A stretch of DNA of 64,000 nucleotides, from the NCBI RefSeq assembly GCF_024323335.1, contig NC_066584.1:431483408-431547407 (forward strand). The letters run 5' to 3'. Below are positions 1 to 64,000 of this stretch, in pieces. Numbering within the stretch: position 1 is the stretch's first letter; each line of letters begins with the position of its first letter. Source of the stretch: Lathyrus oleraceus. Lineage: Eukaryota; Streptophyta; Magnoliopsida; Fabales; Fabaceae. Made by a program: the position numbers and the translations under genes. Under the pieces are notes generated by a model. That model worked only from the letters and a program-made list of their open reading frames with translations. It was not told where the DNA came from and did not search any database.

Positions 1-545
1 AACAATATATACGGTGTAAGTATTTGGTATATAAATGAGTGGAAGAATATCAATCCTCTATATTGAAATATGTGTCTATGTGTCTCTTCCTGAGTTGCAT
101 ACATCACTAAAATAACCACATATATGCTTGTATAAACCTACAACTTTGTGTTCTTTATACTCAATGCAATTCAACATGTTAAATCTTCTCATGTACTTAT
201 TTTGATGGATCAGTTTCCTTGTTTCAACAAGTTCAAGGCTAAGGAAGTATATCTTGATGGATCAGTTTCCTTGTTTCAACAAATTCAAGGCTAAGGAAGT
301 ATATCTCAACTCCTCAAGTTCAACATTCATTTACTATTGAACTCTTCATTCTTAATTGGGTTGCTTTTGATTATGAACAAAGTATCAATATATAAACTCA
401 CCTTTGACATATTTTCCACATTCAAGTGTTCATTTGAAGTACTCTAATTAGTGCAAGAATTTGTAAAACTCTTTTATTCCAGGTTTTTTTTAGTTTTTTT
501 CAATTCAAAAAGTACTAGTACTTTATAAGCTTTAGCATCTTATCA
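1..545. other. Non-coding flank upstream of the RLP pseudogene
   Basis: No convincing gene is seen. The stretch is AT-rich with only short open frames. Similarity to the intact paralogue begins at about 546, in the CT-rich tract, so the promoter, signal peptide and N-terminal LRR cap expected upstream are absent here. The only structure noted is a 52-bp direct duplication listed separately. Confidence 0.6.
202..305. repeat. 52-bp tandem duplication, two units
   Basis: Units 202-253 and 254-305 both begin TTGATGGATCAG and differ by about one G/A substitution. This is a simple two-copy tandem duplication. No coding or regulatory role is evident. Confidence 0.9.
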
Positions 546-1031
546 AACATATCTCTCTCTCTCTCTTTAGCTGGTTTTAGCGGCAGGATTCCCAAGAGTC
601 TCGGAAATCTCAAGAACCTACAATTTCTTGATCTCAGCTGTAATGGCTATTTACAAATGAGCGATGACATCAATTGGATGCCTAAACTTCATTCACTCAA
701 TCACCTTGACTTGACTTATGTCCGCCTCAATAAAACCCACAACTTGTTCCAGGTACTCAATTTACTCCCATCCATGTTGCATCTTTCTTTGTATTACTGT
801 GAGCTTGGCAATTCACTCATTCCTCGTCATGCTTTCCAAAACATGACATCACTCGTCTATCTAGATCTCTCATTTAATTTCTTTCATGGTCCATTTCTCG
901 AGTCTTTTTGAAACATGACTTCCAATGAATCACTCTATCTTTCTAGAAACAATTTCAATTCTATTCCATCATGGTTTAATGACTCAGAGAAACTTACCCT
1001 TCTTGACCTTTCTAGAAATTGGCTTCATAGT
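546..1031 (+). pseudogene. LRR receptor-like protein pseudogene, part A
   Basis: The sequence parallels about 52905-53375 of the intact paralogue, including the CT-rich tract, the GFSGRIP-type LRR and the shared segment LQMSDDI. Reading frame is kept across LRRs with xxLxxLxL consensus, but a TGA at 909-911 (CGA in the paralogue) interrupts it and reading continues afterwards. About 475 bp of N-terminal coding sequence present in the paralogue is missing. The fragment ends at 1031, where a solo LTR is inserted; the last five bases ATAGT are the left target duplication. It is non-functional: truncated, stopped and split. The identification rests on close similarity within this window. Confidence 0.9.
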
Positions 1032-4000
1032 TGTTATACCCTAATTTTTTATCCCTAAGATCCCATCTCATTTTCATCATTTGCATAACATCAAACATTT
1101 CATGTGTGTGTCTTTAATGCATTACCAACCTTATGAAAATACAAAAATATATTTTGTCTTGTTTGATTCTTTCACAAGGTAGGTGTGTTGGTTTAAAGAG
1201 CTCAAGTGATTGATTGGTCAAGATTATGGGTATTCCTCAGTAATTCAAGCTTCTCATTCATTCATAATAGTCAATTGATTTCCATTCATCATAATCAAGT
1301 TCAAGATTGCATCCATTCAAGATCAACAAGTTCCAAATTCATCTGATGTCTAAATTAGGGTTTTGATCAAGATTGCTCTGATATTGACTTTTTGACCAAG
1401 ACATGATCTAATGGTTTGAAATATGATTCAAGGTACTCAAGTGATTCATTATGATCCATTCATGTGCTTAAATTGGCGAAAGAAGTCTGATTCATTGATC
1501 ATTGAAGATTTAGAATTCATCTGATGAAAAGTCAACTGCTCAAAGTCAAAGTTTGACTTTTGAGATTTTTTTGTCAACCATGGATTTCTCAAGTTAATAA
1601 TCATGAAAATATGGTTGATGAAAATGCAATTGATTAAGAAAACCAAGAAAAAGTTCAAGAATGTCAAATCTAGGGTTTTCAAAATTTCTATAAGTTATGA
1701 AATTGCATGTTCATGAAACCCATTTTACAAGTTTGTAACTTCTCCCTCAAGCCATCAGTTTCCATGATCAAAGGATTTACTTGTAGATGATGTTCCATAC
1801 TTCAACTTTGTAGAAAGAATGAATCAAATATCTCATAAGGATTGGAATATATGAAGTGATGAAGATGAGATCTTTAAGTTGTAAAATTGTTCAACACTTG
1901 GAAATTTTTATAAGTGTTTAGTAGTTAAGATTGTCAAAGTTGATGGTCAATTATCTCCATCATCCAAGTTGAATATCTTCAAATGTATAACATGAAAGTC
2001 GTAGAGGATGGGAAAATCTTCCCAAAAAGCCCATAGACATGAATTTATCACACTTGAGCTAGGAGTTTCGAAGAAGGAAAGTCACCATGTTATGCCAAAT
2101 TGAAAGTCCATCTTCATATCAAGTTTCATGTTCAAACCAAAGTCAAACCTCAAGATCTTGCTTTGCAGCCTATGATGTTTCTAAATCTCAGCATAATGAG
2201 TGTTTTATACAAATCATTGATGCATTACACAAGGGCTTGAACCATTATCCAAACAACATACTATTCATGGATCATTTTGCCATAAAGCTTCATTGCCATT
2301 TCCATGAAGATCATTTTTCTAAACCATTTTTGCTTGGAGCTTTGTAAATAGATCTTGCTTTGATCTTACTCTATCTAAAAACCAAAAGCAAAAACACTTT
2401 TGTATTTTTCATCATTTTTTTAGATTTGATCCAAAGTCCATCAAACAATACCAATAACCACTGCACCAAATCTGAATTCATACACTATAAAAGGATGCCT
2501 CATTGCAATGCTCCAACACAAAAAAAAACACCAATCAAGCAAGAAAGAACATTTAATCATTCTTGCATTCTTTCCATATTTTCACTCAAGGAAGCTAGAG
2601 AGATCATTATTTCTCATCTGGAAGTGCTTTTGAAGGTGCAACGGACACACTCCGTTAGGTAAAAAAGCTCATTTTGAACTCCCTCATAAAAGTATCATTT
2701 TTACTCATTCTTGTTACCATTATGTTTGTTTTGAACATGAACTCCCTCATAAAAAACTCATTTATTTTGTTACCATTTTTCCTTTTTATTTTTTCATTTA
2801 AGTATGCTTTGATTCAATTTTTTCCATGATTAATTTTCTCCCATTTGATCCATATATGTTGAACACCTTGATTATACTTGGACTTAGACTTGATGGTAAC
2901 TTGTTTATTTGATTTGTGCTTGAAGTACATGGATGTTTATGGTTGATGACTTGCTTTGAAACCCTAATGTATGAATATTATAGGCATGAACCTTAATGAC
3001 TTGAATCCTTGTATGATGTTAACTTTTGTCATAAAATGATGCTTTGATGTGCTTTGAACTTACTCCTAAAGATTGCTTTAGTCTTGATGCATGACATAGT
3101 TGTTTAAGGTTTAACGTGCTTATATGCTTGTATGATCTATGTGTTATGAACTATTCTCTATGCCATGCCTTTTGCTCCATTCTTTATTGATGGTCTTGAT
3201 TGGTGTCTTAAGATGTTTAAGCTTGATACATGGTAGTGATTTTTTTTTCATATGCTTGCTTAGTGCATATTGTTAATCCATGATACTTGTGCTTATGTTT
3301 CAATCCAAGGGAAATGGATTATAGTTGACTTATTGTCATGTGCATATTCATTGTGTGTGTTTGTAGCTTCCTTTACCCACCTTGTTCCCTTTAGCCCCTT
3401 CTAAACCTAGTGCAATCTTAGGATTTTTCAAACTTGAACTTCTTTCATAAAAAACCTTGACTTTAGGTCATTGAATTTTCAAACTTTCTTTCTTCATAAA
3501 TGCTTCAAAAACACTTTAAGCATATCAAACTCTTTCTATAAGACTAAAAAACACAAATCTCATTCAAAAATTTTGTCACTTGGCTTTTTCACTTTAAACC
3601 CTTTCTCAAAAGAGACTAGACATGATTCATCTTTATAGTTGAGATATAAATCTCCTACCCCATAGTAATTATTAAAATTGATGTTGATTCTTTTCCATAT
3701 GAAGGAGTTAGTGGAATACTTGTAGGTTCTATATCCAAGTTGGAGCCCTTCCTTCATAATAATGCAAAAATCCATCTTCTCATATTTGTGGTGATTTAGA
3801 TGAGTATTCTCCTTAAGATGACAACTTGTATCCTCTTCTAAAATCAACTAAACAAACCCTTTTGTTATTTGTAGCCCAAACTATGGGATTTTGATCCTTC
3901 ATTGGTACGTAAGTACAAGACTTTATGTCTTTTCAAATAAAAAAAGCAATAAAACACGCTTCTCTTCTCATCCCCCCAATATTTAGTAAGCAACAATAAC

Positions 4001-4241
4001 CAAACACAAATATCTCAAGAGGTTCCTATAGGATACTATAGATGATTAGGATGTTAGTACCTTCCCTTTTCATAACAAACCCCCGGGCCTTCAATCTATT
4101 TATTGCACTATTTTGTATTGCATATTCATAGGTTATTTGATCTTTTCCCCTTTCCCTTGAATAAATTAAAGTTTGATGGTGACATTTTTTTTTGTGAGTC
4201 AAGTTAACCTAATAGCTTGGTCTCTGATTCTCACTGTGACA
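1032..4241 (+). mobile_element. Solo LTR of an Ogre-like Ty3/gypsy element (3210 bp)
   Basis: The segment begins TGTTATACCC and ends CTGTGACA, so it has TG...CA termini. It is flanked by ATAGT (1027-1031) and ATGGT (4242-4246), a 5-bp target duplication with one mismatch, and it interrupts the LRR frame exactly there. No PBS, gag or pol lies inside, so it is an LTR without internal region. Its 3' part carries the landmarks of the other Ogre LTRs in this window: a GGTACGTA..GTACAAG block, a GATGTTAGTACCTTCCC block, CTTTTCCCCTTTCCCTTGAA, and a decayed GGTGAC near the end. It probably arose by LTR-LTR recombination that removed the body. Short open frames inside (for example 2087-2347 and 2360-2662) look like non-coding LTR sequence. 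Confidence 0.85.
2486..2493 (+). promoter_or_regulatory. Putative TATA box of the solo LTR
   Basis: TATAAAAG lies about 1.45 kb inside the LTR. That is the same relative position as the TATA elements of the other Ogre-like LTRs here (6607 and 14830), so it plausibly marks the U3/R boundary. Activity is not demonstrated. Confidence 0.55.
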
Positions 4242-5087
4242 ATGGTCAAATACCTTCTTATGCTTTCACAAACTTATCATCACCTGTGCATCTTGATCTC
4301 TCCTCCAGCCAATTTGATTCAGTTTCTTCATTGTCATTTGGTAACCTAAAAAAGCTGGTGTATCTTGATCTTTCATTCAATGAGCTCTATGGTACAATTC
4401 CCAAGGTTTTTCAAAATATGACTTCCATTGAATGCCTTGACCTTTCTAAAAATAGTTTAACTTCAATTCTATCATGGTTAGTTGAGTTGAAGACACTTGT
4501 GTACCTTGATCTTAGTTTGAATCAACTCACACTTAATGAATACATTTTATCATCAATCATAAATTCCATGTGTCGCCTAAAAATTTGATTTTATCAAAAA
4601 ACAAGTTTTACATAGAATCAATGGAACACTTTGAAATATCTAAATGTATTAGATATGATTTTGAATACTTAGAATTAGGGTATAATTATATAAGTTCCCA
4701 CCTTCCAACTTGGTTGGAGAAACTTGAAAATCTAAAATACCTTGATTTTACTTCAAAAATTTTCCATGGACTTATTCCTTTGTCAATAGGAAAACTGTCA
4801 AAACTTCATTTGCTAAGTCTATCCAATAATTCATTTGAAGGGCTTATTCCTGAAAGTATAAGCCAACTTTTCAATTTAAATTTCTTAGATCTTTCTTCTA
4901 ATAAGTTTGACAATTCACTTCCTCAAAATTTTGGAAAACTTGCGAATCTATATTTTCTTGATCTTTCAAAAAATTCTTTCATTGGTTTCATTCATGAGAG
5001 TATATGTCAACTTGTCAATTTAACTTACTTAGATCTTTCTTATAATAAGTTTGACGGTTCACTTCCTCAAAACCTTGGAAACCTTGC
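4242..5087 (+). pseudogene. LRR receptor-like protein pseudogene, part B
   Basis: The LRR frame resumes right after the solo LTR with the segment corresponding to IPSYAFTNLSS in the intact gene. LRRs follow, including SLTSILSWLVELKTLVYLDL and HLPTWLEKLENLKYLDF. Compared with the paralogue, roughly two LRRs are missing after the LDLSFNELYG repeat. A small deletion near 4580 shifts the frame, and reading continues in another frame to 5087, where the outer Ogre element starts. The last five bases CTTGC are its left target duplication. This is a decayed, interrupted copy. Confidence 0.9.
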
Positions 5088-8000
5088 TGTAAGACCCTAA
5101 TTTTGACCCTAACATCCCTCGTGCTATCTCATCATATGCATTAGCATTGGGATCACACCTTGGCATCCTCCTTACCCCTCATTCATTGAGTTTGCATTGG
5201 GAGAGATCACCAAGTATCATGTGATTGTATCATAATTTGTATTTTATCATTTTTTTACTAACCAAAATACCAAAAATATGTCTTTATATAACCTAACTCT
5301 TTTGTAGGTAGAGCATGTGCTCACATTTGATCTATCAAGCTCACATCTAGGGTTTAAGACCATCAATGCCAGGAGTTTAATCAAGATTTGGTTTAATATG
5401 GCTCTAAGCATCATATATGAATCCCAATGGTATTCACACGTTATTTTGATCAAGAAATCACCAAGAATTTGGAGTTGGTTTGCCTTGGAAACCCTAATTC
5501 ATCTGGGTATCTTGTGTAACTTCTTCAAAACGTTTCTTCACCAATTGATCAAATATTTCAAGGGATACTTCAAATTTCATCATCTTATAAATATATGATC
5601 CTCCATGAGTCCCAAAAGTCAAGATAATGGCAAGCTAGCAAGTTGGTTCATGGTGGTTGACCAAAGGAATTCATCTGATCAAAACTGGGGTTCCCTAGAC
5701 CCCGTCTCCTACAATTTTTGTCATATGAAAATTATTCCAAGATAAAAGTTACTCTAAATGACATTAAAAACAAATTTCATGTTTTGTTCAAGAGCTAGTT
5801 TTTCTTGGAAATTCATTTTTCATGGTGAAAGATTATAGGTCATTTTGTCTAAACCATAATTTGGAGATCAACTTCCCAAGGCCGTAACTTGCTCAATTTT
5901 TATGAGATTAAAGATTTACAAGTTGCACCATCAAATTCAAGATGTCTACTTCAACTTTTATGTTTGGAGTAAGAGTAAGTTCAACTTTTATATGCATGTG
6001 ATATGAGGATACATTATAGGTCATTTTGGACCAATGCCATTGAACAAGTGATTTTCCTCAACTTCAAAAATGTATAACTCCATCATATTAAATCCAAATA
6101 TGGTCAAGTTTGTGACCATTTTTAAGGGCTTTGAGAGAGATGCAACTTTTATGAAGGAACGTTTCTCATTTGAAGCTCACATAAAAAGTAAGTCAATGTG
6201 GAATAAGTTAACATATGGCTTGAAACTTAGAATTTTTTTGACATATTCGATTTTCCCAACTTCCTCCTCAAAATTCATCATGATCCAAGCTTCAAATGAA
6301 AATGTGTTCAACATTAAAGTTGTTCCTCTTGATCTAGCCTTTCCAAAAAGTCAAATTTCATCCCATTTGGACAAGATTTGAGTGACTTGCGCATGGCTTG
6401 AACATGGATGACCATTTGGCACAAGTGAGCTTGAAACTTTCATACACAATTGCATAGCTTTCCAACATGACTTCATCAATGTTTGTACTCAATTATGGGC
6501 CAGAAGGAGTGATTACATGGTCCTATCACACGCCCACGCACCCATGCAATGTATATTGCTATTTTTGGATCTTCATTTCAAGTGTACAAATATCAATCCG
6601 TATGACTATAAATAGAACCATTTGCCATCAGAATTAAGAACCTTGTGTGCCAGCTTTGTATCCCAACCTCCAAAACCCTCTCATTCAAAGGATAACCTTG
6701 AGAATTTCTATTAGAAATTGAGTTTGAATCTCACTGTTTTGAGATTCAAATCTCCAAGAGTCATGTGCCTTTTGTTCATCCAATTCCACTCTATCAAGTG
6801 TCCTGAGTAAGATCAATAGCAAGCAAGAGCAAGATCGATTGAATACAAACCTGCATTGGAGGTATTTTCCAGAAATTGTCATCTCTTCGATTCTCACTCA
6901 ATTCTCCATAATTTTTCTTGATCTTTGGTTGTCTAAAGTCCTACCAATATAGGTAACAAGATTGAGTTTATTTGAGGTCAAATCGAAGCAACTCAGATCA
7001 TACACCTCAAAATTTAACTCCTTGTATCTTTCAATATACTTGGAGTTAGAAGAAATTGAGGCCAAATTCGAGCTCCCGAGCATTTTTACTTTAAGTTCAT
7101 GTCCTTCTTTTTAATTTTGGTGATGGTTCTGAGTGAACCAGTTCGGTGAAGCTCACCGGAGAAGGAGACCAGAGCTTTGGCTCCGATGGTGTGTTGACAT
7201 TCATCTGAACCACATGATCCATTTCAAATGTTTTAATCTCGTGCTTTGGTTTTGCATACCATTCCTGTAGCACTTTGACTTGTGTCCACCATGGAACGCG
7301 CGCTAGCAGCCATTTGATCTTCCACCTCAATTAATGAGGGAGATCAAGTGGTCCACGTTTTTTTTTCTATTTCTGATTTTTTATTTTATTTGGTTTATTT
7401 TAATTAATTCATATTAATTTTAATATTGATCCAAAAAATATGAGTTTCACCAAAAAAAATTAAATAAATTCCTCTTTCATTTTCTGAATTAAATTTAGTT
7501 TTTGGATCATTATTAATATTTTTCATGATTTAATTATTTTTGTGATTATTTTTAATTGTTTAAATAAAGTTTTATGTTTCCAAAATTAATGAAATTTTTT
7601 CTCCAAGGTCCTTTGACCTTGTTTGACCTATGATAAATCTCATGGCCATTTATTTGGTGTTTTGATGAGGTTTTAGGATTTTGACCAACCATAATTTAAT
7701 TTAATGCATTATTTAATTGATTTAAATTGTTTAAATGTAAAATAAATTGTATTGAGCTTTTGATATTGACTTGTTGAGTTTGACTTGTGTTATTGGGCCT
7801 TGGTCAAGGTTGATTTGACTTTGTTGAAGGTCTTGTCAAACACAAAAATATAATTAATGAATTCTTTTCTCATCCCCCAACTCTATTTATTGCTAACATC
7901 ATTTTGTACAAAAATATATATGCACACAAAAAAGGGTTCCCTAGGAGTACCTAAGACACTTTGGGTGATAACACCTTCCCTCTGTGTAACCAACCCCCTT

Positions 8001-8168
8001 ACCTATAATCTCTGGTATTTTGTTAGTTTTGATTTGAAAACTTCTTATTTTTGGGTTTTGTTCGTACTTTTCCCTTTTCCCTTGGAAACAATAAAAGCAC
8101 GGTGGCGACTCTGGTTTAATTGACGTCTAACTTATCTATAGCTTGATGGTCATGAATTTACCGCTACA
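5088..8168 (+). repeat. 5' LTR of the outer Ogre element (3081 bp)
   Basis: It aligns from its first bases with the LTR at 42594-47170; both contain CATCATATGCATTAGCATTG near the start and end in ACTACA or GCTACA. Relative to the 3' LTR, about 1.54 kb is missing at position 7826-7827, between GTTGA and AGGTC. The 3' end holds the conserved block of CTTTTCCCTTTTCCCTTGG and TGGCGACTCTG. No protein-coding gene is supported in it. Confidence 0.92.
6607..6615 (+). promoter_or_regulatory. Putative TATA box of the outer 5' LTR
   Basis: TATAAATAG is conserved at 44071-44079 in the 3' LTR, with the flanking TAGAACC shared. It is a plausible core promoter of the element's RNA. Confidence 0.6.
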
Positions 8169-8177
8169 AAAATTAAG

Positions 8178-8195
8178 TGGCGACTCTGCTGGGGA
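8178..8195 (+). promoter_or_regulatory. Primer binding site of the outer element
   Basis: TGGCGACTCTGCTGGGGA starts nine bases after the LTR end. It begins with TGG, complementary to a tRNA CCA end, and is the PBS type described for Ogre elements (tRNA-Arg). The nested element has the identical 18-mer. Confidence 0.85.
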
Positions 8196-9045
8196 GTAGT
8201 CTCTAGTGGGTTTAGCCTACTTTTGTGTGTGTATATATTTGTATATTTGATGTATGTATATTTGTTTGTGTGATATAATCTGTTTGTTGTGCTTGATGAT
8301 CTTTGAGTGGTGAGATAAGTTCTAACCCGAACTTGAGTGCAATTAAGATAGGAGGATGGTATAGTCATGTTCGACTTGTGTGAAGTAGTCCTTAACAAGT
8401 TGGCTTGAGACCCATCTACTCAGTGGAGACCCTTTTGGAGTTATGAATGTCACACAAGTTATTTGTGGTTAGGCATTACTCTCTCTGATTTGAGGTCCAA
8501 GAAGCTGAGAACCATAGAACATTTAACCCGTCTTGGCCTATTTAGGACGTAGCGCGGAGACTGTTCAGGCGTAGACTTGATAACAGTTGTTACGCGATAC
8601 TATACTCAGACGAGTTTCTCTTGAGAATAGTATGGGTTGATGAGTCAGTCTCCTAACCTGTAATATCCGATAGATGGAATTAAGACTCTGGGAACTTTTT
8701 AGAACATGATCTACAAGTTTTATCCTTAGTACACTCCTTTGGGATGGTTCTTACCCAGACTCCATGCTCGTGACTCACAACAAACCCTTGATTCTTGGTT
8801 AATCCAATCAAGTCTTGTCAATATCAATGGAACTTTGGTGTTGATAAGGTGAAAACCATAATTCACCAAAATGGATGATTGATCTTGACAATAACTTGAT
8901 TCATCCATTGACCTTTGTTTGTTTGCCTTGTGTGTCATCCCTTATTTGTGATTGTTACATTCATGCATTCATGCGCATCATAACATTCATCACACCAAAA
9001 ATAATTTCAAGGAACTGAGGTCTTATTTGCAAATATTTTCAGACC
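8196..9045 (+). other. 5' leader of the outer element
   Basis: Between the PBS and the first ORF there are about 850 bp with no recognisable domain. The sequence AATATTTTCAG just before the ORF1 ATG resembles a plant 3' splice site, so a leader intron is possible. That is an inference only. Confidence 0.5.
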
Positions 9046-10551
9046 ATGGATTATGGACGAAGGAACACTAAGAAGTACAATTTCAAATGTCCAAACTTGA
9101 AAGAGTGAAGGAAGTTGTCATCTTTTGTATTAGATCCCTTGGACTTCAAGCAACGTCACATGAAGCTTCTGTCTATCTTGTCTGCTGATGTGGTCGAATG
9201 ACTGTTGAGTGTGTTGCTTCAATTTTATGATCCTTTCTACCATTGTTTCACTTTTCCTGATTATCAGCTTGTGCCTAAGTTAGAGGAGTATGCCCATCTC
9301 TTGGGAATACCTATTTCTGACAAAGTGCCTTTTAGTGGATTGAAGGAGATTCCCATATCTCATATCATAGCTGAAGCTCTTCATTTGAAGAAGTCTGAGA
9401 TAGAGGCTCATTGGGTGAAGAAATGAGGATTGTTTGGATTGACTTCTGAGTTTCTCATCAAGGAAGCTACTACCTTTGCTCAAGTCGGTAGTGTGGATGC
9501 TTTTGAAGCTATCTTCGTATTGCTCATCTATGGTTTAGCTTTTTTCCCTAACATTGACGGTTTTGCTGATGTTAACGCCATTAGAATTTTCTTGATTGGA
9601 AATCCTATGCCTACTTTGTTGGGTGATATGTACTTCTCTTTGCATCTAAGGAATTCTAAGGGTGGTGGACCTATTGTGTTTTGTGTTCCTCTTCTATACA
9701 AGTGGTTTATTTCACACTTGCCTCAGACGCCTGCTTTTGTGGAGAACAAACAATGTCTAAGGTGGTCTCAGAGACTTATGTCTCTCACTAATGATGATAT
9801 AGTTTGGTATGATTCTTCATTGAGTAGCTTGGAGATTATTTATTGTTGTGGTGAATTCTCTAATGTGCCTCTCATTGGTACACAAGGAGGAATCAACTAT
9901 AACCCTGCTTTGGCTCGTCGTCAACTTGGGTTCCCCTTGAGAGACAAACCTAATAACAATTTGTTAGAAGGTCTTTTATATCAAGAGGGTAAAGATCCCC
10001 AACATTTGAAGTAGAAGATTGTGCATGCTTGGCATAATGTGCATAGGAAAGGAAGATCTGAGCTTGGTCCGTGCAATTGTGTAGCTTTGGAAGCTTACAC
10101 TCTTTGGGTGAAGAAGAGAGCTTTGGAATTGAAGATGCCTTATGCTTGTGAGAGACCTATGTCTATGGTTATGGTTGAGCCATCAACTCTCCCTAACCAA
10201 GATGTAGAGGAGTTGGAAGACGCACTCGCCAAGATGAAGCAAGAGAAGGATATGTGGGAAGAGCATTTCCATGCTTTGAGCAGAAAGCATGAGGAGTTGC
10301 AGCTTGAGTCTAAGGACAAAGATGCACTTATTGAGCTCCTTGAATACCGAGTAGTGAAGAGACACAGGGAGCTAGAGGTTTGATCTTCCTCTAGTATGCC
10401 TCAGCCTTCCGTTGCTTGGAAGAAGATTATTGATTAGCTTGTCCTCGAGAAGACTCAGATCAAGACTTCTTTTAAGCCTAAGATCCGAAGCATCCGAAAG
10501 AAGTACGCGCCTCCGGCCCGATCTTGTGACGTTGTTGTTAGGGATCCTTAG
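9046..10551 (+). pseudogene. Ogre ORF1 (extra ORF upstream of gag), with six in-frame stops
   Basis: One continuous frame of about 500 codons runs from the ATG at 9046 to a TAG at 10549-10551. It includes recognisable segments such as FTFPDYQLVPKLEEYAHLLG and YNPALARRQLGFPL, and a charged helical C-terminal part (ELEDALAKMKQEKDMWEE). Premature stops lie at 9106 (TGA), 9199 (TGA), 9424 (TGA), 10012 (TAG), 10381 (TGA) and 10435 (TAG), but no frameshift is needed. Position directly before gag identifies it as the ORF1 characteristic of Ogre elements, whose function is not established. The protein looks related to plant mobile-domain-like sequences, but I cannot verify that. All stops could come from single transitions. 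Confidence 0.8.
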
Positions 10552-10848
10552 GATGATTAGTCTCCTTTTCCCTTGTATTTTGTATTTTTGGTTTCTGAAA
10601 TTGTACTCAGTGTAATCCTTCCAATTATATAAATAAAAGAGATTTTTTATAGTCAATCAAATTGCGTAATTGTTATTATATATATTTGCAAATAAAATAG
10701 TAAGTTCCTTGAAAATAAAAACAATCAAGCATTGCATACATCATTTTCATACAGGTTTCTCTTTCGCCAGATATCTTATTGGTTCTTCTTCTATGCTTCA
10801 ACCAAGCTGACTCATCGATACAACACCCGCGCCTATCATCCAAGGATC

Positions 10849-13418
10849 ATGGAACATCTAGAGCAAGAGAACAGAGATTTGAAGGACGAGATTGGCCGCC
10901 TGAATGCCATGATGGAGTCAGTCCTAGCTGCTCAAAGTCAATCTTCTCCAACGCCTGCAACTCCTCCTCCTCAGAGAGCGGTCATATCAGAGGTTCTTTC
11001 TTCAACTGTGCCTGCCGCTCATTTCGCTCCTGCCATGCCTTCCGGATTCCCGTGGGGAATGCCGCCCAACTTTGTACCTGAAGGTTTTGTGCCTACTTTT
11101 GCTTCCATGTCGGCATCTAGCCTGGTCATGTCTGTGCTACCACCGATTGTTCACATTATGCCTCGTGTCGAGGACACCATCTATCATTCTGAGCCGTATG
11201 AGGGCCCTGATATTTATGAGAAGATGGATGAAATGAAATACCAATTCCTTGAGCTGCGAAAGGAGTTGAAGACCCTAAGGGGAAAAGATTTGTTCGGTAA
11301 GAGTGATGCGGAGCTTTGCTTGGTTCCTAATGTTAAGATCCCGATGAAGTTCAAAGTCCCTGACTTTGAAAAGTATAAGGTGAATACTTGTCCACTCAGT
11401 CATCTCATCATGTATGCTAGAAAGATGTCGATGCAAACCGATAATGATCAATTACTGATTCATTATTTTCAAGACAGTCTGACTGGTGCCGCTCTGAGGT
11501 GGTACATGGGTTTGGATGGTGCGAGTGTCCGCATGTTCAATGATTTGGGTGAGGCTTTCATGAAGCAGTACAAATATAATATGGATATGGCGCCAGATAG
11601 GGACCAATTAAGGTCATCATCTCAAAAGGACAAAGAGACGTTCAAAGAGTACGCTCAGCGATGAAGAGAACTTGTCGTTCAGATTACCCCTCCTTTGGAA
11701 GAAAAGGAGATGACCAAGATTTTTCTCAAGACCTTGAGCTTATTTTACTATGAGCGAATGATTTCCAGTGCCCCTAGTGATTTTACCGAAATGGTAAACA
11801 TGGGGATGAGGTTAGAAGAAGGTGTCTGAGAGGGACGGTTGTCTAAAGAGGAGGTTTCGTCTAGCAAGAAGTACGACAGTGGGTTTGCAAGAAAGAAAGA
11901 AGGCGAGACTAATGCAGTATCAGTTGGAAGGCAGAGGAGGCCTCATGCCAGAAGAAGTCCACAACCTCGTCAACATCATCATCAAGTATCATATTTTATT
12001 CCAGTGTTTTCCAACAATCAATCAATGCTCGTTCAACAACAACGTCAACAACAACCACAACAAAGAACAAACAACTACAACAACAACAACAATACCAACA
12101 ATCATCAACAACAACATAATTTTGAGAGGAAGAAGGTCTCTTTTGACCCAATTCCTATGACTTATGCTGAATTGTATCCATCATTAGTTCTCAAGAACCT
12201 TTTGCAATCAAGAAATCCTTCGCAGATTCCAGAACCACTTCCATGGTGGTACAAGCCAAAGTTTCATTGTGCCTTTCACCAAGGGGCTCCTGGCCATGAT
12301 ATTGAGAACTGTTACCCCTTGAAGTATGAAGTCCAGAAGTTGGTTAAAAGTGGGATGGTGTCCTTTGAGGATCGTGCGCCGAATGTCAAAGCTAACCCAC
12401 TACCTGCTCATGGTAACCCTTCTGTTAATATGGTAGATGAATGTCCTGGGGAGTTCAAAGTATATGATGTCCGCTTCATTAGAGGATCCTTGGTGACAAT
12501 GCACAAGGATATCTGTTTGGTAAGTGATTGTGAGCATGACCATGATGGTTGTGCAATCTGTAGTGTTAATCCTCGAGGTTATGTGGTTGTGAAGAGAGAC
12601 ATCCATAGGTTGATGGATGAGGGTATGATCCAGATTCTTCAGTCCCATCACTTAGGTAACGATGTGAATGTTATAGTTCTTGTGTTCAAGACTCCAGAGA
12701 GAGTGGCGATTCAATTTGACAGCAACAACAATAACAGTGTCAGCGATAGATCGGTATCGTCGTTGGTAATACGGTTAGCGGGTCTAGTCTCGTATGCATC
12801 CAATAAGGTTGTTCCGTAACAGTATAATGCGACTATGTTAGAGAATGGTCAAGAGGTTTCGTTGCCTACAACCAATTCTGTTGTGAGCATTGCTGATGTT
12901 ATGAAGATGACCCGTAGCGGTCGTGTTTTTGGGCCGGTGTTCCCAAAGAATGTAGAAGATGTATCTGCCAATAAGAGTGTTGAAGTGTCTGCAGTTGATC
13001 CGATTAGTGCTCCTAAGTGTCAGTCTGGTGAATCCAGCGGTTTAAAGCCTAACGATGATGAGGTACTCCGGTTGATTAAGAGCGACTTTAATATGGTGGA
13101 GCAGTTGCTCCAAACTACCTCCAAGATTTCAGTGTTGTCTCTGCTTATGAATTCTAAAGCGCACAAAAAATCATTGTAAAGAGTATTGGAGAAAGCTTAT
13201 GTAGAGCACGATGTTACGGTGGATCAGTTGTGGCTAACATCACTTCCTGCAACAATTTGAGCTTCTATGATGAGGAACTTCCTAAGGAGGGTAGGAATCA
13301 CAATTTGGCTTTGCATATTTTAATGAATTGTAAGGAGGATGCACTGTCAAATGTGTTGGTTGATACTGGTTCGTCTTTGAATGTACTTCCCAAATCAACT
13401 CTTTCTCGATTGACATAT
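10849..13418 (+). pseudogene. Outer Ogre gag-protease, first part
   Basis: Gag probably starts at the ATG at 10849 (MEHLEQENRDLKDEIGRL, coiled-coil-like); the open frame extends further upstream. The Ty3-type gag core is visible at about 11330-11660 (IHYFQDSLTGAALRWY, LGEAFMKQY). A Q/N-rich stretch lies at about 12020-12125, and a zinc-knuckle-like C-x2-H-x5-H-x4-C motif (CAFHQGAPGHDIENC) follows. In-frame stops are at 11662 (TGA), 11827 (TGA), 12817 (TAA) and 13177 (TAA). A frame change near 13210-13230 leads into the aspartic protease segment with active-site motif VDTGSS at about 13360. The gene is cut at 13418 by the nested element and resumes at 35204. Confidence 0.88.
13414..13418 (+). 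other. Left target-site duplication of the nested element (CATAT)
   Basis: CATAT immediately precedes the TGTAACACC terminus. The same five bases occur at 30225-30229 (before the solo LTR) and at 35199-35203 (after it). Confidence 0.9.
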
Positions 13419-16400
13419 TGTAACACCTCAAAATTTGCCCTCCTCTCTTGGGACTAGCTAACATATTTGCATATCATTTTAGGTCATTAGGCATCTCATA
13501 TTGCATAACATGTGGTTACATAGTGCAAGCCGTCCTCCCAAGTCTTGATCAGAAGATGAGGAAGTCAAAATGCAAGCCTAGGGTTTTATGGACTGATCAT
13601 TGGTCATCTGAGGATGTGCAAGTTCAAATTAGGGTTTTATGATTCTCAATGGATGTTGGTCTTCATTCTTGATTGCAATGATACATCATCATCATCATGG
13701 TTGGATGTCATCAGAAGATTGAAGAAGATTCCTTGAGATTAGGGTTTTGACCACTGGTCAACCCTAATCAGTTGTATTGGCCCAGTCAGGGCATAATCAG
13801 AAGATGGGGTTTATGATGTGTATAGGGATCATTCTATGATTATATTGTGCTTATTGAGGCTAGGGTTTCACCCTTGAGCCATTTCAGTTGAAGATTGGGG
13901 CTTAATTTGATCTATGCGTTGCCAAGTTCATCTATCAGTTGAAAAAGTCAACTGTGGTCAACTGTACATGATCTGACGGATTTGGAGGTGGAAATGAGTT
14001 GAAGACACTTCATTCATGTTGGAACAAGTGTTGAATGACATTGCAAAGCTTAAAAATGAAGAAAATCAAGTCAGGACAAAAAACTGCCAAAAATAGAAAG
14101 TGACTTGTAACTGAAGTTTCCAAAAATGGAAAGTTTTGGACCTCGAAATAAAATGTCCAAGGAAGCTTCAAATGAAAATTGTTCAACATGAAAGTTGTAG
14201 ATTTTGTTCTCACCTTTCCAAAAAGTCCAAGAACTTGAAAATCCAATGTATGGTTGGAAAGTTATGGCTCAGTGAAATTCAAAAATGACCCGTAATCAGG
14301 AGGCCATAATTTCCACATACTTTGTCCAAATTGCAAGTTCTTTATATGCACAAACTCCATTTGACATGTACTTTGAGGGTGCATAATTGGATTTTTCCAA
14401 AAGTGGTCAATGCAAAAAGTCAATTTTCAACTGGACAGTTAAATTGGACTAGGGGCAAAATGGTCCAACTTGCAAAATAATTGGAATTTTTGAGTGGGGA
14501 TTTTTGCTACACCTCATAATTGGCATTTTAAACTTGATGGAATCATCATTTCATGGCTAAGGCATATGGTTTGAGAATTGGCTTGAAAAGTGAAATGGTT
14601 AAATTTGGACATAAACCATACACAGGTGAATTTGAGAATTACACAACCAATGAGCATGAGACAAGTTTCAACAGCTCACATATGACATTTGGAGGTTGTA
14701 TGAGCTGTCAAATAGGTGGCATTGAGCTGGCATGGTGAAATTCCAATTTTACCCCTCACTTGAAAATGACATTTACACTAACAATGCATTTGGTTGATTA
14801 AGCATGATTAAGGGATAATTAAGGTCACATATATAAACTTAATCACTTGCTAAGCATAACAGAAAAACACATTTCCCCAAATTGGATCTGAAATCTCTCA
14901 AATTCTCTCAATTTCATCAAGAACTCAAAAGCTTCAAATCAAAAGTTCATCATCAATTCTCAACCAAACTTCGAAATTCTTTTTGATCTGAACTCCAATC
15001 ATCGTCCTTAGCAACTGTTTGTGGAGATTGAAGGTGGAAAAGGCTTGGATCGTGACTGTTCATAACAACCTCAACAATGGTGAAATCGAATTTTGAGCAC
15101 TAGAAGCCACATTGTTCGAACCTGAGCTTGGAACTCAACTTCTTAAAGCTTGTTGCGCAGCTGTTTTGGACTCATAGGCCTGGAAACATCACGAACAATA
15201 CTGCCATTTCCAGGTTTGAGGTTTTTTCGAATCTCATAATTTGCTTCAAGTTCATGTGCGTTTGGTAGTGCATGCTGTGTAGGTTACGATGATATGTTTG
15301 GATTGTGAAATGATGAACCATAGGAGGAGAAATCTAAGTTTGAAGTTATGAACACAAACCCTAATCTCTTCGATCCGTTCGATTTAGGAACAATTAGGTT
15401 TAGATAAGTTGATATTTGGATTGTAGAAGTTGAGACGGTTTGAATGACTATAGCCTTGTCCATTTCCATGAACTTTTGTTGTTCTTCGATTCTGGAAATT
15501 TCTGGAAATATTTGTGATGAAGATGATGATACAAGGCCATTTGATCCAAAAACGCGTTTGAAAATTCGAAAAACATGTTTCCCGCTGGCGCCTGTTTTAA
15601 TTACAAAATTGCCATTACTGATTTTAATTTAATTAAATTTTAATTAATTCACCATGCCTTAAAAAATGCATAAAAAATAGTAAAAAAATCAGAAAATTGT
15701 GGAAATTTTTATGTTGACTTTGTTGACTTGTGTAGAATTTTTTTGACCTATTGGTCAAAGTTGTGCTTGGTGTAAATAGTATTTGACCTAGGGTTCTTCC
15801 ATACATGTCCATTTTTGACACCTTGCATCATTTGGCTTGTGAAATGCACATAATGTTAAATAAATTCTTGCCAATTTTTGTGATGATTCTTGACTGGATG
15901 ATGTTTATTTCCATATAAATTTCATGCATTTTTGATACCTGGTCATGTAGTTATGAATTTTGGAACTTAGGTGTGACAATTTGTGTCACACCTCTTGATG
16001 TCAATTTGCTGGAATTATTTGAGTGACCTATACATGTTGAAATTGATTGAAATTTTGCATGATGCTTAGTTAACATGTTAGGAAGCTATGAGAATTTTTG
16101 TGGAATTTTACATTGCATTTTCAATTTGATCATGATTTTTCATTTCTGTTGACCAATTGTGCAAGCTTGTGTGACATAGGTTAGTAGAATCAATGTGAAA
16201 TCCTCATATGGTACTGGATAATCATGAAATTTGATATGCTTGTAATAGACACATAATGTGACATCCCTGTTTTGGTCTCATCCATTTCTTTGTTGTTTTC
16301 ATTAAGTTATGAATTTTTGAAGTGGAAGCATGTGTTGATGTTGTGGTTTGGAGCATGATATTGTGTCTGTTTTTGTGGATTTTCATTGACATGGTTCCCT

Positions 16401-18387
16401 TGGTCCAATTAGGCTCAAATTTGGTATGGTAGACCTTGAATATCCCCTGTTTAGGTGTAAATTATTTGAGAATTTTTGGAATTGCTTTGATATGGAATTG
16501 GATGCAATAGTTCTGTTTGTATGTTTGATGCTTCATTTGAACTAGTTTGCTTTGTTTTGTGCTCAAAATGAACATGATGAATGATATAGACATGAGACCA
16601 ATGGTGTTTGCTCTTGTTTGACTTTAATTTGACTTTGGTTGGTGAATGCCTTGCTGTTTAGGAATTTTTCTTGCTTTGGACCCTAGGCTTAGCCTAGTGG
16701 TCTTGTTGCTAATATTTGCTTGATTTTTCAGGATCAAAAGCATAATGCACATGGAGAATGAATCAAGTTAAATGCAATTGATGTTGTTGATGTTTGCATA
16801 CTAACATAACATTGTTTTGTAGGTTGTGAAGCTTAGGCTTGGGCTTTGAGCTTGCCTTGTTGTGCATTGCTTTGTATAGTTTGATTGATTGAGCACTTGT
16901 TGTTTATGGTTTGTCTGTCTGAGTTATTAACTGGTTAGCTTTTGTACAGGTACACTTAGTTGCTTAGTTCCTTGTGAACTTTTGCTTTGCTTTGCTTGCT
17001 TAAGCAACTTGCATTGAGGTACGATCTCTCGACTTCATGTAGTCTGGGAGACCCGGCTGTTACCGGGCCGGGCAAATGTCTGAAGTCCTCCTTAAGAGGC
17101 ATTGATTGTGATTGTTTATTTTTTGTGCCAAGCAGGTGAAAGCCCTCTATGAGGCAATTGGTGGAAGGTAGGGATACGCAATCTATCCCCCACTATTCTG
17201 TGAGTCTTCTCCTTGCTCCCATTACATGGTCGTAGCACTGAGATACAAACCCAAGATCCGTGCAGTGCACATTGTGTCAGAGTCTCTGAGTATAGAAGGG
17301 TTCCCCTATTCTGGACCCATGCTCATTTGTCAGATGCTCTCCCTGGTTAGGGATAAGAGCTGTGAGGTCTGATCCTCACTTCACCTTTTCATCTGCTTCA
17401 CCTTAGCCTCGTAATGGCAAGGTTAAGAGCAAACCCAGCCTGTACAGATGACTTGCTGAGGCAGTCAAACCCATTGTTTGAGCCGCTTGATTTGGTTATA
17501 GTGGGTGCTATGTGAATATCTGTTTGAGATGCCTGTTCTCATTTGATTGATGATTGTATGCTTGTATGCTTGCTTTCCTGGATAGGATTAGTTTGCACTG
17601 ATGCAAGTAGGATAGGATAGAAACCTGAACGTAGGGTAAACGATGCATGACAACACTAGGCTCGAGTACAGCTCCCTGGTAGTGCGTCTTCCCCCGGTTT
17701 CTGGCTGAAATCTTTTTCCCTTTCAGGGGAACTACATCGCCCTGATTCTCGTTCCAGACGAGATATGTAGGCAGGTGGTCGTGCGAGACCACTCCGGGCA
17801 CTTTTTTTCCTTTGCGTGTGTTGTTTGTTTATCTGATTGTATGTTTTGGTTCGGATGCTGACGTAATTCCATCCAGTGGCTGTCGGGCTCCCTGTTTGCC
17901 ATTTTGTGTCAGTTGGTTCGGATGCCGACGTAATTCCATTAAGTGGTTGTCGGGCTCCATGTTTGCCATTTGTTTTTGTGTTTGTCTGCTTGTTTGGCGT
18001 GCGTAAGCCGAACTACGGCGGCTCTGATTCTCATGTTCAGGTGAGATACGTAGGCCTAAGGTGCGATGCCTTATCGAGCCCCTTCCTCCTAACCCCACCT
18101 GTGTAGTCATCTTGGCGTGCGTGTGTATGATGCTTGTGTTCTGTTTTTAGCAACCTATTATTTATTCTAGGACGTGGATCCCGTCGAGTACGACGGACGT
18201 GAGGGGTGCTAATACCTTCCCCTCACGTAACCGACTCCCTTACCCTTTCTCTCTGGTCGTGAGACCGTGTCTTTCCAGGTTTTTCTGAGCGTTTCCTTTC
18301 CCTATCTTGGGATAAATAACGCGCAGTGGCGACTCTGTTTGTTCTTTTTATTTGAGTCTCGCCGGTTGATTTTTCGCGGATGCGACA
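13419..18387 (+). repeat. 5' LTR of the nested element (4969 bp)
   Basis: It starts TGTAACACCTCAAAATTTGC and ends GATGCGACA, two bases before the PBS. It is the same length as 30230-35198, with about a dozen substitutions noticed by eye. It contains a TATA-like element (14830), a 67-bp direct duplication at 17848-17981 (GGTTCGGATG...), the conserved block GGGGTGCTAATACCTTCCCC, and a PBS-like TGGCGACTCTG at 18327-18337. Small open frames in it recur only because the LTR recurs; no gene is supported. Confidence 0.95.
14830..14837 (+). promoter_or_regulatory. Putative TATA box of the nested LTR
   Basis: TATATAAA lies about 1.4 kb into the LTR, matching the position in the other Ogre-like LTRs. 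The same sequence recurs at 31641-31648 in the solo LTR. Confidence 0.55.
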
Positions 18388-18389
18388 GC

Positions 18390-18407
18390 TGGCGACTCTG
18401 CTGGGGA
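18390..18407 (+). promoter_or_regulatory. Primer binding site of the nested element
   Basis: TGGCGACTCTGCTGGGGA begins two bases after the LTR. It is identical to the outer element's PBS and of the tRNA-Arg type known for Ogre. Confidence 0.88.
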
Positions 18408-19527
18408 ATTGCTTCGATGTAGACCTATGCTGGTCCATCGTCCCTAAGCGAGTCCCTCCTAGCGTTTTAGGATTGGTTTGGGTTGCTTATTGTGTTCTAT
18501 TTATTGCATTTATTATTCTAACCAGTGTGTATCTATATTTGCATTAATGTCTGCATGCATCATACTATTATATTGTTGCCGTCCTCTGTACAGGTGGTTC
18601 CTCTGTTTTGGGGTGGGAGTTACTCGAGGTAAAAGGCCCAATACCCAGGCTATGAGTGCAATCTAGGAAACCTAGGAATAGAGTGATTCATGGGAAGCGG
18701 GTGGTATGCGCCACTTAGCGGAACATTGACATCACGAGCAGTTCAGACCCTGGTGGGATATTATCGTTACATACTTCGGGTGTGTATATGATGGTATTCT
18801 GCGAAAGGTTATTTATGCTGCGTTTCTCTCGACCTTACCCTGGCCTAGATGACACCCGTGAGTGGGGAGGGATTGATCTTTATCACAGGTACAGATGGTG
18901 ACGTTGATGGTGACTTTTTGTTCCGTGGATCAGAGTCATATTTATAAGTCGGATTTATGGTCATTTATTGCCGTGACGCCGGAGTGCTGTCCGTGATTTA
19001 TCAGTGGGGATCCGTTTATTTCAGGATTCCCCGGGCCGAGATATTTATCAGTGGGGATTCGTTTATTTCGGATTCCCCGGGCTGATTCAGATGGTTGGGA
19101 ATGTCTGCTCAGAGACCAGTGATGATGATGATGTATCTGCCTTCCGTTTATTTCGGAACCCGTGGGTCTGATTGATGATTGTACATTCCTCAGATGGTTA
19201 TGATCAGTTCAAAAACCAAGCTTCAGTACAATAGAGGATCAGATGACTTGGAGGATGGCAACGCATTGCATTCATTCATCAGCATCATTCTCATTTTGCA
19301 TTCATCTGCACCTAACCCACGTCTAGCCATATGGGGAGTATTACTGATTGAGAATCTGGTTGAGAGACATTCGGATGTCAGAATGTTATTGTCAAAATAT
19401 TGTCCGTCTCGATGAAACCGGATTCAAAGGACGGAATCTTCCTCGTATGGATAGACGTTGCATTCATGCATATTAACCTGTTTGCTGTTTTGCAGGAATC
19501 ATTGCTCGAGCACGCAGAGCTGTACCT
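18408..19527 (+). other. 5' leader of the nested element, without ORF1
   Basis: The outer element has a 1.5-kb ORF1 before gag; here there is only about 1.1 kb of leader and no comparable ORF. A 47-bp direct duplication (TCAGTGGGGATyCG...CCCCGGGC) lies at about 19001-19090. TTTTGCAG at about 19495 resembles a 3' splice site shortly before gag. Confidence 0.65.
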
Positions 19528-21246
19528 TTGCACTCGACACGACCTCACAGATACTTCACACGCCGCAATACTCCTATACTGATGGCTCTCCCAAACACAG
19601 ATATCCTCGAGCTGAAGGACAAAATGAACGAGTTGATCAACATCATGCAGGGTTTTGTAGTTGGTCAGAAGGCTCTGGCAGACAAGGTCGAGAAGCTCGA
19701 GCGGGCTTCAGCTGTTAACAGTGTTGTTAATCTGGATGGTATCTCCAATCAGGGGCGGGGTGGATCCAGAGACGGTGAAAAAAGAGCAACTGTGGGTTTA
19801 GTAAACAACACTGCTGGTTTCGGTGCTGCTACAGGTGGTCAACCCGGTCAGGGGCATAATCTGCAAGATGGTTTGTTTCCTCCATTCTTCGGGTTTGATG
19901 AGGACAGAGAGGAAGATAGGGAAGCAGATCAGTTTTCCATGCACAATGAGCCCTTCGGTCAGTATGGTGCTCCGCCTCAGAACAAAGAGATTCAGTTGCT
20001 AGCAGAGAAGGTCAGGGCTCTGGAAAGCCATGCTACTCCGGGGATGATCAACATGGCGAACATGGGGCTAGTCGAGGGGATTGTGATCCCACAAAAGTTC
20101 AAAGCGCCTGCATTTGACAAGTACAATGGGAGTTCCTGCCCCGAAACTCACCTTCAAGCGTTTGTCCGTAAGATCTCTGCATACACAACAGATCAGAAGC
20201 TCTGGATGTACTTTTTCCAAGACAGTTTGTCTGGAGGATCCTTGGAGTGGTACACCAAACTGAAGTCTGCAGATATCAAGAGCTGGCAAGATCTCGGAGA
20301 CGCATTCTTTAAACAGTACCAGTTCAATGCTGACATGGCTCCGAGCCGTACCCAGCTGCAGGGTATGTCTCAGAAGTCAAGTGAAGGGTTTAAAGAGTAT
20401 GCCCAAAGGTGGAGGGAGTTGGCTGCCAGAGTTCAACCTCCGTTGGTGGACAGAGAGATGTCTGATCTCTTCATGGGTACCCTGCAAGGGGTTTTTGCTG
20501 AAAGGATGGTGGGTTGTCCGGTAACCAACTTCACAGACATCGTGGTGGCTGGTGAGAGAATCGAAAGTTGGCTGAAAATGGGAAAGATACAAGGTAATGC
20601 TTCGTCATCAGGGTCGAAGAAGCCATTCGGGAACGGTCAGCGCAAGAATGAGGGTAATACCAGTGTGGTCTATGCTCAGAGAGGATCCAGTAGGGATCGT
20701 TACTTCCAGCACACCGCTGCGGTAACTATTCCTGCTGACAATCAGCCTGCACAACAGCAACAACAGCGTCAACCATTTCAGCAGAGATCTCAGAGGGTAG
20801 GATATCCAGTCAGGAGGAGGATGAGTGATCGGCATTTTGACAGGCCGCCTGTGACATATTCTTTCCTATTGAAAAAGTTGAAAGATATGGGGCTGGTACA
20901 GTTGAGGACTTTGGCACCTATGGGACCTGATCAAAGGCCAGCCAATTTTGATGAAAATGTCAAATGTGAATTCCATTCGGGTGCTCCCGGGCACAGTGTA
21001 GAGGACTGCAAAGCTTTTAAGCACGTAGTCCAGGATCTGGTAGACTCTAAGGCTATCAATTTTGCACCACCTCCGAATGTTAATGCCAATCCCATGCCGG
21101 CACATGGTCAGGCAATGGTGAGTGCAATTGCTGAAGATTCAGATCACGCCTGTGCGGTAGGTGGAGAGACTGACAGTAACTGCGGGTTTGATGGTTGGAT
21201 AAAGCCGTGCGCACCAGGGATGGAAGTCCAGAACTGGAAGGCTTGA
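19528..21246 (+). CDS. Gag polyprotein of the nested Ogre-like element (intact, 572 aa)
   Basis: Gag packages the element RNA into virus-like particles in the cytoplasm. The frame is uninterrupted. An in-frame ATG at 19582 (MALPNTDILELKDKM) corresponds best to the start inferred for the outer gag, so the true start may be there. Features in order: coiled-coil-like N-terminus; glycine-rich linker; Ty3-type gag core (MYFFQDSLSGGSLEWY, LGDAFFKQYQF, FKEYAQRWRELA) around residues 225-360; Q-rich stretch PAQQQQQRQPFQQRSQ; zinc-knuckle-like C-x2-H-x5-H-x4-C (CEFHSGAPGHSVEDC). No aspartic protease motif follows, although the C-terminus reads like the end of an Ogre gag-protease ORF. An in-frame deletion of the protease is therefore likely. 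This is the only intact ORF of the element. Confidence 0.9.
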   Translation: MHSTRPHRYFTRRNTPILMALPNTDILELKDKMNELINIMQGFVVGQKALADKVEKLERASAVNSVVNLDGISNQGRGGSRDGEKRATVGLVNNTAGFGAATGGQPGQGHNLQDGLFPPFFGFDEDREEDREADQFSMHNEPFGQYGAPPQNKEIQLLAEKVRALESHATPGMINMANMGLVEGIVIPQKFKAPAFDKYNGSSCPETHLQAFVRKISAYTTDQKLWMYFFQDSLSGGSLEWYTKLKSADIKSWQDLGDAFFKQYQFNADMAPSRTQLQGMSQKSSEGFKEYAQRWRELAARVQPPLVDREMSDLFMGTLQGVFAERMVGCPVTNFTDIVVAGERIESWLKMGKIQGNASSSGSKKPFGNGQRKNEGNTSVVYAQRGSSRDRYFQHTAAVTIPADNQPAQQQQQRQPFQQRSQRVGYPVRRRMSDRHFDRPPVTYSFLLKKLKDMGLVQLRTLAPMGPDQRPANFDENVKCEFHSGAPGHSVEDCKAFKHVVQDLVDSKAINFAPPPNVNANPMPAHGQAMVSAIAEDSDHACAVGGETDSNCGFDGWIKPCAPGMEVQNWKA

Positions 21247-21559
21247 AAAGATCATCACTGTCGCTCATCCGGAAGAGTAATGATTTCTTGTTTTCAGTTT
21301 TATTTGCATGAAAGCCATACGTGTTGCCCGACACGTAATGGTCCATTGTAAGGGCCACCTCATGTTTAAATTTGCATTTCTGCATCATTAATAAATGGAT
21401 GTTTTTCAGTCAAAAAAGCGGTGTTCCCTGTTTTTCATTTATTTTTGCAGTTTCAAAAACAAAAAAAAAATGGCGATGTTTATTTTCATTTTCTCTTTTT
21501 GATTTGTCTTGTTCCGAATTCAAAAATAATTCTCCGGATCTCGTTGATAACAATTTGGT
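21247..21559 (+). other. Spacer between gag and pol remnant
   Basis: It is stop-rich and AT-rich sequence at the position of the spliced intron known between protease and RT in Ogre elements. No coding signal is seen. Confidence 0.45.
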
Positions 21560-23373
21560 TACACCTCATATGACTTCGACAAACCGATCTATCATGCCAA
21601 AGAAGAAGGCGAAGAAGATTGTGATCTGCTGGAATTAGCCAGGTTGTTGAAACAAGAGGAGAAGGTGATTCAGCCGCATGAAGAGCGATGCAAGGTCGTT
21701 ATTCCAAGCACCGCCGAGGTCAGGAAAGAAGTAAATTGAGGCCGCTTCAGGGGCAAGTCAAGAGCAGAATGGTAATCCTGTTGAAGGAACATGCGGATAC
21801 CTTCGCCTGGTCATGTCAGGATACGCCAGGGTCGGTTACCGATGTCATTGTGCACAAGCTGCCGTGGAGAGAAGACTGTCCTCTAAAGAAGCAGAACGCC
21901 AGTGCCTGTATCAGAGAGCCATGGTGACTTTGTTTCATGATATGATTCATCATGAAATTGAATGCTATGTCGATGACATGATAGCAAAGTCCCAAACAGA
22001 AGAGGGGCATCTGGTAAATCTGGCCAAGCTGAGTGGACCAGTGGAGACAATTCAAACTGAGGTTGAATTCAAATAAGTGCACTATCAGAGTGCGGGCCGG
22101 TAAGCTGCTGGGGTTCATCATAGGAGGAGGAATTGAGGTTGATCCTGCTAAAAAAAAAAAAAAAAAAAAAAAAACAAGAAATGCCTGAACCGAGAAAAAG
22201 AAAAAGAGGTTCGTGGTTTCTTAGGAAGAGTGAACTACCTGTCATGGTTCACATCTCATCTAACAGCCACGTGTGAACCCGTATTCAAGTTGAAAAGAAA
22301 AGATCCAACGGTCAGGTGGAATAATGATTGCCAAGGGGCATTGAAAAATAAAAGGAAAAGTCGCAGGAACCTCAAATTCTGACACCTCCCATGGAAGGAG
22401 CAATTGTTAATCTGTACTTGACAGCCTTCGAGGGGTCCACAAGGTGTATTGGGTCAGCATGACGCGTCTTGTCGAAAAGAGCATGCAATTTGCCTTAGCA
22501 AAAAGTTTACCGACTGTGAAACAGTACATTCACTGTTCGAGAAAACTTGCTGTACTTTGGCATAGGCTGCTCGCCGACCGAGACAGTATATGCTGGTTCA
22601 TACCACTTTGTGGATTTCGAGATGGATACGATCAAGTATGGGTTTGAGCATCCAGCAGTGGCCGGACGGGTTGTGAGAAAGCAAAAGAATGTTGACTGAT
22701 TTGTGATACTCTCAGAAAGCAATCAAGGGGTGTATTGTCTGATTACATCGCCCAACAACCCGTGGAGGAGTATCAACCGATGAAGTTTGAGTGCCCTGAT
22801 GAGGACATCTCGAGGTACTCCAATCGAAAGAGTGAGAGTAACCGATCCCGGAGGAGGGGCCTGACCCCAAATCCGAACGGATTCTGATGTCTGATGGGGT
22901 TAAGGTGGACAAGTTAGCGCTGCTTTGGTTACGCCAAAGGGATTTCATGTTCCCTTCGTTTCCAAGATAGCAGTTGAATACGCCAGCTAGGGTGGTTGAG
23001 TATGGAGCTGGTATACTGAGTATCGATCTGCGGTGCGTGTATCTACTGGGGCAAACACCTTTCTTACTTAGAGAGCCTGATTGAGGAAAAGAGGCTAGCA
23101 GCCATCTGTCATGGGCAGTTATACCAGCAAAGGATGAAACGTGCTTTTAACAAGAAGGTACGACCTCGGGTGTATCACGTAGGTGATATGGTGCTGAAAA
23201 GGATCCTTCCTCCTCAAAACGATCGAAGGGGCAAATGGACACCGAATTATGAAGGTCCGTTCGTGGTCAAGAAGGTTTTCTCTGGCGAAGCCTTGTTGCT
23301 AACGACCATGGATGGCGAAGATTTTCCATCCCCTGTGAATGCGGACGCAGTTAAAAAAAAATACTTCATATAA
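21560..23373 (+). pseudogene. Pol remnant of the nested element (RT and integrase pieces)
   Basis: Recognisable pieces appear in order but in different frames. They are the pre-RT acidic segment (LELARLLKQEEKVIQPHEE, about 21629-21685), FAWSxQDxPG (about 21803-21830), and the RT block LFHDMIHHEIECYVDDMIAKS (21930-21990), which contains the catalytic YVDD. Frame-broken RT-RNase H traces follow to about 23000. Last is the integrase C-terminal region LYQQRMKRAFNKKVRPR to NADAVK (23118-23360). Most of RT, RNase H and the integrase core is deleted, and a run of about 25 A lies near 22151. Pol is non-functional, so the element would depend on enzymes supplied in trans. Confidence 0.85.
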
Positions 23374-24454
23374 AGAGACCCGTTGGACGAAAAGAATAAA
23401 ATAGTCCAGGCAAAAAGGGGCATCCCGGCGAACCAAAAAACAGAAAAACGAAAGGTTCGGGCAAAAATTAGGGATATGAAAAGAAAATTGTACACCCGGC
23501 AAGTCGAAAACCTGAAAAGGCGACTTGGGCAAAAAAGGGTATCCCGGTGGACTGAAAACCCGAAAGGGCGGTCCAGGCAAAAGAGGGATTGAAACGAACA
23601 ACTGCGTCCAGCATGATCGTTTACGCTTTGGTTAAGGCATCATGGATAATACCCGGTAGGGATCAATCAGAATCGTCTTGTTCAGAAGGCAGAAAGCACG
23701 GAGAGTCTGAGGACATATGGGGTGTAACTGAGTTGGAACTCGATGAGGTCACGGGTTTCACATTGCCATTAGGATAGATTTTTCCTTTTGTGCGCAATTA
23801 CCTCTTTTCAGGAATTGCTTCCCTTTGTATTGCTCGATTTGAGCCACACTTTTCAATCAATAAAATGCATATTCAGTCAAATAATTTTGTTTTTGTTTTT
23901 CATTACCGCTTTGATTGCAAAAACATCCAGATATTTTTGATAAAGAATTTTGCATTTTTAGACATACAGGTTCCTTCCAATGCATGTTTATAAGATTGAA
24001 GCTTGAAATCTTATTTGGAAGGTTGAGTGACCCAAGTGTTGAGATCTTGACACGCCTGGGGCACGGTTTTATCTGACGATCTGTTTTGCAGGAACTGTTA
24101 GATATTTTCACTCACTGGCAGGTTGTGATGTGGAAGCTTTGGCAAAACAATCCCCAGAGAGTTCGCTCAGGAACGAATGAGTATGAAGGAAGGACGGAGA
24201 GACGACGAGTCGTCCGACGACCTTTGAAGTTAATCAAGAAGACTCTTCAAAGTCGGAAAATTGAAATTTCTATATAAATCCCAGGAGTGCGTCTCGTCGA
24301 GCGCGGCGCGACTTGGAATACAAGATGATGGAGCAGAAAAGTCCAGATGAGTCTGGGAGTTCTCAAAATTGGAAAGCTGACATGGGAGTTGGATATGAAT
24401 ACCAGGGTTCGACGAGTCGACGGGTGCTCTATACCAACTTTTCTCATTTCCTCA
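23374..24454 (+). other. Start of the 3' UTR of the nested element
   Basis: After the integrase remnant the sequence contains AAAAAGGG..CCCGGyGAAC-type imperfect repeats (about 23413-23590), like the region after integrase in the outer element (39610-39790). Non-descript sequence follows. No gene is supported. Confidence 0.6.
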
Positions 24455-25110
24455 GCAAGGTCCCCAAGCAGAGATAGAGGACCAACGTCCCGGCAGATGT
24501 CAGATCTGTGATTTTCCCCAGCCGAGTCTGGAGGGTCATCTCGGGCAGATTTAAAGTGGTGTTTCCTCAGCAACCAGGCCAGAAGGTTGCTATTCCCCGA
24601 GTGGAGCGGGTTTCAATGAAATATATCTCCAGCAGTGTTCATCCTACCAGTGGATTGAACGAGTTTCTGTAGCAGACGGATATCTGCATTCCCAGCCGAG
24701 TGCATCCCACATGCGGATAGGATGGGACTTCCCCAGCGGAGCAGCATTCGTTCCCATAGCAGGGTCAGGATGGTTATCCCCAGCAGGGTTCAAATCGATG
24801 CTTTTTCCCAGACGCCAGGCCTGAAGGTGGCTGTTTTCCCAGCAGGGCTATCTGAGAGCATTTCCCAGTGAAGTGGCCAGGTATCTGTGAGGGTTTCTCA
24901 AAGCGGGGTCGGGATGTATATCCCCAGCAAGTCAAAGACTGTTGTATCCCCACAGAGTGCAGTGGTGGTTCCTATTCCCAGTGATCCCCGAGCGGATCGG
25001 GTGCAAAGGAGGTTCTTCCCCAGCAAGGGTTACCTTTTCCCAGCAGCAGTGCAATTCCCTAGCGGAGTGGAGATCGGAGTATTGACGAGTTCCTCAACAG
25101 AGTGTCTCGT
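24455..25110 (+). repeat. Interspersed CCCCAGCAGrGT motif cluster in the 3' UTR
   Basis: Roughly twenty degenerate copies of T(T/C)CCCCAGCAGRGT occur every 20-50 bp. Clear ones begin at 24515, 24730, 24777, 24836, 24921, 25017 and about 25038. The motif resembles the complement of the element's own PBS. Similar but sparser motifs occur in the outer element's 3' UTR (about 41274 and 42348). The cluster ends before the unrelated stretch at 25140. Confidence 0.7.
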
Positions 25111-25654
25111 GCTCTCCAGGAGAGTCCCTTGAGGGGGATGTTTTTTATACATGCATCATGAAAAATAAGCATAGCATATTGCATAGAAAAATAATAAATC
25201 GCGTAGCATTTCCATAATTATGGAGCATTACGCAGAAAAAGTCATGCATCATATTGCAAGCATAGGCTAGTCTCAAGCTGTGGTTACCGTTTGAGAAGTG
25301 GTTTTGTCAGAAGTAGAGGTGTTACTCCGAGGAGTTTGGCTTCATGATTTGATCAAAGGTATTTCCCCAGTAGTGCGATACGGGAGGAGTTTTTTCCGTC
25401 GGACGGAGATGGAAAGGTTACGCGATCAGCGCGATTCAAGCCGTGGTTACCGCTTGAAGGTTGGGTTGCATCCGAGGGTGAAGATGTTGCTCCGAGGAGT
25501 TCAGCATCATGACGTCAGTTCAGCAATGTTCCCCCAGTAGTGCGATATTGGAGGAAATGTTTCTGTCGGACAGAGATGGAAATGAAATCAGAGGACGTTA
25601 CGCGATCAGCGCGATTTCGGGGTTCAAATGCAATGATCGGGGATCACTTGCGCA
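25111..25654 (+). other. 3' UTR between motif cluster and tandem array
   Basis: It contains an imperfect direct repeat. TCAAGCTGTGGTTACCG...GAGGTGTTACTCCGAGGAGTT at 25270-25340 recurs as TCAAGCCGTGGTTACCG...GATGTTGCTCCGAGGAGTT at 25436-25502, period about 165 bp. No gene is seen. Confidence 0.6.
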
Positions 25655-26790
25655 AGAGTTTCCGATTTTCAGATCGAAGAAGTTTCCGACGATCAGGTCG
25701 ATGTACTTATGGCATTCAGGCCAGTTTTCCGGTATTCAGACCGAGGCGGTATTCAGACCGAAGTGGCATTCAGGCCAGTTTTCCGGTATTCAGACCGAGG
25801 CGGTATTCAGACCGAAGTGGCGTTCAGGCCGATTTTCCGATTTTCAGATCGAAGAAGTTTCCGACGATCAGGTCGATGTACTTATGGCATTCAGGCCAAT
25901 TTTCCGGTATTCAGACCGAGGCGGTATTCAGACCGAAGTGGCGTTCAGGCCGATTTTCCGGTGATCAGACCGAAGAAGTTTCCGACGATCAGGTCGATGT
26001 ACTTATGGCATTCAGGCCAATTTTCCGGTATTCAGACCGAGGCGGTATTCAGACCGAAGTGGCGTTCAGGCCGATTTTCCGGTGTTCAGACCGAAGAAGT
26101 TTCCGACGATCAGGTCGATGTACTTATGGCATTCAGGCCAATTTTCCGGTATTCAGGCCGAGGCGGTATTCAGACCGAAGTGGCGTTCAGGCCGATTTTC
26201 CGGTGTTCAGACCGAAGAAGTTTCCGACGATCAGGTCGATGTACTTATGGCATTCAGACCAATTTTCCGGTATTCAGACCGAGGCGGTATTCAGACCGAA
26301 GTGGCGTTCAGGCCGATTTTCCGGTGTTCAGACCGAAGAAGTTTCCGACGATCAGGTCGATGTACTTATGGCATTCAGGCCAATTTTCCGGTATTCAGAC
26401 CGAGGCGGTATTCAGACCGAAGTGGCGTTCAGGCCGATTTTCTGGTGTTCAGACCGAAGAAGTTTCCGACGATCAGGTCGATGTACTTATGGCATTCAGG
26501 CCAATTTTCCGGTATTCAGGCCGAGGCGGTATTCAGACCGAAGTGGCGTTCAGGCCGATTTTCCGGTGTTCAGACCGAAGAAGTTTCCGACGATCAGGTC
26601 GATGTACTTATGGCATTCAGGCCAATTTTCCGGTATTCAGGCCGAGGCGGTATTCAGACCGAAGTGGCGTTCAGGCCGATTTTCCGGTGTTCAGACCGAA
26701 GAAGTTTCCGACGATCAGGTCGATGTACTTATGGCATTCAGGCCAGTTTTCCGGTATTCAGACCGAAGTGGTGTTCAGGCCAAGAAAATG
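25655..26790 (+). repeat. 121-bp tandem array (about nine units) in the 3' UTR
   Basis: The anchor ATGTACTTATGGCATTCAG starts at 25701, 25876, 25997, 26118, 26239, 26360, 26481, 26602 and 26723. Every interval is 121 bp except the first, 175 bp, which contains an extra 54-bp sub-unit. Each unit is itself built from short ATTCAGACCGA / GTTCAGGCCGA motifs, so the array has a hierarchical structure. The unit has no stop in any forward frame, which creates long overlapping open frames that I do not regard as genes. Tandem arrays in Ogre 3' UTRs are known and can seed satellite DNA. Confidence 0.95.
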
Positions 26791-27126
26791 AAAAAAGAAG
26801 AGAAAAATTTCGGGGTTCAAGAAAAGCATAAAAAAGAAAAGGAATAATAATCCCGAGAGGATGAGTGGTGTTCAGGCCATGGTTATCCCTGTGTTACCGT
26901 TTATTTTGGTATCCAGGTCGACAGTTTCATTTCGGTGATCAGGCCGACTTTTTTCCGTACCAGACGGACTTTCTTTCAAGATTGTTTCTTCGCCGATGCT
27001 GACAGGCGTTGTTAATTATTTCCCATCGGAGTGCAAATTGTTCGTCTGTTCTTGGTATTCAATCACTCTTCATCCTGATCATCTGAAAGCCGAGGCTATT
27101 CATATCGACAGGTTCACAGTGGATTG

Positions 27127-27138
27127 AATAGGGGCAGC
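27127..27138 (+). promoter_or_regulatory. Polypurine tract of the nested element
   Basis: AATAGGGGCAGC sits directly before the LTR start at 27139. The outer element has the same sequence before its 3' LTR (42581-42593). This is the expected plus-strand primer site, and it proves that 27139 is a genuine 3' LTR start. Confidence 0.8.
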
Positions 27139-27691
27139 TGTAACACCTCAAAATTTGCCCTCCTCTCTTGGGACTAGCTAACATATTTGCATATCATTTT
27201 AGGTCATTAGGCATCTCATATTGCATAACATGTGGTTACATAGTGCAAGCCGTCCTCCCAAGTCTTGATCAGAAGATGAGGAAGTCAAAATGCAAGCCTA
27301 GGGTTTTATGGACTGATCATTGGTCATCTGAGGATGTGCAAGTTCAAATTAGGGTTTTATGATTCTCAATGGATGTTGGTCTTCATTCTTGATTGCAATG
27401 ATACATCATCATCATCATGGTTGGATGTCATCAGAAGATTGAAGAAGATTCCTTGAGATTAGGGTTTTGACCACTGGTCAACCCTAATCAGTTGTATTGG
27501 CCCAGTCAGGGCATAATCAGAAGATGGGGTTTATGATGTGTATAGGGATCATTCTATGATTATATTGTGCTTATTGAGGCTAGGGTTTCACCCTTGAGCC
27601 ATTTCAGTTGAAGATTGGGGCTTAATTTGATCTATGCGTTGCCAAGTTCATCTATCAGTTGAAGATTGGGGCTTAATTTGATCTATGCGTT
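27139..27691 (+). repeat. Truncated 3' LTR of the nested element with rearranged end
   Basis: The first ~520 bp match the LTR at 13419 with no difference noticed. After TCAGTTGAA at about 27655-27663 the sequence jumps back 51 bp in the LTR and copies about 30 bp again. At TTG (27690-27692) it passes into outer gag sequence corresponding to 10879. The remaining ~4.4 kb of this LTR is absent. Confidence 0.93.
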
Positions 27692-30229
27692 GAAGGACGA
27701 GATTGGCCGCCTGAATGCCATGATGGAGTCAGTCCTAGCTGCTCAAAGTCAATCTTCTCCAACGCCTGCAACTCCTCCTCCTCAGAGAGCGGTCATATCA
27801 GAGGTTCTTTCTTCAACTGTGCCTGCCGCTCATTTCGCTCCTGCCATGCCTTCCGGATTCCCGTGGGGAATGCCGCCCAACTTTGTACCTGAAGGTTTTG
27901 TGCCTACTTTTGCTTCCATGTCGGCATCTAGCCTGGTCATGTCTGTGCTACCACCGATTGTTCACATTATGCCTCGTGTCGAGGACACCATCTATCATTC
28001 TGAGCCGTATGAGGGCCCTGATATTTATGAGAAGATGGATGAAATGAAATACCAATTCCTTGAGCTGCGAAAGGAGTTGAAGACCCTAAGGGGAAAAGAT
28101 TTGTTCGGTAAGAGTGATGCGGAGCTTTGCTTGGTTCCTAATGTTAAGATCCCGATGAAGTTCAAAGTCCCTGACTTTGAAAAGTATAAGGTGAATACTT
28201 GTCCACTCAGTCATCTCATCATGTATGCTAGAAAGATGTCGATGCAAACCGATAATGATCAATTACTGATTCATTATTTTCAAGACAGTCTGACTGGTGC
28301 CGCTCTGAGGTGGTACATGGGTTTGGATGGTGCGAGTGTCCGCATGTTCAATGATTTGGGTGAGGCTTTCATGAAGCAGTACAAATATAATATGAATATG
28401 GCGCCAGATAGGGACCAATTAAGGTCATCATCTCAGAAGGACAAAGAGACGTTCAAAGAGTACGCTCAGCGATGAAGAGAACTTGTCGTTCAGATTACCC
28501 CTCCTTTGGAAGAAAAGGAGATGACCAAGATTTTTCTCAAGACCTTGAGCTTATTTTACTATGAGCGAATGATTTCCAGTGCCCCTAGTGATTTTACCGA
28601 AATGGTAAACATCGGGATGAGGTTAGAAGAAGGTGTCTGAGAGGGACGGTTGTCTAAAGAGGAGGTTTTGTCTAGCAAGAAGTACGACAGTGGGTTTGCA
28701 AGAAAGAAAGAAGGCGAGACTAATGCAGTATCAGTTGGAAGGCAGAGGAGGCCTCATGCCAGAAGAAGTCCACAACCTCGTCAACATCATCATCAAGTAT
28801 CATATTTTATTCCAGTGTTTTCCAACAATCAATCAATGCTCGTTCAACAACAACGTCAACAACAACCACAACAAAGAACAAACAACTACAACAACAACAA
28901 CAATACCAACAATCATCAACAACAACATAATTTTGAGAGGAAGAAGGTCTCTTTTGACCCAATTCCTATGACTTATGCTGAATTGTATCCATCATTAGTT
29001 CTCAAGAACCTTTTGCAATCAAGAAATCCTTCGCAGATTCCAGAACCACTTCCATGGTGGTACAAGCCAAAGTTTCATTGTGCCTTTCACCAAGGGGCTC
29101 CTGGCCATGATATTGAGAACTGTTACCCCTTGAAGTATGAAGTCCAGAAGTTGGTTAAAAGTGGGATGGTGTCCTTTGAGGATCGTGCGCCGAATGTCAA
29201 AGCTAACCCACTACCTGCTCATGGTAACCCTTCTGTTAATATGGTAGATGAATGTCCTGGGGAGTTCAAAGTATATGATGTCCGCTTCATTAGAGGATCC
29301 TTGGTGACAATGCACAAGGATATCTGTTTGGTAAGTGATTGTGAGCATGACCATGATGGTTGTGCAATCTGTAGTGTTAATCCTCGAGGTTATGTGGTTG
29401 TGAAGAGAGACATCCATAGGTTGATGGATGAGGGTATGATCCAGATTCTTCAGTCCCATCACTTAGGTAACGATGTGAATGTTATAGTTCTTGTGTTCAA
29501 GACTCCAGAGAGAGTGGCGATTCAATTTGACAGCAACAACAATAACAGTGTCAGCGATAGATCGGTATCGTCGTTGGTAATACGGTTAGCGGGTCTAGTC
29601 TCGTATGCATCCAATAAGGTTGTTCCGTAACAGTATAATGCGACTATGTTAGAGAATGGTCAAGAGGTTTCGTTGCCTACAACCAATTCTGTTGTGAGCA
29701 TTGCTGATGTTATGAAGATGACCCGTAGCGGTCGTGTTTTTGGGCCGGTGTTCCCAAAGAATGTAGAAGATGTATCTGCCAATAAGAGTGTTGAAGTGTC
29801 TGCAGTTGATCCGATTAGTGCTCCTAAGTGTCAGTCTGGTGAATCCAGCGGTTTAAAGCCTAACGATGATGAGGTACTCCGGTTGATTAAGAGCGACTTT
29901 AATATGGTGGAGCAGTTGCTCCAAACTACCTCCAAGATTTCAGTGTTGTCTCTGCTTATGAATTCTAAAGCGCACAAAAAATCATTGTAAAGAGTATTGG
30001 AGAAAGCTTATGTAGAGCACGATGTTACGGTGGATCAGTTGTGGCTAACATCACTTCCTGCAACAATTTGAGCTTCTATGATGAGGAACTTCCTAAGGAG
30101 GGTAGGAATCACAATTTGGCTTTGCATATTTTAATGAATTGTAAGGAGGATGCACTGTCAAATGTGTTGGTTGATACTGGTTCGTCTTTGAATGTACTTC
30201 CCAAATCAACTCTTTCTCGATTGACATAT
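27692..30229 (+). pseudogene. Second copy of outer Ogre gag-protease (duplication of 10881-13418)
   Basis: It is colinear with 10881-13418 at a constant offset of 16,811 bp. I noticed only four substitutions over about 2.5 kb (11584/28395, 11625/28436, 11802/28613, 11858/28669). It carries the same in-frame stops (28473, 28638, 29628, 29988) and the same frame change before the VDTGSS protease motif, so the stops predate the duplication. The N-terminal start is replaced by LTR sequence. It ends in the same CATAT before an LTR. Confidence 0.95.
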
Positions 30230-33200
30230 TGTAACACCTCAAAATTTGCCCTCCTCTCTTGGGACTAGCTAACATATTTGCATATCATTTTAGGTCATTA
30301 GGCATCTCATATTGCATAACATGTGGTTACATAGTGCAAGTCGTCCTCCCAAGTCTTGATCAGAAGATGAGGAAGTCAAAATGCAAGCCTAGGGTTTTAT
30401 GGACTGATCATTGGTCATCTGAGGATGTGCAAGTTCAAATTAGGGTTTTATGATTCTCAATGGATGTTGGTCTTCATTCTTGATTGCAATGATACATCAT
30501 CATCATCATGGTTGGATGTCATCAGAAGATTGAAGAAGATTCCTTGAGATTAGGGTTTTGACCACTGGTCAACCCTAATCAGTTGTATTGGCCCAGTCAG
30601 GGCATAATCAGAAGATGGGGTTTATGATGTGTATAGGGATCATTCTATGATTATATTGTGCTTATTGAGGCTAGGGTTTCACCCTTGAGCCATTTCAGTT
30701 GAAGATTGGGGCTTAATTTGATCTATGCGTTGCCAAGTTCATCTATCAGTTGAAAAAGTCAACTGTGGTCAACTGTACATGATCTGACGGATTTGGAGGT
30801 GGAAATGAGTTGAAGACACTTCATTCATGTTGGAACAAGTGTTGAATGACATTGCAAAGCTTAAAAATGAAGAAAATCAAGTCAGGACAAAAAACTGCCA
30901 AAAATAGAAAGTGACTTGTAACTGAAGTTTCCAAAAATGGAAAGTTTTGGACCTCGAAATAAAATGTCCAAGGAAGCTTCAAATGAAAATTGTTCAACAT
31001 GAAAGTTGTAGATTTTGTTCTCACCTTTCCAAAAAGTCCAAGAACTTGAAAATCCAATGTATGGTTGGAAAGTTATGGCTCAGTGAAATTCAAAAATGAC
31101 CCGTAATCAGGAGGCCATAATTTCCACATACTTTGTCCAAATTGCAAGTTCTTTATATGCATAAACTCCATTTGACATGTACTTTGAGGGTGCATAATTG
31201 GATTTTTCCAAAAGTGGTCAATGCAAAAAGTCAATTTTCAACTGGATAGTTAAATTGGACTAGGGGCAAAATGGTCCAACTTGCAAAATAATTGGAATTT
31301 TTGAGTGGGGATTTTTGCTACACCTCATAATTGGCATTTTAAACTTGATGGAATCATCATTTCATGGCTAAGGCATATGGTTTGAGAATTGGCTTGAAAA
31401 GTGAAATGGTTAAATTTGGACATAAACCATACACAGGTGAATTTGAGAATTACACAACCAATGAGCATGAGACAAGTTTCAACAGCTCACATATGACATT
31501 TGGAGGTTGTATGAGCTGTCAAATAGGTGGCATTGAGCTGGCATGGTGAAATTCCAATTTTACCCCTCACTTGAAAATGACATTTACACTAACAATGCAT
31601 TTGGTTGATTAAGCATGATTAAGGGATAATTAAGGTCACATATATAAACTTAATCACTTGCTAAGCATAACAGAAAAACACATTTCCCCAAATTGGATCT
31701 GAAATCTCTCAAATTCTCTCAATTTCATCAAGAACTCAAAAGCTTCAAATCAAAAGTTCATCATCAATTCTCAACCAAACTTCGAAATTCTTTTTGATCT
31801 GAACTCCAATCATCGTCCTTAGCAACTGTTTGTGGAGATTGAAGGTGGAAAAGGCTTGGATCGTGACTGTTCATAACAACCTCAACAATGGTGAAATCGA
31901 ATTTTGAGCACTAGAAGCCACATTGTTCGAACCTGAGCTTGGAACTCAACTTCTTGAAGCTTGTTGCGCAACTGTTTTGGACTCATAGGCCTGGAAACAT
32001 CACGAACAATACTGCCATTTCCAGGTTTGAGGTTTTTTCGAATCTCATAATTTGCTTCAAGTTCATGTGCGTTTGGTAGTGCATGCTGTGTAGGTTACGA
32101 TGATATGTTTGGATTGTGAAATGATGAACCATAGGAGGAGAAATCTAAGTTTGAAGTTATGAACACAAACCCTAATCTCTTCGATCCGTTTGATTTAGGA
32201 ACAATTAGGTTTAGATAAGTTGATATTTGGATTGTAGAAGTTGAGACGGTTTGAATGACTATAGCCTTGTCCATTTCCATGAACTTTTGTTGTTCTTCGA
32301 TTCTGGAAATTTCTGGAAATATTTATGATGAAGATGATGATACAAGGCCATTTGATCCAAAAACGCGTTTGAAAATTCGAAAAACATGTTTCCCGCTGGC
32401 GCCTGTTTTAATTACAAAATTGCCATTACTGATTTTAATTTAATTAAATTTTAATTAATTCACCATGCCTTAAAAAATGCATAAAAAATAGTAAAAAAAT
32501 CAGAAAATTGTGGAAATTTTTATGTTGACTTTGTTGACTTGTGTAGAATTTTTTTGACCTATTGGTCAAAGTTGTGCTTGGTGTAAATAGTATTTGACCT
32601 AGGGTTCTTCCATACATGTCCATTTTTGACACCTTGCATCATTTGGCTTGTGAAATGCACATAATGTTAAATAAATTCTTGCCAATTTTTGTGATGATTC
32701 TTGACTGGATGATGTTTATTTCCATATAAATTTCATGCATTTTTGATACCTGGTCATGTAGTTATGAATTTTGGAACTTAGGTGTGACAATTTGTGTCAC
32801 ACCTCTTGATGTCAATTTGCTGGAATTATTTGAGTGACCTATACATGTTGAAATTGATTGAAATTTTGCATGATGCTTAGTTAACATGTTAGGAAGCTAT
32901 GAGAATTTTTGTGGAATTTTACATTGCATTTTCAATTTGATCATGATTTTTCATTTCTGTTGACCAATTGTGCAAGCTTGTGTGACATAGGTTAGTAGAA
33001 TCAATGTGAAATCCTCATATGGTACTGGATAATCATGAAATTTGATATGCTTGTAATAGACACATAATGTGACATCCCTGTTTTGGTCTCATCCATTTCT
33101 TTGTTGTTTTCATTAAGTTATGAATTTTTGAAGTGGAAGCATGTGTTGATGTTGTGGTTTGGAGCATGATATTGTGTCTGTTTTTGTGGATTTTCATTGA

Positions 33201-35198
33201 CATGGTTCCCTTGGTCCAATTAGGCTCAAATTTGGTATGGTAGACCTTGAATATCCCCTGTTTAGGTGTAAATTATTTGAGAATTTTTGGAATTGCTTTG
33301 ATATGGAATTGGATGCAATAGTTCTGTTTGTATGTTTGATGCTTCATTTGAACTAGTTTGCTTTGTTTTGTGCTCAAAATGAACATGATGAATGATATAG
33401 ACATGAGACCAATGGTGTTTGCTCTTGTTTGACTTTAATTTGACTTTGGTTGGTGAATGCCTTGCTGTTTAGGAATTTTTCTTGCTTTGGACCCTAGGCT
33501 TAGCCTAGTGGTCTTGTTGCTAATATTTGCTTGATTTTTCAGGATCAAAAGCATAATGCACATGGAGAATGAATCAAGTTAAATGAAATTGATGTTGTTG
33601 ATGTTTGCATACTAACATAACATTGTTTTGTAGGTTGTGAAGCTTAGGCTTGGGCTTTGAGCTTGCCTTGTTGTGCATTGCTTTGTATAGTTTGATTGAT
33701 TGAGCACTTGTTGTTTATGGTTTGTCTGTCTGAGTTATTAACTGGTTAGCTTTTGTACAGGTACACTTAGTTGCTTAGTTCCTTGTGAACTTTTGCTTTG
33801 CTTTGCTTGCTTAAGCAACTTGCATTGAGGTACGATCTCTCGACTTCATGTAGTCTGGGAGACCCGGCTGTTACCGGGCCGGGCAAATGTCTGAAGTCCT
33901 CCTTAAGAGGCATTGATTGTGATTGTTTATTTTTTGTGCCAAGCAGGTGAAAGCCCTCTATGAGGCAATTGGTGGAAGGTAGGGATACGCAATCTATCCC
34001 CCACTATTCTGTGAGTCTTCTCCTTGCTCCCATTACATGGTCGTAGCACTGAGATACAAACCCAAGATCCGTGCAGTGCACATTGTGTCAGAGTCTCTGA
34101 GTATAGAAGGGTTCCCCTATTCTGGACCCATGCTCATTTGTCAGATGCTCTCCCTGGTTAGGGATAAGAGCTGTGAGGTCTGATCCTCACTTCACCTTTT
34201 CATCTGCTTCACCTTAGCCTCGTAATGGCAAGGTTAAGAGCAAACCCAGCCTGTACAGATGACTTGCTGAGGCAGTCAAACCCATTGTTTGAGCCGCTTG
34301 ATTTGGTTATAGTGGGTGCTATGTGAATATCTGTTTGAGATGCCTGTTCTCATTTGATTGATGATTGTATGCTTGTATGCTTGCTTTCCTGGATAGGATT
34401 AGTTTGCACTGATGCAAGTAGGATAGGATAGAAACCTGAACGTAGGGTAAACGATGCATGACAACACTAGGCTCGAGTACAGCTCCCTGGTAGTGCGTCT
34501 TCCCCCGGTTTCTGGCTGAAATCTTTTTCCCTTTCAGGGGAACTACATCGCCCTGATTCTCGTTCCAGACGAGATATGTAGGCAGGTGGTCGTGCGAGAC
34601 CACTCCGGGCACTTTTTTTCCTTTGCGTGTGTTGTTTGTTTATCTGATTGTATGTTTTGGTTCGGATGCTGACGTAATTCCATCCAGTGGCTGTCGGGCT
34701 CCCTGTTTGCCATTTTGTGTCAGTTGGTTCGGATGCCGACGTAATTCCATTAAGTGGTTGTCGGGCTCCATGTTTGCCATTTGTTTTTGTGTTTGTCTGC
34801 TTGTTTGGCGTGCGTAAGCCGAACTACGGCGGCTCTGATTCTCATGTTCAGGTGAGATACGTAGGCCTAAGGTGCGATGCCTTATCGAGCCCCTTCCTCC
34901 TAACCCCACCTGTGTAGTCATCTTGGCGTGCGTGTGTATGATGCTTGTGTTCTGTTTTTAGCAACCTATTCTTTATTCTAGGACGTGGATCCCGTCGAGT
35001 ACAACGGACGTGAGGGGTGCAAATACCTTCCCCTCACGTAACCGACTCCCTTACCCTTTCTCTCTGGTTGTGAGACCGTGTCTTTCCAGGTTTTTCTGAG
35101 CGTTTCCTTTCCCTATCTTGGGATAAATAACGCGCAGTGGCGACTCTGTTTGTTCTTTTTATTTGAGTCTCGCCGGTTGATTTTTCGCGGATGCGACA
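30230..35198 (+). mobile_element. Solo LTR of the nested family (4969 bp) flanked by CATAT
   Basis: It is a complete LTR, TGTAACACC to GCGACA, with CATAT on both sides (30225-30229 and 35199-35203). It is followed directly by the continuation of the outer protease gene, not by a PBS, so it stands as a solo LTR. It has the same length as 13419-18387 with about a dozen substitutions seen, for example T30341 where both other copies have C. It also holds a TATA-like element (31641), the 67-bp duplication and the PBS-like TGGCGACTCTG near its end. Confidence 0.92.
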
Positions 35199-35203
35199 CA
35201 TAT

Positions 35204-35889
35204 CAAGGAGCTCCGATGAGATATAGTGGCGTGATCGTCAAGGCATTTGATGGTTCTCGCAAGACTGTGATTGGTGAAGTGTACCTTCCTGTGAAGATAG
35301 GTCCGAGTGATTTCCAAATTACTTTCCAAGTAATGGATATCCACCCGACCTATAGCTGCTTGTTTGGAAGGCCATGCATACATGAGGCAGGAGCCGTCAC
35401 GTTAACCCTACATCAGAAATTGAAGTTTGTCAAGAATGGAAAACTTGTTATCATCGGTGGGGAGAAGGATTTGTTGGTAAGCCACCTATCGTCTTTATCT
35501 TATATAGAAGTTGATGATGAGGTTGGAACTCCATTCAAACTCTATCTATTGCTGGAGAAAAGAGAGTTGGGGCACCCATATCCTCCTTCAAAGATGCTCA
35601 GAAGATTGTCAAAGACGGTATTTCAGATCAGTGGGGTCAGATGATAGAAGTCACCAAGAATAAGAGCAGAGCTGGTTTGGGATTCCGACAAGGTTCATTT
35701 GAGATTAGAGCTGAAGATGTGCAACCCAGTTTCCGTAGCGGAGGGTTCATTCGTGGTAATGAACAACACTTAGCTGTCGTGATCGAAGGTGATGAAGATG
35801 AAGACTACACCAATTTTGTAACACATGGAAAAGCTTGCAACAATTGGACTGATGTTGATGTTCCAATTATTATGCATCATTCTAAGTAA
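35204..35889 (+). pseudogene. Outer Ogre protease, second part, to the end of the gag-protease ORF
   Basis: It continues the protease interrupted at 13418: YQGAPMRYSGVIVKAFDGSR and the flap-to-C-terminal part with MDIHPTYSCLFGRPCIHEAG. A frame change near 35610-35640 separates this from the terminal piece (frame of 35641), which includes a glycine-rich GLGFRQG motif resembling a G-patch. The ORF ends at TAA 35887-35889. The active site lies in the first part (about 13360). Confidence 0.85.
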
Positions 35890-36175
35890 TTGCTTTTATT
35901 GTTTTTGAAAATCCTTCTGCTGTGCCTAAGGGAGAAGTGAACATTGTTTGGCATTTTCAAATCTGATCATTAATAAAATTCGATTCTATTCATCCACATC
36001 TATGATGTTTTTATTTTTTATTTTTGATTTTTTTCTGGAAAATGGTAATTACAAAAAACATAATTAAAATATGATTTGTCCATCTGCATAATATTTGGTC
36101 ACCAAATCACTTCTCTAAAATCAAAATATCAAATCATTATGCAAGTTGGTTTCTAAACCCATTGAATATAATGAT
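35890..36175 (+). other. Putative Ogre intron between protease and RT
   Basis: About 290 bp of AT-rich, stop-dense sequence separates the gag-protease end from the RT ORF. Ogre elements are known to carry a spliced intron here. The downstream end could be at ATTATGCAG (about 36145) or nearby; the exact sites cannot be fixed by eye. Confidence 0.5.
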
Positions 36176-39100
36176 CATACTCCTTCGCCAAACTTTGAAT
36201 TCCCTGTGTTTGAGGTCGAGGAAGGAAGTGATGAAGAAGTATCTGATGAATTGTCTCGTCTACTTGAGCACGAGGAAAAAGTCATTCAGTCGTTCAAAAG
36301 CAGATTGACTTAGTCAACTTGGGTTCCGAGGATGATGTGAAGGAAGTCAAGATTTGGTCTCGACTGTGTCCAGAGGTTAAGAAGGGGTTAATTGATCTTC
36401 TCCAAGAGTATTCAGATGTGTTTGCCTTATCCTATCAAGACATGCCTGGGTTGGATTCTGAGATTGTGGATCATAGATTTCCGTTGAAGCCAGAATGCCC
36501 GCTAGTCAAGCATAAGTTAAGGAGGACTCATCCTGACATGGCAGTGAAGATCAGAGAAGAAGTGCAGAAGCAGATTGACGTTGGTTTCCTTGTTACTGCT
36601 GAGTATCCGTAATGGGTGGCCAATATTGTTCCTGTTCTGGAGAAGGATGGAAAAGTCCGTATGTGCGTTGATTATAGATATTTGAATAAAGGCAGTCTGA
36701 AAGATGATTTCCCTCTACCACACATTGATATGTTGGTAGACAATGCAACTACATTCAAAGTCTTTTCATTTATGGACGGATTTTCTAGATATAATCAGAT
36801 CAAGATGGCACCCGAGGATATGGAGAAGACCACATTCATTACACCCTAGGGAACATTCTGTTATACAGTGATGCCTTTCGGTCTAAAGAATGCTGGTGCA
36901 ACTTACCAGAGAGCAATGACTACTCTTTTCCATGATATGATGCATAAAGAGATCGAAGTCTATGTGGATGATATGATTGCCAAATCCATTGATGAAGAGG
37001 GACACATTGAGCATTTTTTGAAGCTATTCCAACATTTGAGGAAGTACAAACTCCGCTTGAATCCCAATAAGTGTACTTTTGGTGTTTGTTCTGGTAAGTT
37101 GTTGGGCTTTATTGTCAGTGAGAAGGGTATTGAAGTTGATCATGCCAAGGTCAAAGCAATACAAGAGATGCATGCACCCAGAACTGAGAAGCAAGTCAGA
37201 GGTTTTCTCGGCCGCCTGAATTATATCTCCAGATTCATATCACACATGACCGCCACATGTGCGCCTATCTTCAAGCTTCTTCGGAAAGATCGGTCTTGTG
37301 ATTTGACCAAAGACTGCCAGAAGGCGTTTGACAGTATCAAAGAGTATCTGCTTGAGTCTCTAATTCTGTCTCCGCCTGTCAAAGGAAGACCATTGATCAT
37401 GTATTTGACTGTGCTTGAAGAGAGTATGGGTTGTGTTCTTGGTCAGCAAGATGAGACTGGAAAGAAAGAATATGTTATTTACTACCTCAGTAAGAAGTTC
37501 ACTGATTGTGAGACTCGGTATTCTATGCTGGAGAAGACTTGTTGCGCATTGGCTTGGGCTGTTAAGCGTCTGCGCCAATATATGTTAAATCATACCACTT
37601 GGTTGATATCCAAAATGGATCCAATCAAGTATATTTTTGAGAAGCCTGCTTTAACTGGGAGGATTGCCTGTTGGCAGATGTTGCTATCAGAGTATGATAT
37701 TGAATGCCGATCTCAGAAAGCGATCAAAGGTAGTGTCTTGGCTGACCATTTAGCTCACCAACCGATTGAAGATTACCAATCAATACAGTATGATTTTCCT
37801 AATGAAGAGATTTTGTACTTGAAAATGAAAGATTGTGATGAACCAGTGCTTGAAGAAGGACCAGAACCTGGTTCCCGTTGGGGCATGGTATTTGATGGAG
37901 CTGTTAATCAATATGCTAATGGCATTGGGGTAGTGATTATTACTCCTCAAGGCACTCATTTTCCATTTACAGCTAGATTAACTTTCAAGTGTACAAACAA
38001 CATGGCTGAGTATGAAGCTTGCATTATGGGGCTAGAAGAGGCCATTGATCTCAGAATCAAGTATTTAGACGTCTATGGAGATTCAGCTTTGGTTGTGAAT
38101 CAGATCAAAGGTGAATGGGAAACGAATCAACCCGGTTTGATACCATATAGAGATTATGCGAGGAGGAATTCAACTTTCTTTACAAAGGTTGAATTTCATC
38201 ATACCCCTCGAGATGAAAACCGGATGGCATATGCTCTTGCAACGTTGGCTTCAATGATTATGGTGAAGTATTGGAATGAGGTTCCCAATCTGACTGTGAT
38301 GCCTCTTGATAGGTCAGCTCATGTGTTTGTTGTTGAAGAAGCCAAAGATGAAAATTCGTGGTATTTTGGTATTAAATGTTTCCTCTAAAGTCTGATTTAC
38401 CCATTTGGGGCATCTTTGAAAGATAAGAAGACTTTGAGAATATTAGCAGGCAATTTCTACCTGAATGGTGATGTATTGTACAAGAGAAACTTCGATATGG
38501 TTCTGCTCAGATGTGTGGATAGACACGAAGCAGACCTATTGATGACTGAAATCCATGAAGGTTCCTTTGGTACTCATTCCAATGGACATGCTATGGCTAA
38601 GAAGATGTTGCGAGCATGTTACTATTGGCTGACAATGGAATCTGATTGTTGCAAGTTTGTGAAGAAATGCCACAAGTGTCAAATTTATGCAGATAAGATT
38701 CATGTTTCTCTGACACTGTTGAACGTCATTTTCTCCCCATGGCCCTTTTCCATGTGGGGAATCGATATGATTGGCATGATTAAGCCTAAAGCGTCGAATG
38801 GACATCGTTTCATTTTGGTGGCAATTGACTACTTCACAAAGTGGGTTAAAGCGGCATCATACACGAATATAACAAGCAAGTTGTTGTGAGGTTTATCAAA
38901 AATCAGATTATATGTCGGTATGGTATGCCAAGTAAGATCATTACTCATAATGGATCGAACTTGAATAATAACATGGTGGAAGCTCTTTGCAAAGACTTCA
39001 AGATTGCACATCATAATTCTTCTCCCTACAGACCTAAGATGAATGGGGCTGTTGAAGCTACAAACAAGAACATTAAGAAGATCATTCAGAAAATGGTTGT

Positions 39101-39632
39101 AACATGCAAAGATTGGCATGAGATGCTCCCATTTTCTTTGCATGGGTACCGTACATCCATTCACACTTAAACAAGGGCAACCCCTTTCTCACTTGTTTAT
39201 GGCATGGAAGTTGGGCAACTAGTAGAGGTAGAGATCCCATCATTGCATGTCTTGATGGAAGCCAAGTTGACTGAAGTTGAATGGTGTCAGACCAGATTTG
39301 ATCAGTTGAATTTGATTGAAGAGAAGAGGTTGACTGTCATGTGCCATGGACAATTATATCAGCAGAGAATGAAGAAAGCTTTTGATAAGAAGGTCAGGCG
39401 TCGTGTATTCATAGAAGGTGACCTTGTGCTCAAGAAGATTCTATCTTTCAAGCCAGATTCTAGGGGCAAATGGACTCCTAATTATGAAGGCCCATATGTT
39501 GTTAAGAGAGCCTTTTCAGGCGGTGCTTTGATTTTTACAACTATGGATGGTGAAGAGTTCACTCGTCCTGTGAACGCAGATGCAGTCAAGAAATACTTCG
39601 CCAAAAAAGAAAAGAATAGCTCGCTAAGCTGA
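36176..39632 (+). pseudogene. Outer Ogre RT-RNase H-integrase, with stops and frame changes
   Basis: Domains in order: RT (CVDYRYLNKGSLKDDFPLPHID, FSFMDGFSRYNQI, MPFGLKNAGATYQRAM, catalytic YVDDM at about 36960); Ty3-type RNase H (YVIYYLSKKFTDCETRY, then a second RNase H-like domain with FDGAVNQYANGIG, MAEYEA, YGDSALVV); integrase with HHCC zinc region (CHKCQ) and core (WGIDMIGMI, ITHNGSN, PKMNGAVEATNK). It ends in GKWTPNYEGPYVV and stops at TGA 39630. In-frame stops are at 36610 (TAA), 36847 (TAG), 38386 (TAA) and 39168 (TAA). Frame changes are near 36290 and 38880. The second integrase acidic residue is His (ITHNGS). The gene is inactive. Confidence 0.92.
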
Positions 39633-40671
39633 AAACCTAAAAGGGAGGCTTAGGCAAAAATGAGCGTCTCAGAGGATTGAAACCCGAAAGGGCGATCCAA
39701 GCAAAAATTAGAGATATAAAAACAGAAAGAATCAACCCGATAAATTGAGTACCCCACCTTGGGGCAATTTATGCAAAAATTAGGGATTATAGCAAGTAGC
39801 TGTGTACTGCTGATCTTCCATTTTGAAGACATTCTCAAGCAAATCGGTCAATTCTGATTCACCATCTCCGATGAAGTCGCCAAGAGCACAGTGGACATCA
39901 AAAGTTGGTAGAAGGATTAGTGATCATTGTATTCAATGTATCCCTTTTCCATGTAAATTACCATTTTTCAACTTTTGTAAAGATCTGTGGAGTCTTGTCA
40001 TTTACAAACTACCATTCCATTAAATAAAGTTGAGCTTTTTATCCAATTATTTCTACTCTTGTTTAATTCAGCCAAATTGATTTAAATTTTATTATGATCA
40101 TTTTAAAATTAAATTTTAAATTAAAATCATATTTTCTTAAATATATAAAAATAATTACTTTAAGCAATCAATATTATTTAAAGGAATATCAATAGTGGTT
40201 TGAAGAGCGATAAGCCCTAAATGTGGAGCAGTATTGGTTCTCCCCAAGCAGTGGGTGTAATCCATGTTTCATCCCCGACAACATTTTAGTAATCGAGTTC
40301 TGTTGGTTTCCCCAACCAAGTTTGTTGGCCTCCCTTGAGTTGTAGGCGTGTTATTTCGGCAGTTTGCACAGCTTCGACAAAATTTTAATTCCTTGCAAAT
40401 CGTCAGAGTTACTCCTGATTTTGAGCAACTATTTTGTTAGTCCCCTGCATGGTTGTCTCCCATTTGATATGGTGTTGACCTAAAATTCCCCGTAGAGTTT
40501 GTAGCAGTTTCCTCAGCAGATCCTCTCCTTGTGCTTTACCCAGCCAGCATTGGGCTTTCAAAACGTTTGTTTGTTTTTCTCCAGCAGTTGTTTCCCTCCC
40601 GTGAGGATTGGCTAGGGATTGTATCGATGATTCAAATCAGTGACACTTGTATCCTTTGTGATCGTTTTGTC

Positions 40672-40868
<197 letters not shown>

Positions 40869-41312
40869 TCATATAATTTCATTATTGCATTGTTACACTT
40901 TATGATTCATTGTTCGTTTTGATCCTCTAATATGGTGGTTTACTTTTTCCCCATGCATATTTGGTTTGTCTGTCCTCTTTCAATTGTAGAGTGCCAACCC
41001 ATTAAGAAAAAAGACTTTAACCTTTCTCTTTCCCCACTGAGTTATTTCCTCGTGGATGTCCATTATTTCAGCTTCCTCCCCAGTTGATTATCTGGATGGA
41101 ACCACTCCCCTTGTGTTATATCCTCATTGGGTTGAGTCCTTTGATTGACCTTTTCTTTCTAGACCTTACCTAGATAGATGATTTTTGTCCCCTGAGAGCC
41201 TATTACCCAGTAACTGGTAATATTCTTTTCATGTTTGTCACTTTTGCCCAATACCCGGCAAAGGTAACCTTATTTCCCCAGCGGATTCGTTTCCCCGTCT
41301 CCCAGGAAGTAT

Positions 41313-42030
41313 ATCCTTGATATGTTTATCCTAACCGGTGACGGATATTCTCTCCTTTTGGTATTCTACCCAGTAACCGGTAGTTGTAATCCCTATTTTG
41401 TTGTTCCCTAGAGAGTTAATCCTTGATATGTTCATCCTAACCGGTGACGGATTTCCTTCTCTTTGCGGTCTTCTGCCCAGTAATCGGTAGTTGTAAATCC
41501 TGCTTTTGTCCCCTTTGCAGAGTTTATCCTTGATATGTTCATCCTAACCGATGATGGATACTCTCTTTTTGGTATTCTATCCAGTGATTGATAGATGTAA
41601 TTCTTATTTCCCCCTCTGAGTCTATCCTTGATATGTTCATCCCAACCGGTGACAGATATTCTCTTTTTGGTATTCTATCCAGCATTCGATAAATGTAATT
41701 CCTACTTTTTCAGGCAGTTTATCCTTGATATGTTCATCATAATCGGTGACGAATATCCTCCATAGAATCCCCAGGCAAGTCTATCCTTGATATGTTCATC
41801 CTAACCGATGATAGATTTTCTTTCCTTTGAGTCTATCCTTGATATGTTCACTTTAATCGGTGACAAATATTCTCTCTCTTTGATCTTCTTCCCAGTAACC
41901 GGTAGTTGTAAATCCTATTTTTGGCTTTTCCCAGCAGTTTATTCTTACCCAGTAATCGGTAACGAATACACCTCTTGTTTGCCTTCAGCGAGTCATCCTT
42001 GATATGTTTACCCTAACCGGTAATGGATGT
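41313..42030 (+). repeat. Degenerate ~100-bp tandem array in the outer 3' UTR
   Basis: The core ATCCTTGATATGTTCATCC begins at 41313, 41419, 41526, 41624, 41721, 41783, 41835 and 41995 (intervals 106, 107, 98, 97, 62, 52, 160). It alternates with CCCAGTAACCGGTAG. The units are diverged, consistent with the greater age of the outer element. Confidence 0.88.
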
Positions 42031-42580
42031 CCTCCCGGTCAGATTTTTGTTATCTTCTTACCCAGTAACTGGTAATGGATAATAGATTTCTACTCCTCAT
42101 GTGTTGAATATCTTTTCTTCCCTAGTCGAGTTTGAGTGCGCATTTCCTTAGTGAAACCGTTGTTTCCTGTTTGATTTGAGTATTTCAGCTTTGTTCTGAT
42201 ATGCCCGTTTCCCCTGCAGATGTTCCTCTTGTTCCCCGATTGAGTCTTTCCATTAATTTACTTTTCATGGAATCCCTCGAGTCCCCCAGTTGTTCTTAAG
42301 TCGTAGCCTGGCCTACGCATAACTCTTTTTCCCCCAGAGTCTTTGTCTCCCCAGCGAGTTTTCCTTACGGAATGCATTATACTCCTGTGGATCTTCAGTC
42401 TCTCCGGATTCTTTTCCTTTATGGAAACATTTCCCCACAAATATTATTTTAACATTCATTTCATATGCATCATGAGGTCTCTTAGGGACCAAAATTTGTT
42501 TCTAGATGTTGTTATTTAAGCCCATTCTACTGAGTTGATGCGAAGATTTTAACTTTCATCTCCTCAGTTAGAACGTCCTT

Positions 42581-42593
42581 AAATAGGGGCAGC
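42581..42593 (+). promoter_or_regulatory. Polypurine tract of the outer element
   Basis: AAATAGGGGCAGC lies directly before the TGTAATACC start of the 3' LTR and equals the nested element's PPT. Confidence 0.8.
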
Positions 42594-45500
42594 TGTAATA
42601 CCTCAATATTGACCCTAAGATACCTCATGCTATCTCATCATATGCATTAGCATTGGGATCACACCTTGGCGTCCATCTTACCCCTCATTAATTGGGTTTG
42701 CATTGGGAGAGATCAACAAGCATCATGTGATTGTATCATACTTTGTATTTTATCATTTTTTACTAACCAAAATACCAAAAATATGTCTTTGTATAATCTA
42801 ACTCTTTTGTAGGTGGAGCATGTGCTCACCTTTGATCTATCAAGCTCACATATAGGGTTTAAGACCCTCAATGTCAGAAGTTCAATCAAGATTTGGTTTA
42901 CTAATGGCTCTAAGCATCATATATGAATCCCCATGGTCTTCACATGTTATTTTGATCATGAAATCATCAAGAGTTTGGAATTGGTTTGCCTTGGAAACCC
43001 TAATTCATCTAGGTATCTTGTGTAACTTCTTCAACAAGTTTCTTCACCAATTGATCAAATATTTCAAGGGATAATTCAAATTTCATCATCTTATGCATAT
43101 ATGATTCTCCATGACTCCCAAAAGTCAAGAGAATGGCAAGCTAGCAAGTTGGTTCATGGTGCTTGACCAAAGGAATTCATCTAATCAAAATTGGGGTACC
43201 CTAGACCATATCTCCTACAATTTTTGTCATATGAAAATGATTCCAAGAGAAAAGTTACTATAAATGACATTAAAAACAACTTTCATATTGAGGTCAAGAG
43301 CTAGTTTTGCTTGGAAAGTCATTTTTCATGGTGAAAGATTATAGGTCATTTTGTCTAAACCCTAATTTGGAGGTCAACTTCCCAAGGCCATAACTTGCTC
43401 AATTTTTATGAGATGAAAGATTTCCAAGTTGCACCATCAAATTCAAGATGTCTACTTGAACTTTTACGTTTGGAGTAAGAGTAAATTCAAATTTTATATG
43501 CATGTGATATGAGGATACATTATAGGTCATTTTGGACTAATGCCATTGAACAAGTGATTTTCCTCAACTTCAAAAATGTATAACTCCATCATATTAAATT
43601 CAAATGAGGTCAAATTTATGTCCAATTTGAAGGAATTTGAGATAGATACAACTTTGATGAAGGAACTTTTCTCATTTGAAGCTCACATAAAAAGATAGCC
43701 AAGGTGGAATAAGTGAACATATGGCTTGACACTTAGATTTTTTTTTGACATGTTCAATTTTCCCAACTTCCGCCTCAAAATTCATCATGATCCAAGCTTC
43801 AAATGAAAACGTGTTCAACATTAAAGTGACTTGCGCATGGTATAAGTGACTTGCGCATGGCTAAAACATGGATGACCATTTGGCACAAGTGAGCTTGAAA
43901 CTTTCATACATAATTGCATAGCTTTCCAACATGACTTCAGCAATGTTTGTACTCAATTATGGACCAAAAGGAGTGATTACATGGGCCTATCATACGCATA
44001 TGCACCCGTGCAATATACATTGCTATTTTTGGATCTTCATTTCAAGGGTGCAAATATCAATCCATATGGCTATAAATAGAACCCCTTGCCATTAGAACTA
44101 AGGACCATGCGCGCCAGCTTTGAATCCCAACCTCCCAAACCCTCTCATTCAAAGGATAACCTTGAGAATTTCCATTGGAAATTGAGTTTGAATCTCACTG
44201 TTTTGAGATTCAAATCTCCAAGAGTCATATGCCTTTTGTTCATCCAATTCCACTCCATCAAGTGTCTTGAGCAAGATCTATAGCAAGCAAGAGCAAAATC
44301 GATTGAATACAGACTTGCATTGAAGGTATTTTTAAGAAATTATTATCTCTTTGATTCTCACTCAACTCTCCATAATTCTTTTTGATCTTTGGTTGTCTGA
44401 AGTCCTACCAATGTAGGCAACAAGATTGAGTTGCTTTGAGGTCAAATCGAAGCAACTCAGATCATACACCTCAAAATTCAACTCCCTGTATCTTTCAATA
44501 TACTTGGAGTTAGGAGAAATTGAGGCCAGATTCGAGTTCCTATGTATTTTTACTTTAAGTTCATGTCCTTCTTTTTAATTTTGGTGATGGATGTGAGTGA
44601 ACCAGTCCGGTGAAGCTCATGAAGAAGGAGATCGAAGCTTTGGCTCCGGTGGTGTGCTGACATTCATCTGAACCACATGATCCATTTCAAATGTTTTAAT
44701 CTCGTGCCTTGGTTTTGCATATCACTCCTGCAACGCTTTGACTTGTGTCCACCATGGAACGCGCGCTAGCAGCCATTTGATCTTCCACCTCAATTAATGA
44801 GGGAGATCAAGTGGTCCACGTTTTTTTTATTTCTGATTTTTCATTTTATTTGGTTTATTTTCATTAATTCATATTAATTTTAATATTGATCCAAAAAATA
44901 TGAGAGTTTCACCAAAAAAAAATTAAATAAATTCCTCTTTCATTTTCTGAATTAAAATTAGTTTTTGGATCATTATTAATATTTTTCATGATTTAATTGT
45001 TTTTATGATTATTTTTAATTGTTTAAAAATAATTTTAAGTTTTCAAAATTAGTGAAATTTTTTCTCCAAGGTCCTTTGAACTTGTTTGACCTATGATAAT
45101 TCTCATGACCATTTATTTGGTGTTTTGATGAGGTTTTAGGATTTTGACCAACCATAATTTAATTTAATGCATTATTTAATTGATTTTAATTGTTTAAGTG
45201 TAAAATAAATTGTGTTGAGCTTTTGATATTGACTTGTTGAGTTTGACTTGTGTTGTTGGGTCTTGGTCAATGTTGATTTGACTTTGTTGAGTTAAAATAA
45301 TTGGATTTAGGGGATTAATGAAATATATATTTTATCTCCCAAAATGAATGAATGATTTTAATTTGATAAAAGTCCTCCTTTGACCAATTTGTGTTGATTC
45401 CATTTCCTCTCCCTCTTCATCTCAATCTCATTCTCTTCTCATTCATTTCATGGACCTATGATGTCTCTATATCCTAAGGCTAGTTGATTGCAAAATCAAC

Positions 45501-47170
45501 ATAAGTGTGAATGAGATTAAGTCCACCCCTTTTGCATATTATTTTTAAGTGTGGTATATTTTAGGAGTATGGTTCATAATACCATATCTCTAACATGCAT
45601 TAACACTAAAATTTCTATTGTCCGACCTCAAATAGTTGTGACTTCTACATAAGTCCAATTACGATTGCTTAACATAGCGTTAAATTTTGACACAAAAAGA
45701 CATAGCATTCTAGTAAGTGAGATTGTAAGTCTCCTCTCTTTCATGGTATTGTGTGGAAACTTGGCCTTTTTTTCCTTCCTTTAGAAGATGTCTTGGTTCA
45801 AGGATCCATGCTTGTGAATAGTGGGTTGAGTGTTCTCCAAAGAATGACTTAACAAAACAAAGCAAAAGCAATACTAACTTCTAATAAACTAACAATTAAC
45901 ATTTAATTTCAAGTCATTTACTTTTATGCACTTTAATTTTTAAGTCTTTATTCATTTGTCATTAGTCATACCATTTAACTTATTTACTTTAATGTCATTT
46001 TCACTTTGCTCATTTGAGCCTCATCTTATGATTATATTGTGAGTGTATATACTTGTTTGTGTTGGTGGTCTTTTGACCTTAATGTACATAATAACAACAA
46101 AAACCTTAAAAGACATTTTGTGTGGACTGTTGGATTGATCTATGACATTGGACTTAAAATTAGGCAACACTCCCTATGGAAAAGGACTTGGTCAATGCCA
46201 ACTTTCATGAAACCAAGTGCTTGTGATCTGAAACTTCATTTGAAGCAAGTATTGTGATCCCATCTGAGTTCATCTTCTACATGGTCTTATTGAAGCTGTT
46301 ACTTTGAACTTGTGCCTAGTGCCTATCTTTGAGTTCATTTGATACATGGGAGATCATGAAGAATATCATGGAGTTTCTAAGCTTGGATGTGGCTATCTTT
46401 ATTTGATTTCTCGCTCTTCATCTTACTATTTGTGTATTGATATTGCTTGATTCTAAAGTCCAAGGGAAAATTTGGGGTTTCTATATGACATCTCTTCCCC
46501 ACTTCTTTAATTTCAAATCTTTCCCCTCTTTCAAAATCTTCTTTGTTTGTGATTTCTAAACTTAGACCATATTACAAATTAGAAACTTTGGCCTTATGTC
46601 ATTGAATTTTTAAACTCTTTTCTTAATCAAATTTGTAAATGAACTTAACTATACTTGACTTAAATTTTCAAAAGACAAAAAGAAATAACACTCATTCAAA
46701 AAAATTTAGGTCGTTTGTGCATTTGTTAAACTTAAATTTTTGTTAAAAGCAATGCATCCACTTTGAAATTGTTACCACAAACTACGAGGTTTTGATCCCT
46801 CATTTTATGTTGGTACGTAGGCACAAGTCCGAAGGTCTTGTCAAACATAAAAATATAATTAATGAATTATTTTCTCATCCCCACTCTATTTATTGCTAAT
46901 ATGATTTTGTACAAAAATACATATGCACACAAAAAAGGGCTCCCTAGGAGTATCTATAACACTTTGGGTGCTAACACATTCCCTCTGTGTAACCAACCCC
47001 CTTATCTGTAATCTTTGGCATTTTATTAGTTTTGATTTGAAAACTTTTTATTTTGGGTTTTGTTCGTACTTTTTCCTTTTCCCTTGAAAACAATAAAAAC
47101 GCAGTGTCGACTCTAGTTTAATTTACATCTAGCTTATCCATAGTTTGATGGTCATGAATTTACCACTACA
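42594..47170 (+). repeat. 3' LTR of the outer Ogre element (4577 bp)
   Basis: It is the partner of 5088-8168. It keeps about 1.54 kb (45291-46832) that the 5' LTR lacks, including the TTGGTACGTAGGCACAAG block shared with the other Ogre LTRs here, so it is the more complete copy. A TATA-like TATAAATAG lies at 44071-44079. It ends ACTACA, followed by CTTAC and the resumed RLP pseudogene. A near-perfect doubling AAGTGACTTGCGCATGG occurs at about 43824-43860. Confidence 0.92.
44071..44079 (+). promoter_or_regulatory. Putative TATA box of the outer 3' LTR
   Basis: TATAAATAG is the counterpart of 6607-6615. A transcript starting here would read out into the RLP pseudogene. Confidence 0.5.
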
Positions 47171-47960
47171 CTTACAAATTTAAATTATCTTGATTTTTCG
47201 AAAAATTCTTTAAATTGACTCATTCCTGAAAGTATAGGTCAACTTGTCCATTTAATTTACTTAGATATTTCTTCAAACATGTTGGACGGAATAATGTCTA
47301 TGGAAAAAATATGTCTTTTAAATTTGTCTTATTGAATCTTTCCTACAATCAAATCACTGGTCCACTTCCAAAAAATATTGGCCATAAAATGTTATCATTG
47401 AATCACTTGTTTCTAGGAAACAACAAGTTAAATGGTTCAATACCATTCGCTTTGTGTCAAAGTCTACTGCACAACCTTGACCTTTCAAACAACAAGTTGC
47501 CTGGTGAAATTCCAAATTGTTGGAAGGATAATCAAGAATGGTCTGTGATAAATTTGTCATCCAGCAAACTAACAGGAACAGTCCCAAGCTCATTCGGGAA
47601 TCTTTCTTCATTGTTTTGGTTGCATTTGAACAACAATAGCCTTCACAACTATGCCATCATCATGGACAACAAACACATTTCCTTTACTACAAGTTCTTAA
47701 ACTGCGACATAACCTATTAAGTGGTCACATTCCTTCACAACTATGCCAACTCAAATCACTTAAAATTTTGGACATTTCAAGAAACAAATTACAGGGTTCA
47801 ATACCTAAATGCATAGGAAACCTTGAAGGAACGAAATTGGAAAAAGTAATACCATCCCCATCTCACATGCAATCATACAAATTAATTGCTTAGGCTCCTC
47901 CTACATTTGAAGATGAAGAGAAGCCATGGCCATGAGTGATGATTCTATGTTTATTTCTTT
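47171..47960 (+). pseudogene. LRR receptor-like protein pseudogene, part C
   Basis: It resumes the LRR frame after the Ogre element: about 54364 of the paralogue onward, including the shared segments LDLSNNKL and GEIPNCWKDNQEWS. It contains an LRR (SYNQITGPLPKNIGHK) that the intact gene lacks. It has a deletion of about 85 bp in the next block (near 47645-47655), and a stop just after KLIA at about 47890. About 700 bp encoding the island, last LRRs and transmembrane segment are missing; the last ~40 bp match the paralogue's extreme 3' end. Similarity to the paralogue's 3' flank continues to about 48105. Confidence 0.88.
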
Positions 47961-50112
47961 TTCCTTGAATGTTTCATTTCATATTAGAATAAGGTTAACA
48001 CCACACTTTGTATTTGCTTTCTTATGAGTAAATTTTATCTTTAGTTAACATGAATGCATTTTATTTAGGATTAATGAAAAAAGAATGTGAGTCAGTATGT
48101 TTGTCTTGGAATTGGATCATCTCATGTTTTTTATATTCTGTCATCTCTTCTATTCTTAATCTAATTTATATATTCTACCATCTCTTTTATTCTTAATCTA
48201 ATGACTGAAAAAATTATAAGGAATAATTTATTAAAAAACACATTTATGAAGAGGAAAATATCAATATACAGTATGCTCCCAAAGAAATATGTAGTAAAAT
48301 ATGGAAATAAAAATAAATTTCTGTTGGAGTGAATATAGAAACAAATATTTATATAGTAAAAGAAAAGCTGCTGCCAGTAAGTGTGAAAAGAAAGATAATG
48401 TAACAAAAATGATATGGTAATACTGCTTATAAGTGTTAAAAAAATGTTGTTGCCAGCGTTAATTTATGTTGCATCCGCATAAGCAGGAAAAAATGTTGCT
48501 GCCAGTATGTATGAGAAGCCTAAAATAAGCCGGTAAATGATGACCACAGTATGATTTATGAAAACATAATGAAGTGTTTTGTGAAATTTGTTGTATAAGT
48601 AGATTTGCTAAATAAATACGAAAAATGTAGTATCGGTCAGAGATTGAGTTTCTCGTCGTTCTCGTCGAAAAATTCATAGCGTTCTTCGTCTAGGTAATTT
48701 TTAATGTTGGTTAGTTCTTTGATTTTTTTTACATTGTTATGTTTTCTGCATATGTCGTGATCATTAGTGAATTGCACAAAAATATCATTAATTTAGATTT
48801 TAAAAAATTAAAGATTTAAGTGTTTTTAAGAAAAGAATATAAATATAAAATGATCAAATCTAGCGGTTCAAATAGAATAATATACACAGAAACTTCACAA
48901 CATCACCCTCAGAATCTCGGAATGGATATATAATTTGTTTGGCATGAAAATAACTAAAATGATTAAATCAAAATCTTGTGCATCTAATTATAAATGAGTA
49001 ATTTTTGAAACAATTTAATTGTTATTTATTGATTTTTAAGCATGTTATCGTGTCCGTGAGATTGAATAAATGCAATTTTATTATTTATTTCGGTAATTTC
49101 GTAAAAATTTGAGACAATTAGATAGTCATTAAAGTTGTTGTAGATATTTTTTTCAAATTATTTTTTAGAAAAATACTGCTACTTCGTTGCTATGTTTTCG
49201 ATGGTGAAGAAGATGTGTCCTGATGGGGCCCACGCGGGCCACCATTCCTTTTTCTTTCTTTTTTTCTTTTCTTTTTTTATGGTTTTTCTTATTATTAGAC
49301 ATTGGCTCTTATTTTTGTTTTTTTGTTTTTCATCACCTACCACTATTGCTTGCACCTCTCTCCTATTTTATTTTATTTTTCTTATTTTCATTTTAATCAA
49401 TTCTACTTAATTAAATAAAATAGGTTGTAAATAAAAAAAAAAAATTAAAATCTTGATCCAAAATTAAGTATCTTTTCTAAGCTCATCTTTCCTCACTTTC
49501 AAATCAAACCTTAATAAAAAACTAAGGATTTTTTTAATCAAATCAAAAACATTTTAATCACTTAAAATACCTTCATAAACAAGATGAAAAAGGAACAATT
49601 CAGTATATGCCATTCTTTTTTCTGAGTATTTGGATACGAGCCTTATAAATCGACCATTCGAGTATTATCTTCCAATAAAAAAATATCTAATCTTTTTAAA
49701 TATCTTTCATAAATAAGATGAAAAAGGAACGTTTAGGTGTATACCACTATTTTCCCCGATTGCTTGAATGTGAGTAGTATAGTTAAGCCATTCGAGCATT
49801 CACCACCTTTCCAAAACAAACTTCAACCAATCAAACTTTTTTTCCTCCTTAGCGCGATGTCAAAACTTTTTTTCAAAGGAAAGATGCTTCGTTCATGCCG
49901 AGACGATGCAAAAAATCTTTGTTCCTATCATGTACGAGAAGTAAGAACACTTTCCGCTAGAATACATAACTCTGTGAGATTTCAGGTTATGTTGTCCATT
50001 CTGATGCAGCTCACAACGTTCCCTATTTTCATGACTGGGTAGCAAGCAATGTCTTTTGCTCGAGTGCGAACTAAACATCCTTCGCTAAAATCGACCAACC
50101 CACAAATATTTT
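47961..50112. other. AT-rich intergenic region
   Basis: The first ~145 bp resemble the 3' flank of the RLP gene (55840-56000), showing that the tandem duplication included downstream sequence. Further on, TGTTGCTGCCAG-like motifs recur at about 48368, 48445 and 48493. No convincing gene is seen; open frames are short and compositionally non-coding. Confidence 0.6.
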
Positions 50113-51690
50113 CTACCGAGAACTATGTAACATTGAGTTTTCCATCGCATCTAGGGATACATATGAGTGAGATTCAAGCAGTCTCATCCCGGTGCTTCGT
50201 CCGGTTTGAAAATCGATAAATTCCTTGGTAAAGCTGTAGGAAAATGATGTGAATAGCTCATATGCCATAACTATCGACTCGATACCTAGCCAGCTGAAAA
50301 CCTTAATCCACAATGCTTTGCTGAAATCACAAGACCAGAAAAAATGAAACACTTCTTCATCAGTGGACGAACACAAATGACAGAATAAATAGTTGGAATT
50401 TGTCAAAATACTCCAACGGTTCAACTGATCCTTTGTTGGTAACCGATTGAGAAACAATCTCCAACAAAAGACTTGGATTTTTCTAGGTATTTTAGATTTC
50501 CAGATCTTGCTTAGAGTTGACAAAACCATCGTCTCACCTACAAATGGAACTTCAAACGTCACTGAGATTACCGAATACATATTTTTGACAGAAAATCCTC
50601 TGTTGTAAGCCCACCAAATGAAGTTGTATTCAGATTTACAGAAGGAGAAACCTGGATTAGAAACTGGTACAACTCTGTTAATTGGGCAAATTCCGCCGAA
50701 TCCAAATAATCCTTGACTAGATTAATTTCCCAAACCCAAACTCAATTTGTCCACAAACCTTCATTTGCAATCTTCGAATCTTGGTTTGCTACACAATGGA
50801 AAATAAGAGGAAAAACAATCAAAAGAGGTTCGTTACCCATCCAATTAAACTTCCAAAAACTATTTTTTTCCCATTTTCCAATTTGCAGCAAACGTTATGC
50901 GCGAATCAATTGCAAGAAGAAGAAGAAATAATTTGAAGGCTCATAAAATCCATCCACTAAATCGAGTCTTTCTTCTTCCTAGAATAGGTTGATTGATTAA
51001 AAATCGAAGATAGCAAATCACCATAGGGAAAGTCAAGAGATACTTCCAAATAACTGATGAATCAGACGTAATCCTCCATAACCACATACTGAGAAAGGAT
51101 TGGTTGAAATAACAACAATGTTTAATGCCTAAACCACCCTCATTCATGCTTCTGCATATTGAATCCCAACTCACCCAACACAATTTTCTTTGCCTTTCTT
51201 CTCCCTCCCCACAAAAAAAAAAGACTTTTTTGAATAATCGCCTTAGGAGACTTTTGAATCTTGATGATCTTTTGAATAATTGCCCCTGGTAAAACGAAAA
51301 AGGATAAATCAGTATGTTAGTTAAGACAATATTGATCAAAGTTATGCTTCCGCCTTGCGACAAAAATCTCCCTTTCCATATAGCCAATTTATTCTAAATC
51401 TTGCAAACTATTTTCATCCAAACATAAATCTTCCTGGGATTTATTCCAACTTTCACACCTAAAAACATAAAAGGAATGGAACTGACACCGCAAGTCAAGA
51501 AAAGCGAAGCTGCTATTATGAAATCTTTCTCCAAATTCATTTCAACAATCTTAGTCTTAGATAGATTAACCTTGAGATCCGAATTCAATTCGAAATCCCT
51601 TAGAATTGCTTTAATACTCCACAAGTTATATCAAACTCCATCGTAAAACAAAATAGATCAAGATCATACTATTAATATACGTTGTTTAGC
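50113..51690 (-). pseudogene. LINE (L1-type) reverse transcriptase C-terminal remnant
   Basis: On the minus strand, reading from about 51624 downwards, segments typical of plant LINE ORF2 appear in order. They are LKVNLSKTKIVEMN and SIPFMFLGVKVG (RT thumb side), SQGGSITLINIVLTNILIYP, CWVSWDSICRSMNEGGLGIK, GFSVKNMYSV, and the RT zinc-binding region SKIPRKIQVFCWRLFLNRLPTKDQL with CHLCSSTDEEVFHFFWSC and KALW. The endonuclease and RT catalytic core are absent, so it is 5'-truncated as LINE copies usually are. The pieces are in several frames with stops. It lies between the RLP pseudogene and the RLP gene. Confidence 0.85.
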
Positions 51691-52372
51691 AAAGAAAGAA
51701 GCCGCATGAGAGATTAAATTCTAGTGTACTCAAATTTTTTTAAATTAAAAAAATTATGATATATTTCATAATTTGATAGTTTTTATTGATAAAAAATAAT
51801 ATAATTTTTACTAAAAAAATGAAGAAAAAAAATACATATACAAAATCACAACTTCTAAATAAATACTATAAAATGAACAATTTAACATAGTTAAGATGGA
51901 TCACAAAAGACTAACCATTAACTCACAGTTGTTGTTGACTTTTTCAATTTTTTAAAAAAACTTAAAATTAAATACATTATTTTGAATATATACGTGAATT
52001 TTTGTGTAATATATTGGTTAAATTAAAAAAAAAATTAAGTGTTATACATTCTTAATGTAAAAAAAATTATACTGTCAATGCATCACAATCATCCGTTTGT
52101 ATTACTTTTTAAATGTTTAAAATAAAAGTCAAACATTTCAAATATATATGTGGTTGTGATTAACTGACAATGTAAAAATCAGTATATATCAATTAAATTT
52201 TTAAAAAATATGCACAGTGCAAATCTAATTATAAATATCTTTTGGGAGACTAGACATATATTAACTTTTTAAATGCTAAATATTCTTTTACAAAAAAAAC
52301 TCAGCCGTGATGTTTGGTTTAGTTTGATGCTTCGAGGAAGTTGTATTGAATTGCTACAAGTGGAAATGATGG
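51691..52372. other. AT-rich upstream region of the RLP gene
   Basis: No gene is seen. The region is very AT-rich with homopolymer runs and presumably contains the RLP promoter distal part. Confidence 0.6.
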
Positions 52373-52382
52373 TTATATATAA
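52373..52382 (+). promoter_or_regulatory. Putative TATA box of the RLP gene
   Basis: TATATATAAG lies about 55 bp before the ATG at 52429, leaving a short 5' UTR of roughly 25 bp if transcription starts 30 bp downstream. No experimental support is available from sequence alone. Confidence 0.55.
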
Positions 52383-52428
52383 GTTGTGTGAGTGAAATGA
52401 AAGTCATCAACCAATTCCAATAGAAAAC

Positions 52429-55400
52429 ATGGTAAGATATTACAAACGTGTAGTACTATTTTTGGTGTTGATTGTAATTTCACAATTATGCTTGTGTGCT
52501 AATTCAAACGTCCCTTGCATAGAACAAGAGAGACAAGCCCTTGTTGATTTCAAAGCATCTATTGCAGAAAATTCACCAAACAAGCTTTCATCATGGAAAG
52601 GCAGTCACTGTTGCCAATGGGATGGCATTGGCTGTGACAACGTTACTGGACATGTTGTCAAACTTGATCTCAGGAATCCTTGTTACCCACCATTTTGGAG
52701 GCCACATGAAGAATTGTATTACAACCGCCATTTCAACAAGCTTGATTTCAAGGATGATGTGCCCTGTCTGCCACTAATTGCTCCCAATGTAAGTTCGTCT
52801 TTGTTGCGATTGGAACACTTGATTTATTTAGACTTGACTGGACATGATTTCAGTGGAAGTCCAGTTCCTATGTTCTTGGGTTCCATGAGAAGCCTCAAGC
52901 ATATCTCTCTCTCTCTCAAGCTGGTTTTAGCGGTAGAATTCCCAACAGTCTCGGAAATCTCATGAACCTACAATTTCTTGATCTCGGCTTTAATAGCTAT
53001 TTACAAATGAGCGATGACATCAGTTGGATATCTAAACTTCACTCACTTAAACATATTGACTTGAGTTATGTTCCCATCAATGACACACACAACTTATTCC
53101 AGCTACTCAATTTACTCCCATCCCTGTTGCATCTTTCTTTGAATTACTGCGAGCTTGGCAATTCACTCATTCCTCGTCATGCTTTCCAAAACATGACATC
53201 TCTTGTCTATCTAGGTCTCTCACTTAATTTCATTCATGGTCCATTTATCGAGTCTTTTCGAAACATGACTTCCATTGAATCACTCTACCTTTCTGAAAAC
53301 AATTTCAATTCTATTCCATCATGGTTTACTGACTTAGACAAACTTACCCTTCTTGACCTTTCTAACAATGGGTTTCATGGTCGAATACCTTCTTATGCTT
53401 TCACAAACTTGTCATCACTTGTGCATCTTGATCTCTCCTATAACCAACTTGATTCAGTTTCGTCATTGTCATTTCGTAATCTAGAAAAGTTTGCATATCT
53501 TGATCTGTCATACAATCAGTTCTATGATCCAGTTCCCGAGGTTTTTCAAAACATAACTTCCATTGAATCACTCTATCTTTCTGGAAACCATTTCACATTA
53601 ATTCCATCATGGTTTTGCAACTTTGAAAAACTTACTTATCTTGGTCTTTCTTCCAATGACATTCATGGTCCAATTTCTGAGGGTTTTCGAAACATGACTT
53701 CCATTGAATTCCTTGACCTTTCTCAAAATAGTTTAACTTCAATTCCATCATGGTTTGTTGATTTGAAGACACTTGTGTACCTTGATCTTAGTTTGAATCA
53801 ACTCACACTCAAAGAATACTTTCTATCATCAATCATAAATTCCATGTGCCGACTAAAAATATTGGATTTATCAAGAAACAAGCTTTACATAGAATCAATG
53901 GAACACATTGAAATATCTAAATGTATTAGCTATGATTTGCAGTACTTGATATTAGGGTATAATCATATCAATGGCCACCTGCCAACTTGGTTGGAGAAAC
54001 TTGAAAATCTAAAATACCTTGATTTTACTTCGAATTTTCTCCATGGACCTATCCCTTTGTCAATAGGAAAACTGTCAAAACTGCATGGACTATATCTATC
54101 CAATAATACATTTGAAGGGCTTATTCCTGAAAGTATAAGTCAACTTGTCAATTTAACTTGCTTAGATCTTTATTCTAATAAGTTGGATGGTTCAATTCCT
54201 AAAAGCCTATGGAAACTTGCAAATCTGGGTGATCTTGATCTTTCAACCAATTCTTTCAATGGACCCATTCATGAGAATATAGGTCAACTTGTCAATTTAT
54301 ATGTCTTAGATCTTTCTTCTAATAAGTTTGATGGTTCAATTCCTCAAAACCTTGGAAAACTTGCAAATCTATATTATCTCGACCTTTCAAACAATTCTTT
54401 TAATGGGATCATTCCTGAAAGTCTTTGCCATCTTGCCAATATATATTACTTAGATATTTCTTCAAACATGTTGGATGGAATAATGTCTATGGAAAAAGGA
54501 TGTCTTTTAAATTTGAATTATTTGAATCTAGGGAATAACAAGTTAAATGGTTCAATACCATTCCCTTTGTGTCAAAGTCAACTGCACAACCTTGACCTTT
54601 CAAACAACAAATTGTCCGGTGAAATTCCAAATTGTTGGAAGGATAATCAAGAATGGTCTGAGATAAACTTGTCATCCAACAAACTAACAGGAACAATCCC
54701 AAGCTCATTCTGGAATCTTTCCTCATTGTTTTGGTTGCATTTGAACAACAATAGCCTTCAAGGAGAGTTTCCTGTGTCTTTTGTAAACTTGAAGAAATTG
54801 TTGATTTTGGATATTGGTGATAATGAAGTTTCTGGGACTATACCATCATCATGGACAACAAACACATTTCCTATACTACAAGTTCTTAAACTGCGACATA
54901 ACCTGTTAAGTGGTCACATTCCTTCACAACTATGCCAACTCAAATCGCTTAAAATTTTGGACATTTCAAGAAACAAATTACAGGGTTCAATACCTAAATG
55001 CATAGGAAACCTTGAAGGAATGAAATTGGAAAAGGTAATACCATCCCCATCTCACATGCAATCATACAAATTAATTGCAGAGGCTCCTATGGAGTTTTAT
55101 GCAGAAGCTCCTGCTGCAAGTGATTCTCAATGGTCTGCTGAAGTTGTGACAGAAGTGGTTAAAGGAGTGGAACGTGAGTATACTAAAATATTGAAGCTTG
55201 TAGTCCATCTGGACCTTTCAGAAAACAAATTGGTTGGATTCATTCCAAATGAAATCACATGGCTCACAGGACTGCATAACTTGAATTTGTCATATAATCA
55301 ATTGGAAGGAGAGATTCCTAAATTGATAGGAGATATGAAATCACTAGAATCATTGGACATGTCTCATAACCAACTTTCAGGAAAAATTCCAAACACCATG

Positions 55401-55808
55401 TCTGCTTTAACTTCATTGAGTCATTTAAACTTGTCACACAATAATTTTTCAGGACCAATTCCTAAAGATAATCAGTTTTCAACTTTTAATGACCCATCTA
55501 TTTATGATTACAACCCATACCTTTGTGGATCTCCACTTCCAAACATGTGTGATGTTTTACATGGAGCTTCTGAAAGCAAAGGTAAGGAAGATGAAGATGG
55601 GATAGAAAAAGTATGGTTCTACTTTGTGATAGCAATCGGTTTTGGGTCTGGATTTTGGGGAGTTATTGGCACTTTATGGTTCAAGAAGAATTGGAGACAT
55701 GCTTACTTCAGATGGGTGGAAGATGTTGTTGATGACATATATGTGGCAATTGCAATAAAAATGGCAAAGATAAAGAAGAAGATGAAGAGAAACCATGAAC
55801 ACGAGTGA
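52429..55808 (+). CDS. Cf/EIX-type LRR receptor-like protein, one frame change at (TC)7
   Basis: Plasma-membrane RLPs of this class perceive extracellular ligands and signal through partner kinases of the SOBIR1/BAK1 type. Residues 1-25 form a signal peptide (LFLVLIVISQLCLC). An LRRNT cap follows (ERQALVDFK, SSWKGSHCCQWDGIGCDN, GHVVKLDLR). Then come more than 25 LRRs with LxxLxxLxLxxNxxxGxIP consensus, an island (about 55075-55190, ending VKGVEREYTKILK), C-terminal LRRs, and a transmembrane helix (WFYFVIAIGFGSGFWGVIGTLW, about 55613-55680). The basic tail begins NWRHAYFRWVEDVVDDIYV; there is no kinase. About 1125 codons is a normal length. At 52914-52928 a (TC)7 tract changes frame: the upstream frame stops at 52963-52965, while the rest is open from before 52962 to 55808. 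It is either a recent pseudogene, a polymorphic SSR allele or a sequence error. Confidence 0.88.
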
Positions 55809-55989
55809 TTCTATGTTTATTTTTCTTGTTCGCTTATTTCTTTTTCTTGAATGTTTCATTTCAAATTACAATAAGGTTAATGTCACACTTTGTATTTGCT
55901 TCTTCCGAGTAAATTTTATCTTTATTGACAAGATATATGCATTTTATTTAAGATTGAAAAAAGAATGTGAGTCACTAAGTTTGTCTTTT
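55809..55989 (+). other. 3' flank of the RLP gene
   Basis: It resembles the flank of the pseudogene copy (47945-48105), including ACACTTTGTATTTGCTT and AAAAAAGAATGTGAGTCA. It probably contains the 3' UTR. No separate gene is seen. Confidence 0.6.
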
Positions 55990-57430
55990 GTTTTCACACA
56001 ATTCTTCCATTTTCACAATTATTATTGAGTTCATAGTCAACACCGACTTTGGTGTAAGAAACTCTTTTATTTTCTAATAAAAGATTTAAATTATCTCTTT
56101 CCATGTTCAACTTGATAAGTATCTTTTGAAGAATACAAATTTTATTTTTCAAAGTATCACATTTGTTGCACTTGCCAGATTCATCCTATTCGTTTAAAGT
56201 GGAAGAACTTTAAACCGGGTCATTTTATATTTCTCTAAGGATTTCTATTTATTTCTCAAGTTTTTATTTTTAAGTTCAAGAGAAGAAATAGTATCCTTGG
56301 ATGCGGACAATTTGTTCCAATTTCCTTGTTTCTTTTGTTAGTTTCTTACAAATGCGAAAAAATATCATGATAAGAGAAGTAAGAAGTTACCTCATCATCT
56401 TGATGATTTTTCATGAGAGAGAAGTTAGATTCTTCTTCATCATCTGACGATTCCATATTGTTATTTTTCCACACGGCACAAGCTTTCTTCCCATTTTTTT
56501 AAGGTTTCTTAGATATCTTTTGATTTTCCTTTTTAGTTAAGGGACAGTTTGGTCTGTTGTGTCATCTCTTTTCACGTGAGTAGCATGTTGGGATGAATAA
56601 GGCTTTCTCCTTATCCTTTTCATATTCCTCTTTTTTTTTCTTCACATGCCTTAGGAATATTTTGAAGTCCTTTACTATGAGAGACATATCACCATCATAG
56701 TTGGATTCCTCATCCTTGAATTCTAGGCTTTTTATTTTCTCTTCTCCTTCTTCATTTCTAGAAAGTCTTTTTAGTTCCATCTTGTGTTCCTGCAATTTGC
56801 TACATAGGGTATATGTGTGTGTGTGTTTTTTTTTTTTTTTTTTTTTGTGTTTGTCTTTGTGTGTGTCCATATTTCTAAATTCTTAGACTCACAAATCACA
56901 ATGACTTTGGGTTGCCAACTACAGTTTATCCATCTAAGAATTTAACAATTAGTTCCTCATTTAAAAATATTTTTCCCAAAGTTCTCATATGGCTCACGAT
57001 ATGGGTAAATCGTGTTTGCATTTTATTAATGCTCTCTTAATGTTTCATTCTGAAGAGTTCATACTCATGGATTAATATGTCAAACATTAACCTTTTCACC
57101 TTAGTAGTTTCTTTATGAGTAATTTGGAGGATGTCCCATATTTCTTTTGTCATCTTGCAGTGATAAACTCGCAAAAATTCATTAAGACCGAGAGCGATAG
57201 TGATGACAATTTCTTCTTTCAAATCGCATTGCATATTTTTGTTTATTATCTTTAGTCCAATCTTTTTCAAGTTTTTTTACTACAACATCATTGATATTGT
57301 GTGTAGGAACAAATGGACATTCCTTCACAATCTTCAAAATACCACGATTCATCCCTTCTATGAAAAATTTCATTTTCTCTTTCCACAAACTATATCATTC
57401 TCCATTAAAGAATGAAGATTTGTTTAGTGA
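55990..57430 (-). pseudogene. Ty1/copia gag remnant
   Basis: On the minus strand from about 57430 downwards, typical legume copia gag segments appear. They are YSLWKEKMKFFIEGMNRGI, CPFVPTHNINDVVVKKLEKDW, ALGLNEFLRVYHCKMTKEIWD, HKETTKVKRLMFDILIHEYELF and LQEHKMELKRLSRNEE. A decayed zinc knuckle (CYSREKRHNRPNCP) and the acidic spacer ESSDDEEESNFSLM follow. The pieces lie in different frames with stops, and a T-run and TG repeat interrupt the region near 56815. Nothing of protease, integrase or RT is seen. Similarity fades near 55990, just past the 3' flank of the RLP gene. Confidence 0.82.
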
Positions 57431-57483
57431 ATAGCTTAAAGACATTGTTCCTCATGAGACAGTTAGTCTTTAATAGGAGTTAG

Positions 57484-57495
57484 GATCTGATTCCA
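57484..57495 (-). promoter_or_regulatory. Decayed tRNA-Met-type PBS of the copia remnant
   Basis: Read on the minus strand this is TGGAATCAGATC, close to TGGTATCAGAGC, the initiator-Met PBS usual in copia elements. It lies about 55 bp upstream of the gag similarity, in the correct orientation. Confidence 0.55.
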
Positions 57496-57500
57496 CTTGT

Positions 57501-58021
57501 TGGACAACTGACTTCAAGCACAAGAGAGAGTGAATTATGTTATATAAAATTTATGATTAAATTTAAAATATTGTTACTTAAAAAATGAATTAAGTTAGTA
57601 TTTTTTAAGATCATAGTAAAACAAACAACACAAATAAAAATATTAAAGTAAATGCAGAAATTAAGATATAAAGGTTTAGAGAGATTGAACCAATGATTTA
57701 TGGCAAAAATTAAGATATAAGGGGCATACTCTTGTCTCTAAGAGATATTCTAAGACATACAATGAACATGTTAGGTTAAAATAAGTGAACCGTAGATTAA
57801 TAAAAGTGACGTCTGCAAGCTCGATTTTGAAATTTTTGATCCGCTAATTTTACGTGCATTTGAGAAACGATTCAATCGGTTTGTCTGTATAACCAAAAAT
57901 GTATTCTGGTTGACATTTTAGGCATTATGCGGGATGAAATGCATGTTATGCTATGTAGATGATGCGAACGTCGCGATGAATGCATCAATTTATTTATCGA
58001 GGAGAAAATTTGGGTATGACA
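57501..58021 (-). other. Possible retroelement LTR pieces, minus strand
   Basis: TG at 57501 could be the inner edge of the copia 5' LTR. At 58011-58021 the minus strand reads TGTCATACCCAAATTTTC, which resembles the start of an Ogre-like LTR. Extents cannot be set by eye, and no gene is seen. Confidence 0.3.
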
Positions 58022-58022
58022 G

Positions 58023-58226
58023 ATGCATCTTAAACTCAAATATCACAATCTTCAAGGAGAGTCGGTCACGATCAACATCGATCTCGAAGGAGAAAAAATA
58101 ATATATCAAGCGCTCCAAAAAGACCAAGGAGAAGACGCAGCCAAAGAAGGCAGTGTGGCTTCTATGACCGGACAACTCGACATGATGGGCAATTGTCCCC
58201 TACTAAGTCGTTATGCGAACAAATGA
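58023..58226 (+). other. Short open frame of unknown origin (67 aa)
   Basis: Its composition looks protein-like (KYHNLQGESVTINIDLEGEK, IYQALQKDQGEDAA), but there is no start context, domain or longer frame. It may be a fragment of a retroelement ORF. I do not recognise it with confidence. Confidence 0.3.
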
Positions 58227-59715
58227 AACATGAAGAATAAGCGACAACTAGCCCACTTAGTTGTGTTTCTTTTTCCATTTACGCCAAATAATGTGATTAT
58301 ATAATTATCCTCCTTACGTACATGTATAAATTGGAATTATAAATGAAATGTGACATTTTCTGAAATATTAGTTCCTTTATGATTTTGCATAATGAAAAGA
58401 GTCTAGGGTACGACCGACGGGATCAAGGCTCGTTAGAAAAAAAAATAAAGCTAGAGGTACTTCCATTTATTCTAATACAAATCTTGTATAGTGAGGTCAT
58501 CCTCTTATACATCCTATTTATCATATTAGTCTAGTATTTACATAACATATTGGTGTATCTACTCTCCGCCCCATCACGAATAGTAAGAATCGTAGCGTAA
58601 GCTTCCAAGAAGATATGGGTGATTAGTAAGAACCGTTTTTTGAGAGAATGTAACTCAGGAATGGGCCCAAAGCCATGAACAGACGGGTCCATAGAAATCA
58701 ACCTTCTACTTTGTGTCTGAGTCGCATGGCCACAAACACATTGAAATAGATGAAAGAAAAGGTTCATAAAAGGATTTCTTTCAAGTATTCACACAAATAT
58801 GGATATACATTTACATACGTCTAGATTGTTGAATGAGGTTGTGAAGGAGCCATCACTAGATGCTTAAGAACTTATATCTCAAAGGTCGTGAAAGGCAGAT
58901 GAAGACTCAGAATTGAGAAAATGCATTCGTAAAAAGGAATGACACAATCACCATACTTATTGCACATCCTTTCGTTCTCAGTAGGAGTCAAGACACCTCA
59001 ATCTGGCGATTGGCCAACTTCAAGAAAGGCTTCATCAAGACTACCATCTCTAGCAAAAACAGAAAAGATGGAAGAATGGACAGAATCCACCGAAATAGAT
59101 TGAGCATTCTTATGAAATTTTTTAGCACTCTTTTGTGATTTTTTACCCATAATGCTCTAACTTTTTAAGATGCAGGAAAGCGAAATGTCAAAAAAAGGAA
59201 GTTAATCGCTAAACAAAGAAATGACTTAAAGAAAAGAAACACCGATTCTTCAAGAACTATAACCTAGCATGCAAAAGGAAGTAAACTCTATCAAACATGG
59301 GCCATTAAATGAGTGAATCCACAAGAAACTAAAATGTTTCTCTTTCGCTCTTCCAAAGGTGAATAGGAGAGTGGTCGACTTTCGAGGGTAACGCGATAAA
59401 CTTTCGTCTTGCTACGCATAAGCAAGGGCTTATGCGGCACCAGTTTTGGGTCGACCACATCGACCTCGAACTACCACCATGAAGGAACTGCAATCCTTCT
59501 AGAATATTCTCTGCACATGAGAACCACCATGATAGCAAGCACAAAAGATCTAAACCTCAAGTGTATCCAACGTCTCCCCACAATACGTGTTTTATTTTTA
59601 TTTTTCTCCTTGTATGTATCCAAAATAAGCACACATATAATACTATTATTGAGGGATTTAGGTACCAAGGTGTCATACGGTGAACTGACTTGGGGTGTTT
59701 TGCTTTTTATCGCAA
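58227..59715. other. Unassigned region
   Basis: I find no gene that I can support. Open frames on both strands are short and lack domain-like composition. It could be diverged retroelement sequence between the LTR pieces on either side. Confidence 0.4.
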
Positions 59716-60784
59716 TGTCGCGGTTAGCAAGAGTCGCCACCGACTTTTCTTTTATCCAATAAGGAAAGGTGGAAAAGAACAGGAAAGACCTCAATAGACT
59801 TTGGGTTCGGGAGGTACATTATACAAAGGGAAGGTGTTAGCACCCTTTGTATCCATGGTTATCCATGGGCTCTTAATTGCTGGATCACTTATCTTTTCGT
59901 CTGAAAAAGTGTTGGTGAATTGCTTAAAAAATGTTTGAAAGAGAGTTTAACTTTGTAATGATTCTCGTATGAATGTATACAAAGTATTTATCTCGTTTGA
60001 TTTTGAAAGCGGTTTAGAAAAGGTTTTGAAAAGAGAATTTAACTTTGTAATGATTCTTGTATGAATGTATACAAAGTGGTTATCTCGTTTAGTTTTGAAA
60101 GTTGTTTGGAAAAATAGTTTGGAAAGGTGTGAGGTGTAAAAAGTATTTTAGGTTATGATCCAGTAATTGAGAGTTATACCTTCCTAAGGTAATTGAGAGT
60201 TTTTCCTATCCTTATGAGGGTAAAACTGTCCTTACTATTGAGAAGTAAGTAGTTTTATCCTTTGGATGTTTAAGGGTTATCGTAGGGTCATCGATTGGTC
60301 ATTGAAGGCAACAGTTGTAAGGATACCTTAGCATTCGAAGGGACTATCATCATTTAACCGTAGGCTACACCGAAGGGTCATCGAGGGACAAAATCGTATT
60401 TTCGAAGGCAACATCCGAGGGACCACGATTTATTTTATGATGATTTAATCGAAGGGCCATTGCTAAGTGTATCCCCACATTCGCGGGACATGACCGTAAT
60501 ACCATAATACCGTAAGGCAAAAGAGAGGTCCAAGATCACTTATTTAAAGGTCATATTTTAAAGTCAATTAAGTAATTAAGTCCATACTAAAATCCATACA
60601 TTAAAATTAATACATTAAAATTAATACATTAAAATTAACACATTAAAATTAATTGGGCCACTTAGGGTGAGTCTCCATAAGGGTATCCCACAAATAAAGT
60701 GGAAGACCTAACGGCAATCTTTTCCTGGGACATGTGAACCTTTGCAAAATTCAGCAAACGGGTTAGAGTACCAAATCCGGGTAT
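59716..60784 (-). mobile_element. Ogre-like LTR 3' portion on the minus strand (truncated)
   Basis: Read on the minus strand, the region contains the landmarks of Ogre LTR ends in their usual order: AGGGTGCTAACACCTTCCCT, CTTTCCTTATTGG, then GGTGGCGACTC (59727-59737 on the plus strand), and an end ...CCGCGACA at 59716. No PBS of the TGGCGACTCTGCTGGGGA type follows, so it is a solo or 3' LTR end. Inside are a 92-bp direct repeat (from 59946 and 60038) and a ~16-bp ATTAATACATTAAA repeat (60592-60650). The Ty3 element at 60785 cuts it off on the right. Confidence 0.7.
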
Positions 60785-60907
60785 TGTAACACCCCGATAA
60801 TAATATGGTCATTATTTAAATTAAGTTAATAATAGATTTATTAATTTAATTAGATAATTGGATTATTATTATTATTATTATTATTGGAATAATTATTTAT
60901 TGGAATA

Positions 60908-60915
60908 ATATATAA
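60908..60915 (+). promoter_or_regulatory. Putative TATA box of the Ty3 LTR
   Basis: TATATAAG is about 120 bp into the LTR. If used, the palindrome cluster would lie downstream of transcription start. Another start further in cannot be excluded. Confidence 0.4.
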
Positions 60916-61375
60916 GTTGGAATTTAGAAAAATCCCATTTTTGGTAAAAAGGTTATTTTCACGTGAAAAGGGAAAAGAGGCAGAAAGGGCAAAAAGCCAG
61001 AGAACGAAGGTTGAAGGAAGGAGAAGCTTGGAGCTCGGAAGCTGCCGGATTAACTCAGGTAAGGGGGGTTTATCATCGGTTAAAGGGTATTATATGATAA
61101 TATGTACTGGGTAGTGATAACCATTGGTTGTACCTCTGATTAGATTGATGCATGATGAATCTGTGAAATATTGGATGAATGAAATTGAATGATAATTGAA
61201 AAGAATTCGTAGGAATTAGTAGGGATAATGTTAGGAACGGTGAAGACGAATAGGATATGATTCGTGTAGATGATATGGACGATTATTGTGTGTAATTTGG
61301 ACTGTGGAAGGTTGGATCGGATAGGTTTCGTAACAGAGAAAGCCATAGCAGATCTGAGAGTTCTGGTTTCTGGTC

Positions 61376-61635
61376 ATACGCGTATGGCACTAGGCAATAC
61401 GCGTATGAGCTGGCTGGTACGCGTATGGAGGAGGCTTTACGCGTATGGGTGCAAAAGATGATATTTTGAACGTAAAATGGTCTCTGTTGATACGCGTAGC
61501 ATACGCGTATGAGACAGGTGATACGCGTATGAGTGGGGCGAGGAAATGCGCAATACGCGTATGAGAGTGGGCATTACGCGTATGGACTTGGTCAGGTTTG
61601 GGCAATACGCGTATGGGCTTAGGCAGTACGCGTAT
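61376..61635 (+). promoter_or_regulatory. Cluster of eleven TACGCGTA palindromes in the LTR
   Basis: ATACGCGTAT or a one-base variant begins at 61376, 61397, 61417, 61437, 61490, 61501, 61521, 61553, 61574, 61605 and 61626, nearly always followed by G. Every copy contains ACGCGT, which fits the VCGCGB box bound by CAMTA factors. The spacings (21, 20, 20, 53, 11, 20, 32, 21, 31, 21) approximate multiples of 10.5 bp. The sequence between copies is not clearly repeated, so the motif itself appears to be what is kept. Confidence 0.85.
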
Positions 61636-61930
61636 GGGCAGATTTGTGATTTTCCTGAACTGTGGTTGTGCAGTTTTTAGTTGTTTAGGCTGAGTGATGT
61701 ACTTAGCTGAGATATGATGTTGTAGGGATCATTTCCCGTTGTTTTGAGTAGTATAGGTATTAGTAGAGTGTACTAATACTATGATTGATTATGTGGCATG
61801 ACAGGAGATGTTTTTGTTGATGAGGTGTGATGGTATACATGATGTTGTGAATGTATGCATTTGTGAATAGACTATCCTATGGCTTAGAGTGTGAGCATGT
61901 GTCTATTCTTGATTTCTGTTGATGTTGTAT

Positions 61931-62138
61931 TGCTAGGTGATTAGCATGCATATTGTGGCCTTCGGGTGGTAGCTAATTCCCATGGTGAGGAATTAGTGAG
62001 TAAATCATTTTGATTGTTGTTGTTAATGTTTGCATGCTAGGTGATTAGCGTGCATGTCATGGCCCATTTGGGGTGGTAGCTAATTCCCATGGTGAGGAAT
62101 TAGTGAGTGAGTCATTATGTCTCAAATGAGTGGGACTA
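61931..62138 (+). repeat. 104-bp imperfect tandem duplication in the Ty3 LTR
   Basis: Units start at 61931 and 62035 with TGCTAGGTGATTAGC and share GGTAGCTAATTCCCATGG and AGGAATTAGTGAGT. Confidence 0.88.
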
Positions 62139-62779
62139 GTGAGCTTGGTAGCCGTGCCTGGATTTGGACGGTGAGGTTGAACTATATGTTCACAACATAG
62201 TCGGTACCGCATGCATAGAGTCTCATTGCATAATGAATGTATGGCATATAATATGAATGGATGTATTCCAGTATTATATGTGTGTTGTGTGTTGTGTTGT
62301 TGATGTTGATTATGGTTGCTGAATGCGTAGTATGATTAGGGTGAATTAATGTGTTAATTACTTGGCATTACATGTTGTTCTATAATGCTTATTATATTGA
62401 TTGAGAAACTCACCCTTACACCTATTTTTCAGGTAACGAGAAATGAGTTGAATAGAAGCTAATGCTTGGAGTCTAGAGTAGTTCTTATGGGTCATGCTCT
62501 GATAGATGTAACATCGGGAGGGAATGTTTTAATTAATTTGATATTGGTGGTTGAATGATTTACATGTATTGTGTTACATGTTTTACATTGATGTTGGATT
62601 TTATTCCGCTGCGAATTATGCAAAAGAACCTTATTTTGATTAAATAAATGAGCATGACAGGACATTTTGATAATTTTGTGAAATGATTGTGTGACACCCT
62701 TCGGGGCATAATTACTCTGATGAATATATTGTTATTTTAATTATAATAATTTGGGGTATTTAGAAGGGTGTTACATTAG

Positions 62780-62791
62780 TGGTATCAGAGC
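62780..62791 (+). promoter_or_regulatory. Primer binding site (initiator tRNA-Met type)
   Basis: TGGTATCAGAGC begins four bases after the LTR end. It is the common plant PBS complementary to the initiator methionine tRNA. Confidence 0.92.
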
Positions 62792-62901
62792 ATAGTCGGT
62801 CGTGTCGAGTCGTAGTTATTCTGTTTCCCCTGTACGGGATAGGTGTTGTGTAACCCTATCAGTACTTAATTGTTTAGCTTGTTTGGGTTTTCAGAATAGA
62901 G

Positions 62902-64000
62902 ATGGCTGGAAGAGGTAGAGATGATGCTGCGATTGCTGAGGCTCTGGGTATGCTGGCTGGAGTACTTGGAGGAAATCCGAATGTTGTGGGAATGGGAGCT
63001 GCTCGTCAACTGAGTGAGTTCCAGAAGAACAATCCTCCAATGTTCAAAGGAGCATACGATCCGGATGGTGCTCAGAAATGGTTGAAGGAGATAGAGAGGA
63101 TCTTCAGAGTAACTGAGTGTGCTGATAACCAGAAGGTCAGGTTCGGTACACATATGCTGTCAGAGGAAGCTGATGATTGGTGGGTTGCTACCCGCACTGA
63201 GTTGGAAACTGCTGGAGATGCTGAGATTTCTTGGGCTGTGTTCAGAGAGAGATTTCTGAGGAAGTATTTTCCCGAGGATGTCAGAGGAAAGAAGGAGATA
63301 GAGTTCTTGGAATTGAAGCAGGGTAACAGGTCCGTTACGGAGTATGCTGCTAAGTTCACAGAGCTGTCGAAGTATTATACTCCCTATGCTGAGGCTGCTG
63401 GGGAATTTTCCAAATGTGTGAAGTTTGAGAACGGGTTGCGTCCCGAGATCAAGCAGGCGATTGGGTATCAAAGGATTAGAGTGTTTTCTGATTTGGTTGA
63501 CTGTTGCAGGATTTTCGAACAGGATTCCAAGGCTAGAGCAGAGAGCTATCAGCAAAGGGTTGATAGGAAAGGCAAAAATCAGATTGATCGTGGAAAACCG
63601 TATGCAGCTGGCAAAGGTTTCCAGAGGCAGAGTGGGATGAAGAGGCCTAGTGGAGGAGATTCTAGTGCTCCTGTTAAGTGTTACAGATGTGGTCAGGCTG
63701 GACATCGTATCCATGAGTGTACCAGTAATGAGAAGAAGTGTTTCAAATGTGGGAAAGGTGGTCATTTGGCTGCGGATTGCCGGTTGAAGACTGTGACTTG
63801 CTTCAACTGTGGAGAGGTGGGTCATATCAGTCCACAGTGTCCTAAGCCGAAGAAAGAGAATCAGTCAGGAGGCAAGGTTTTTGCTTTATCGGGTTCTGAG
63901 ACTTCTGCAGATGATCGTTTGATCCGAGGTACGTGTTATATTAATGGCTTTCCTCTTGTAGCTATTATTGACACCGGTGCTACTCATTCTTTTATATCTT
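62902..64000 (+). CDS. Gag-protease (start of gag-pol) of the Ty3/gypsy element, partial
   Basis: The frame from the ATG at 62902 (MAGRGRDDAAIAEAL) stays open for 366 codons to the window edge. Gag core: PPMFKGAYDPDGAQKWLKEIERIF, WAVFRERFLRKYFP and GNRSVTEYAAKFTELS. A basic linker leads to three canonical C-x2-C-x4-H-x4-C zinc knuckles (CYRCGQAGHRIHEC, CFKCGKGGHLAADC, CFNCGEVGHISPQC; about 63678-63840). The aspartic protease follows with its active-site motif IIDTGATHSF at about 63964, just before the sequence ends. No stop or frameshift is seen, unlike the Ogre copies to the left. RT, RNase H and integrase are expected beyond the window. Confidence 0.93.
   Translation, partial: MAGRGRDDAAIAEALGMLAGVLGGNPNVVGMGAARQLSEFQKNNPPMFKGAYDPDGAQKWLKEIERIFRVTECADNQKVRFGTHMLSEEADDWWVATRTELETAGDAEISWAVFRERFLRKYFPEDVRGKKEIEFLELKQGNRSVTEYAAKFTELSKYYTPYAEAAGEFSKCVKFENGLRPEIKQAIGYQRIRVFSDLVDCCRIFEQDSKARAESYQQRVDRKGKNQIDRGKPYAAGKGFQRQSGMKRPSGGDSSAPVKCYRCGQAGHRIHECTSNEKKCFKCGKGGHLAADCRLKTVTCFNCGEVGHISPQCPKPKKENQSGGKVFALSGSETSADDRLIRGTCYINGFPLVAIIDTGATHSFIS

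Follow-up and report, generated by a model that had tools for sequence, protein, structure and literature searches.

Palindrome array in the LTR of a pea Ty3 retrotransposon: selected cores, helical spacing and apparently exchangeable arrays in related LTRs

Introduction

Within one LTR of a retrotransposon of pea (Lathyrus oleraceus), eleven copies of the 8-bp palindrome TACGCGTA lie close together, and the locus raises the question of whether these sites are kept as a control region of the element or are what is left of a short tandem repeat. The palindrome, which is repeated 9-12-fold, belongs to the best-kept LTR sequences of an abundant element in a crop genome, and pairs of LTRs serve as an internal neutral control. 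Throughout this text, the window is the whole 64-kb stretch of DNA that was analyzed, and positions are counted from its first letter. The genome search covered 3.8 Gb in 1,550 contigs.

Results

Host element

The array lies within the LTR, 1,991 bp long, of a young Ty3 element that sequence comparison located in the 3' part of the window. The features of this element are as follows.

60780..60784, + strand: target-site duplication GGTAT, 5' copy; GGTAT is also found directly 3' of the 3' LTR, in L003
60785..62775, + strand: 5' LTR, 1,991 bp, TGTAACACCC...GGGTGTTACA, with TG...CA ends and a 100% identical partner LTR
60908..60916, + strand: TATA-like box ATATATAAG, from sequence; ATATAAG in relatives
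61059..62432, + strand: putative leader intron, CTCAG/GTAAGG ... TTTTTCAG/GT, from splice-site conservation in LTRs
61376..61635, + strand: array of eleven TACGCGTA cores, with TG after ten of them, from sequence and conservation
61961..62119, + strand: 52-bp repeat in two copies (61961-62012 and 62068-62119), holding the strongly conserved LTR windows GGTAGCTAATTCCCAT and GTGAGGAATTAGTGAG
62643..62648, + strand: AATAAA, possible polyadenylation signal judged from sequence
62780..62791, + strand: primer-binding site TGGTATCAGAGC, from sequence
62902..64000, + strand: start of gag and protease, open at the window end, with Pfam Retrotrans_gag, zf-CCHC, and RVP_2

The partner 3' LTR lies ~6.5 kb downstream (G000:C6:431550723-431552710) and is 100% identical, and the element is ~8.5 kb long. 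Since the LTRs are identical and GGTAT stands at both ends, the insertion is young. The primer-binding site TGGTATCAGAGC is one that we take to be complementary to initiator tRNA-Met. CCHC knuckles and RVP_2 were found in gag by Pfam, and the closest gag matches were 89-90% identical proteins labelled Lathyrus oleraceus. In the integrase stretch of the element, Pfam placed a Tf2-1-like SH3 domain, and the Chromo model gave no match at the integrase end at E 0.01; the C-terminal letters of the integrase look chromodomain-like. No extra gene was seen in the stretches read, which are gag/protease and integrase only. The placement of the array in a Ty3 LTR, as originally predicted, was borne out, and the element is probably of the Peabody/Tekay type of Ty3.

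Other searches returned little. No relative of the gag query was found among viral contigs, and Rfam at the gathering threshold had no match in 58-64 kb of the window. The pattern TACGCGTATGN{7,14}TACGCGTATG matched two viral contigs in the same phage-like stretch and was taken as chance. The antisense ORF search returned one metagenome protein with 83% identity over 56% of the query, which is probably the same LTR.

Other repeats were also observed in the window and the genome. A 121-bp unit forms an array of 8.4 copies with 97% matches at window positions 25764-26778, with shorter subunits of CGGTATTCAGACCGAAG type. Tandem repeats at 17846-17971 recur at 34657-34782 and those at 12034-12116 recur at 28845-28927, and because the same repeats appear twice with an offset of 16,811 bp, the window probably holds one long repeat twice. 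Elsewhere, LTRs follow each other every ~6.6 kb (G000 C5:105303309, 105309892, 105316474, and 105323055; also L030-L032), which suggests tandem LTR-interior-LTR-interior units with common LTRs.

The motif array

The eleven TACGCGTA sites occupy 61377-61634 (258 bp) with start-to-start spacings of 21, 20, 20, 53, 11, 20, 32, 21, 31, and 21 bp. A recount returned the same copies and spacings as the original prediction, and none of 100 dinucleotide shuffles gave eleven sites (mean 0.08). No further copy of TACGCGTA occurs outside the array within the 64-kb window. Six sites have the full form ATACGCGTATG, four deviate from it at the first base only, and one reads ATACGCGTAGC. Pairing of the sites is a reading from the twelve-site arrays of related LTRs and gives the following features.

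61377..61405, + strand: pair 1 (61377, 61398), spacing 21
61418..61445, + strand: pair 2 (61418, 61438), spacing 20
61491..61498, + strand: single site, remnant of pair 3, with spacings 53, 11 here versus 53, 20, 11 in relatives
61502..61529, + strand: pair 4 (61502, 61522), spacing 20
61554..61582, + strand: pair 5 (61554, 61575), spacing 21
61606..61634, + strand: pair 6 (61606, 61627), spacing 21

The partner in pair 3 was removed by a 20-bp deletion that is present in both LTRs of the window element. The array is rich in CpG, with an observed/expected ratio of 1.7 at 51% GC versus a ratio of 0.54 for the window.

The sequence between the sites had been described as not obviously repeated, which did not hold, as a weak repetition was found that is stronger on the 5' side. 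The ten bases 5' of the sites reached a mutual agreement of 195 versus a shuffle mean of 142 (1 of 5000 shuffles reached it), and the 3' side reached 153 versus 133 (157 of 5000). Tandem Repeats Finder reported a 20-bp unit across the first four sites. The outcome named as speaking against the original prediction, a decayed tandem repeat with no phase conservation, therefore holds by half, in that the sites may stem from a ~20-bp repeat.

Promoter landmarks and putative leader intron

The TATA-like box at 60908 precedes the array by ~470 bp. Among 45 related LTRs, ATATAAG was present within the first 400 bp, to which the search was limited, in 28 and absent from 17. Approximately 150 bp downstream of the TATA-like box stands the donor CTCAG/GTAAGGGGGG, and the acceptor TTTTTCAG/GT follows at 62425-62434. 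In the alignment, every LTR with a donor stretch keeps the donor GT (41 of 41), and all 45 keep the acceptor AG; the donor stretch is gapped in four of the 45, and L061, L062, L065, and L066 are without the donor string. The genome holds 20,009 occurrences of the donor 19-mer (control 0). Among the 16-column windows of the LTR in the 45-LTR alignment, those that change least fall in the array, in the donor stretch, and in parts of the 52-bp repeat.

With the AATAAA at 62643 downstream of it, the array would lie in R, and the conserved donor and acceptor together with the conserved windows place it probably within a leader intron in R, an intron that is putative and deduced from sequence. This putative intron contains 66 ATG triplets, and exon 2 has 15 ATG triplets upstream of gag. 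The 52-bp repeat has the look of an inverted repeat (CTAATTCCCATGGTGAGGAATTAG), its windows are conserved among LTRs like the array, and it is a probable second cis element.

Copies across the genome

The first site with its flank was found at 9,406 and 9,168 places, 18,574 in all, with at most 2 mismatches (control 15 and 17); such genome-wide site counts are non-independent events, as all copies are of common ancestry. A similarity search with the LTR gave 11,100 first-look candidates, and all 40 of the 40 that were scored match the LTR. Thirty LTRs (L003-L032) were taken from this search, and 15 (L058-L072) came from the start of contig C1, where they were located via the motif itself.

All 45 LTRs carry 9-12 sites, with twelve in 28, eleven in 7, ten in 9, and nine in 1. 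The commonest twelve-site spacing, 21, 20, 20, 53, 20, 11, 20, 32, 21, 31, and 21 bp, occurs in 17 of the 45. Other arrays differ mostly by one base in an interval, with 28 instead of 31 in L058 and L059, and arrays also gain or lose blocks of 20, 21, or ~52 bp. If the sites are grouped in pairs, the two members of a pair stand 19-21 bp apart, and successive pairs are ~20, 53, 11, 32, and 31 bp from each other. Odd site numbers accompany point changes in sites, the 20-bp deletion of the window element, or a 21-bp deletion in L068. Even numbers by themselves are weak proof of pairs, since two of the nine ten-site arrays (L010 and L026) arose by decay from twelve sites.

Selection on the cores

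Substitutions were assigned on a tree built without the motif columns, with internal branches standing for changes before insertion and the terminal branches of 19 LTR pairs for changes after insertion. Motif columns were the 12 column sets with the motif in any of the 45 rows, and the 309 columns filled in less than 70% of rows were excluded from the substitution counts. Two of the 19 pairs are non-exact sisters (L030/L031, within a group of three, and L061/L062, within a group of four).

Before insertion, 1 substitution was counted in the 96 motif columns, 144 in the 182 spacer columns, 430 in the 464 columns of the 250-bp flanks, and 1320 in the 1318 columns of the rest of the LTR. After insertion, the corresponding numbers over the same columns were 4, 5, 18, and 48, respectively. 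The contrast between before and after gave a Fisher P of 9e-6 with the 45 LTRs, and with only the 30 similarity-found LTRs it was 1:3 versus 570:33 (P 7e-4). The terminal branches of unpaired LTRs, which carry 4, 31, 67, and 136 changes in motif, spacers, flanks, and rest, were kept out of both counts. Of the four motif changes on these unpaired branches, three fall at the first site of L026, accompany the loss of that site, and look like a misalignment.

With 1 change in 96 columns against 144 in 182 before insertion, the cores stand out as cis-acting sites selected during replication. Homogenization of short units would take the spacers along and is thus an unlikely cause of core conservation. 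The motif number, whose conservation the prediction had proposed to test on family LTRs, and the cores are conserved well beyond the flanking sequence. The view that the CpG-containing cores resist decay stood in part, as they are kept in the active lineage before insertion and mutate about like the rest of the LTR after it; the four changes that the motif took after insertion are without exception C to T or G to A.

The edge of the conserved block is sharp. Summed over the 12 sites, each of the eight core positions shows 0 or 1 internal change, the TG 3' of the core shows 2 and 0, and the base just 5' shows 15. The block thus consists of TACGCGTA plus, nearly, the following TG, which is present 3' of the core in 79% of aligned sites, the sites being in one orientation.

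Spacing and helical phase

The best period of the sites was 10.44 bp with a mean resultant length R of 0.96, a value not attained in any of 20,000 trials that placed as many sites at random over the same span. The predicted helical phasing is thus confirmed, and the 10.4-bp phase is a real, inherited property. Genome-wide, TACGCGTA neighbours stand 17-23 bp apart at 71,054 places (control 5), 12-16 bp apart at 13, and 24-28 bp apart at 34. As a separate observation, 21 of these 34 places belong to another TACGCGTA arrangement with spacings of 11 and 17 bp (e.g., TACGCGTATGGTACGCGTAAGGTACTCGTACGCGTA), which occurs at G000 C1:122403254, C3:235111002, C4:361025204, C5:290641891, and other places, and in which 17 bp is out of helical phase.

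Selection on the phase, which the original prediction also implied, did not find support in the length changes. Nine one-base changes before insertion fell in the 182 spacer columns versus 38 in 27 near-flank blocks of 23 columns, so that they are about as frequent in both, with no clear difference. For changes of 2-8 bp before insertion, three were counted in the array, seven in the near-flank blocks, and 75 in 76 blocks of the rest of the LTR, with blocks that have missing pairs being prone to misalignment. Only one of the three in the array (L058/L059) was taken as real. Of the other two, one is a step that parsimony places between spacings of 21 and 19, and one is an artefact of the alignment where the window element has its deletion. 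As the whole-LTR rate predicts ~eight such changes in the spacers and the near-flank rate ~two, the verdict on 2-8 bp changes hinges on the control. Two of the three sister arrays described in the next section are also unphased.

Other palindrome arrays in related LTRs

Three LTRs picked with a Medicago gag-pol query (L073-L075) match the window LTR over its first 370-420 and last 480-600 bases with 70-81% identity. The donor is present in all three and the acceptor in L073 and L075. In the same region they carry GTTAACCGGTTAAC at spacings of 21, 50-51, 21, and so on, phased at 10.2 bp. In three pairwise comparisons, palindrome differences were 0/112, 1/84, and 1/84 versus 128/1693, 184/1627, and 148/1637 elsewhere, the palindrome columns having been chosen by the motif. 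Genome-wide, 57,058 GTTAACCGGTTAAC pairs with a gap of 4-10 were found, and in all of the 100 listed, many of them a single place counted on both strands, the palindromes are separated by 7 bases with varying letters.

Further LTRs (L077-L080) were selected by the donor site where the listed TACGCGTA and first-site matches showed no adjoining TACGCGTA. Of these, L079 and L080 carry GTTAACCGGTTAAC, and L077 proved to be the end of another LTR and was dropped. L078 has six TTCGCGGCGCGAA-type sites at spacings of 19, 46, 20, 46, and 19, four with TTCGCGG and two with TGCGCGG, and this array is unphased (R 0.05-0.36 at 10.2-10.5 bp). It rejoins the window LTR from LTR position 860 with 85% identity over 165 bp, the window array ending at 850; the 5' flank covered is only ~25 bp long. 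L076 carries imperfect GTGGCGCCAGCCAC-type (GTGGCGCC-type) sites at 24, 33, 24, and 25, likewise unphased (R 0.12-0.22 at 10.2-10.5 bp), and has only a short BLAST match to the window LTR; GTGGCGCCAGCCAC is perhaps a further array of the same intron region.

Across these related LTRs, the intron region thus harbours one or another of several palindrome arrays, and the array apparently behaves as an exchangeable specificity cassette. Among the 100 listed of 4,192 genome-wide CGCGGCGCGAA pairs, neighbours are 18-20 bp apart (15-25 allowed), and some of these pairs may belong to other elements. In a separate observation, CGCGGCGCGAA pairs recur in the same layout over ~10 kb at G000 C1:5481527-5491766, 11250183-11260497, and 14735540-14745902, apparently in another kind of element.

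Discussion

The array is best read as a cis-acting control region, a multivalent DNA platform for a dimeric host nuclear factor that would act as an intronic enhancer of LTR transcription, and this reading is held with somewhat better than even confidence. Up to six pairs of the palindrome, mostly followed by TG, would lie within R inside the putative leader intron, where a dimeric host nuclear factor would bind, the members of each pair being separated by roughly two turns of the helix. The palindromic single sites seen in the families fit dimeric DNA binding. The bound array would then raise LTR transcription, and lineages with intact sites would keep replicating, with the sites of a copy free to decay once it has inserted. 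The array would be swapped as a specificity cassette between related LTRs. The 18,574 first-site places would make a very large reservoir of sites for such a factor. From this array, we infer action through DNA rather than RNA, activation rather than anti-silencing, and pairs that may be the functional units.

A wider reading is put forward more tentatively. The leader intron of Ty3 Tekay-type LTRs may contain a modular docking slot whose palindrome pairs, with sites about two helical turns apart, recruit a single dimeric host factor in each family. Entire cassettes (TACGCGTA, GTTAACCGGTTAAC, TTCGCGGCGCGAA, perhaps GTGGCGCCAGCCAC) would be exchanged, and lineages would thereby change the host factor on which they depend. 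Different arrays may address different host factors, as GCGCGAA presumably resembles E2F half-sites and GGTTAA presumably resembles trihelix sites. The conserved palindrome and the different array in a homologous LTR make it testable which host factor a successful retrotransposon needs and whether a changed array alters tissue, stress response, or silencing.

Among the rival explanations, an RNA element survives best and is nevertheless considered unlikely. The palindromes would be self-complementary packaging or dimerization sites in the unspliced leader RNA, with the spliced RNA lacking them being translated. Retroviral packaging signals sit downstream of the major splice donor, a logic that this rival would follow, and the position of the array in R downstream of a conserved donor, the single orientation with TG on the 3' side, and the hairpin-loop-like 7-nt gap between GTTAACCGGTTAAC neighbours (in all matches listed, 4-10 allowed) agree with it. 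Core conservation suits an RNA role equally well. The 12-site array folds to -115.2 kcal/mol in sense versus -81.1 in antisense, calculated with no shuffles, but as any palindrome array folds well, the folding energy says little for it. Against it, the adjoining bases that could lengthen the hairpins are not conserved, with position -1 changing freely, and an RNA role offers no obvious reason why spacings should stay close to multiples of 10.4 bp, even over 53 bp. In addition, exon 2 would still place its 15 ATG triplets ahead of gag.

CAMTA (calcium/calmodulin) factors are rather unlikely as the binders of the proposed DNA platform. They would give the element stress control, and the ACGCGT in every site fits their VCGCGB box; however, this six-base consensus ignores the conserved outer T, A, and TG, and GTTAACCGGTTAAC is without a VCGCGB box.

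That the array works like the platforms of VANDAL elements, binding a protein of the element or of the host by which the element is freed of DNA methylation, appears quite improbable: every core offers a CpG, but the stretches read hold gag/protease and integrase with no extra gene. The least probable reading is a mere by-product of a ~20-bp tandem repeat, in which the motif would be what survives best as the units decay, with a phase set by unit length, which is in line with the residual spacer similarity, the gain and loss of 20-, 21-, and ~52-bp blocks, and the lack of any sign of phase selection in the near-flank indel comparison and covers origin and phase, but as a full account conflicts with the 1/96 core versus 144/182 spacer substitutions and leaves the loss of core protection after insertion unexplained.

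Comparison with known systems

No report of this array was found in the literature searched, which does not by itself prove its absence. The bare motif appears in papers that, among those listed, are unrelated by title, and together with retrotransposons none by title concerned a plant LTR; an occurrence in redwood sits in a 148-bp centromeric repeat. Searches for CAMTA with CGCG and retrotransposon LTR and for 'ttaaccggttaa' returned none, and a match for Tekay with palindrome concerns insertion targets.

The window element is probably Peabody of pea, which has been described with 8,000 bp and 16,000 copies (PMC2206039). It resembles such Tekay/Del chromoviruses in its Ty3 gag and integrase, its long LTRs (1,991 bp), and its length of ~8.5 kb. 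Cruz et al. 2014 reported plastic CpG islands in Del/Tekay LTRs and named Peabody of pea a Del/Tekay element (PMC4029996), so that their elements and the one studied here probably belong to the same lineage. In the all-eudicot cluster of that study, which covered ten genomes other than pea, the predominant pattern was no CpG islands, and its main text contains neither 'palindrom' nor 'tandem repeat' (PMC4029996). Unlike that pattern, the pea element, itself from a eudicot, has a CpG-rich stretch built of conserved palindromes. A 2016 study, as cited in PMC5311732, found a palindrome-rich, highly variable LTR region to be a small-RNA hot spot; the pea element likewise has a palindrome-rich variable LTR region and belongs to another superfamily.

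The VANC target motifs of Arabidopsis VANDAL elements are short, in one orientation, located in non-coding DNA and introns, and change between related elements, and these elements encode their own anti-silencing protein (PMC5735166). Like them, the pea motifs are dense and in one orientation, 79% of aligned sites being followed by TG; unlike VANDAL elements, the pea element shows no anti-silencing gene in the gag/protease and integrase stretches read.

The closest known system is the RM boxes of Sireviruses (Ty1/copia), described by Bousios et al. 2010 as an element-specific palindrome with at least 8 copies per element, mostly clustered in the LTR (PMC2829016). These boxes are strongly conserved beside diverging flanks, rich in CpG, and vary in palindrome by element, and they have a CGG-CCG core and stand a short distance upstream of the TATA box (PMC2829016). 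Like them, the pea LTRs hold many dyad-symmetric sites (9-12 in 45 of 45, 15 of which were found by the motif) in a CpG-rich array (observed/expected 1.7) that is conserved amid diverging flanks and differs in palindrome between elements. Unlike them, the pea array belongs to a Ty3 element, with CCHC and RVP_2 in gag and a Tf2-1-like SH3 integrase, its core is CGCG in TACGCGTA, and it lies in a putative intron, with the TATA-like box ~470 bp upstream of it. The spacing near multiples of 10.4 bp, the separation of selection from drift by LTR pairs, and the homologous LTR in which another array takes its place also set it apart. The pea array is thus a Ty3 counterpart of the palindromic RM box with apparently exchangeable arrays. 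If the docking slot proposed above is real, this would be a convergence with the RM boxes, and swappable arrays would be a general route by which plant retrotransposons choose a host regulator or escape silencing.
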